Below are positions 1 to 64,000 of a stretch of DNA of 64,000 nucleotides, in pieces. The DNA is from Manihot esculenta. Lineage: Eukaryota > Streptophyta > Magnoliopsida > Malpighiales > Euphorbiaceae. Position 1 is the stretch's first letter, and the number at the start of each line of letters is the position of its first letter. Both the position numbers and the translations under genes were made by a program. Location: assembly GCF_001659605.2 (NCBI RefSeq), contig NC_035167.2, forward strand, positions 3,100,001 through 3,164,000, given 5' to 3'. The notes under the pieces are model-generated. The model worked only from the letters and a program-made list of their open reading frames with translations, did not search any database and was not told where the DNA came from.

Positions 1-190
1 ACATAATTTTATGTTGAAAATCATCTATGCAGGGACTAACTAGGTGGCAAGTCATTGAGACAATGCAGAGTACAACATCCAATAAATGCAAGGTCTGGCC
101 CTTTTACAAGTTTAAAATGAAATGTAGGTTCTGGAGCACAGCATAAAAGTCATTCAGATATCTCTCTGATTTACAATTTCTTTTTCCTAG

Positions 191-3100
191 GACCGTTGCA
201 GGACTTTTGGAAGCGAGGCATTGCCCCAAGGAATTGTTAGAAAAACATCAGACTTTGAAATTCGGCCTTTATGGAACAATACTGTGAAAGATGTGAGTGT
301 AGTCATCATCACAATACGTAATCTGTGGTAGAAGGAACTTGAAGTGCATCAGATATCTTTCAAATGTTTATGATAATTTCAAGTTTTACAACAATTTGCT
401 ATTGGGTTAATATTGCCGAAGGATCACGCATCTTGTTCATGCAATACGAATCATGGTTGTCTTAATACTGGTATTTGCTGTTGGGTTACAACATATGCTT
501 AGCTGTATCATGTCATTAACCTTGAGTGATATTTGGTGAGGAAAAGTTTTTGCTGAAAAGTCATTTCCCTCAAACTAGTGGAGCCTAGAACTCTAATTTG
601 ATTTACATTTGACTGAAAGCACAGTATAATATTTTCGGTACGGATTTTAGGCTGGTCAGTGTATTTTAAGACTGGAAATGGTGTTTTATGTCCATATGGA
701 TTCAAAGTAAATAAGGCATTAGGATCTGAGAAGTTTGAAGGGGATGTAAGTCTTGGATTAATGAGCGTTCTGCTGGGAAGAAGTAGTGATGTGTATACAG
801 TTTCATGCACTATTCTTATGAAAATTCTCTTTCTATTTCTTATATTGTGTTATTTGGGTGTCAGAACCAGCCAAAGCCTTCCATGAGCTTATTAACACTT
901 GCAGTTGGAATTCAGCAAAAAGAAGTAGTGGACCATATTGTTAAGAAGGTAATTGCCAATCCTCACTATTTGGCTTCAAAAATTTCTCACCATAATTATG
1001 CCTAAAATTTATTGTCTTCTTGCAGTTTCCTTTGAGTGATTTTGTTGTGATGCTTTTTCATTATGATGGTGTTGTTGATAAATGGAGGGATTTGCCATGG
1101 AGTGATCATGTCGTCCATGTGTCGGCGGTAAATCAAACAAAATGGTAAAGTTGATCAACGAAAATGATTCTAATAAATTTTTTGTGTCTGCTATTTTCAT
1201 TCTACCAGCGCATTTGTGTTTGCATGTACTGAAGGAGCACAAATGAAGGCATGCGTATGAATGCAAGCTTCTATTCTTTTCCTTTTGTGCCTACACACTC
1301 ACGTTTCTCGTGGGTTATACAAGCTTATATGTATTTATTATTCTCTCAGCAGAATGTTACTTGGTTGCATAGGTGGTTTGCAAAACGATTTCTGCATCCA
1401 GACATAGTTGCTGAGTATGACTACATATTTCTTTGGGATGAAGACCTTGGAGTTGAAAATTTTAATCCAAGGAGGTAAGCATGTTTAGTGATTCAGAAAT
1501 CATACTGTATTGAGACCTATGAAAAATATGAAGTAAAAAATTTTATGGTCATTTTTTTATTGGTTAGGGAATTCGTTAATTTCCATATACTGTGAATTCT
1601 TAAAAAAAGTTTATGCTAACTACTTGTATTGATTGTTTTAAGGTAATTTTGTTGAGAATGTTATTTGTTTTACTAAAAACCATTGGTAACTAGTTTGTAA
1701 GCTCGGATTCTACAAATAGTAGAAGCTTGGTTTATCTTTCCAACACAAAATATGAGTTTTTTCTCTTCTCAAAATTGTTTTAAACGAAAAATTTTAAACA
1801 TTCTAATGAATATGATCGATAATTCCTTTTCAGATATCTGTCAATTGTTAAGGATGAGGGACTAGAAATATCACAGCCAGCTCTTGATCCTGCCAAATCA
1901 GCTGTGTATCATCCAATTACTGCACATCAACCAAAATCAAGGGTGCACAGGTCAGTCTAAATCAGTGTTTGGGCTCGCCGAAATGGCTGCATATCTTTTT
2001 ACAAACTGGGAGAGATCATCAGATTTGCCATCAATTTTTTTTTTCTTTTTTGCTTTAGTTGAAGAATGTTACAGTTGAATTTTACAAAATATTCGGCTTT
2101 TCATTTGCCTGAATCTTTTAGATGATAGTATTTAGAGTTGTTAACATCTAAGACCTTCATGCTTTCAAGAATCTAATAAAAGACTCAACTACACCATGTT
2201 CTTTTTTATTTTAGCTAGTTTTCCTCATTATCTCTTCACTAAATTTTGTGGATTAGTTTGCTAAACTTGAGCTGATTCTGCTGAAACTTAATTCAATATA
2301 TAATTTGGATTTAGGGGTGTATGGAGAATTGGTGATTGGTACTCTGTCTTATTTATCATTGTAACTAATTATTCTCATAGATTCTCTTTTGCTTGAGTAA
2401 CAAGCGATTCGGATATAGAACTGTGAGTTTGACTTTGACTAGTGTTTACCTTTTAACAGAAGGATGTATAAATTCAAAGGCAGCGGAAGGTGTTACCACA
2501 ACAGCACTTCTCCTCCTTGTGTAGGGTAAATGATGATCAAGTCTTACTACTCTTATTACTCGATGCTTTTATTATGAAACGATTTCGTGTTAATGCCCTT
2601 TCTACTAATTGGAAGAGAGCATTTTGTCACGCCACAAGACCTTTCAACTTGTCAATGTGTGGCACTTGTGAGGTTGTTCTCCCCAAAACCAACACAAGTA
2701 AGCAAAGGTCTTGTGGCGTGACAACTTTCTTTTAATCAACTGTTAACTAAGTATATTGCTGTGACCATGAAACTAAATTCCGTTGCTGCAGTTGGGTGGA
2801 AATGATGGCACCTGTCTTCTCAAGGGCTGCTTGGCGATGCGTATGGTACATGATCCAGGTATAGTTTCTGTGTCATCAAGTCTTTATCATCACATTGGAA
2901 GTATTAGCATTTGACAAAATTACACTCAGCCGCCTATGCTTCCTCTTACCCCTGGAATACTTGTTACACCTCGTGTCTTACATCCATGAGATCCCGGATC
3001 TCTTCAGTTATCAGGTGGGATATGGAATCGCTAATGAATCAAAATATGCCACCTTACTCGGCCATTAGAACATATTTGCAGTTGCACTGTTATATTTACA

Positions 3101-3870
3101 TCATGTATGTCTTTGTAGTTCATAACAATCACTCACCAAAGATCTTTCACTTGTACAGAATGACTTGATCCACGCCTGGGGCCTGGATTACCAGCTTGGC
3201 TATTGTGCACAGGTAACTTCATCAATCTCGTGAACTTCTATGTGATTTGCTGGGCTATAAATGTGATATTTCTACTGTGTTACAGGGTGATCGCACAAAA
3301 AATGTTGGTGTTGTGGATTCTGAATACATTGTTCATCTGGGTCTTCCAACTCTTGGTGTCTTCAATGGAACTGAGGCAAGTCTTTAATGGAATTAGTTCC
3401 ATTCTTCATTCTATTCTATCCATTACTTCCCATTTGTGGTTCATCATTCTCTGCTGAACTTGCTGTTTGTTCAATCAAGCAAAGACATAATGCATAGCGA
3501 CGCTAAACATCTTCTGCATCAAAAATAATAAATTTTCATCTTTGCCACTGCAGGATTCATCAAAGTCCCATATAGTTGATAACAGAGTACAGGTACACTT
3601 GGGTGATTATTTTCTATTCTAGCAAGCCATGTTCTTGTTTCAGTACACATTGCAGCAACAGCAAAATATGTTTTAGAACTAGTTTATTGAGTAATGATCT
3701 TTATACAGGTGAGAATACAGTCCTCCATTGAAATGCAGATCTTCCGTGACAGATGGAAAAATGCAGTAAAGGACGACGAGTGTTGGGTAGATCCATTTCA
3801 ACACTCAGTAAATCATACTAGTAATTCAACTGAGCATCAAATGAAGATTGATGGCCATATTCATACATGA
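191..3870 (+). CDS. DUF707 family protein, 3' part (5' exons outside the window)
   Basis: Ten exons are supported by splice sites and continuous phase: 191-292, 865-948, 1026-1144, 1373-1474, 1834-1950, 2460-2525, 2792-2858, 3159-3212, 3286-3375, 3554-3592, and last exon 3709-3870 ending in TGA (eleven with the last). The peptide carries the family's conserved blocks: PQGIVRKTSDFEIRPLW, the beta-strand block LFHYDGVVDKW, then FLHPDIVAEYDYIFLWDEDLG with its acidic DED cluster, WVEMMAPVFSRAAW and HAWGLDYQLGYCAQG. These resemble a nucleotide-sugar-transferase-like fold with a DxD-type motif. The family is annotated in plants as 'lysine ketoglutarate reductase trans-splicing related', a name with no functional proof, and members are usually type II Golgi-like proteins. 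The N-terminal anchor would lie upstream of the window. The intron after 3375 uses a GC donor. Bases 1-190 look like intron or 5' exon flank. Function is unknown; family assignment is firm. Confidence 0.9.
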
Positions 3871-4352
3871 CAAACAACAAATTCTTGTACAAATCCTCCT
3901 ATACAAGTTTTTTGCAGGGAAACTCTTGAAACAGCTGAGGTCAAGTATATAAATTCTCCAAGGAGATTGAGATTCTGAATCTGTGATTTCCTGGCTGCTG
4001 CTCCATAGCCAATGGTGATTTCAATATGTATGGATGATCTCAGAGAGATGTTGAACAGCCATTGGAAGATTTCTTTTTGTAATTTTATTCTTCATTTTGA
4101 TCTTCTCATCCAAATGAAAAATGGCAGATATGCCTGATGTGAAAGGTTTTTTCCCCCTCTCCCCTTTTAAATTATTGATCTTTTTTTTTTTTTAAATTGT
4201 GTAAATACAAATGAATTTTTTAAGTTCTGTAAATTTTTATTATTATTTATGTTGAGTAACTTCAAATATTTGAATTCATCAAAACATTTACATTTTTAAT
4301 TTTAGTATTAATTTATAAAAAAATTAATACTTAATTTTTATAATATGGAAAA
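3871..4352. other. 3' UTR and AT-rich spacer
   Basis: The first roughly 270 bases are the likely 3' UTR of the DUF707 gene, moderately GC-balanced until about 4150. After that the sequence becomes AT-rich with T runs. The part from about 4290 resembles the arm of the foldback family seen at 60841-61217, into which the next element appears to have inserted. No gene is visible. Confidence 0.6.
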
Positions 4353-4891
4353 GGGAAAATTACTTTGTAGTTCCTAAGGTTTAATGTAATTAACACTTCT
4401 ATCCCTCTATTTTGGCGACCCAACACTTAAGTCCCTCACTTTCTTTTCTGTTCAAATTCGTAGTCCTTCTGTCCAAAATAGCCGTTTAGGACACGTGAAT
4501 TGACAAAATTAACCATCTTCTTCTTTCTACCCTTTCTGCAACTTCTTTAGCCGTTTGGGACACGTGAATTGACAAAATTAACCATTTTCTTCTTCTTCCT
4601 ACCCTTTCTGCAACTTCTTCTTCTTCCTATTCTCTTTTTCTTAGCCGTTTGGGACATGTGAATTGACAAAATTAACCCTCTTCTTCTTCATTGAAAGAAG
4701 GGTATTTTTGAAAAAAATTATCACATCTCACCTTTGACTCTTTGACCAAACGGTTTAAATGAACGGAAAGACTACGAATTTGGACGGAAGAGAAAGTGAG
4801 GGACTTAAGTGTTGGGTCGCCAAAATAGAGAGACAGAAGTGTTAATTACGTTAAACTTTAGGGACTAAAAAGTAATTTTTCCTATGAAAAA
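4344..4891. mobile_element. Foldback MULE-like MITE (element 4353-4882) with 9-bp target duplication
   Basis: The ends form long terminal inverted repeats of more than 100 bp: left arm from 4353 (GGGAAAATTACTTT) and right arm ending at 4882 read as near-identical reverse complements, including the shared stretch TTTTGGCGACCCAACACTT. The 9 bases flanking each end are TATGGAAAA (4344-4352) and TATGAAAAA (4883-4891), 8 of 9 identical. A 9-bp duplication is the hallmark of Mutator-like elements. At 530 bp with no coding capacity it is non-autonomous. The centre holds a three-copy tandem repeat, listed separately. Confidence 0.85.
4482..4680 (+). repeat. Three-copy tandem repeat with G-box cores inside the MITE
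   Basis: The unit begins AGCCGTTTGGGACACGTGAA and repeats at about 4482, 4548 and 4643, with pyrimidine-rich CTTCTTCTT spacers of different length. Copies 1 and 2 contain CACGTG, a canonical G-box core bound by plant bZIP/bHLH factors; copy 3 has CATGTG. Whether it acts on the neighbouring PPR gene, 700 bases downstream, is unknown. Confidence 0.7.
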
Positions 4892-5363
4892 ATTCATTAA
4901 TTGATTTTTTGATTTTAAAAAATAATTAAAATTTTTTTTATGTTCTTACAAATTTAAAAGATAATTTTTTTTATTAATTTTAATTATTACATATTGTAAA
5001 AAAATTTAAAATATTTGAAAAGTTTAATTAATAAATTTTTTAAAAATCTAAAAAATTAAAAAGGAAAGAAATTTTATTATAAAGTTGAAAGGTCAGTTTT
5101 GTTATTACATTACAAAATGATGAAATTGTCCAAATATTGAAAAAATAAAATTTGTCTGACTGAAATTGTAGGCAAGAGCAGGTACTGAAATGTAATTTCA
5201 CAACATTAAGTCCAGACATTGGCACAAAAATCATTTATCTTTTTCACCTAATTTTATTTTCATTTCGATTTAAAACCTCTCTAGGGTTTAAGACTTCAAA
5301 GATCTCCTACGTAGTCTGGTGCTCTTCTCTCTCCTCCTCACAAGAAGGCCTAACCGCCCAAAG
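4892..5363. other. AT-rich spacer and 5' leader of the PPR gene
   Basis: AT-rich DNA up to about 5230. It is followed by a more balanced leader containing CTAGGGTTTAAGAC (5281), close to the telo-box type motif common upstream of plant housekeeping genes. No TATA box could be assigned with confidence. Confidence 0.5.
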
Positions 5364-8300
5364 ATGTCAGTCTACCGCCTTATCCGCCGTTCCACTGCCG
5401 CCGCTGCCACCACCAAATACTATCAGCCTCTAGCTCGAGCTCTCCACTACCTTACAATCTCCCCTACGGGTACCAGCTTCCAGAATTCTGATTCTAATGA
5501 ACTGATATCATCCTTATCCAGCCCCATCTCCTCGACTCCTCTCCTCCCTAAATTCCGCACCTTTGCCTTCTCCTCCGCCGAGGAAGCTGCAGCTGAACGC
5601 CGAAGACGCAAGCGCCGCCTCCGTATTGAACCCCCACTCCACGCCCTTCAGCGTAATCCCAACCCTCCGCCTCGTGACCCCAACGCGCCTCGTCTTCCGG
5701 ACTCCACCAATGCATTAGTGGGCCCGCGACTGAATCTCCACAACCGAGTGCAATCTCTCATTCGCGCATTCGATCTTGATAACGCCTCCCTTCTCGCTCG
5801 CAACGCGGTATACACCAGAACTCGACCCACTGTGTTTACCTGCAACGCTATTATCGCGGCTATGTATCGGGCCAAACGGTATAATGATGCTATTTCGCTA
5901 TTTAAGTACTTCTTTGAACAGCATGATATAGTTCCTAATGTTGTTTCGTATAATAATTTGATCAATGCACATTGTGATGAGGGGAGAGTCGATACTGCAC
6001 TTGAAATTTATAGGCATATTATTGCAAATGCTCCGTTTAGTCCATCACATGTAACTTATAAGCATTTGACTAAGGGGTTGATTGATGCTGGGAGGGTTGA
6101 TGAAGCAGTGGATTTGTTGAGAGAGATGTTGAACAAAGGTCACGGGGCAGATTCTTTGGTCTTTAACAATATAATTAAAGCATTTCTAGACTTGGGAAAT
6201 TTAGATAAGGCAAATGAGTTTTTCAGTGAGTTGACTGAAAGGTGTTTGTGGTATGATGGCACAGTTAATGCAACATTTATGGATTGGTGGTTTAAGCAAG
6301 GGAAGGATAAGGAGGCTATGGAGAATTATAAGTCTTTTATGGATAGGAAATTGAAGATTCCTCCTCCAACTGGAAATGCCCTCTTGGAGGTTCTGCTTAG
6401 GTATGGGAAAAAAGAGGCCGCTGCAGCTTTATTTGAGTCAATGTTAGATAACCATACCCCACCCACCAACCAAGGTGTCAATTCAGAAACTTTTAATATC
6501 ATGGTAAATGGGTGTTTTAAAGAACAGGAGTTTGCTCAAGCAATGGACATGTTTAGGAAGGCAGGGACAAAGCCTGGATCAAAACCTTTTCAAATGGATG
6601 TTGCAGGGTATAATAATATTATAATAAGGTTTTGTGAGAATGAGATGCTATTGGAGGCAGAAAAATTCTTCGCAGAACTATTGTCCAAGTCGTTGTCCCC
6701 TGACGTCACAAGTTATAGAACACTGATTGATGCTTATCTGAAGGTTGAGAAAATTGATGATGCTCTAAGGATGTTGAATAAGATGGTACAAGCAAATTTG
6801 TGGGTGGTGGCAACTTATGCAACAAGGGTGTTTGGTGAGTTGATTAAGAATGGAAAGGCAGTGGATTGTGCACAAATTTTGACTAAAATGGGAAACCGGG
6901 ATCCAAAACCAGACCCCTCCGTTTATGATGTTGTGGTCAGAGGACTCTGTGAAGCAGGTGCATTTGACGCGAGCACAGATATACTGGAGCAAATGATGAG
7001 ATATGCTGTTGGTGTTCCTCCCTCTTTAAAGGAATTTGCAACCGAGGCATATACTACTGCTGGACGTAACCAAGAAATTCAGAGTGTTTTTGATGAAAAT
7101 AGGTGGAGGAACATGTCAGGACCCCCTCATGTGCAAAGGCAACCTCGAATGCCATGGGGTTCTCAAATGTCCAGAGAGCAGCCATTACGGTCACCTTCAT
7201 TGCCTGGACAAGCACCATCAGGTCAACCTCAGATGGCAAGACAGCAGCCATTTGGTCACCACCAAACGGAAGGTCAACTGCTATCAGGATCACATCAAGC
7301 GCCATCAACACAACCATTAGGTTACCATAATACTGCAGGACAGCAGTCATCATCTCATCAAATTGTGGGACAGCCATCAGGGCCTCGTCAAATGGCAGGG
7401 CAACAGCAATCATGGTCTTCGCAAATAGGACAGCAGCCATCACGGTCCTTTGAAAGAGGAGGACAGCCGTCGTGGTCCTTCCAAAGGGGGGAACAGCAGT
7501 CATTAGCATCCCATAGTATTGCAGGACAGCAGACATCTGGACCTCATCAAATGGCATGGCAGCAGTCTTCTTGGCATGCTCAATTTGGAGGACAGCAGCC
7601 TCCATTGTCCTCCCAAAGAAGGGAACAGCAGCCATTAGCATCCCATAACATTGAAAGACAGCAGTCATCTGGACCTCATCAAATGGCAGGGCAGCAGCCT
7701 TCTTGGCATGCTCAACTTGGAGGACAGCAGCCACCATTATCCTCTCAAAGGGGGGAAGAGCAGCCATTAGCATCCCATGGCATTTCAGGACAGCAGTTAT
7801 CTGGACCTCATCAGATAGCAGGGCAGCAGCCTTCTTGGCATGCTCAATATGGAGGACAGCAGCCACCGATATCCTCTCAAAGAGGGGAACAACAGCCGTT
7901 AGCATCCCATAGCATTTCAGGACATCAGTCATTTGGAACTCATCAAATGGCAGGGCAGCGGCCTAGTTGGAATGCTAAATTAGGACAGCAGCCACCATTG
8001 TCCTCTCAAACTGTAGAACAGCAGCCATTAGCGTCCCATGGCATTGCAGGACTGCAGTCATCTGGACCTCATCAAATGGGAGGACAGCATCCTTCATGGC
8101 ATTCTCAATTTGGAGGACAGCAGCCATCACAGTCCTCTCAAATCGGAGGACAGCAGCCATCGTGGTCCTTTCAAATGGGAGAACAGCAGCCCTCGGGAAC
8201 TACATATAACACCAGACATCAGCCATCTGCCTCCATGCAAATGTCAAGACAGGTATCATCTGGAAGCTTGCAAAATCTAGGCACTGTTTATCTTGAGAAA

Positions 8301-9817
8301 TACTTTTAAAAGTAGCTACAAGACTAATTGATTAAAGATATCTCCAAAGTAGTTTATTTGCAAATTTATAAATGACAACTGACAAGGATGGTTATTTTTG
8401 GATAGGGCATTATTTGCGCTGCATGCATGTCAGTAAATCCATATCTCTACCTGTTGCAGAAGGCATACTGGATACTTTCTGTTCTGTTTTGGTGATAACA
8501 TTGTAGCAATATTTTTCGATCTCTTTATTTTTTAAATGAGAATTTTAACAAACTAATGGCATAATTCTCAAGCAAGTAGCTGTTTTTTTTTTTTGTTTTG
8601 TTTTTATTAGTATAATTTCGAAAAGGCTTCACCTATAATCCTGCAGCTTGACCAATGATAAATTGCAATTTCCACATAAGCCCAGTGTTCTGATGATGGT
8701 TTTAAAAGCTCCCATGTGGTTCTACTTTAAAGTGATACTAGATGAGATGAAAAAGTTAAAGTTCATTTGTCCTAATGGAGCATGCGTGTCCAATTTATAT
8801 GTAAAGTTTGAGACCCCAAGACTACAATTTGATTTTAGCCAAATTACTGCTTTAGAATTGCACTTCCCTTCAAGGTTTGAATTTTAATGACTGTTTGCTT
8901 CACAAGAATTAATTATGTTTTTGTGTCAGTTAATAAAGTAGACAGTATAAACCTGGCCTGTTGCTTGAAATTCATTTATGTCTCGTCCTGGCTTACATAC
9001 TTTCCTCCTGCACTTTGCATCCATGAAAGTTTTAAGAGTGATGAACTGTCAAGGCGATGTTGTATACTGGAGCTCAAGGAGAAAGATCAAATGAGTGTTT
9101 TTTCACTATTTTTTTTTTATGTTGGATGCTATTGTGAAGTATTTGCTTCATCTGAAAAAGAGACGCCGAACTGCAAGTGGAAATAGATAACAACCAGAGT
9201 GGACTTATAGGTTCTCTAATCTCTATCTTGTACTCACTTTGTCAATGTATATGGAATCTAACCAATTACCCTTGTGATATGGGTCTTTTCACTTCTTCCC
9301 CCCAAGAGAATAAAAGGATAACAAGGAGAGAAGCCATAAGCAATTATAGAAGTTTGTAAGAACTCACAACAGTTCAGATATCTACATAAGTTGGTGGGAT
9401 GAAATTTTATAGAGGAAGGTATAGCATTAGCGTACTTAATTTAGAGAAAAAAGGTACAGAGGTTACCCACAATCCAAAACCAGTTGCTGGTGTACAGCAA
9501 CTTGAAAGTCTTTGGCAGTGACTCAGTAGTGCCAGAAAATTTTCTTTTTGGGTCTTTTGTATGGTAGTATATGATGAATGATGATTATTTTATGAATAAA
9601 ATTTTTGTTTGTTACTTTAATTTATTATCCTGAACCAAAACCATAATTTCTTGTGAATTACCAGTAGTCCCTGACTAATATTATTTCACTTGTGATTTAG
9701 TTTGATCCCATGGGAGGACGGCAGCCAAATGGACCCTCAGAAATGGCGGAACAGCAATCATCAGAACCCCTTGAATGGCAAGATAACCAACAGCGAGCAG
9801 CAGCCTTGCAAAGTTGA
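5364..9817 (+). CDS. GRP23: GRP23-type pentatricopeptide repeat protein with Gln-rich C-terminal repeats
   Basis: Two exons: 5364-8252 and 9701-9817, giving 1001 residues. The start is the ATG opening MSVYRLIRRS; the frame is open further upstream but without an ATG. Residues 1-60 are Arg/Ser/Ala-rich, suiting an organelle presequence. Residues about 155-550 form a run of PPR helical repeats (for example VVSYNNLINAHCDEGRVDTA and SLVFNNIIKAFLDLGNLDKA). From about 600 the protein is Gln/Ser/Pro-rich with 44-residue repeats containing the W-x(n)-QQ pattern. This order matches Arabidopsis GLUTAMINE-RICH PROTEIN 23, required for early embryogenesis and linked to RNA polymerase II binding and organelle RNA editing. 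The 3' exon is my inference: the donor after CAG at 8252 is in phase 0, and the acceptor at 9700 opens a frame with the same Gln/Trp composition (PNGPSEMAEQQ, EPLEWQDNQQ) ending in TGA. If the intron is retained, the frame instead ends at 8309 after 19 unrelated residues. Confidence 0.9.
7491..8147 (+). repeat. Five tandem 132-bp coding units (44 residues) in the GRP23-type gene
   Basis: Five units follow one another, each of the form EQQPLASHxIxGQQ, SGPHQMAGQQPSWHAQxG, GQQPPLSSQRG. Unit 4 is one codon shorter. Degenerate half-units flank both sides (about 7130-7490 and 8148-8250). Differences between units are scattered, so the array is not freshly expanded. Such arrays commonly differ in copy number between related species. 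Confidence 0.9.
8253..9700 (+). other. Predicted 1.45-kb intron of the GRP23-type gene
   Basis: Donor CAG|GTATCA and acceptor TGATTTAG|TTTGAT. The interval is T-rich with stops in all frames and no recognisable gene. It begins inside the end of the long open frame, so intron retention gives an alternative C-terminus. Confidence 0.7.
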
Positions 9818-11998
9818 TTTGACGGAAATTTCTGCTCTCTCATGGTGCTAACTTTTTTTTTCTTTGGCAATGGAATTACTGAATCATTATTTAGTGCATT
9901 GCGTCTTGAGGTGGCTTCACATCACTGAAGTGCAACAATGAGGGATATCTAGGATTGTGGTTACCATTTTATGAGCATCTATGACATATCTATTTTATAC
10001 GTCCATCCCATACAAAGATACCAATTACTTTTGTATTTTGACACTTCCTATTTGTCATTGATGCATAAATTTTAATGACAAAATTCTCTTTGCGACCATT
10101 GCCAAATACTGAGGCTCCAATATGCTATTGTGTTTTGTAGATACTTGTGTTGCCACCAATGACCTTTGACATTTTAGTATATTATAACAATAGGTGATTT
10201 TCTTTATATAATTTCACTATTCTTGCTTTGTGGAAATGTAGGATCCTTGGAACAATATTAGATAGTTGATTATGTTGCAATTTGAGGTATGAAACTGTAC
10301 TCTTTAGTGTTTCTACGAATCAGTGAAATGAAACAAAATGCCATCAAATCTTTATGATAAGTTGTTATGAGAATTAACCGAGTTTTATGTTAGACGTTAA
10401 TTTTTTGCAATCCTTTTTTTCCCCCAAATTTGAGATGGACTATCTTTTGTCAAGCTTATATGGGTGGAATCTACAACTTTTAGATATTGTTTTTGAATAT
10501 GGTGTTCTATTGTTGAAAAGAGTTTACATAATTAAATTGAAAATTAAAACTTAGTTGGTGAATCAACATTCTGTCTCTTTTCTAAGTTCCAGTAGAGTGG
10601 TAGCAAACCACCATGGTAGTTATCCACAGCTAAAGCAATAGTGGGTAGTGGCAAAGTTTCATGTTTAGTTATTTTCAAATTTTAGTTTGTAGGAGATTAG
10701 TCTATACTATGCTTCTTTAGAAGGTAGTTAAAACTCTAATTGTATTTCAGTTGATAATAAATTAATAAACATTGACGAGAAAAATTTTCAAAAAGTCTAA
10801 ATATTTTAAACTATATTTAAACTCAAGAGATTACAGATTCTGTCTACGGAATTCTACCTAACATAGAGGTGGGCCATTATCTTATATTGCTGTGCTTTAT
10901 ACCATAGGAGATGATGGCGTTGATGTCCATTTTCGTGGTGATCATGAATTATTATTTATTAGTCCCCAGTTAAGATGATTTGGTCTTGCCAACTTTGATG
11001 CTCAAAGTATGTGAGGACGTGTGAGCCACTGTCAGCCTGTATTCAGGCATTTGATGGTAGATGTTTACTTTCCGTGATAATTATATTATTATTATTATTA
11101 TTATTATTATATAAAAGATTTATATATTTAATAAAAAAATTATTCACTTATATATAATAATAGACTTTCCTTGGTTTAATCCTTCAATCATATTTAGTCA
11201 TGGAGAAATATAGTTATTTTTTATATTATTAATTATGAAACAATTTAGTTACAATATCCTTCACCATGTTAATATAATCTTTATTCGCTGTGCTCTCAAA
11301 TTCAAATATTAAATAAAAATATATGTGTGAGCTAAAGATTGTAAAAATCATGATTGTTTTCTTGTCAAATCAACTGAAATCATAAGATGCTCAAGGTAGA
11401 TGGTTAATATGAAAAAACAAAGGATGTGAATGAACTTATATCTAAAAAGTTTAATAATGCTCATAAGATTTAAAGTAACTTTTTTTTAAGAGAAATTATT
11501 TATCTTATTAATTAAAAAACTTGCTCATTAACAATTTTTTAAAGTTTTTAAACATTAGAAAGATAAGAAAATATTTCCTAGAAATATTTTAATTATAAAA
11601 ATAGTTTTTTTGAGCTTATATATTCTGCAATAAAGAAAGAAAACCAAGAATTTTTGCATTATTAAATTAATTTCATTAATTTTCAAAGTATTTGTTAATC
11701 ATAGTTTCAGAATCCTATAGTTAATCTAATAGCACCAGACAACATTCCACATTATACCACTTCAATGGCAAAGTATCAGATCTCAATACCCCATAGTTAA
11801 TTGGGTTACCATGCCATGAATCTATATTTCTTGACCATTAAGGTCTCAAGCCATTCAAATTTCCTCAAGGGTAAAATTCTTCTTGAGGTTTGCCATAATA
11901 TTCTCATTTTAGAAAACTGATTTTGAGAACAGAACTGGAATACAAGAATCATAACTCAGGCTATACAAAATTTTCGACTCTTGGCACATTAAACTTGT
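9818..11998. other. Intergenic, 3' UTR then AT-rich DNA
   Basis: The first few hundred bases are probably the 3' UTR of the PPR gene. The rest is AT-rich with an (ATT)n microsatellite at 11084-11110 and no gene-like frame. Confidence 0.6.
11084..11110. repeat. (ATT)n microsatellite
   Basis: About nine uninterrupted ATT units lie in AT-rich intergenic DNA. Confidence 0.9.
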
Positions 11999-12062
11999 AG
12001 ATCCGAGGCGCATTGGTAGAGCGTCTGACTCCATATCAGAAGGTTGCTTGTTCGATTCTCGA
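11999..12062 (+). pseudogene. tRNA-Trp(CCA) remnant lacking the 3' acceptor strand
   Basis: The stretch keeps the D-arm/A box (GGCGCATTGGTAGAGCG, close to the plant tRNA-Trp GGCGCAATGGTAGCGCG), the anticodon arm CTGACTCCATATCAG with anticodon CCA in its expected place, and the T-arm/B box GGTTGCTTGTTCGATTCTC. The 5' acceptor strand is AGATCCG. After the T-arm, where the closing acceptor strand should lie, the sequence is GAAG followed by 11 A, so the acceptor stem cannot form. It is therefore a broken tRNA copy or the tRNA-derived head of a retroposed element. Both internal promoter boxes look usable. Confidence 0.75.
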
Positions 12063-12419
12063 AGAAAAAAAAAACTCTAGCAAGCAGTGTGAACTACTGC
12101 ATCTGCAAAACTTTCCTTGTACAAAACAAAGATTTAAGACCCCCTACTACCTGATTATCAACCAAAATGATCTCAGGAATCATTGACATAAGCTTCCTGA
12201 GTTGTTCTTCTACTTGAAAAGCTAGCTAATATTCTCAAAATTTGATCAACAAATAGCAATTCCCTTAATGCTCAAGAACCCCAATGACCGAAAAAAGAAA
12301 TCAACTGTACATCTGCGTCCTGACAAAACTTTATGAAAGCAGCCTGCCAAAGTGCCAATCATGTATAGGAGCACTATAGAAATGGTGTCATACCTCTGCC
12401 ACGAAAAGAAAATGAAAAG

Positions 12420-15065
12420 TCAGAATCCCATTACTGTTGAGGTGAGGTTAAGCAAGGACTCCAGTGTGCTTGGATGAAACTTTCGAGCAAAGAGGTAACA
12501 AATAGATGACATCTCTGAATTGTATGAACATTCTGTCCCATTATTCCTAATAGACTGTATAAGGCTTTCTGTAACATTAACTTTCATGTAGGTTGCTGGA
12601 TGGGGCCCCCCCAGCGACCAATCGACCCAAGTTACTGTGCGATTCGCATTAAGCGGTCCATGGAACATGTTCAGATAAGTTGGAATGTAATGCTCATCAG
12701 GATAGCAGGCAGGCCTGCAATATTTCTTGAAGACAGAATAGTACTTGGTGTCTGAGACTACATGAACAGCCAGAGCCCGATGGATCTCAAACCATTGAGA
12801 CCCCTTTCTCCACTGAAAGAGCTTGATATCAGGGAGCATTTTACGGTTGTAGCGGCCACGACCATAACGAGAGGGATCATCATATGACTCGACAAAGCTA
12901 TATTCAGAATTAATGAGGTACTTGTATACAATTGGGAAATTGTAGACTGGTATGCAGCTCTCAGAGAGAAGAACAAACCGCTCATTTGAGAAATCCAGCA
13001 GGGCATTGGCTAGAAGGCGCTTCTCAGCATCAACCAGTGAAACCGTTCCCCATTCAACATGCTGAAGATGGGAAAATGAAAGGATTCATAAGAAAACACA
13101 GAACGCGATCAACATTCAACAGTAATTAAGAGTCGAGAAAAAGTTGGAAGGCAGTTAGCATGATAAAAGAAGACAATGCTCTTTTTGTACACAACAGAAA
13201 GCCAAAATGCAGTTTCTGCTCATAACAATTAATTTTCCATCACAAACATGAAAAGTATTTTATTCAAAACATTTATGAGGAAATGAATCAAATATTTTGT
13301 TTCATATATGATATGGAAATAGTCCAAAGATGGCAGTTATTTCCAGGAGCTATACTCCAAACATCTCATTAAAGAATCAACTGCCAGAAATGGTGATAAT
13401 ACTTTTGCACAAAGTGGGCATAAAAGGTCATTTGGATGTAGCTGTTAAATTTTAGCAATTGCTAACATAACCAGTACCATATATGAAATATATAGCACTC
13501 GATGCATACGCGCATACATATATACCATTACATCTTGTATAGGGCAACAGAGAGACTGAGAAATAACAAGCAATCCATTTACACAATCTGTAAAAATTAA
13601 GTTTTTACACAACTTTGATTGATAGCTATGACCATTGCCAATCCTATCAACGGCATTTCTTCAGCTTATATATCAAGCTAATTAAGTTCTCATCAGAACA
13701 AATCATCGCATAACAAAATGAATAAAGAACATTGCCTTTAAAAATTTAAACACACTCCTCTACTTAATTCAACTAAGCCTCAGCATCAAACTAGTTTAGT
13801 TTAACTGAATCGTCCATCCAAAGCTGGACGCACCGATCTAGAAGCTAAAACACTAGAGTCAATTCCACTCTTCAATATTATTGCATAAGATGGCTATTAA
13901 TGCCTGAACTTTCACCCTTCCAATTATAAGTCATACACTACTTTCAAATTTTTCAGTTTCACTATTGCTTCTAAATCTTGGCATAAGCATCTTTAGACAC
14001 TCTAACTTGACAGACAAGGATAGCAAACAACTTTAGTATACATATGGTATCAAAGTTGTGTAGAAATTTTAGCTCTATTAATCATGTCAATGGATCTCTC
14101 TATATCTAGCAAGTGCATAATGTCTTAAACTGCTACGAGCTTTTCCTGGCTGTGAATTGAATTAGCTAACCTTCAGAAGACAATCTCCATAAACTCATCA
14201 TTCATTATCATGTTCATATAGCAAACTTTGACTGTCCAGCTGTCTCCTTAATAAATTTATAGATCTCTAATAAAAATATGTAAATAAAGTTAGTTGCCTT
14301 CCATCCCACTTAATACTTTTTCTACTTATTAGGATAATAATTCAACCTATAAAGAATCAAATCTACCAAATGTATATACCATGTCATTCCCAATAATAAT
14401 CCACACAAAGCCAAAATGCTAATAACTCAAAAATATAAGCATCAGCGAGAATCATCAGAAACCAAAAGCTAAGAACAGCCGGCTACAGTTCATACCTGAC
14501 TCGGTATTTGCCTACTGTAGAATGGAGAATCCCTTGAAACATTGAGCACATAGTCCTCAGGCGTATGGATATAGATAGAGAAATACTTCTCATGACCTCT
14601 AAAGAACCTCTCCCACAATGGCAACATAGGCAAAGGCCCTCTAGTCAAAAACATGAAAGCCACTTTAGGCAATCTATCAAAGGGATACTCTTCCTTAGTT
14701 GGCATCAAAGAAGCCCTCCAAAAAAGCTCCTCATCAGTCATACCATGAGTCAAGTTGTTTGGATGAAGAAACGTATCCATACTAAAACAATCGACCTTCT
14801 TACAAGGTTTCAAAATTGTGCAATTACTAGCTGGGAATTTTGTTGCTGCTATGTTATTATTGAAGAACAGGCGAGCTTGTGAAGTGAAGTACTGATTGAT
14901 TTGAGAACTTGTTGCTAAACCCATTATCATACCCGCCATAAAAACAACTAAAAAAGATAATATTTGCACCAGTTTTAGCAAACCCGTGTGCCTATCTGAT
15001 CTATCTTCCTTGTCTCCTATTTGCCGTGCCATTTCTTTCCCCCTTTTGTTTCTCACTCCATTCAA
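12420..15065 (-). CDS. BC10-like GT14 / Core-2 branch-type glycosyltransferase
   Basis: Two exons on the minus strand: 14496-15065 and 12420-13061, joined in phase 0 to 403 residues, the usual length for this family. A short basic N-terminus is followed by one membrane anchor at about residues 29-51 (LLKLVQILSFLVVFMAGMIM), the layout of a type II Golgi protein. The luminal part has KVAFMFLTRGPLPMLPLWERF, SESCIPVYNF, SFVESYDDPSRYGRGRY, QWRKGSQWFEIHRALAV and CRPACYPDEHYIPTYLN, all typical of the plant DUF266/Branch family. The rice relative BRITTLE CULM 10 affects wall composition and arabinogalactan proteins; the acceptor of this enzyme is not known. The start could also be the second Met 11 codons in (MARQIGDKED). 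The single 1.4-kb intron is 13062-14495. Confidence 0.93.
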
Positions 15066-15196
15066 TTAAAGAAATCTCCTAAACTCTTAGTGGTATTTGA
15101 GTCTAACAGCTGCAACCACTTCCTCTCATGCAAAATTTGGACTGCTTTAATGCGAAATTAATCAGTAAAAAATGCAGTAATCACCAACCCACCCAC

Positions 15197-15232
<36 letters not shown>

Positions 15233-15835
15233 ACTTTTCTGTGGATTTGACACCAGTAACAGAAATGAGAGGAACCCAACACCAAGAATCAAATACAAAC
15301 GATATGGAAAGTCCACAAAATCCAAGATTTTAAGTGCCCAAGTATAAAAAAAAACAGGCCAAAAATTGCAGAAAGCAAGATCAAAACTTAGAAAAAAAAT
15401 CCAAATCAATAAAATCTAGGTCTCCAGGATCATTTAGCAGTGGATCATTTAGTCCTCCCCCCCTCACCTTGAAAATCCAACAGAAAAGAGAGAAAGAGGG
15501 AAGAAAGCTAGGGGTTTGATCAAAGAGTGAAAGAGAAAGGGAGACTTGACAAGCAGCAGATAGTATCGATATCACTATCAAAGGATCAAGAATTTGGAAT
15601 CACGTCCCCAACCACAAACAAACAGAAACATGTATGCAAATGGAAGGGAGAGGGAAATTAGAAGTGTAATTGGAAATTTTTGATTGAAAACGACAGCGCG
15701 TTTTCTGGGAGATAGTGGAGAAAGAGGGAAGGAGCAAAAACTCGCGGAGGACCCAATGAGGAAGCAAAGATTTGGACAAGGAGAATCATAATCCTATTAA
15801 GACACCTGTCCCCAGATAGCCCCCATGGAATGGAA
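15066..15835 (-). promoter_or_regulatory. 5' leader and promoter region of the glycosyltransferase gene
   Basis: Upstream of the minus-strand start the DNA is balanced in composition and contains a 33-A run on the plus strand (15199-15231), which is poly-T in the sense direction. Purine-rich stretches near 15480-15540 give CT-rich sense sequence typical of plant 5' leaders. An ATAATAAATTA stretch lies near 15845. The transcription start was not placed. Confidence 0.4.
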
Positions 15836-17343
15836 TATATAAAATAATAAATTAATAACTATTTTTACATAAAATTAAAAAAAATATATTATCTCATTTT
15901 TTTATAATAATATAAAAAAATCAGTTAATTAGTCGCATAATTTTAAAAAATATATTTAAAATTTAAAAAAATTTATTAACTAATTCATAAATTAGGAATT
16001 AATTTATGAATTGAAAAAAATTTTAAATATTTTTTTATTTTAATATTAACTTAAATTCACAATCACATCAATTCAATTCATATTAATTTTTCATATAATT
16101 CATTTAATTTTATTTAAATTTCTAACTTTAATTTTAATTTTAATTTTTAATTTATTTAATTTATTTTTAATTAATTTAATTTAATTTTAAATTCAAACGA
16201 TTGAATATTCACATGAAATAAAGATTTATTTTTTTTAATTTCGATGTATTTATCTATGTTTATATATTCACTCATTTCAATTTCTTTAATTTATTTTTCT
16301 TTAAAAAGGTAAAATATTATTATAAAATAAGATTTTTTTTATTAATTTTGGATCTATTATAATATAAGAAAATAAAAATGATACTAAAAAATCCAATAAA
16401 GCATCGTTATTAAATTTCTTAATTATAAAAGAAATTTGTGTTGTTTCTGTTTAAAGTAGAATGGTAGTGAAGTTAAAAAAATATTTTTATAATTATTTTG
16501 TTAATAAATATTTGTTTATTATTGTATTAATTTAAAAGTAAAAATAATAATATTTAAACTTCATGTATTAATTTAATTATAAAAATTAAATATGAGCAGC
16601 ATTCAGTTCAAACTAAAAAATTGATCAAACTGAATTAATTTAAAATTTCAGTTTAAATTTTATTTTTAAAAATTTTAATTATTTTAATTTAATTCAATTT
16701 TAATTAAAAAATTAATAAAATTGAATCCAACTGATTAATGACAATATAGATAAATTAGACCGTAATTAAAATTAAAATACTTTAATTAAATTTTAAAATA
16801 TTAAAAATAATATTAAAAAAAATCAACATATCAAAGTAAATTAAATCAAATCGAATTAAATTGATTCATTCAAATTGAATTATGCTCGATATCAGTTGGA
16901 TTTAATTTTTATAAATGCTAAATTTTAATTTTCATATTATTTGATTTTTTTATTTTTAAATTAAACCTTAAATCATTATAGTTTTTTAATATCTAAATAT
17001 ATGAATTAATAAGTATGACTATAATGAGAAATTTAGGATGGTATATAATATTTATGGAATGAATTATTTGTGGATGCTCCAATATCAAACCAAGATTTAT
17101 GTAAATATTAATTTTATTAAATATATTAAAAAGTTTATAAATAGTTAAAGAATATGTATGGGTGAAAGGGTGATGCTCGAATTTTTTAAAAAAATTTAAA
17201 AGTTTTGGACAAAAGACCTCATAATCTTTAATCAAACTTGTGATGAGATGATGACATGTTAACAGGATGATTTACTGAAATGCCAACCGGCTAAATGGAA
17301 GAATCAATCTATCTAATGGAAGTAGGGTTGGATAACTCAGAAA

Positions 17344-17802
17344 TAGGGGTGACTATTCGGTCAGTTCGGTTCAAAATCAAACCGAATTAAATAAACTAAA
17401 AACTGAAATTTTAGTGTTTATAAAAATCGAACCGAATCGATTTTGGTCAGAAACTAAACCGAACCGAACCGGTCTGATTCGGTTCGATTTGATCAGTTTT
17501 AATTTTTAATAATTTCTTTTTATTTTTTACACTTTATTTTTAGTATTTTAAAATTTAATTAAAATATTTTAATTTTAATATAATTTAGTTTATCTATATT
17601 AAAAAAATATATTATTATCACTAATCGATTCGGTTTGATTTTTTTAATTTTTTTTTATCAAAATCGAACCAAATTGAAATAACCGAAATTTCTGAAATTA
17701 AAAATCAAATCGAATTGAAATACATAAAAAACCAAATTAAATTTACAATTTAATTCGATTCGATCGATTTTTTTAATTTAAACCGAATACTATTTAGCCC
17801 TA
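17344..17802. mobile_element. hAT-like MITE, best-preserved copy
   Basis: The 459-bp element starts TAGGGGTGACTATTCGGT and ends ACCGAATACTATTTAGCCCTA, so the ends are imperfect inverted repeats (TAGGG...ATTCGGT). Flanking octamers are CTCAGAAA (17336-17343) and CTCGAAAA (17803-17810), 6 of 8 identical and plausible as an old 8-bp hAT target duplication. The interior is rich in (A)ACCGAA and TTCGGTT motifs. There is no coding capacity. Confidence 0.7.
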
Positions 17803-18788
17803 CTCGAAAACTCAAAATACATTAATCCTTTAAAGAATTTGAAATGTCTGATAAAAGTGGGTATTAAGAAAATGACGACGTTTTGTTTACTTGGCCGCTG
17901 TGACGTATTGTAGATAAAATAATCTTTTTTTAAAAACGTAGAACGATTCTTAAAAGATTAATTAAACTCATAAATTTTTTTTTTATTTTATTTATTTTAT
18001 TTACGCCGCTAATCGAATATCGGTCAAATTTAAATATTAAGCAACAACTAATATCAGAGCATCTACAATGAGTTAAAAAATAAAATTACAAAATTTCAAT
18101 GTTAGAAATTATGATGAGATGTTTGGTATAGGTGGAATTAATATTAAAATTATTAGAGATATTTAATTTAAATTAATTCCAACAAAATTATGAACAAGTA
18201 TTATACTTTTAACTCATCTTTAATTGGAGCAAGTTCGCTAATTATCTTAAGAAGAAGGTTATACTCTGAGTTTAAAAACTACTGATCAATGAATTCATTA
18301 AATATTCATATATTCTCTCGTTAATGGAATTCTCATAAATGTATACACTTCATTAATGAATTTACTGATATTTTTATAATAAAATAGTTTATAAAAAATT
18401 ACTATTTAAGTCCTTTAATTTTTATAAAATTTACTAATTTATCTCTATCTTAAAATCACTTAATCAATACATTTAAATTTTATGTGAAAAAACATTTAAT
18501 TAATTTATTTTAATTTTGATTATATAAATTAAATTATATAAATATTTAAAATTATAAAACTAAATAATATATAAAATTAAAATTTTAAAAAATTAAATAA
18601 TATAAGTAATTTAAAATAATTAATTATTTTTTAAATAAAATAACTAAAAATTTATATTTTATAAAATATAAAAATATTTTAATCGGTAAATTTTGTAAAA
18701 GTTTAAAAACTGCATCACATTATTCATTTTTTTAACCATGAAAAGCAACTAAAATAAAAATAAAAATAAACTATTATAGATACGATTG

Positions 18789-19160
18789 TAGGGTCAACAT
18801 TCGGTCGATTCGATTCAAAATTAAACTGAATCGAATAAATTAAAAATTAAAATTTTAGTATTTATAAAAATTGAATCGAATCGATTTTAATCAAAAATCA
18901 AATTGAATCGAATCGAATTAGTCTGAATTTTAATCTTGATATAATATCTCTATATTATTAAAAATAATATATTATTATTATTAATAGATTTAGTTCAATT
19001 TTTTTAATTTTTATGATAAAACCAAATTAAACTGAAATAATTAAAATTTTTAAAATTAAAAATTAAATCAAATCAAAATGAATAAAAAATTAAATTAAAA
19101 TTTTAAATTAATTTAGTTCGATTGACTTTTTCGATTTGAACCGAATATTTATACTATATA
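18789..19160. mobile_element. Decayed copy of the same hAT-like MITE
   Basis: It starts TAGGGTCAACATTCGGTCGA and follows the order of the copy at 17344-17802, including the central ATAATATATTATTATTATTA block and the closing GAACCGAATATT. Most CG dinucleotides are now TG or CA. The right end is approximate. Confidence 0.55.
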
Positions 19161-19377
19161 ATTAGCTGCTCGGTTTAATTTCGATTCAAATTTTTATGAA
19201 GAATCATACCTAAATCAATTGATATTAATTTAATTCCACTATAAATAAATTTTCTTCTATTTTGATACAGCACTATGCGATTGTTCAATCCGATTTGAGC
19301 CCGCCCGTATAAAGCCCTAAGTCCAACCCAAAACCCAATTCACTATCCAGCCATAGAGTAGCCACTTTTTCATTTAT

Positions 19378-19780
19378 GATCAGTTCAGTTTAATATCAAT
19401 CTAAATTCAAGAGATTTAAATTTAATATTTATAAAAATTAAATTAAATTGATTTTAAATATAAATTAATTTGAATGGTATAGTTCAATTTAATGGATTAA
19501 ATTTTTTTTTATTTTTTATATTTTAAAATTTAATTAAAATATGTTTATTTTAATTATAATTTAATTTATCTATATTATTAAAATAATATATTATTATCAT
19601 TAATAAATTCAGTTCAATTTTATTAATTTTTTTTAATTAAAATTAAAATAAATTAAAATAAATTAAAATAATTAAAATTTTTAAAAATAAAAATTAAATC
19701 GAATAAAAAATATAAAAAATAAATCAAAATTTTGAATTAATTTGATTTTTCAGTTTCAACAAAATATACTTTACTTATTA
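19378..19780. mobile_element. Strongly decayed copy of the same hAT-like MITE
   Basis: The shared order is recognisable: TCAGTTCAGTTTAATATCAA, the TTTATCTATATTATTAAAAT block, AAATTCAGTTCAATTTT and the closing TTTTTCAGTTTCAAC. Almost every CG is lost. Boundaries are approximate. Confidence 0.45.
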
Positions 19781-20280
19781 ATATGATTTTTTATTTTTAA
19801 AAACTCTCAATATAATTTTTTATTAATATTCAATTAAATTATTTTTAACATGAATGAATTGATAAACCATATCTCGATAATTAAAATTTGATTTTCTACT
19901 CTCTCCTAAAATACCAAATACCTATTGAAAAAAATTATTTTTAATAGTTTATAAAATTAAAAATTTTAATCATTTTATTTAATATTTGTAAAAAAATTAA
20001 TAAATTTGTTATATAGTTATAATTATAAAAACTATATACTAAAAATTTGCAGGATCAAATAATAAAATTATTTAGAATTAAAATAAATGAATTAATGTTT
20101 TCTCAAAAAAAAAAAAGAATGCAATGATTCAAAAAAAAAAAGAATGTTATGATTAAATAATTAATTTTACAAATTACTATAAGGAAGTAATAGTTTTTAT
20201 TACTTTTTATTTTTATTTTTTCATGAAAATTAAAAGTCTGAAATTCCACAATTTTGTTTTTTTTTAATAAGAGGGAGGTT

Positions 20281-20548
20281 CTGTACTTGTGTTCGATTCC
20301 ATCGCACACCAAACAGAACCAGAAAAGCCACCAGAAAGCATCCTTTTCAAATGCATTTGGGTGCGTCATAATTACTTCCATTTCTCAATTTTTGATTTCA
20401 ACCTTCCTTTTCCAGATCCAATCTTAGGGTTTCTCTTCTTCTCCCTTTCTTCAATTCGATCTCCAACTTCCCACACAAAATTTCTGTATATTGCTCTGTG
20501 AATCTGTAAATCCGTGGACATAGATTGACAGAAATTTAGATATTGAAA
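20281..20548 (+). promoter_or_regulatory. 5' leader of the DRP2 gene
   Basis: The composition switches from AT-rich to balanced at about 20280. The leader contains CTTAGGGTTTCTCTTCTTCTCCCTTTC, a telo-box-like AGGGTTT with CT-rich tracts, as often found in leaders of constitutive plant genes. Confidence 0.45.
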
Positions 20549-31084
<10,536 letters not shown>

Positions 31085-31296
31085 ATAAAGTCTGATACCC
31101 AATTTGATTATTCATGCAATTCTTGTTGGATGGGAGCGAGCTTTTCTCATTCCTCCCACTACAGGAGGAGAGCATTTCTCAAGCTCAAATCCATGTCATA
31201 GTAGCTTCTGTAGTTATAGTTTGTAGATATGTATTGCAGTTGCATATGGTTGATTTTGAGATGTATCAATGTTCTGTTCATTAAATTCTTTCCCCA

Positions 31297-31318
31297 CCCC
31301 CCCCCCCCCCCCCCCCCC
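31297..31318. repeat. Poly-C run of 22 bases downstream of DRP2
   Basis: An uninterrupted C run is preceded by TTCCCCA, about 210 bases past the DRP2 stop and probably at the end of its 3' UTR. Its exact length is unreliable in any read-based assembly. Confidence 0.8.
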
Positions 31319-32385
31319 GATTTTTCCATTTTGTTGTTAGGCGCCTGGCATGAGACCTTCTCTACCCAATTTTCATTCAGGTGCGACAGTTGTATTTGTA
31401 CTTGATCACATTAGTGGTAAGTAATCTTTTCCTCACTGCTTACTCTTTCAGAGTAAGCCATGGACGTTGACGTTTTATGCATTTGTAACTATCTAACGGC
31501 GGCGTTGTTCTATTGATTTATAAGTTAACTATTTCAAGTTTTTAAGTTTAAATCTAAATTAATTATAATGTTATCCAATCGACGGCAAAACCTGTTCAAT
31601 TTTATATGGTCGATGAGAATTTGATTTATGATTCTTCATTTCAACCTTTCATGACTGAATTTGTCAAAATTGGCTAATATTTTAAAAATGATTAAAATTA
31701 TCGAAATTTGAAATATTAAATCAAATCTTATTTGATTATTTCATTCGGAATAGTTCTGAACGTAGTTCAATTTTATATTAATTTAGTATCTTGTAATATT
31801 ATTTGATAATTTTTAAATTCATATTAATGTAGACTTTATATTACAATATACTATTTTTGTATATTTTGGTGTAAAATTGAATAATAAATTTTAAAATGAA
31901 TATAAACTCCAAATTGAAAAATCATTTCGATTTAAAAATCAAAGGATACTATAAACTACAAATCCCAAATTAAAAAATCAATAAAATTACATCCTCAGTC
32001 GGATGAATAGGGCTTAAAATTTAAATAGCTGAGGTGATAAAAATTTCTACTACCTATGCTATAAAGAGAGCAAGTTTCCCTGGATTAAAGGGATCAATCA
32101 ATTTGTTTCCAATCTGCCTAGAAAGTATAAAAAGAACACTAAGATAACTTGTAATCCAAACAGGCATGGTATTCTCATAATTCAAAAGAAATAGTTATAT
32201 AAATGATCTTATTAAAGCTTGCTATTAGACCAACAGTACCACAGATTAAAGAATATAGATCCGTTTTGAGGAAAGTTTTCTTAAATAATTTATCTATCTT
32301 TTTCTTTCTCCAAAAATGTTGTTCTACATATGCACAAATTCTTGCAAGTGTAATTTTATAGAACGCATATAAAGACCTTGCTTGT
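31319..32385. other. Intergenic DNA between convergent genes
   Basis: AT-rich spacer between the DRP2 3' end and the 3' end of the minus-strand FemAB-like gene. No gene, TIR element or RNA was recognised. Confidence 0.6.
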
Positions 32386-35300
32386 CTATTGTATACCCTC
32401 CTTAAAGGGACCCGAATCACGAATTAGTTGCATTACAAGATTAACCTGCATGAGAAAATAATTGGTTAGGCAAAGACAAATAAAATATATTTTATTGTTT
32501 TGAATAAGAAAACTGCACCTTTTAGATAAAATAAAGCCTCATATGGTGGCCTTAGATTTTATAAACATAAATTCTAAGTAATTCCTCCAATATAGGTCTG
32601 GCTGGTCCGGTCCAGTTCGGCAGGTGTTCAAGAGCTTGGCCAGGAATGAGTCATCATCGGACCAGTCCACGGCTCCAAACCAGTTTCAGTTCTGATTCGA
32701 TTTTGGTTTAGATTCAAGTTTTTATGATTTTAATTCTTTTTCAAAAACTGTTTGTCCATCTGGTGTTCTCTAAAGCTGCAGTACTTTTTTTCTTTACCAA
32801 AAAAAGTTCTGATTTTAACTAGCCAAAATTGGCTGTTTGAATCACTGATTCTGGTTCAGTTCAAAGACCAACAGAAAAGACCAACAGGACGACCTTAACC
32901 AGTCCTAGGTGCCAGTTCAGGGCTGGTCCAGGCTGATGAACTGTTGATTCTGGCCGGTTGCAAACGGGCACTGGCCAGACCTACCTTGACAGCACCATCC
33001 TAAGACTTGAGGAAAAGAGATTTCCATCTCCAATACAAATACAAGGGGTATCGTTTAATGTAATTTTGTGCGAGAAGCAACAGAATAAAAAATAATTCCA
33101 TAATGGATAGCCTGATGCATGATTTCCCTGTCCTAATGCAAGAGTGCTAACTCAATTTCATTAATAAAGCAAGTTGACATCACTGAAAAATTCCAGGAAA
33201 ATGAGAGTACCTGAGATGATTCTCGCACTAGAAATTCCCCTATAGCTTGTCTGAAAGCTTCATCAACAAGGTAATGGCAGCTGTAAGTTGTCACGGGAAG
33301 ATAACCTCGCTGAATTTTATGTTCACCCTGAGCTCCTGCTTCAACTGTGCTCAGATTAAGTTCAATGGCTGCTTCTATAGCCTATTTATGAAGAACAGGT
33401 TTTGGATTAATGATTATTCATCTTCTTTAGACTTTTACATGTACATTGCTAGCCAAATATCAGTACCACAGAAATTCCAGAAAACCATTTCTATTACTGC
33501 AAGTTTTCACTTATGGAGACACTGAATACCCTCAACAAGGCAGAGAGAGAGAGAGAGACAGAGAGGATAACAGCCCAAAATAACTTCTATCCAGAAGTTA
33601 AACGATGGAAGGCAGAAGATCAATAGGGCTAATAGACTAAGTCACATAGCACACATAAAGTTGCAGAATGTGGTCTGCAGTAAAAAATTATCATACTTGG
33701 AGACTCAGATCTGGCTCAATTCTGAGGAGTCATCTTTTAAGCTCATTTTGGAATCAAGAATTTTATAAGAATTCAATTCAATTGATATATTTTTCAATAA
33801 TTCTCTCGTTTAAAATGAAAAAATTCAATTCTTTTTAACTTAAAAAGTTTTTATTTTAAAAGAAAGTGAATTCTTGCATAATTTTGTAAAATTTCATTTG
33901 AATTCTTTTCTTACAAAATGAATCATGCCAAACAAAGGGTTAGAGATCACTCTAGGACAACAATGCAAAGAAACTTGTTTACCCCTTTTTTCCATCTAAA
34001 ATATAAGAAAATTAGAAACAGAAACTTTCAAGTAATTGATCTGAACCTGGTAATAGCATGCTTCAAAGTGCAAACTAGGATAATAGGCTCTTGGGTGACA
34101 TCCCCACAGCCGCCCGAACAGGGTATCTCCGCCAATAATATTAAGAGCTCCTGCAACAAGTTCATCCCCTTCTTCAGCTATAACAAGTAATACCTGATCT
34201 CCCATCTTTGATCCCATGATATGAAAGAAATCTTTTGTAAGATAAGGACTGCCCCACCTATGAAAAAAACCCAAATGATACATCGTAAGTGCAGTATTTT
34301 GAAGCATCTCATGATATTCAACAAAATCTAAAACAAGTAGATTTCTAGCAATCATATAGAATTGCATAAATCTTGTTCAAAAGAAGGAAAAAAAAAAGAG
34401 ATCTTAATGGTATGGATCAAACTTGTTATCAGTGGTGTTCCTGTAGAAGTTATAGAAGGAATCCCAATGGTGAGCCTGCCAACCACCAAAAGAGAAAAAA
34501 ATGTTATTTCTAGTCACCAATTGATGAAGCAGAGCAAGTACCAAATCTGTGTCATAGGAACTATAATGTTAGCAGTGTGAATAAACTTCCCAATGTTCGC
34601 TTTTCAAGATTCGGTCATGAACTTTTTCCAGGATTAGCATTCATTTTATACTAGTGTACACGTCTATAAATTCCAAGAGACATCAAGACCTGCCAGTAAT
34701 GTGACAAATGCCCACTATAACCATGGGATTCAATTTTACAAGGGTCAAAAAAGTTTCATCATATAGAAAACTAAATTACTAGCATGATCATGAATGGATT
34801 ATAAAATTAATAGATTAAAAGTAGCATGCATCATTTGCAAATACAAATAACCAAGTACCTTTATTTCATAACCTCGCAGCCGTTTCATAGTCAAGTTTTG
34901 CACTGAAATCTGCATTTAGAAGTTGACTCAGAAAGATGTGGTTTTCATGTTTAATATAGATGCCAAGTCCAGAAGCACCCGTAACTTAACATTAATTAAG
35001 CCAGAGAGGAAGGAGAATAAATTTGCTTGTAACAAAAAAGGACACATCTAGACTATGATTCTTGATTTGATTAAATGAATGCTGCTGTGATCCTCAGAGA
35101 TTGTGGAGGGACAATGCCAAGAATTATCATCTTTCTTTAATAAACATTTTCTAATAATACAGGTCACTTGAAGACAGCAACTTTCGGAAACAATTTACAG
35201 TTCACGCTGACCAAAGCTTGAATTTTGCTTGTATAAGAGGTTAAAAAAAGTACAATTATGCTTACAGAAATGTTTGTATGTATCCAACCATTCTTTAGCA

Positions 35301-38300
35301 GTGCAAAATCTCTTAGTCAAGTGGTTCTTGACACTGTCACATTCATGTAGTAGATTTAAGCAATATATTAAAATGATCATATTTGATTATTCTTAAACTT
35401 CTCCATGATTACTATACCTTTCTTCTTTTTTTTTTTTTAGAAAATCTTTTCTTCTTTATACAGACCGAACAGATAGGCTTAACTGGCACTTGTGTATGTT
35501 AATTTCATTAGGTCACAACAAAGAATTCAGTTGATGTCATTTTGCTTGAAGGAGAATCCATATGAGGGGAAAAGGCAGAGATAAATAAATTATTATTAAT
35601 TATAAATAGCATATGCAAGTGTGTCCTTGTGTTTTCTCAAATAATCCATATTGGGAAAAGAAGATCGGTTATCCTGAGACCTAAGGCCAAGTTTTGCAAA
35701 GAGTTGTTCCAAGTCCCGATTGAAACTCATACAAGTACTGGTATGCATGAAGAAGCAAATGAGATGCACCTTCTTGCGTTCCTGACGAATATTTTTCCTT
35801 TTACTTTGCTTCATATCCATCAAGAAGTCATCAAAACTGCATTGCATGATGGACATAATAACAGTTTTATGTTAACATATTTGACTGTAACAAAACAAGT
35901 CGGTGATTAAAATATGAAATGATGAACAGGGGATAATCAAACAACAAATTCAAGGGACTTGCATATATAAATCCATTCTCATTATGCAGGGTTTTTAAAA
36001 GACGGCATGATTTCTGATACAAAATTAAAAGATGGCTAGATTTGGGAGCAGAGGGAATGGTTGGAAACCCATAAATGGATGGGAAGATGTCCTAGGGTAT
36101 ACAAAAAAATGTACTGCAGACAAAAATTTAAGCAAACACAAAAAAATTTCATGTGCCTTAAGGAGTATGTTAGAAATTCAGCATCACAGTTGAACATACA
36201 CGATACAGCAAGCAAAGTGATAGTTTATCTTAATATTTGCATGATTCACATGACAAATTATGGTTTATTTACCTTTTATAATTACGATTTTTCCAGTGGT
36301 ACTGCATTCCAATCCTCTGCAGAAATCCTTTTTCCTTCAGTTTCTGCCACTCTGTTTCTGAGGGGAAGGTAATGTGCAGGGACGAGACCTTGGACTGTCA
36401 AATGGCAAAATGCCATGTTGATAAGAAAAATTGTAAATTCTAGAAATAGCACTAATTTTTGGATTCCGACAGTAAAGGGAATACAAACACTTCAAAAGTA
36501 TAAAGTGTGAGATCCCAAACAAACCAACAACTTCTATTGAGAGAAAATTTAACAATATAGAATTCAGCTAAGAGAACCAGCAATGTAGCAACTTAATTAA
36601 TTAAAGTCGCACAATCCACAAATAATTATGCATTGCATTTTATGTAAGGAATTGTGAAGGAATGGACAACACAAAAAGTGAATCGAATGATGAGGTTCAA
36701 CCACGACAGATTAACATATACGTCCACCCTCAACATCTTTTTTACCCATTCAAACTGTGGCTTGTGTTTATGGATTTGAATAATATAAAAGACAAAAAAA
36801 AAGAGCGTCTTATCTATCTCACCACCTACAAGTCATCTTTTCCTTTCCCAGGGGAAGATCGCCTCCTGTCCCTAGTGCTTCTTTTTTTTTTTTTCCGAAT
36901 GCAACTCCACCCTTTGGCTAATAATAGTTGGAAAAATTAAGTTTCCATCTAAATACTTCTATTAATCAGCAATTGTTCACAGGATCAAATGACTTTGAAA
37001 GTGCGAAGACTTAGTAAGGCATCCATATAAATGTAGTAAAGTTGGTCCCCAAAATTTCTGCAATTGGATGCTATTGAGTATTGCCCCATGGTGTATATTG
37101 TCAATATGTGGCTTTCTCAAATTTCCTAATGTGTCTATCTAAACCATTTAACTCTTTATCTCCTTTATTAACTTTGTTAAGTTAGTTTTTATTTATGCAA
37201 TTATATAATTATTGAATTAACAATTTTTGAGTTTTATATTTGTTTAATCTAAATAGTTATAAATTTATTGTCTCATGATTCCTCCTAAAACTAAATCATA
37301 TCCTTTAGGGCAGAAACAAACATATTTGCATGTGAATTTTCCAGTTATAGAAACACGAAAAAAGGTGAAAGCTACTGTAATGTGATTGGCACCTTGACCG
37401 TCATGTCCTTTAGGGCAGAAACTAAAACATCAAAAATTTGATCTCTGATTGAGGTATCACGGACTAATATCCTTGGACCAGTAACTGGAGTGAAAGGCAC
37501 ACAGCATTGGAACTTTGGATAATATCGTGACCCGAAACCATAGTAGGCATCAGCCCATGAATGATCAAAAACAAATTCACCATATGAGTGGCTGCACATC
37601 CAAACAAAGACGGTAAGATGATACTAAGCAGAAAAGTGTTTTAATGGACTCTCTGAAAATATTGTGGGAGAAGCTATATTAGAATTTGCTTTATGGACAA
37701 TACAGTGGATACTGAACCTTTTAAGATAAAGTGGAACAACCCCTAAAATATTCTCACTTTCATCCTTGGCAACAATGTGGCTAGGAATCCATCCAGTTTC
37801 CTGCAATCAATTAAATGAAAAGTTAGAATATAATTGGAAATTTCAAGCTCACTTGTACGGTTCATACATCTTAATATCAAATAAAACATCTAAACCCACA
37901 TAATTCCTTTAATAATGAACCAAAATTTTAAGGTCTTGAAGTGGCTCACTGTCATCTAGCCTAGTGCTGAAAAAACCAAAGTGTAAAGAATACACTCACA
38001 TGTGGTCAATGCACTCTCTGATGAAGAGAAGCAGTCAAATTTTATTTAAGATTATAAAAGTTTTTCACAAAATGAAACCTTATCTAGAATTGGAAAAGTA
38101 GCAAAAGGACAGAGAATTGGTTTGATAATCATCTGCTCCAAATGAGATGTAAACTAACAAGTAATGATATAAACTTTGAGAAGTTTGCACAAAGCAACAA
38201 TTCTTAACCTTCACAGCACAACCTGACTCTTCTAAGCTCGAAAGAAAACCATGGGTAAGAAATGGATTAAGTTTTTCAGGGCCAGTGGAATCCAGATTGC

Positions 38301-39937
38301 ATGCATCCCATTCAACTGGTGAGACCTCGGAGATAGAAGAAATCACTGAAACTGATATTTTTTTAGGTACCACTTGCTTTGCTGAGCCTCCCTGAATTTA
38401 AAAACAATAAACAGGATTAGCCATTAAACACCAAGGAGAAAGATGCCAAATAGTCATAATTACAATGGGACCATCAAATGCAAACACCTCTGAGCCTGAC
38501 CCTGTTAAAATGAAATCCTGTTGTGAAAAATCTGATAATCTTGGCTCCACAGACTTCTTTGATCCCCAAAATAGTGCACTGATTTTGCACACATGAACTG
38601 AACTGCCGACTCTTTGTTGGGTTGATGGTTTTCCCTACAAATTTTAACCAAACAGAAGTGCATGTGTGAACATAGAGCCAGAACACAAAGGCCAGAGGGA
38701 GGGAGAGAGAGCATGAAACAATAGCGACAATCTTCTGATCAACTGGACTAACAATTTCTTATATTAAATACAGAACAAATTCAGGCTTAACCAGGCACAT
38801 CGGAATCATCCTTTTTTTTTAATTAAAGTGTAAACAATCTCAGTCCATCACACCTTCCCTACAGTTCTTAGTAAAGGATTCAAATTGAGGATGGAAATTA
38901 AATCAAGGTTACTGTCCATTTTGGGACCAAATTGTGGCAATCAATCAATTGGAGAGTGTCTGTACCAAAATAAGAGAAGCAAGCCATTGGTGCTGTCGCA
39001 GAAAGAATAAGAACCTCTTAAGTCTCCAAGTCAAAAAATTATACAATTATGTCTTCATGTCTACCATGGACATATGTGTGAATTGTAAGACGGGAATCAC
39101 ATCTTTATTGTATGAATAGATGACACAGGTAACCATATCTTCAAGAGAAGAATTTAACAGGAAAGGATGTTCAGGTCAGAAGCACTCCAAGCTAGTTTAT
39201 TCAAGTATTTTCTTCACATCAGCATTAACAAGTGCTCATCAAATTTAAAGAAGCAATGAACCATCATGACACTAATCATGTACAAATGGGAATCCAAGAA
39301 AGTACTTCATGTACTAGAGCTGACTGTTATTCATTGCTACTCAAAAGAAAGAGGGTGATAATTTATAAGGTACACATCAATGATCAGATTAATTTCAATC
39401 TCGGTAGGTGATTCTTGCAGAGGTACAGCCTGAAGCAACTGGATAATATTAAGGTGCAAGGCCTGAATGGATCAAGGCAGTAGAATCATACTAGTATTGC
39501 AGGTATAATTGTCAAATATTCAGGAAAATGCAGTAGAAAACTATTCCTTTGATTGAACATCCAAATGAAGCAAAATAATCACATAACTTAATCACTATAT
39601 ATAATCATAAAAAATTATGAGCTGAGCTTGCTCATATACTCCAATTAATGAACAGTTAACTCGCATCATTTTCTAAGTCCAAATGACTTGAAATCTGTAC
39701 AAAACAATTCAGAACTGGCACATATAACAAATACCCAGAACTAAAAATTCAATCTTTTGGCATAATATTTTAAGAAAAAGGAGAACCAAAATCGCCTCAA
39801 AATTACTGAAATTACCCACTTCACATATGCTAATATCAGTCATATCTCAACTAAATGCAAGAGAGACGACTTACGGAGAGAGATGGAAATTTGCGGAGAA
39901 ATGGCGAAGGCTTGCAGTAGCTCAGTACTGCTGCCAT
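32386..39937 (-). CDS. FemAB-like / DUF482 acyltransferase-fold protein, probably plastid-targeted
   Basis: Twelve minus-strand exons close in frame to 477 residues: 39875-39937, 38464-38634, 38209-38391, 37718-37800, 37393-37591, 36273-36394, 35770-35836, 34859-34909, 34423-34475, 34047-34257, 33211-33381, 32386-32445. Conserved blocks include NPFLTHGFLSSLEESG, GVVPLYLKSHSYGEFVFDHS, WADAYYGFGSRYYPKFQ, FTPVTGPRILVR, GFLQRIGMQYHWKN, MKQSKRKNIRQERKK, HWDSFYNFYRNTT, GSPYLTRDFF-like and GRLWGC...YYPSLHFEACYYQ. These mark the bacterial 'peptidoglycan biosynthesis/recognition' FemAB-like family (two GNAT-like lobes) also present in plants (Arabidopsis At2g23390-like). The first 21 residues (MAAVLSYCKPSPFLRKFPSL) are Ser/Lys-rich without acids, as in a chloroplast transit peptide. 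The substrate in plants is unknown. A TIR element sits in the last intron. Confidence 0.92.
32593..32983. mobile_element. Short TIR element in the last intron of the FemAB-like gene
   Basis: The 391-bp segment starts TAGGTCTGGC and ends GCCAGACCTA, a perfect 10-bp terminal inverted repeat. The interior is GC-richer than the flanks and full of decayed GGTCC/CCAGTT motifs on both strands. No clear target duplication is visible (ctccaata versus ccttgaca). TAGG ends suggest an hAT-type MITE, but the class is uncertain. Confidence 0.6.
33540..33562. repeat. (AG)n microsatellite in an intron
   Basis: GA-rich dinucleotide run, interrupted once by ACA, within the intron between the 34047-34257 and 33211-33381 exons. 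Confidence 0.7.
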
Positions 39938-40490
39938 AGCCACACACTGTCGCCTGCGACTGATTCGATTGCTCTCTCGATCAATTCCAGACAGAAAGGA
40001 TCATCAAAACTGATTTTTTTTTTTTTTAAAGAAAAAAAATCAATCCAAAAACAACATTACAGACTTAAAGTCATGCGACGTGGCAAGAAATGGTGCCAGA
40101 AATTTATTTTTTAGTATAATCGAAAAGTAAATTAATTTTAATTCTTACAACTTACCCAAATTTTCAGTAAATTTAAACATTTAATCCATATTTTTCCATC
40201 ATTCAATTACAATTTTCAGTCATTTGAGTTTAATTTTAAAAGTTAAAAAAATATTATTTTAAATAACATTAAAAAATAATGTACAAAAAATTATTTTATT
40301 AATTTGTCCTATTATAACTAAGTAAAAAGTAATTTTAAATAATTTTTTTAATATTTTTTAAATACTAATTGTTTTAAGAATGTGCTTTTTCTTATTTAAA
40401 AAAACTGTGGCTCTATGGTGCTTACCAAACGCAACGTTTCAAGCTGTGGCAGCTTTGTAATATTTGAGAACTCCAATGGTTATCTCATCA
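39938..40490. other. Divergent intergenic region between FemAB-like and RPS16 genes
   Basis: The two genes are divergent, 653 bases apart from start codon to start codon. Bases near 40012-40045 form a T14/A8 foldback, and 40130-40400 is AT-rich. The FemAB-like promoter must lie in the left half, but no element could be assigned. Confidence 0.5.
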
Positions 40491-40496
40491 TAAGCG

Positions 40497-40551
40497 AAAA
40501 GCCCTAGCACCGCAGTATATAAACCTGCGTCCGTCTGTTCGATTTTCTTTC
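40497..40551 (+). promoter_or_regulatory. Core promoter of RPS16: telo-box-like motif, TATA box, pyrimidine-rich start
   Basis: AAAAGCCCTAGCA (40497-40509) resembles the telo/site-II-associated AAACCCTA element of plant ribosomal protein promoters. TATATAAA lies at 40516-40523, and a CT-rich tract (about 40540-40550, GATTTTCTTTCG) about 25-30 bases on fits a TOP-like initiation site. ATG follows at 40591, giving a leader of about 45 bases. Confidence 0.6.
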
Positions 40552-40590
40552 GTGTCGCTCAGTTTCTTCATCTTCCTGCAATCCCTAGCA

Positions 40591-41034
40591 ATGGAAGCCT
40601 CAGCAACACGAATGGAGTCCGTTCAGTGCTTCGGGCGGAAGAAGACCGCCGTAGCCGTCACTTATTGCAAGCGTGGGAGAGGACTAATTAAGATCAACGG
40701 CTGCCCAATCGAACTGGTGGAGCCTGAGATCCTCCGTTTCAAGGCTTACGAGCCCATCCTCCTTCTCGGGAGACATCGTTTCGCCGGCGTCGACATGCGT
40801 ATTCGCGTCAAAGGTGGTGGGCACACCTCCCAAATCTATGCTATCCGCCAGAGCATAGCTAAAGCTCTTGTAGCCTTCTACCAGAAGTACGTGGACGAGC
40901 AGAGTAAAAAGGAGATCAAGGACATTTTGGTCAGGTATGATAGGACTTTGCTTGTGGCTGATCCTAGACGCTGTGAGCCCAAGAAGTTCGGTGGTCGTGG
41001 TGCTCGTGCCAGGTTCCAGAAGAGTTACCGTTAA
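40591..41034 (+). CDS. RPS16: 40S ribosomal protein S16 (uS9)
   Basis: Single intronless frame of 147 residues. The frame is open upstream of 40591 but lacks an ATG there, so [10 protein letters not shown] is taken as the start; the second Met (40612) is an alternative. The body carries uS9 signatures: [20 protein letters not shown] at the start, [40 protein letters not shown], and the C-terminal [20 protein letters not shown] ending in the invariant YR that reaches the ribosomal P-site tRNA. It is part of the small subunit head. Plant S16 is about 146 residues and commonly intronless, as here. The compact promoter just upstream fits strong constitutive expression. Confidence 0.98.
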
Positions 41035-42418
41035 AAATTTGATTTGTTTTTCATGCTTCTGTTATTTCCAACGACTTTTTGAGGTTGCGCAATTTGGGGT
41101 TTTTGAAGGGATATCTCTTCATAGATCAAGTACTTAATTTTGTTATCAGGATAATTTAATCTTTCATAGTTAGTTTATTTGACTCCTTATATGGGAATGT
41201 GTTGAATGTTTTTCGATATATTGTTGCTAAATGCTAAATGTTAAGCTTTCTTTTTCATATGTGTCCTGATTTGTGCTTCTAATCTCTATATGGTTTGATA
41301 GCTTAATTTTGGTAATTAGTGGGAATTTTGTTGTGTTTAAGTTTTGTGGATTTCTGTTTGGAACCTTTGTTGAAATTACTCCGTTTGTCTATTAGAGTCC
41401 ACATTTTTGTCTACTTAACACCAATTGTTTAAGCTTTGATGATTTGAGCCATTCAAATCAATAATGTTCATAACTTTGCCTTCGTAAATCTTGGATTCAT
41501 CTCTTCTTCCTAATACTAAACTTGTTGTCAAGCATCGTTCTTATGCATGATAGGACAGTCTGGGAGGCTGCCAGCTTGAAAGCTTGCTGCTATGTAGGAG
41601 AGAGTTTGGTGTTCAGAAAATTAAAATTGAATGGGTTTTGCGTACAAATTGAAGTACTACGATTTACAATGTCCCATTGTTTTTGCACAACGTGAAATTC
41701 ACTTGATAGTTTGGTTTGATTTGAATGTTTTAGTGGAATAAGTTTAGTCATGATAATTCACTTTGTTTGTATCCTTAATTGTGCAATGGAATTGAGGAGA
41801 AATTAAAGAGGAGAGATGAAGAGAAAAGAAAAGCAATCAAATTTCTTTTCCATTCTCATTCCAATAAAATTACTTTATTGCCACAAGTGTTGGTTTTCTT
41901 TCTGCATGAGGTATATAATGATTTCTATTTCTCTACATCTCTTCAAATTGGAGAGAAATATTTTGAGCTAATTGAGACATCGAATATCTCCTCCTTTCTC
42001 TATTTTCTCTTCTAATTTTTGTCCAAACAAAGAGAAAAGGGTAGAAATTGAACTTCTTTTCTCTTCTCTCCAATTCCCTCAATCCTTTTTCTTTTCCTCT
42101 TTCCCTCGTCTTCACACCAGATATAGGAAAAATGAAACATGGTAAACCCCATCAATTAATGCAAAAAAAATTATTTCTTTTTGTGCTAGAGTGAACAGCT
42201 GAAGGTTCAGGGTAAAACACCAAATTAGGCCGAAGGAACAACTCATATAACTTCATTATCCAAGCATCCAATTTGAAACAGAAAGAGTGAAGAAATTGTT
42301 GGGTCCTCATTTTTTTTTTCTCGAATCGAGAGATCATAAATTAGGTGTGGAAGTTTTAAGTTTCTCGCTTCCTTTTTTATTTATGAGTTTCAGAAATATT
42401 TTCATGCATAGGTTTGGA

Positions 42419-42532
42419 AATATCCCCATTCATAGGTTTAGAATCCATATCTATAAATAAGGAAAAGCTTTGAATATCCCCATTCATAGGTTTGAAATCT
42501 ATATTTAGAAATAAGAAAAAGCTGAAGCCCAT
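42419..42532. repeat. Two-copy tandem repeat of about 57 bp
   Basis: AAATATCCCCATTCATAGGT (42419) and GAATATCCCCATTCATAGGT (about 42472) start two blocks that each continue through ATATCTATAAATAAGG-like sequence to AAAAGCT. A weaker partial third copy precedes them at about 42393. Confidence 0.75.
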
Positions 42533-44145
42533 GATAAGCGAAAAACCTAGCAGCTGGGCCGTGGGTCTTCGACTTGAATGGACTGAGAATCGGCGAGGCA
42601 GAAAGACAATCGCTGCCTTGTCGAACTAAGAACCAGCCACTAGAAGATGCTGATCAACCTAGTGAAGTACAACGATGAAAAGGTCTGCGACACTTGGGTC
42701 CTTCAATGGTTCACATGTCCAGCCAAAATCCAAAGGTTACCTCCTTGCTGAAGTTGACATCAACATAGCTGAACAGTACTACTGGCCTAAGAGGTGAAAA
42801 AACTCATTAACGACATCAACCCGGTGAGATTCCAGCACCTTAATAATCACCATAATTTAGTTTAACCCATAAATCTGCAACTTAATATCCTAGGCACAAG
42901 TTCAATAGCAAACCCCCCTCACTTTTTCGGCACCAACGTATATGCTTTAAGTTAAATGAAAAAAAAAAGTAATTGAATTTTGGATTTTGATTTTATTTGT
43001 CTTTTCCTAATATTTTTCTGGTAAAATTTTTTGCACACATTTGGGCATGCAACTTGATTTATAGACTCAATCAAGAAAAATTAAAATATTATATATATAT
43101 ATATGAGTCTTACCACATTTTGGATAAATTTATTATAATTTTAGATTGGATGAGAGTGTAGAAGAATTTTCCTTAATTTTTTATCGCTGCAAACTGTGGC
43201 TTTTTGAAAGTATTTCTCAGCTGAATGTATCTTAGTCAGACCTACTTTTCTTCTGTCTTTGTCCTTTTTCCCTCAAGTTTTTATTGGTAAAAGTCTAAAT
43301 CAGCCCATTTTTGCCGTCAAACTTGATCATTTTCTTCTCTGGACGAAAAGGAGAACCATTTTGCCGTCGAACTCCATCACTGGTAGAGGTCCCATAGTTG
43401 GCATGTAGGGATTTCCAGATAGCTACAAGTTTGCAGGAAATATCATCACAAGCATAGGCAGATAGGAAAGACTGTTCCTCCTCCTTTGGCATTTGCTCTT
43501 GGGAGGAGGCTCAAGCAAGCAGTAGAAAAGAAAGCTCAACATAGGGGGTCTCCTTCATGTACACAGTGATATTGCTGAACTGTTTTTGCAGATCTAGCAT
43601 CTCGAATTTTAATCTCATAAATCAAATCCATATTTTTCTTTCATCACTTTAGATGCTTGTGAGAGAATACAGAGATTGTTGCTCAGAATAATTAGCCAAG
43701 CACTTGCTTGTCACCCAATAATCAAACTCAATCATAGACCTTATTATATAGTTCCATAGAAAGCTTAACGCTTTCCTTCTGCCATCAATGTGTTAATGCA
43801 TGTGTATCTTCACATAATATTATAAGTGAAACATATGTGATTCTAAGGAATCTTAACTGCATTCCACAACCTGATGGAATCAGAACCAAACTAGAACCGA
43901 CCTATTTAAGAGAAGAGGGTTTGAGTTTAGGCAAGTGAAATTCGCATACAGGAATTAAACAATTTGCCACTGGAATTCATATACCTTTGCAGCAATGTTG
44001 CGTTTGAGTATACAGGTGATGTGGACCAGAAAAGAAGATGCATATTATCAGCAGCAGATTTTAATTCCCTAAGCTGTAATTGAGGATTTTACCCTTGATT
44101 TAGAATCCTAAAGTTGCTAACCATTGTCCCCGAGATATAATATTA

Positions 44146-44267
44146 CAATTATCTGAAGAGTACCCTTACAAAGCTATCCAAAAATGTTCTTTCTTCCTTT
44201 CATGATGCAGACTAGAGGCAAAAATACATTTCTAAATAGCTTTGGGAGAGTACTCTTCAAATAATTG
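44146..44267. repeat. Inverted repeat / hairpin with 42-base arms
   Basis: The left arm 44146-44187 and right arm 44226-44267 are reverse complements with about 9 mismatches over 42 bases (CAATTATCTGAAGAGTAC against CAATTATTTGAAGAGTAC), separated by a 38-base loop. The pairing resumes weakly further out (TGTAATTGAGGATT near 44080 against TGTAATTAGAGATT near 44295). It could be a foldback MITE or a source of small RNA; nothing in the sequence decides between these. Confidence 0.7.
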
Positions 44268-45567
44268 CAAAATTGTCTGTCCATGAATCTCTAATTACAC
44301 CGAGAAAATGAAACCATGGTCTTTCTCATCAAGTTTATCCGCAAAAGAAATCCGTAATAATCTAACTCTATTTCATCAATGAATTCATAATGTTGATAGT
44401 AACCTTTGCAATTTTAATAACTATATAGTACATATTATTTCGATGACTTCCCAAGCTTATACATGATAAAACAGAAGAAAATTATATGGAAATTTTAATT
44501 GTATTTTTCAATTCTAATCAATTGAAAGGAAAAAAAAGAATTTAAATAGCGATGGTGAAGAATATAACACTAACAGTACTAGGATACTAACAAATTATCA
44601 TAAGCTTACATGTATAACTTACAAGAAATAGTTAATCCTATGTGTGAATTGCCAATTGACTTGATGTGGGATAAGGGTTAGAAGAAGAAAGCTACCTCCT
44701 ATCATTTAGTTCCGGCCCAACTGTCCTCACAGCATTGGGAAGAATGGAGGGTTTAATCAAGATAACCCGACTCGCACTACAACTCAAGATGCCAAGGTAA
44801 AGGTTTCTTCACGACTCTGCACCTGCTTCCATCGGAATACTCATCCTTGTACATTGAAATTAGAAACAAGGAGCATGCAAGAGTGAGAGATCTTTATCAG
44901 GAAGTTTTGCTTCTATACAATCTTTCAAAAAGTATATTTATCTCATCAGCATCTGATTCTGTGCAAAAATAATGGTGGCAATAAGCTTGGAGACCATTTG
45001 CATCATTATAATTTATCATAAGAACAACCCATTACTTCAGCTGAATAATGCAAAGATTTATTGTGTTTGGAATTGACAAAGTCTAAACCTGCAAAGAACT
45101 TAACAGAGAAAAATTTAACCAGCAAGCGAAATCCAATTCAGGTGTAGCATACTCATGAAAAGTAAAATGGTTGGATGGCGTTACATATTCACTTGATGAA
45201 ATACCCTAACTGCTCGTCAATTATAGTTAATTTCACGATTAAATATCAATGAAATACCCCAACTGCTCATCAATTATATGTAATTTCATGATCAAAACCT
45301 CATGGGAAAACTTCCTTCAATTCATAAATCACAATAATCAAGACCTAACAGGTTAACTACTACATAGCAAGTTACCCCTCTACGTAAAGACTATTATCAG
45401 TAAAAGAATGGAATTCATTGTAGTACAATATTAGCATTGGTTTGTGAAGAATTTTTTCGTTTGAAGGCATGATACCATCGTAATGAATAAATGTCCAGAT
45501 GGTCACAGTGAGAAAGGTGCTCCAACTGCTTCTGTTTAAAGCATCATTGCAACCTCAGAAACTTTCA

Positions 45568-47221
45568 TCACACAGTAAGAGATGCACCATTATCAGCTCC
45601 AGTTAGATTGAGTATCATTGTAGCTGCCTTTGTGGCCCTGATGATTCATGAGCAGGTTAAGTGAGAATTAGAAAGGCTTCTAGGATTTTCACAAATAGGA
45701 AATGGATAGAAGTTCTTTCATAGCTATTAACAAGCAAGATCAACACAATCTGTGAAACATACATTTACAGATAAACCTACGCTGGTAGCACAACTTTGCT
45801 ACCAAACATGATATACAAGTGTCACAACTGACAGAGAGCTGTCTGCACATGGAAGCCATGTCACATGACTGGACCGACAACAGCAAGAGACCAAGAAGTA
45901 TAAGCTTAAAAGCTTTTCTCATGTGCTTTCACTAGAGCTCATGACAATGTTGTTCAATTCAATAATCAACTGCAAGTTCTTCTTCCATAAGATTAACATA
46001 ATTATATGCACAAAAATGCATACATAATTTTTTAAAAACATTTATAAGCGCATAGACAATCTAATTAAATGAAAACCAATTACCATGCATCGGGTGCCTG
46101 GTAAAGTGAAGCTGAAGTGCCAAAGCATGACTGGAGCATTTCAGTGTGTATAACTCCTGGATTAAGTGCAACAACTGCCATCCCATCAGGCAACTCCTTT
46201 GCAACTGATCTGGTCAAACCCTCAACAGCCCACTTAGATGCACAATAAGGCGCAACCTGTAAAAAATACGATCAGATGAAAATCCAGAAAGTATGCACCG
46301 CACTTGAAAGGAAGAACCAATGTAAAGCAGAGAATATTCATTACCGCAAATCCTACAATCATAATTTTGACATTCAAGCAGCAGACATCAGAAATAAAAC
46401 CAATCATTTGTTGAATGAGCTAAATCCCACATTTTAATACCGAATTTACAATTAGCTAAAAGGAAATATTAGAGCACAGCAACAAAAAAATCAAATTTTG
46501 GGAAATTCATTTTACCAGGGCGGCACCGGATCTTCCCCATCCAGAAGAGAAATTAACAATAATTCCTTGCTTGTTGGGTAACATTAGAGGGATGAAATGA
46601 CGCAAAACATTTGCTATTCCTTTGACATTCGTATCAATTACAGCGTCAAACTCTTCAACTGGAACCTCCCATATCTTGTTGTTTCTGTTAATGGTACCCG
46701 CATTGTTCACTGTACAAGAAATCAACAAATTATAAAAAAAAATCTTAAAAATTTAAAATTTTTTAAAAAGAGAAGGGGAAATGTTGTAAATAAAAATTCA
46801 CCTATGATATCCGGAACGCCCTTCTTTTCCATTACAGCTCTCGCCAGCTCCTCCACACTAGTATTAGAACTCTAAAAATCCTCCGCCATCGAAATTAAAC
46901 AATTAAAACCAACAACAATCAAAGGAACACCAAAAATTGACCAAGAAAATATCTTCAAAGGGGAAATACCACATCGGCGTTGAGGAGGACATGTTGGTTG
47001 TTTTGGTCGGAGGAGAGTTCAGATTGGAGGGAATTGAGCTTATCCTGAGCACGAGAGCAGCCAATAATAGTGTGACCTCTCTTGGCTAGTTCTAGAGCTA
47101 AGGCTCTGCCTAGTCCTCTGCTCACTCCCGTAATCATTACCGTCTTACCCACAGAGCTCGCTCCACCAGCTCCAGCTGCGGCTCTGTTAACCACCCCTAA
47201 CGACGGCGTTTTCATTGTCAT
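45568..47221 (-). CDS. Short-chain dehydrogenase/reductase, NADPH-dependent pterin aldehyde reductase-like
   Basis: Five minus-strand exons (46970-47221, 46802-46871, 46516-46709, 46084-46256, 45568-45637) join in frame to 252 residues. The N-terminal nucleotide-binding motif is TGVSRGLG (TGxxxGxG), the structural motif is NNAG, and the catalytic set is Ser in NFSSGWG with YCASK (YxxxK). LNPGVIHTEM is the usual post-catalytic loop and the C-terminus is ADNGASLTV. HTIIGCSRAQDKL after the second strand, with Arg, suits NADP(H). The closest family I recognise is the plant cytosolic/plastid SDR annotated as NADPH-dependent pterin aldehyde reductase (Arabidopsis At4g20760-like), which reduces pterin-6-aldehyde in folate salvage. 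Arabidopsis members are somewhat longer at the N-terminus. Start at 47221 is the first ATG of the open frame; a nearby MKTPSL Met is equally possible. Confidence 0.92.
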
Positions 47222-50200
47222 CTACAGCCGGAGCTGGACGGTGAAAGTAAATGAAATTACTCGCAGGCTGCGTATTTTGAATTGCAATTGTTAGGGATTT
47301 GTTTCGCCGCTCTCTGGGTCTTTCTGGTTTATATATTGTGCGGCAGATTTTAGCTGCACTGACGTACTTGCTTTTTGTAATTGTGAAAACGGAAATATAC
47401 ACGTGTCTTCTTCTGTAATTATCTGATTTTTCAAATAAAAAAAATTACTTTATAGCTAAAAATAAAATGAGAACAAAATTTCAAAATGCATATCCGGATT
47501 TTTTTTAGGATTAAACTATACTTTATAAATTAGTTAATTAAAAGAAATTATTAATATAAGGTAAAAACAAAGTTTTTTATGAAAAAAATATATAATGTTT
47601 TTAATATTATAAATTATTAATAAGTTATAGTTATGTAATATTTCATATTCAAAATTTATTAATTTTACTTTTAAAATATTTAAAAAATATAATAATTAAT
47701 TTATTAATCCGTTCTTTATTGTTATCTCTTACATCGTTATAGATGAATATTTTTTTATAAAATAGATTACAATTTTTCAATATTTTATTCATTCGCAACA
47801 CAATATTTTCTTTGTACAATAATGAAAAAAAAAATTTTTGGAGAGAGATACTATTTCACCAATCGAGTTATATGTATTTAATGTATTTATATTTAATGAT
47901 TTTCACATATTTATATAAATCTTTTTATTTTTTAATTTGATTTGATTTATTTATTCGTAGAGCTATTTATTCGATCGCAGACATTTCTGAAACACTTCTA
48001 ACAGATGGACAAATAGTTAATTTTGAAAGAACTTGTTTTCTTGTTGTTATTTTTTTTTTTTTGAAAAAAATATAATAAAATAATAAAATTTGAATCGTAT
48101 TGGACAATATTTTTAAAAATTTATTTTGTAATTTTCATAATATTTAAATAAAAATATTATAATAAAATTTTATTTAATTAGACTATTACTGCAGAATTGA
48201 ATTTTATATCACTTATGTTCCCTGTGATCTTTAGTGTAATAATCTGCTGTATTTGCAGTTTTACAATGCAAGTATTTTGCTGATAACAAAAAAAATCTTA
48301 CTGAGAATTTTTGAAAAATAATATTCTTTTTTATAAGATTATTAGTAATAAAAAGATGCAAAATTAGAAAAAAAAAACTTTTCACAAAGAAAAAACAAGT
48401 TATAATTTTTAATAATATTAAAAAATATTGATAAAAAGATAAAATAAGGTGTAATATCTTTTTTAAAATAAGAACCTATTAGTATTGGATATTAATGTTT
48501 TTTTATAATTTTTAATAAATTTGCCACATATAATTTATTTATTAAATTTTTTAAAAACTATTATATGTCTGTAAAAAAAATTTATACTATGTTCATTAAA
48601 TTGATAAATTTTCTGAATATGAGAAAAGAACCACATACCAAAACTCTCAAGAAATAAATTATAGTTAAATCATTTTATTTTTTGTAAAAAAATAAATTTT
48701 ACATTATATAAAACCAAATAATCATATAATATTAAAATTTTAATTATTTAATTAAAATTGATATATATTTCAATACTAATACTATAAATAACTATACCAA
48801 AATAATTTTCTAATTTTTATAGGAGATAAAGAAAATTATTGTACTTTTTTACTGAAATAATATTTTTATGAACAATTTACACTTAATATTAATTGGATAA
48901 AATGAATAAATCTTTATTTTTAAGTCATCACTTGTTAATCACTATTATAAAATAAAATAAATTAATAGAATTTATTGACAAATTATTAATTTTTAATATT
49001 TTATTGATATTTAAACTCTAATTAAAAATTAAATATAAATTAATAAAAATTAAACTTTACAAACGAAATAAAAGTGAAAGTTAATTATCAACTTTTAATG
49101 TCTAATTTAAAAACACTAGATAAAGAATTTTCTCACCTTTTATTTTAAACTTTTTATCTTCAATTTGGTTGTCTGGAGTGATATTGATACGATATAATAA
49201 TTATAACCTGTTAGCGTAGAATAAAATTATATGATAAGAGTTTAATAATATGATATGAGATCATAGAGATTTCACCTTTAAAAAAATGTTCACGGCACCG
49301 TAACACTCGATATTTCACCAGAACTCTCTTTTAAAATTTTAAAAAAATTGAGTGTTTATAAAAAATTACCGTTAATAGATATAATCTAATAGATCCTTAT
49401 TATATTTATAATCGTAAATTTTTCTATTCTTTAACTGATACCAGTTGGATTTATAAGAGATTTAATAACCAAACTCTATCTTTCTACGGTATAAAAGTAA
49501 ACGTGTACAAAATTTAAAATTTAATACACGCATTTTTATACAATTATTTTAAATTCAAAACAATTTATTATATTCGCACATCCTATTAATTTGTTCATTT
49601 GAGTGCCAATTGACCTCCCATAAACACTTAACACCTCATATACTCTTTTTCAGATTGTCTAATCGCAGTTTAATTCTATTTCTAACTTGATAATATATCT
49701 TCTTATTTATATAAAAAAAATTATTTTGTTTTATTGCCATTTTTAAGAAATTGTTCTTTCTAATTAAGTTTTGTTTTGTTTGCTTATAATAGGTGTTTTC
49801 TTTAATTTATGAATATTTATTAAATACTAAAAATATACAAGATATTTTAATTAACTTATCAGTTTATTTTCTCATTTATAATTTTATATAATTATTTTTT
49901 TTAATTTTATTTTCTTAGTAAAATTTCAAATTTTAATCATTTCAAAAAAATTATTGTGTATATACATATAAAAAATAAAGTTATTAAGTTCAAATAAAAT
50001 AACTGAAAAAAATTTACTTATATCAAATTTTTACTAAGTTTTTTTTTTTTTTTTTCTAAGTACGAGTAGTTTAAACTATTACACAAAAATACTATTTGCT
50101 TTTATCTACATTGAAGATTCTTTAAATTTTAAATAATTTAATACATTACCTATTAAATTTATTTATTTATTTTTAAATGTAATAGTACATAAAACTATTC

Positions 50201-50811
50201 CTCATAAAAGTATTTATTTAAAATTTATTTTCAATATTTAAATAGTCTAAAATATATAATTTTGATAATATAAATAGAGATGAATAATTCAACTTCTTCT
50301 TAATTTCTCATCATTTCTTACTTGTCTAGTTTTCATACTCAAATAATATTATAACCTTGTTATACTTAAGTTGTGAAAAGTATTGTCCATTCATACAGGC
50401 ATCAATAATTTTGAGGAAGGTCCAATGTCCAAATACATTCGAGTGAGAAAATTTTTTATAAGCAAAAGGTTCTTTAAGAAGTAGAAATAGGGAAAGGGAA
50501 AACCATTGTAGCTAGAACCCATCAGTTGATAAAAAGAATCCCTTGCAAATGCAATAAAGAAAGAGTAATCTTTCACAAACACAGCACAGAAGAACCAACG
50601 GCTACAACCCGAAACACAACATACACCAACCTTAGAACATGATGTTACAAAATGATTTGACTCACTGCAAGTTCATGAACAAATCTGCAACCCATGTCCT
50701 TTTTTTAAAAAAAAGTAACATGAGCAAATTCTCATAAAACGCTAAACGTTTTCTCACACCATTCAAGCTGAAGAAAAAATTTTAGAGGGTTGACGTGAAA
50801 TTTGAGAAATG
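47222..50811. other. AT-rich intergenic DNA of 3.6 kb
   Basis: Bases 47222-47420 form the leader/promoter of the SDR gene and are GC-richer. From 47420 to 50380 the DNA is very AT-rich, without frames longer than chance. From 50380 it becomes balanced again and probably contains the 3' UTR of the next minus-strand gene. No element boundary was recognised. Confidence 0.6.
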
Positions 50812-53800
50812 CTAAAAGCCAGAATCCTTCACAAATAGATGATTCAAAAGCTGAGAAGCAGTTGGACGCTTTTTTGGATCAACTTGCAGGCATTTCATGA
50901 TAAAATCTCGTGCATTCTCTGATAGAGGATAATTAGGAAGATGATCTAGAAGCATTCCATTTTCAACCTCCGATTGCAGATTCTCATTCTCATTCACATG
51001 AGAGTATGGAAAATCCCTGATTAACATCTCCAAGACAGTGCAGCCAAGGCTCCAAATATCAGATTCAACTCCATATTCTTTATTCTTTTTTATAACCTCT
51101 GGAGCTATCCAGTGTATTTTCCCATGGCGAGAATTCAAGAAAGGAATTAAGTCTGTCACTCTTGCCAATCCAAAATCTGTAATTTTCACACATCCTTTCT
51201 CATCCACCAGTATATTTGCACATTTAATGTCTTTGTGAGGTACCTTTCGCTCATGGAGATACTTCAAACCTTCCAGTATCTGTTTGGTGTAATGAGAGAC
51301 TTGAGAATCTCTCAGTTCAAACTTTTTATATACTTGTCTGAGAGAACCTGTACTTACAAGCTGAAGGAAAATATGGATCTTCGACTTATACTCCTTAGTG
51401 CCATAATATTTGACTATGTTTGGATGACTTAACTGACACAGTAAATTAACCTCTTGCTGCACATGGTCATGTTCTAGTTTAATTTTGTCAACTTCTTCTT
51501 TATTATCATGTTCAATTTCCTTTACATCTTGATGAATTCTGTCAGTTTCTTGTTTACTTTCGTCAATTTCTTCTTTATTTTCAACTTGTACTTCCTTTAC
51601 CGCAAAAAAGAAACCATCATCTGCATATCCCCTGTACACGTTTCCTGTAATCCCTCCTCCCAAAGTCTTCCTGCGATCCATTCGCCACCTTAACTTGTTA
51701 ATATTAACTCTTTGTCTATTAATCTGCCAAGTATTCAACATAGTTTCAATATCAAAATTTAATAGATAACAATGATAATCATGGTTGTACGAATAAAACT
51801 AGATATCCCAATCATGAAATTGTTAAAAGCTCATGAAAAAAAGACCAGAAACTATATAATTGCTTGAGAAATATGAGAGAACGAGCCATTTATTTTAGAA
51901 GAAGATTCCGCTAATAAAACAACTCATGTTATAATATTTTGAAATCTGTTGAAAAATTATTTAAGTTGCTAAAATAGGACCTCGTCAAATATCTCTCTGC
52001 TGAAATTTATTTTTTTTATTTCAGTTTTTTTTAACTGATTATGGTTTCAGGAATTTGTTAAATATGTAAACATACTTCATTATGTTGCTTAATTTCCTGA
52101 TGCATTAATTGAATTTTTTCTATATATAAGCAGCATTCAATTTAATAAAAAAAATGAGTTTCCAGCATAGATTTATTTTCGCCGTTCTTACTTTCCATCT
52201 CTATTTGTTTATTATTCTTTAAGAACAGACTAGCGTTTGAGATTTCTAACAATTTGGTTAGAGCTTTCTTTTTGAGGGACTTGTGAGAAATTTGTGAGAA
52301 TCCATTAAAAGAGATGGAAACTGGATTACCAAGTTTAGAAATCTCTTTTACTACCATTGCACCACATGTGTTCGATGGTGAAAATTATCACGTTTGGGCT
52401 ATAAGAATGGAGGCTTACCTGGATGCAAATGATCTTTGGGAGGCTATTGAGGAAGTTTACAAAATTCTTCGATCACCAACAATCCTAAAGTAACTCAGGT
52501 GAAAAGTCACAAGGAGCAAAAGGCAAGAAAGTGCAAGGCAAAGGCCTGTTTATTTGCTGCAGTTGTACCTACAATCTTTCCTAGAATCATAGAATCATGA
52601 CCTTGAAAACAGCCTTTGAAATTTAGAATTTTCTTAAAGAGGAGTATGAAGGAAATGAGAAAATCAAAGGAATGCAAGTGATGAACCTAGTCAGGGAATT
52701 TGAAATGCAGAATGAAACTATCAAAGAGTATTCAGATAGACTTCTCAATATTGTAAACAAGGTACGATTGCTTGGTACTGAGTTTACTGATACAAGAATA
52801 GTTTAAAAAATTCTTGTTACTATACCTGAAAGGTTTGAGGCTACCATTTCCTCCTTAGAGGATGCTAAAGATCTGTCAAAAATCAGCTTGACAGAATTGA
52901 TACATGCTTTGCAAGCACTAGAAAGGAGAAGGCTTATGAGGTCTGAAGGATCTGTTAAGGGTGCACGACTTGCAAAATTTCAATAAAATCAGAGAGACAA
53001 AAGGAAAAAAGAACAAGAAGAACAAGAAGGACAACTCATGTTCTGATTCTCCTAGGATCAATGGGGAATCAAAACATGATTTTCCTCCTTGTAAGCATTG
53101 TGGAAAGAAAGGCCATCCACCGTTCAACTGCTGGAAAAGGCCAGATCAACGGCGTGAGAAATGTCAAAAGACGGGACATCATTAAAAGATTTGCAAAAAT
53201 AGCAATTAACAGAAAAATGTTACATAGGTAGCTGACCAAGAGGAGGAGTAACTCTTTGTAGCAACATGTTTTGCAACTAGTAGCTCAAGTGACAAGTGGC
53301 TTATTGATAGTGGTTGCACTAATCACATGACATTTGATCATGATCTCTTCAAAGAGCTGGATACAACAGTGACTTCTAAAGTAAAGATTGGTAATGGAGA
53401 GTACATTGCTGTGAATAGAAAAAGCACAATTGCAGTTGAAAGCTTCTCAAGTACAAAACTTAATTCGAGAAATGTTATTTGTACCTAATATCAGTCAAAA
53501 TCTATTGAGTTTTTGGCTAGTTGCTTGAAAATGGATTCAAAGTGATTTTTAAGGGTAATCAATGCTTGATCAAAGTATTAAAAGATGAAGATGTATTCAG
53601 AGTGAAGATGAAGGAAAAGAGCTTTGCACTGGATCCTTTAGAGGAGGAGTAAACAACTTTTCCTGTAACAAATTCAATACAGAAATCTGGTACAAAAGGC
53701 TTGGTCACTTCCACCATAAAGCTGTGTTGAATATGCAGAAGAAAGAGTTAATTCAAGGCTTTCCTGGCCTTGAAGCTGATCTACCAAATTGCAAAAATTG

Positions 53801-56800
53801 TTAATATGAAAAACGAACTAGACTTCCCTTCAAGCAACTTGGAGAGCAATTGAGAAGCTGAAACTAATCCACACAGACTTGGCTAGACCTCATAGAACTC
53901 CATCTCTAAATAGGAGTAAGTATTATTTGCTCTTCGTTGATGATTACAACATAATATGTTGGATTTATTTTCTCAGGTTCAAGTCAAAAGTGGCTGGTGT
54001 ATTTTGGAAGTTTAAGAAATGGATTGAAACACAAAGTGGCCGCAAATAGTCTAACAATGGGAAGGAATATACATCAGAAGCATTCAACCAGTTCTGTGAA
54101 GTAGCTGAAATTGAACATCAACTCACTGCTCCATACACTAATCAACAAATTGGACTTAGTGAAAGAAAGAATCGTACTGTAATGGAGATGGCTAGATGTT
54201 TGCTCCACGAAAAAGACTTGCCAAAAGAGTATTAGGCAGAGGTTGCAAACATATCAATGTTTTTGCTTAACATACTTTCCACCGAAGCAATTGATAGAAA
54301 GAATCTTTTTGAATATTGGAATGGATACAAACCTTCGCTAAAAAACTTAAAGTATTTGGTTATTTATGTTTCACTTATGTACCATTGATCAAAAGATACA
54401 AGCTAGACAGACGAGCTGAAACTAGAATATTTGTAGGATACAACTTAGTTTCAAAAGCTTATAGAGTTTTTCAACCAGATTCAGGGAAAATTGTAATAAG
54501 CAGGGACGTGTACTTTATGGAGAATGACAAATGGAATTGAAAAGGAGAACAATCAGTTTCGTTTCTAAATCAAGCTTTAAAATTACAGCAAAAGGAGCTA
54601 ACAGAAGATAATATGGTTGATGATGCACCTATTAGAGGCACAAGATCACTTTCTGATATTTATCAAAAGTGTAATGTTGTTGTTCTAGAATTAGCAGATT
54701 TTTGAGAAGTTGATAAAGATCCAAAATGGATGGCTGCAATGAAGGAAGAGTTAAGCATGATTGAGAAAAATCAAATTTAGCAGCTAGTGAACAGACCTGA
54801 AGGCAGAAAGGTGATTGGAGTAAAATAGGTTTTCAGAACAAAGCAAAATGCAAATGGTTGTATCAACAAGCATAAATCTAGACTTGTTGTAAAAGGGTAT
54901 GCTCAAATTCCTGGTGTTGACTTTTCTGATACGTTTGCTCCTAATACTAGGTTAAAAACTAATAGAATGTTGTTGGCAATTGCTGCACAAAAGGGCTAAA
55001 AAATACATCAAGTAGATGTTAAATCTGCCTTCCTAAATGGTCTTCTTAAGGAGGAGATCTACGTTGAGCAGCCTGAAGGATTTGCAGCATGAAGATGGAG
55101 TATATCTATTAAAGAAAGCATTGTATGGTCTAAAGCAGGTACCAAGAGCCTGATATAGCAGAATTGATGAACATCTGATGCAGCTAGATTTCAAGAAAAG
55201 TCTTAGTGAAGCTCTCCTCTTTACATCAAGGGTGATAAAATCAATTCTGTTATAATATCTCTATATGTTGACGATCTGCTGGTTATAGGGAGCAATTCTG
55301 ATCTAGTTCAGAAGTCTAAAAAAGACATGATGCAAACTTTTGAAATGACGACTTAGGAGAGATGACATATTTTCTTGGTTTGGAAATCAAGTAAAAAAAG
55401 GAGAAATCTTTATATGCTAGAAGAAATATGCAAAAAAAATTCTAAAGAAATTTAGAATAGATGAATGCAAGGCCATGGCTATTCCTATGTATCAGAAAGA
55501 GAAGCTAAGCAAGAAGGACGAAACTGAAAGAGTAGTTGAAACTATCTATAGAAGCCTGGTAGAATGTTATAACTACAAAGCCCGATATTTTATATGCAGT
55601 AAGCTTATTATCCAGGTTTACTGATTGTGCAACTGAAACACATTTTAAGGCTGCTAAAAGAGTACTGAGATATATAAAAGGAACAATGAAATTTAGAGTT
55701 AAATTCTGTGCAAGCCAAAATTGTGCTTTGCAGGGATACTCTGACAGTGATCATGCTGGTTCTCCTGATAATATGAAAAGTACTTCAAGTTATTGTTTTA
55801 ATCTGGATTCAGGAACATTCTCTTGGTGTTCCAAATAACAAGAAATAGTTGTACAATCATCAGCTAAAGCTGAATGCATTGCAACAACAACTGCTGCAAA
55901 TTAAACCTTATGGAGTAGAAAAATATTAATTGGTCTGAAGTTGAAACAAGAAGAGTGCACAGAAATGTTTATGGATAATCAAGTAGCTATTGCCATCTCA
56001 AATAATCATATTTTTTGCAGAAAGATAAAACACTTTAATATCAAGTTGTTCTTTCTCAGATATCTGCAAAAAGAAGGTTATGTTGAACTGAAATATTGCA
56101 AAACTGATCTTCAATGGCAGACATTTTCACAAAATGTTTACCAAGAAGCAAGTTTGAGTTTTTTAGAGAAAAGTTTGGAGTTTGCAGCAATTAAGCAAGG
56201 AGTGTTGAAAAATTACTTAAGTTGCTGAAATAGGACCTGGTCAAATATCTCTGCTGGAATTATTTTTTTATGTTTTAGTTTTTTAGCTGATTATGGTTTT
56301 ATGTTGTCAGTGTCTGATTTTTAGGAATTTGTTAAATATGTAAACATGCTCCATTATGTTGCTTAATTTTCTAATACATTAACTGACTTTTCAACACGGA
56401 TTTATTTTTACTGTTCTTACTTTCCATCTCTATTTGTCTATCGTTCTTCATCTCTATTTGTCTATCGTTCTTCAAGCACAAATTAGAATTTGAGATTTCT
56501 AATAAAATCAATCATCATAAATATTTTTACTTTCCATCTCTATTTGTCTATTGTTCTTCAAGCACAAGTTAGAGTTTGAGATTTCTAATAAAATCAATCA
56601 TCATAGATGTGATAAGCATTGAAAACATGTAGGAAACAACAGTTATGTTATATTAACACAACATGAAAGCTCTATAATTACGTACCTTTAGGAATTGGGA
56701 CATTAGAGGATCACTTACATTGTTGCCTTGATTCACATGAGTTCTCTCACCAAGATTTAATTTTCCTTTCAGTGCCAAGTTAAGATCTTCAAATTCTATT

Positions 56801-59800
56801 CCCTCATAAGATAGCAGTTCGACAATTGATTTTCCAAAAACATTGTCAAAACCTTTTCTGAAAAAGGATATTTGTTCAGAGACAGAGTTGAGGAAGTCAT
56901 CTCGAATTTCATCATCATCATGAAAACGATGCTTGGCCTTATTATTGTAAAAAGATGGATATGCATCTCTTAGATCTTCTATAGAAATATGCCTTTCAGC
57001 AAGTTGCAAAAGAAATACAGGATGAAAGGCAACACCTACTTGTACTTCATGCATCAATGCCAATGCAATCACCTTACCAGAAAATTCAAAACAGTCGAAG
57101 TGTAATGGTTCCAGCTTCAATTCTGCAAAATATATTATTTATACTTAAAAAGAAATCAATATTTAATAAATTTATTCTAATAAAAAGGGATAATTATAAT
57201 TTAGCCTAACTAATAAATTTGTCTTTATAATTTTAAAAATACATTAAAATGGCCTCATAATTTAATTCCGTCAATGCAAAAGGACATTCATCAATTTTAA
57301 ACCTTTTTACCATTAGTCTGTAGTTTTTTCTCCGAATCAAAAGTTAGAATTAATATTTCAGTGACAAAGTTACGCTCCTTTTACAAATACAACACACCTT
57401 TTCTCTCTCACTTCATTTCTCCATATGCTCATCTATGAACTCACTCAAGACTTATAACTTAACGGCCTCATCAATCTGCTATACAAAATCTCCACCATAG
57501 TTAAGAGCAGTTTGCTATTCTTCCTCTTCAAACCTTGCACTGCTGAGCCTCCTCCATGACCCTGTACTGTAGGAAAGAGCGTGAATACTATAAGCAACAC
57601 AGCACTGAGGACAAACCGTTGATGTGACAACCAATTATTCTGCACAAGAATCCAACTGTTGACGTGCCGGATCATATCCCTTAAGCGCACCTTTGAGTTC
57701 TTCCACCACATACAACACCTTCTCATCCATGGCTGCCACCGGACCTTTCCACCCAGCAAGCATACCCTCTGACATGTCCTCCCAAGTGTCCTTCTCAGTG
57801 TCATAAACTAACGCTTTTTTTGCTGCATCCCCTTTTACATTCGCCATACGTAACTTCCCTCTCCAGCCTATTGTATCAATGGCGTCTCTACTAAATCTTC
57901 TATCTTTCAACCCTTTAACCTTCTCAACTGTTGTTTTTTTTTTATCATGCAAGAAATCCTATTTCTCCACCGACTTGGCCACATCAAAAGGGAGGTAAGC
58001 CCCAATCCCACTTGCCACATAGATGGTGCCATTAATAGCGCCGACAGTGCACCAGCAGTGAGGTGTGGCGAGTGGGGGGCCAAAAACCCATGTATAAGTG
58101 AGTGGATTAAAAATGAGAGGACTAGAAAGGGCAGGGAAAAAATTATGAGTGGTAGCAAGGCGGATTAGTTGGCCGGAAGCAGAGACGAATTGTACTGATA
58201 TGTAGCGAGAAATAAAAGCCGGGTGATGGAGGAGGAGATGGAGCGGCAGGTCCGATGGTGGAGGAAGAGAGGCCCACTTGAAGGACATAGGATCAAAGTT
58301 AAAGAATTGAATAGAATTAGAAAGGTCACCATGATCTGTATTTTGTATTTTGCAAGATAATGCTGGTGTAGCACTATCTAAGTTAGTGACAGATTAAGTA
58401 AGGTCATTTAAATTTTTTCAACATCAAAAAAATGAAGAGAAATAGACAATCGTCTATTTTGATTAATAGAATTAAATTACGAGAATATTTTAATGTATCT
58501 TTAAAATTATAAAAATAAATAAATTAATTAAATCAAATTATAGAAATATGATAATAATTATTCTTTATGGAAAGAGGGGTAGGACAAGCAACAATTAAAT
58601 TCTGGATTTGTATTGCTAGCAAGGATAAAAATAAAAATAAAAATAAAAATAAAAAAAATAAAAAAAAGAAAAAAGGGGTAAGATCTTACCAGGATTGGGA
58701 TAAAACTTTGTAGGATCATTTGGGCAAGCCAAGAAGAGGAGATTTTGGGGTTTGAATATGGCTTGGCATAACTTGTATAACCAATCTTGCAATTGTTGAG
58801 GACTGGTGAGTTTCTTATTTTTCAATGCCTCAAACAGCTCTTCGTCCAGAAATCTAGACCAGTGAATGAGTGGCTTGTAAAACTCTGAATCCAGTAATTT
58901 TTCCTCGGGGATCATCATCATGGTGACTAAATGCATCCTGGATTCAGCATCAATCACATCAATGTGCTTAAGAAGCCAGAGATAATCATCTTCCCTCGTA
59001 ACCTTTTCAAGTATCAGTCGTAGTGAAATCTGCTGGCTCTTTAATACAGACCGAAATTGCTCTCCTTCACTCACCACCGAAAGCTGAGAAATGCTATTCA
59101 ATTCTTCCAAAATGTCCAGATACATAAACAAAATGGGACGCAAACAACCACTTGTTTCGAATACTTGTGCCATTCTTGGTAATTGAAGAAGATGTTCCTC
59201 CATTACTGGCAACAGGAAATTAAATACATGTTTAATATCTTCTGATAAGGAATCAACTAAAGACTTGTCATCCTCATGGGCACAGTCTTCACTGCAAACT
59301 GCACAACGCAATACGCGTGAAAATGCCTGGAATTCACGAAAATTAACTTTCAATGACTCAACGTGGAGCATTGAATTTGATGCCTGAATTTGATCCAATC
59401 CGTTGTATAAGGTTCTTGCCATCTCAAGAAAGATGCGTGAAATGTCGTTTAATGCGCTTAGCTTACCTAAGGAACCGATCTTGTAGTCTTTTTTTTCCAA
59501 CAACTGTTTTAGAGTATTCCGGCATGATTTAAACAGAGGATCATTATCAGATACCTCATCTCTAAGTAAATTACAAAATTGTAATGCTAAATGTATGCAT
59601 CCATCAATAACATCTTGTGGACGATTCAATATTAGAACCATGCACAAAAGTATCAAAGCTTTAGCATGGGCTTTTTTATCTTCAATTTCTGACCTGTGAA
59701 GCATAAGTAAAGTCTCAGGGACAGAATACCAAATCATAAAAATCTCCGATTTTACTCGTCTTTCAGGAGCCAACAGCGCGGCAATCGTCAGGGCGTCATC

Positions 59801-60139
59801 AGAATTAGGATCTTCGGAGACAGATTTGTCTCGGCACATGCGACAAATGTTTGAACTCAATTGGTGAATCTCTTGCAAGGGTTCCGATGTGTCATCGCAT
59901 CCAATAATCAATTCGAGGCAAGCTTTGTCTTTAATCGAGTAGGCTTCAAGCTTCTTCTCCCGCTCTAGCTGTATCCCCTGATAATATAATTTCTGTTCAG
60001 TAACTGGAATCATAGACTTCATTAGAATTTTCTCTTGGATTGACACTACTAAATGACTAGAATACGACTGGATTTCTATTGTTTCTCCTTCTGGCAATTT
60101 CACGAATAATTGGAGTGAATTGGATTCACTGTTCGCCAT
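50812..60139 (-). CDS. Chimeric gene: ubiquitin-like domain, UPL5-type HECT N-lobe, and MEKK1-type kinase domain
   Basis: Three minus-strand exons join in phase (58690-60139 ending in phase 1; 56686-57122; 50812-51723) to 932 residues. Exon 1 has a ubiquitin-like fold (about 9-80, [16 protein letters not shown]...KLYYQGIQL), a Cys-containing CRMCRDKS stretch, and the start of the HECT domain ([30 protein letters not shown]). Exon 2 continues it ([40 protein letters not shown]) and stops after the N-lobe. No HECT C-lobe or catalytic Cys is found. Exon 3 is a whole protein kinase domain of MAPKKK type: [14 protein letters not shown] (Lys672), [35 protein letters not shown]5 regulates leaf senescence through WRKY53 in Arabidopsis; MEKK1 kinases phosphorylate MAPKKs. 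Intron 1 holds a SKIP25-bearing TIR element, intron 2 a copia element. The alternative is two adjacent genes, a truncated UPL5 and a kinase-only gene; transcripts would decide. Confidence 0.65.
51448..51582 (-). repeat. In-frame 75-bp tandem duplication inside the kinase exon
   Basis: Two coding blocks, 51523-51582 and 51448-51507, encode [20 protein letters not shown] and [20 protein letters not shown], about 50 percent identical residue by residue and spaced exactly 25 codons apart. They lie between the beta-3 Lys and the alpha-C segment ([15 protein letters not shown]). Only the second copy keeps Glu at the alpha-C position; the first has Asp. Confidence 0.8.
51947..52251 (+). repeat. 5' LTR of the copia element
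   Basis: 305 bp, TGTTGAAAAATTATTTAAG to GAGATTTCTAACA, matching 56203-56504 along its length with many substitutions and a few indels. It contains TATATATAAG (about 52121), a candidate LTR promoter. Confidence 0.85.
56203..56504 (+). repeat. 3' LTR of the copia element
   Basis: It starts TGTTGAAAAATTACTTAAG and contains an internal tandem duplication of about 27 bases (CTCTATTTGTCTATCGTTCTT twice) that the 5' LTR lacks. That duplication arose after insertion. Confidence 0.85.
56505..56605 (+). repeat. Post-insertion duplication of the LTR end plus host flank
   Basis: The last part of the 3' LTR together with the target site and flank (AAATCAATCATCATA) is repeated with a period of 86 bases, so the LTR terminus and AAATC occur twice (ending 56504/56509 and 56590/56595). 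Confidence 0.75.
57187..58564. mobile_element. TIR element carrying a captured SKIP25 fragment, in intron 1 of the chimeric gene
   Basis: The ends are inverted repeats of about 100 bp. The left arm (57187-57290) and the right arm (about 58450-58564, read in reverse) share TATAATTTTAAAAATACATT versus TATAATTTTAAAGATACATT, followed by aligned CTCATAATTTAATTC versus CTCGTAATTTAATTC. Flanking nonamers TAATAAAAA and TTATGGAAA agree at 6 of 9, possibly an old 9-bp duplication. Between the arms is a broken F-box/kelch (SKIP25) coding fragment. A TIR element carrying host coding sequence is the Pack-MULE arrangement. Confidence 0.7.
57635..58288 (-). pseudogene. SKIP25-like F-box/kelch protein fragment, disrupted
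   Basis: One minus-strand frame without introns carries kelch-type blocks of the SKIP25 family: [59 protein letters not shown], then [40 protein letters not shown] and [24 protein letters not shown] replaces the Trp codon expected after KSVEK (about 57957), and a TAA interrupts the frame near 57635. The N-terminal F-box and the C-terminal third are missing or unrecognisable. SKIP25 proteins are substrate receptors of SCF-type ubiquitin ligases. The copy lies inside a TIR element, so gene capture explains it best; a retrocopy is the alternative. Confidence 0.85.
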
Positions 60140-60310
60140 CTGTTCTGTATCAGAGAATGGCAGAAAACAAAGTTAATTTGCAAATACTTGCTCTCTCGTA
60201 TGTCACCCAAATTTAGAGTTGACAAATGAAAATAATTCAAGAATAGAACAAGCTACAGGGTTGAAGTTCAAGGTCGATAACTGCTCCAATTATTTATCTA
60301 AGTGCTTGAA
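60140..60310 (-). promoter_or_regulatory. 5' leader of the chimeric gene, homologous to the leader of the paralogue at 63953
   Basis: Read in reverse, this stretch aligns with 63735-63952 on the plus strand: shared ATAAATAATTGGAGCAGTTA, CTCTAAATTTGGGT, ATACGAGAGAGCAA and the ACAGA(A/G)CAG directly before ATGGCGAACAG. The two 5' regions are therefore an inverted duplication. Confidence 0.8.
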
Positions 60311-63218
60311 AAGGACTACGTTTCTCCCATTGGAGGATGGATTTCCAGCAGCTCAAGGAAATTTCTATGATAAATGAGTCAACTCTTATCTACCATACAT
60401 TTTAATAGTTTCAAAATTAAGTTCTTAAATATATAACGTTTATGGCTTCTGGTATTGAAACCAGAAGCAGACCCATGCGTTGCTGTAGTTGAACAAAGAT
60501 GCAAATGGCTGGACTTATAGTTGACCTAGGAAGGCCTGTATTTTTTATGTTGTTACAGAAACTTCTAACCTGGATAAGACTAGTTAGTATGAGTAGGATA
60601 AGGCTGATGAATTAAATTGGTCCCAAAATCCAGAAAAAATAAATAAAAAAAGCATCTACTTCCACTTGGTCGGTGTTTTTAGGGTATTGTATATTCTTTT
60701 GAGCTTGATTTGTTCTTTTTTATTAAAAAAAAAAAAAAAGTAAGGGTCCCACTTTTGATTCGATATTAGCTGGACTCCAGCAGGATTAGGAATGATGCCT
60801 TTTCTAACTAGCAGCGTGGGTTTGCATTATTTTGTTATAGAAAAAATTACTCTTTAATGTTTATGTTGCGGCAAAATTAATTAATTGATCATTTAATTTT
60901 AAAAAATATATTAAAATATTTTTAATATTTTCAAAAATTAAATATAATTAATTATTTTATTAATTTTAATTATTAAATATTTTATTATATTTAAAATATT
61001 ATGAGAAATTAATTAATAGATTTTTTATAAAATTAAAAAAAATTAATAAATTTTTTTCAATTATAAAAATTAAATAATAAAATATTTAATAATTAAAATT
61101 AATAAAAAATTAATTAAGAAACTTTTTAAAATATTATGAATATTTGAATTTAGATTTTAAAATTAAAAAATCAATTAATTAATTTTTTCATAATATAAAA
61201 TAAATAGTAATTTTTCCTTGTTATAATAATGAGTATAATAGAGCTAAGATAAATTTTTGACAAAAAATTTAAACTTGATTCATAAAATTATTATGCATGT
61301 TGAATTCCAATATTACGCTTGAGGTCCATTCCATTAGATTTTATAAAGGGTGTAAATGACTGGAAGCGAATATAATTTTGAAAACTTTTAAGTTTGATTC
61401 GTTAAAATTTTTTTATATTTAACTTTTTAATTATTTTAAACTCAAGTCGAATATTAATAAATTTAAATTTAATTTATTTAGTAAATGAGTTTAGATTAAC
61501 TTAGTTTTTATCTAGTCTAATTTCGAGTAGTTCATAAATAATTTAATTTATTTATAAATATAATAAATTTTAATTTAAAATAAAATAATTTTAATTAAAT
61601 AAATATATATACCGATTAACTCATAAATTTATAAAAAAACAAATGAGCTCTTATTTTAATAATCTAAATATCTACCAACTCTAAACGTATAATTAAATTG
61701 TGTAGAACTTTACATTAGAAAACTCAAGTTTGCCTTATAAAAATTTGTGCAGGTTTTAAACTCAGTTAACTTATGATATTCAACTTAATCTATTTAACAA
61801 GTTTAAAAAGTCTGTTCACAAATTTGCTTATAAATTTAAAAAATAGTCAAATTTTAGTGAACTGTATAACGTGAAGTTTAAACTCAGCTCGTTTATTAAA
61901 ACAAATCTAAAAATAAATATGAGTTTGACTCATTTAAAAGTTAAGTCGAACCAAATCCGATCAAACTATTATTGAATTGAATCTTAAATAATTCAGAAAT
62001 AATTTAATTCTTTTACACTTTTAGATTTTATTGAGTTCGAACTCTTTAAGTTCTATTTCTCAAAAACTTATTTAAACTCAAAAATGAATTCGTTATAAAA
62101 GCCAAACTTCGCAACCCAAAGTTCATCTTTATAACACGAAAATTAAGCTCAAACTCGGTATAAAGATGGAGCTCGAAGTTAAAATTCAATTTAAAAATTA
62201 AATCAAATCATTTTTATAATATAATTATATTTTCATAAATTTTTAATTATTAATGCTATAAATAACACCAAAAATAAAAAGTTTACTTTGTATTATAAGA
62301 GAATTTTAAAATATATCAAAATCAAATTGATATATTTAGTATCAGATCTTACTTTCATTTAAAATTTTCAAATCGAACCGAATATTAAAAATCTGAAAAT
62401 TATATTCGAAACTCACTTCAAACTCTCACACCCGATTTGAATTGCCTACAAAGATTTGAACGGAATCAAGGTTTTTCAAATCAAATATCTTATATATACC
62501 AAATATTTTTTATGTTAATTGAAATATTAAATTTTAATATTTTAAATTAAAAAAATAATATTTTATTATTAAAAATAATATTATATTATATTAGAATTTA
62601 TTTAGCTCTGAAATAAAATTATATGAGTTTAATTAATAAAAAAAATTAAATTGGACTTATTTAGTCCTTGAACAAAAATATATAAATTTAATTGATTTTA
62701 TTTCTATATTTTAAAGATATAAAAGTGAGTACTTAGAGAAATATACAGCGGAGAGAAACATATAGACTAATATTAATAATTACCCAATTAAAAGAAAAAC
62801 ATATAGAGCATCTAATATTAGTTAATTTTTAAAATTTTTAATTTAATTTGATTTGATAATAGAAAAAACTGAATGTTTATTAAATAATGTATTTAATTAT
62901 TATTTTATTAATAAAATGTTATTTATAATGGGTATTTTTTATAATTTTATTACTATTATTATATTTATAATTATTATCTTACTAAAATAAATTATATTTA
63001 TTATTTTTATAAATAAAATTATTATTATATATTTTTATTCATATATTTAATTAATTATTAATTTGAAAATATTTTTTTTATTTCGGTTAATTCTCAATTC
63101 GGTTAACCGTATATCACCCCTACGAGTATTACTAGTGAAGTATAATATATAATGTGAGACCCATTATTTTATTTTGAGAAATTTACAATTTAATACTAAG
63201 CTTTGACCATATTCATGA
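60311..63218. other. AT-rich spacer between the head-to-head paralogues
   Basis: About 2.9 kb with no gene. It contains a MULE-like MITE at 60841-61217. The stretch 61340-62460 has many decayed CTCAAA/TTGAGTT/CGAAC motifs typical of an old repeat. A terminus-like ACCGTATATCACCCCTA at about 63107-63123 matches the TAGGGGTGA end of the hAT-like family at 17344. Confidence 0.6.
60832..61226. mobile_element. MULE-like MITE (61 to 378 bp core at 60841-61217) with 9-bp target duplication
   Basis: The arms are inverted repeats: AAAAAATTACTCTTTAATG at 60841 against AAAAATTACTATTTATTTT read in reverse from 61215, both continuing into AAAATTAATTAATTGAT and TTTAATTTTAAAA. Flanking nonamers are TTGTTATAG (60832-60840) and TTGTTATAA (61218-61226), 8 of 9 identical. 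The element itself is 377 bp and non-coding. Confidence 0.8.
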
Positions 63219-63727
63219 ATGAATCCCTTAGTTTTGAGAATTCAACCTTTTAATCCCTCAATTTTACTCCGTCAAAATTGATGGTCACTCCATCCATTTT
63301 GCTGTTAAAAATACTTAATAAAAAGACTAAAATACCCTTATCTTCTTTTTTCTTTTTTTTTTTTTATACATATATGCACCCACCCATCAGTTCCATCTTC
63401 ACATATCATATTCTTTCTCCACCTTCACAGCTTCACTCCCTTTCTATTCACTTTATGGACAAAGCAATATGACGAGAATCACAGCTTGTGTGAGTGTATG
63501 AAGATGACAATGTTTCAGAGGCAATAATGTTATATATAGAGAGAGAAAGAAGAGATGTAGATAATAAAAAAAAGGGTAACTTCAGTTGGTATTTAAAAGT
63601 TTTTTCTCTTATCAGACCATCAAAATCCATAAGACTAATGGCAATATTGGACAAAGTGACTTTTAATTTTAACAAAAGCATTTGTCAGGGATTAAAAATT
63701 TGAATTTCCAAAACCAAGGACTCAATT
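63219..63727. mobile_element. Degenerate foldback element upstream of the second paralogue
   Basis: The left arm TGAATCCCTTAGTTTTGAGA (63219) matches the reverse complement of the right arm ending at about 63727 (TGAGTCCTTGGTTTTGGAAA). Pairing continues through AATTCAA, TTTTTAATCCC and GTCAC(T) for about 100 bases at roughly 70-75 percent identity. The centre contains a T-rich tract and a (GA)n stretch. Boundaries are approximate and no target duplication was identified. Confidence 0.65.
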
Positions 63728-63734
63728 GTTTCAG

Positions 63735-63952
63735 AGGCACTTATATAAATAATTGGAGCAGTTATTGACCTTGAATTATGGTAAAAAAGAAGAAGTTATT
63801 GACCTTGAACTTCAACAATGTAGCTTCAAGCTTGTTCTTTGCTTGAACTACTACAATTTTATTTTCTTTCTTCTTTGAGCTGCATAAGTTTCAACTCTAA
63901 ATTTGGGTTAGATACGAGAGAGCAAATATTTGCTTCCTCTGACACAGAGCAG
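63735..63952 (+). promoter_or_regulatory. 5' leader of the second UPL5-like paralogue
   Basis: It aligns with the reverse complement of 60140-60310 (see that entry). This copy carries an extra tandem duplication of about 40 bases (GTTATTGACCTTGAA at 63756 and again at 63797). Confidence 0.75.
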
Positions 63953-64000
63953 ATGGCGAACAGTGAATCGAATTCACTCCAACTGTCCGTGAAATTGCCA
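63953..64000 (+). CDS. UPL5-like paralogue, first 16 codons (runs off the window)
   Basis: The frame [16 protein letters not shown] is identical to the first 16 residues of the gene starting at 60139 on the opposite strand except for Phe12 to Ser. ATG lies at 63953 after ACAGAGCAG, in the same context as in the other copy. Only the beginning of the ubiquitin-like domain is visible, so it is not known whether this copy is an intact HECT ligase, a second chimera or a fragment. Confidence 0.8.
   Translation, partial: MANSESNSLQLSVKLP

Follow-up and report, generated by a model that had tools for sequence, protein, structure and literature searches.

Plant immunity kinase fusion proteins and the WRKY19-type NLR-WRKY-MAPKKK chimeras, in which a kinase is joined to unrelated domains, resemble in general outline the gene described here; to our knowledge, neither kind contains a UBL or a HECT part. 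The two halves of the gene have closer relatives. Plant UPL5 (HECT subfamily VI; Arabidopsis UPL5) has, like the fusion, a UBL, a helical middle region and a HECT N-lobe, whereas the fusion lacks the C-lobe and catalytic Cys, carries a kinase exon at the boundary and, in the clade of the gene studied here, has a shortened N-lobe. Plant MEKK1-type MAPKKKs (MAPKKK1) have a kinase domain like that of the fusion, but in the latter this domain is encoded in one exon, a UPL5 front replaces the MEKK1 N-terminus, and the copy studied here has HKD and a P+1 Lys.

Animal MAP3K1 (MEKK1; PHD/RING-type E3 plus kinase) also joins a ubiquitin-ligase-related part and a MAP3K kinase in one protein; the part of the article consulted reports that its PHD motif gives it E3 activity, whereas the fusion is of the HECT class and without an E3 catalytic part (PMC4356348). 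KEG (RING, kinase, ankyrin and HERC2-like repeats) likewise has a plant E3 and a kinase in one chain but, according to the excerpt used here, it is of RING type, with the kinase beside a complete E3 domain and without a UPL5 part (PMC11020294). In the sections consulted, a HECT review gives UPL5 as UBL, C-type lectin, LZ and HECT and contains no word beginning with kinase (PMC6918304), and the main text of a cassava MAPKKK survey contains no word beginning with ubiquitin, HECT or UPL (PMC5668296). Among the matches listed from open-licence PMC titles and abstract starts, no published description of a UPL5-kinase fusion family was found. The sequence-only reading of this DNA had known of no described family with such a layout, which holds for print within that scope, but the proteins themselves have already been deposited in databases as UPL5 or MAPKKK.

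The window, i.e. the whole stretch of DNA analysed, comprises 64,000 nucleotides of the Manihot esculenta genome, at positions 3100001-3164000 of contig C7. On its minus strand we rebuilt from the sequence a gene whose exons (60139-58690, 57122-56686 and 51723-50812; 1450, 437 and 912 nt) form a single stop-free frame of 932 residues, with GT-AG borders at both introns and matching phases, as had been read before. The features are as follows.

58690..60139, minus strand: exon 1, with the ATG, the UBL (59903-60109; ubiquitin 1.9e-11), the helical region and the start of the HECT N-lobe; ends in phase 1; from the gene model
57123..58689, minus strand: intron 1, 1567 nt, GT-AG; contains a kelch-type gene fragment
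56686..57122, minus strand: exon 2, HECT N-lobe remnant (Pfam match 56932-57102; HECT 1.2e-12, gene model and alignment); ends in phase 0 at ...MSQFLK
56938..57039, minus strand: putative exitron, a 102-nt in-frame GT..AG stretch within exon 2, missing from isoform X2 (P0001)
51724..56685, minus strand: intron 2, 4962 nt, GT-AG, made up of a 313-nt intron and a Copia insertion
51947..56590, plus strand: Copia-type LTR element, antisense to the gene (LTR repeats; Copia type read from its ORFs)
50812..51723, minus strand: exon 3, single-exon MEKK1-type kinase with stop (PF07714 span 50836-51672)
51229-51237 and 51118-51120, minus strand: HKD and P+1 Lys of exon 3
63953..64000, plus strand: start of a head-to-head paralog (P0003; continues in locus L021)

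From N- to C-terminus, the protein consists of the UBL (Pfam ubiquitin 1.9e-11, residues 11-79), the helical region, the HECT N-lobe remnant and the MEKK1-type kinase (Pfam Pkinase 4.5e-65). The layout proposed before, UBL plus HECT N-lobe plus kinase, is confirmed, but the N-lobe is reduced, since its HECT match (1.2e-12) covers only positions 36-93 of the 306 of the profile. An AlphaFold2 prediction of exon 1 had a mean pLDDT of 84.0, and a fold search with this model returned mainly ubiquitins among the matches listed; the best 50 matches listed for a model of the whole Hevea protein P0004 were kinase chains only.

Splicing of the three exons into one protein is a prediction of the gene model. 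The database protein P0001 (Manihot esculenta, 898 aa; 'E3 ubiquitin-protein ligase UPL5 isoform X2') is identical to the window protein minus one stretch of 34 residues, which corresponds to the 102-nt GT..AG stretch of exon 2. An accidental phase match at the second junction had been given a one-in-three chance. This doubt is settled by P0001, by the same exon order at 17/17 paralog loci and by the intron-2 acceptor motif, which is shared by 13/15 paralog loci inspected (the exceptions being L025 and L026).

It had been suggested that related genomes be searched for an N-lobe and a kinase in one protein, and such proteins were found in Hevea and Euphorbia. Among 338 database proteins gathered, 41 match the UPL5 part as well as the kinase part with more than 60 bits each; by source name, 12 are from Manihot esculenta, 27 from Hevea brasiliensis and 2 from two Euphorbia species. 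The 338 proteins came from three database searches (best 120 per search, two of which scored only candidates sharing most words), and the 41 fusions include isoforms and more than one Hevea assembly and are not gene counts. Among the matches listed, those from Ricinus and Mercurialis represent canonical UPL5; those from Jatropha are kinases that stand alone.

The kinase tree split 30 fusions from 29 standalone kinases (support 88/88; the bootstrap had not settled completely). It was built without 12 partial fusion models, excluded beforehand, and without P0138, one of the 30 standalone kinases chosen, which lacked the motif used for cutting. The tree of the UPL5 half, based on a short search, separated 21 fusions from 25 chosen canonical UPL5s with an SH-aLRT of 98. 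Both trees divided the fusions alike, for the members common to them, into two clades, P0149/P0178/P0174/P0172 and the window gene with the rest. Contrary to what is expected for an origin inside Euphorbiaceae, the fusions were not nested among the Euphorbiaceae UPL5s in the UPL5-half tree, for which long branches may be the cause.

In the cassava genome (640 Mb), we identified 18 such kinase loci, two of them broken, which are clustered on contigs C7 (that of the window; 4 loci) and C10 (14 loci). They are the 18 best matches by E-value of a genome search with the kinase exon, in which 130/1201 candidates were scored; all lie on C7 or C10 with 54-100% identity, and the next match among those scored was 40% identical. 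A same-strand HECT N-lobe exon was present upstream of the kinase in 17/17 paralog loci read, with a match-to-match gap of 136-1051 nt. The kinase match of L026 is broken into two pieces, and that of L032 covers only the first 132 residues within the stretch read; the remainder is presumably a match about 4.8 kb further on, which contains a stop codon. In L025, the N-lobe and the kinase share a single open frame of 541 codons without interruption; part of this frame looks like a retained intron. At 5.142 Mb of C7 (in L023), an N-lobe exon has no same-strand kinase exon behind it, and a kinase remnant of 26 residues lies there on the opposite strand; this exception is apparently a broken copy. 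The window gene is a real gene in an expanded family that, among the matches listed, is lineage-specific.

Substitution patterns indicate that the kinase exon and the N-lobe exon are under purifying selection. For the window gene compared with its three C7 paralogs, dN/dS was 0.36-0.41 for exon 3 and 0.19-0.29 for exon 2, and in neither case did any bootstrap (up to 500 each) reach 1. Exon 1 gave 0.58 against L022 and 0.78 against the neighbour L021 (0.81 in another run); in the comparison with L021, 5.6% of bootstraps reached 1 or more. Over all pairs, which left out sequences with stops (one exon 1 among these), the median dN/dS was 0.44 for the kinase exon (0.17-1.04; 100/120 pairs with dS 0.05-1.2), 0.48 for the N-lobe exon (0.19-0.98; 101/120 pairs) and 0.62 for exon 1 (0.45-1.08; 53/66 pairs). 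A few paralog pairs thus come close to 1, which speaks against uniform constraint on the family. Under simulated random substitution at 0.145 per site, the kinase exon stayed free of stops in 0.4% of 2,000 runs. Before the HECT domain, the window protein is identical to castor UPL5 at only 127/418 aligned residues. The UPL5 half hence diverges fast, as seen from this value and from the dN/dS of exon 1, and therefore client binding may have been lost or changed.

On balance, this is a Euphorbiaceae family in which a kinase exon occupies the place of the C-lobe exon of UPL5, and we think it probable that the predicted protein is a kinase aimed by the targeting half of UPL5. The kinase half belongs to the MEKK1 group, for which we rely on the names of many standalone database matches (MAPKKK or MAPKKK1) and on the tree with 29 standalone kinases; 24 fusions for which castor MEKK1 was the better-matching query are 45-73% identical to it. 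The kinase domain had been called complete in the earlier reading. This needs qualifying. The window copy retains the VAIK Lys, the helix-C Glu, the catalytic Asp, the Lys and Asn of the loop, the DFG Asp and the APE Glu, but in it HRD is changed to HKD and the P+1 Thr to Lys (GK). Every motif checked was intact in 24/42 fusion rows, whereas the Arg of HRD was replaced in 7/42 and 7/42 had the P+1 Lys; both changes occurred in 6 rows, which include the window protein and P0001 (the same gene). Judging from these residues, the kinase of the window copy may be weakened, and its catalytic output is less certain than in its neighbours. One could go further and regard the window copy as a catalytically impaired (non-RD or pseudokinase) scaffold or decoy among neighbours that are active kinases, a reading suggested by HKD and GK and by their recurrence in the family, but rendered doubtful by the full set of retained catalytic residues named above and by the constraint on exon 3 (dN/dS 0.36-0.41).

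A further explanation is that the protein serves as a MEKK1-like MAPKKK of an immune or stress MAPK cascade, and that the UPL5 front was newly acquired for nothing more than regulation or the sensing of pathogens, as in other plant kinase fusions. The MEKK1-type kinase half, the clustering of the copies and the fast evolution of exon 1 fit with it, as does the paralog P0002, which has an NLR-type Rx_N domain in front (4e-25), a matching exon of which was found upstream. That the N-lobe exon is conserved, with a dN/dS of 0.19-0.29 relative to the C7 paralogs, is hard to square with a mere spacer, and we regard this explanation as unlikely.

With regard to the UPL5 targeting half of the preferred reading, the genome has retained a canonical cassava UPL5 (P0236; contig C8, L044). 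Its N-lobe exon ends in TTTTGGAAG before the gt of the intron, in phase 0 after ...ISWFWK, and its C-lobe exon follows 2.3 kb on; in the window gene, the kinase exon begins at the equivalent boundary, ...MSQFLK/INRQ, also in phase 0. Intron 2 agrees with the last intron of UPL5 in position and phase, but no sequence similarity between the two could be detected, and we do not claim that it is a direct descendant of that intron. Two UPL5 C-lobe queries (tblastn, E<=1) matched neither the window nor any of the 16 cluster stretches searched (L021-L036), and the possibility of a C-lobe hidden in introns was rejected on these grounds. In four other HECT loci the same search found matches in all, although weakly in L040 (E 0.03-0.12) and by the first 34 query residues only in L038. 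The genome contains 43 HECT matches, 17 of them on C7/C10, where none extends beyond profile position 206, and the C-lobe and catalytic Cys are absent from 13 aligned fusions. The earlier proposal that a kinase sits in the place of the C-lobe is borne out by these results.

The N-lobe itself has been reduced to different degrees. The HECT profile is covered from 2 to 300 in castor UPL5, from 2 to 221 and from 2 to 216 in P0149 and P0174, two fusions with less erosion, and from 36 to 93 in the window gene, where the alignment indicates that about 46 middle residues and part of the N-lobe start are missing. The gap of about 46 residues lies between ...YPSFY and FLNSVSEQ and aligns with an N-lobe stretch common to Rsp5 and canonical UPL5, which, based on E6AP- and NEDD4-type structures, we take to be the E2-binding subdomain. 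In the window UBL, Tyr occupies the position of ubiquitin Ile44, presumably the binding patch of ubiquitin. Ile was found at this position in 1 of 28 readable fusion rows (42 in total) and in 105 of 117 canonical proteins, 10 of which were unreadable. Ordinary ubiquitin-receptor binding is therefore doubtful, and the earlier idea that the protein might bind an E2 through its N-lobe finds support neither from the shortened lobe nor from the UBL. It is very improbable that the protein is still a HECT-type ubiquitin ligase or an E2 recruiter; purifying selection on the N-lobe exon and the longer profile coverage of P0149 and P0174 would agree with such a role, but the C-lobe and catalytic Cys are missing from the aligned fusions and from the stretches searched, the presumed E2-binding residues are gone in the window copy, and the E3 catalytic part of an E3-kinase dual-function protein was undetected in the fusions.

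Exons 2 and 3 of the window gene lie far apart because the Copia insertion has split a 313-nt intron. The element is flanked by the target site duplication AAATC (51942-51946 and 56591-56595), and without it intron 2 resembles the introns of the paralogs (203 nt at 78%, E 7e-38, for L023; 205 nt at 76% for L022; weaker for other paralogs). That the kinase is a separate gene behind the retrotransposon, or that two loci were merged by an assembly error, is hardly conceivable and was rejected, for although exons 2 and 3 are 4,962 nt apart here, with a Copia element between them, and the open frame of the kinase contains an upstream in-frame Met, the two exons are only 136-1051 nt apart in 17/17 paralog loci, a single 541-codon frame runs through both in L025, and fusions occur among Hevea and Euphorbia proteins.

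As for the origin of the fusion, the kinase exon may have come from a MEKK1-type gene that was copied by retroposition and hence without introns. The fusion kinase is one exon in 16/18 loci, as expected of a retrogene, whereas in the presumed parent, a cassava MEKK1-like gene on C2, the kinase region was recovered in six tblastn blocks over 3 kb. The entry of the kinase is common to the Hevea and Euphorbia proteins, and poly(A) or target site duplication traces of retroposition would therefore be old. Since a UPL5 front is joined to a MEKK1-type kinase, the protein may direct its kinase at clients of the UPL5 type; the UBL-helical-N-lobe part would recruit these, and they would be phosphorylated instead of ubiquitinated. 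According to part of one review, WRKY53 of Arabidopsis is a ubiquitination target of UPL5 and can be a direct substrate of MEKK1 (PMC6963213). For this reason, WRKY53-type transcription factors would be the best client candidates.

With regard to the spurge family as a whole, it can be put forward tentatively that a UPL5 was turned from a degrader into a phosphorylator, in that one phase-0 exon swap kept the targeting platform, and that a fast-evolving family of cassava and rubber tree now marks UPL5 clients differently. If true, this would be a natural experiment in which one protein mark was exchanged for another on the same targeting module. The sister clade of Euphorbia P0174 and Hevea P0149, which keeps the N-lobe to profile positions 216-221, stands beside the eroded clade of the window gene. 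The ties of both UPL5 and MEKK1 to WRKY53 in Arabidopsis senescence, as far as the source consulted describes them, give a clear client prediction for the fusion. Finally, it is relevant to gene-family surveys of HECT ligases and MAPKKKs that the cassava and rubber tree proteins which databases list as 'UPL5' or 'MAPKKK' belong, in the usual sense, to neither kind.

Loss of the HRD Arg and the change of the P+1 Thr to Lys were each found in seven rows of the alignment of fusion proteins, six of which carried both (P0005, P0007, P0008, P0009, database isoform P0001 and the window copy, the last two representing one gene). On the aligned sequences, this distribution gives the impression of a link between the two changes.

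The fusion gene and its paralogs also contain the following pieces:

56938-57039, -, in-frame 102-nt GT..AG stretch of exon 2
57635-58393, -, Kelch-type gene fragment in intron 1 (Kelch_6, 2.7e-6)
L024 3449-3757 (paralog locus on C7, 5.15 Mb), exon for an NLR-type Rx_N domain

The Kelch-type fragment, which is interrupted by a stop and flanked by 103-nt inverted repeats (57195-57297 and 58440-58542; 75%), is probably part of a gene that a transposon has carried along. When intron 1 was compared with 20 stretches, 71 nt near its start matched L021, the head-to-head paralog locus, and nothing matched the rest of it. Inverted stretches at 60092-60305 and 63737-64000 (89-95% match), which surround the start codons of the two head-to-head paralogs, are conserved 5' regions. 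Elsewhere in the window lie these coding regions:

5292-8306, +, PPR protein
12423-15065, -, Core-2/I-branching glycosyltransferase exons
40468-41031, +, ribosomal S9 protein

The Rx_N domain encoded at L024 is joined to the UBL-HECT-kinase chain in database protein P0002. Since the 102-nt stretch is absent from P0001 and a different piece of exon 2 from P0003, the product of the head-to-head paralog, the N-lobe may be trimmed by alternative splicing.
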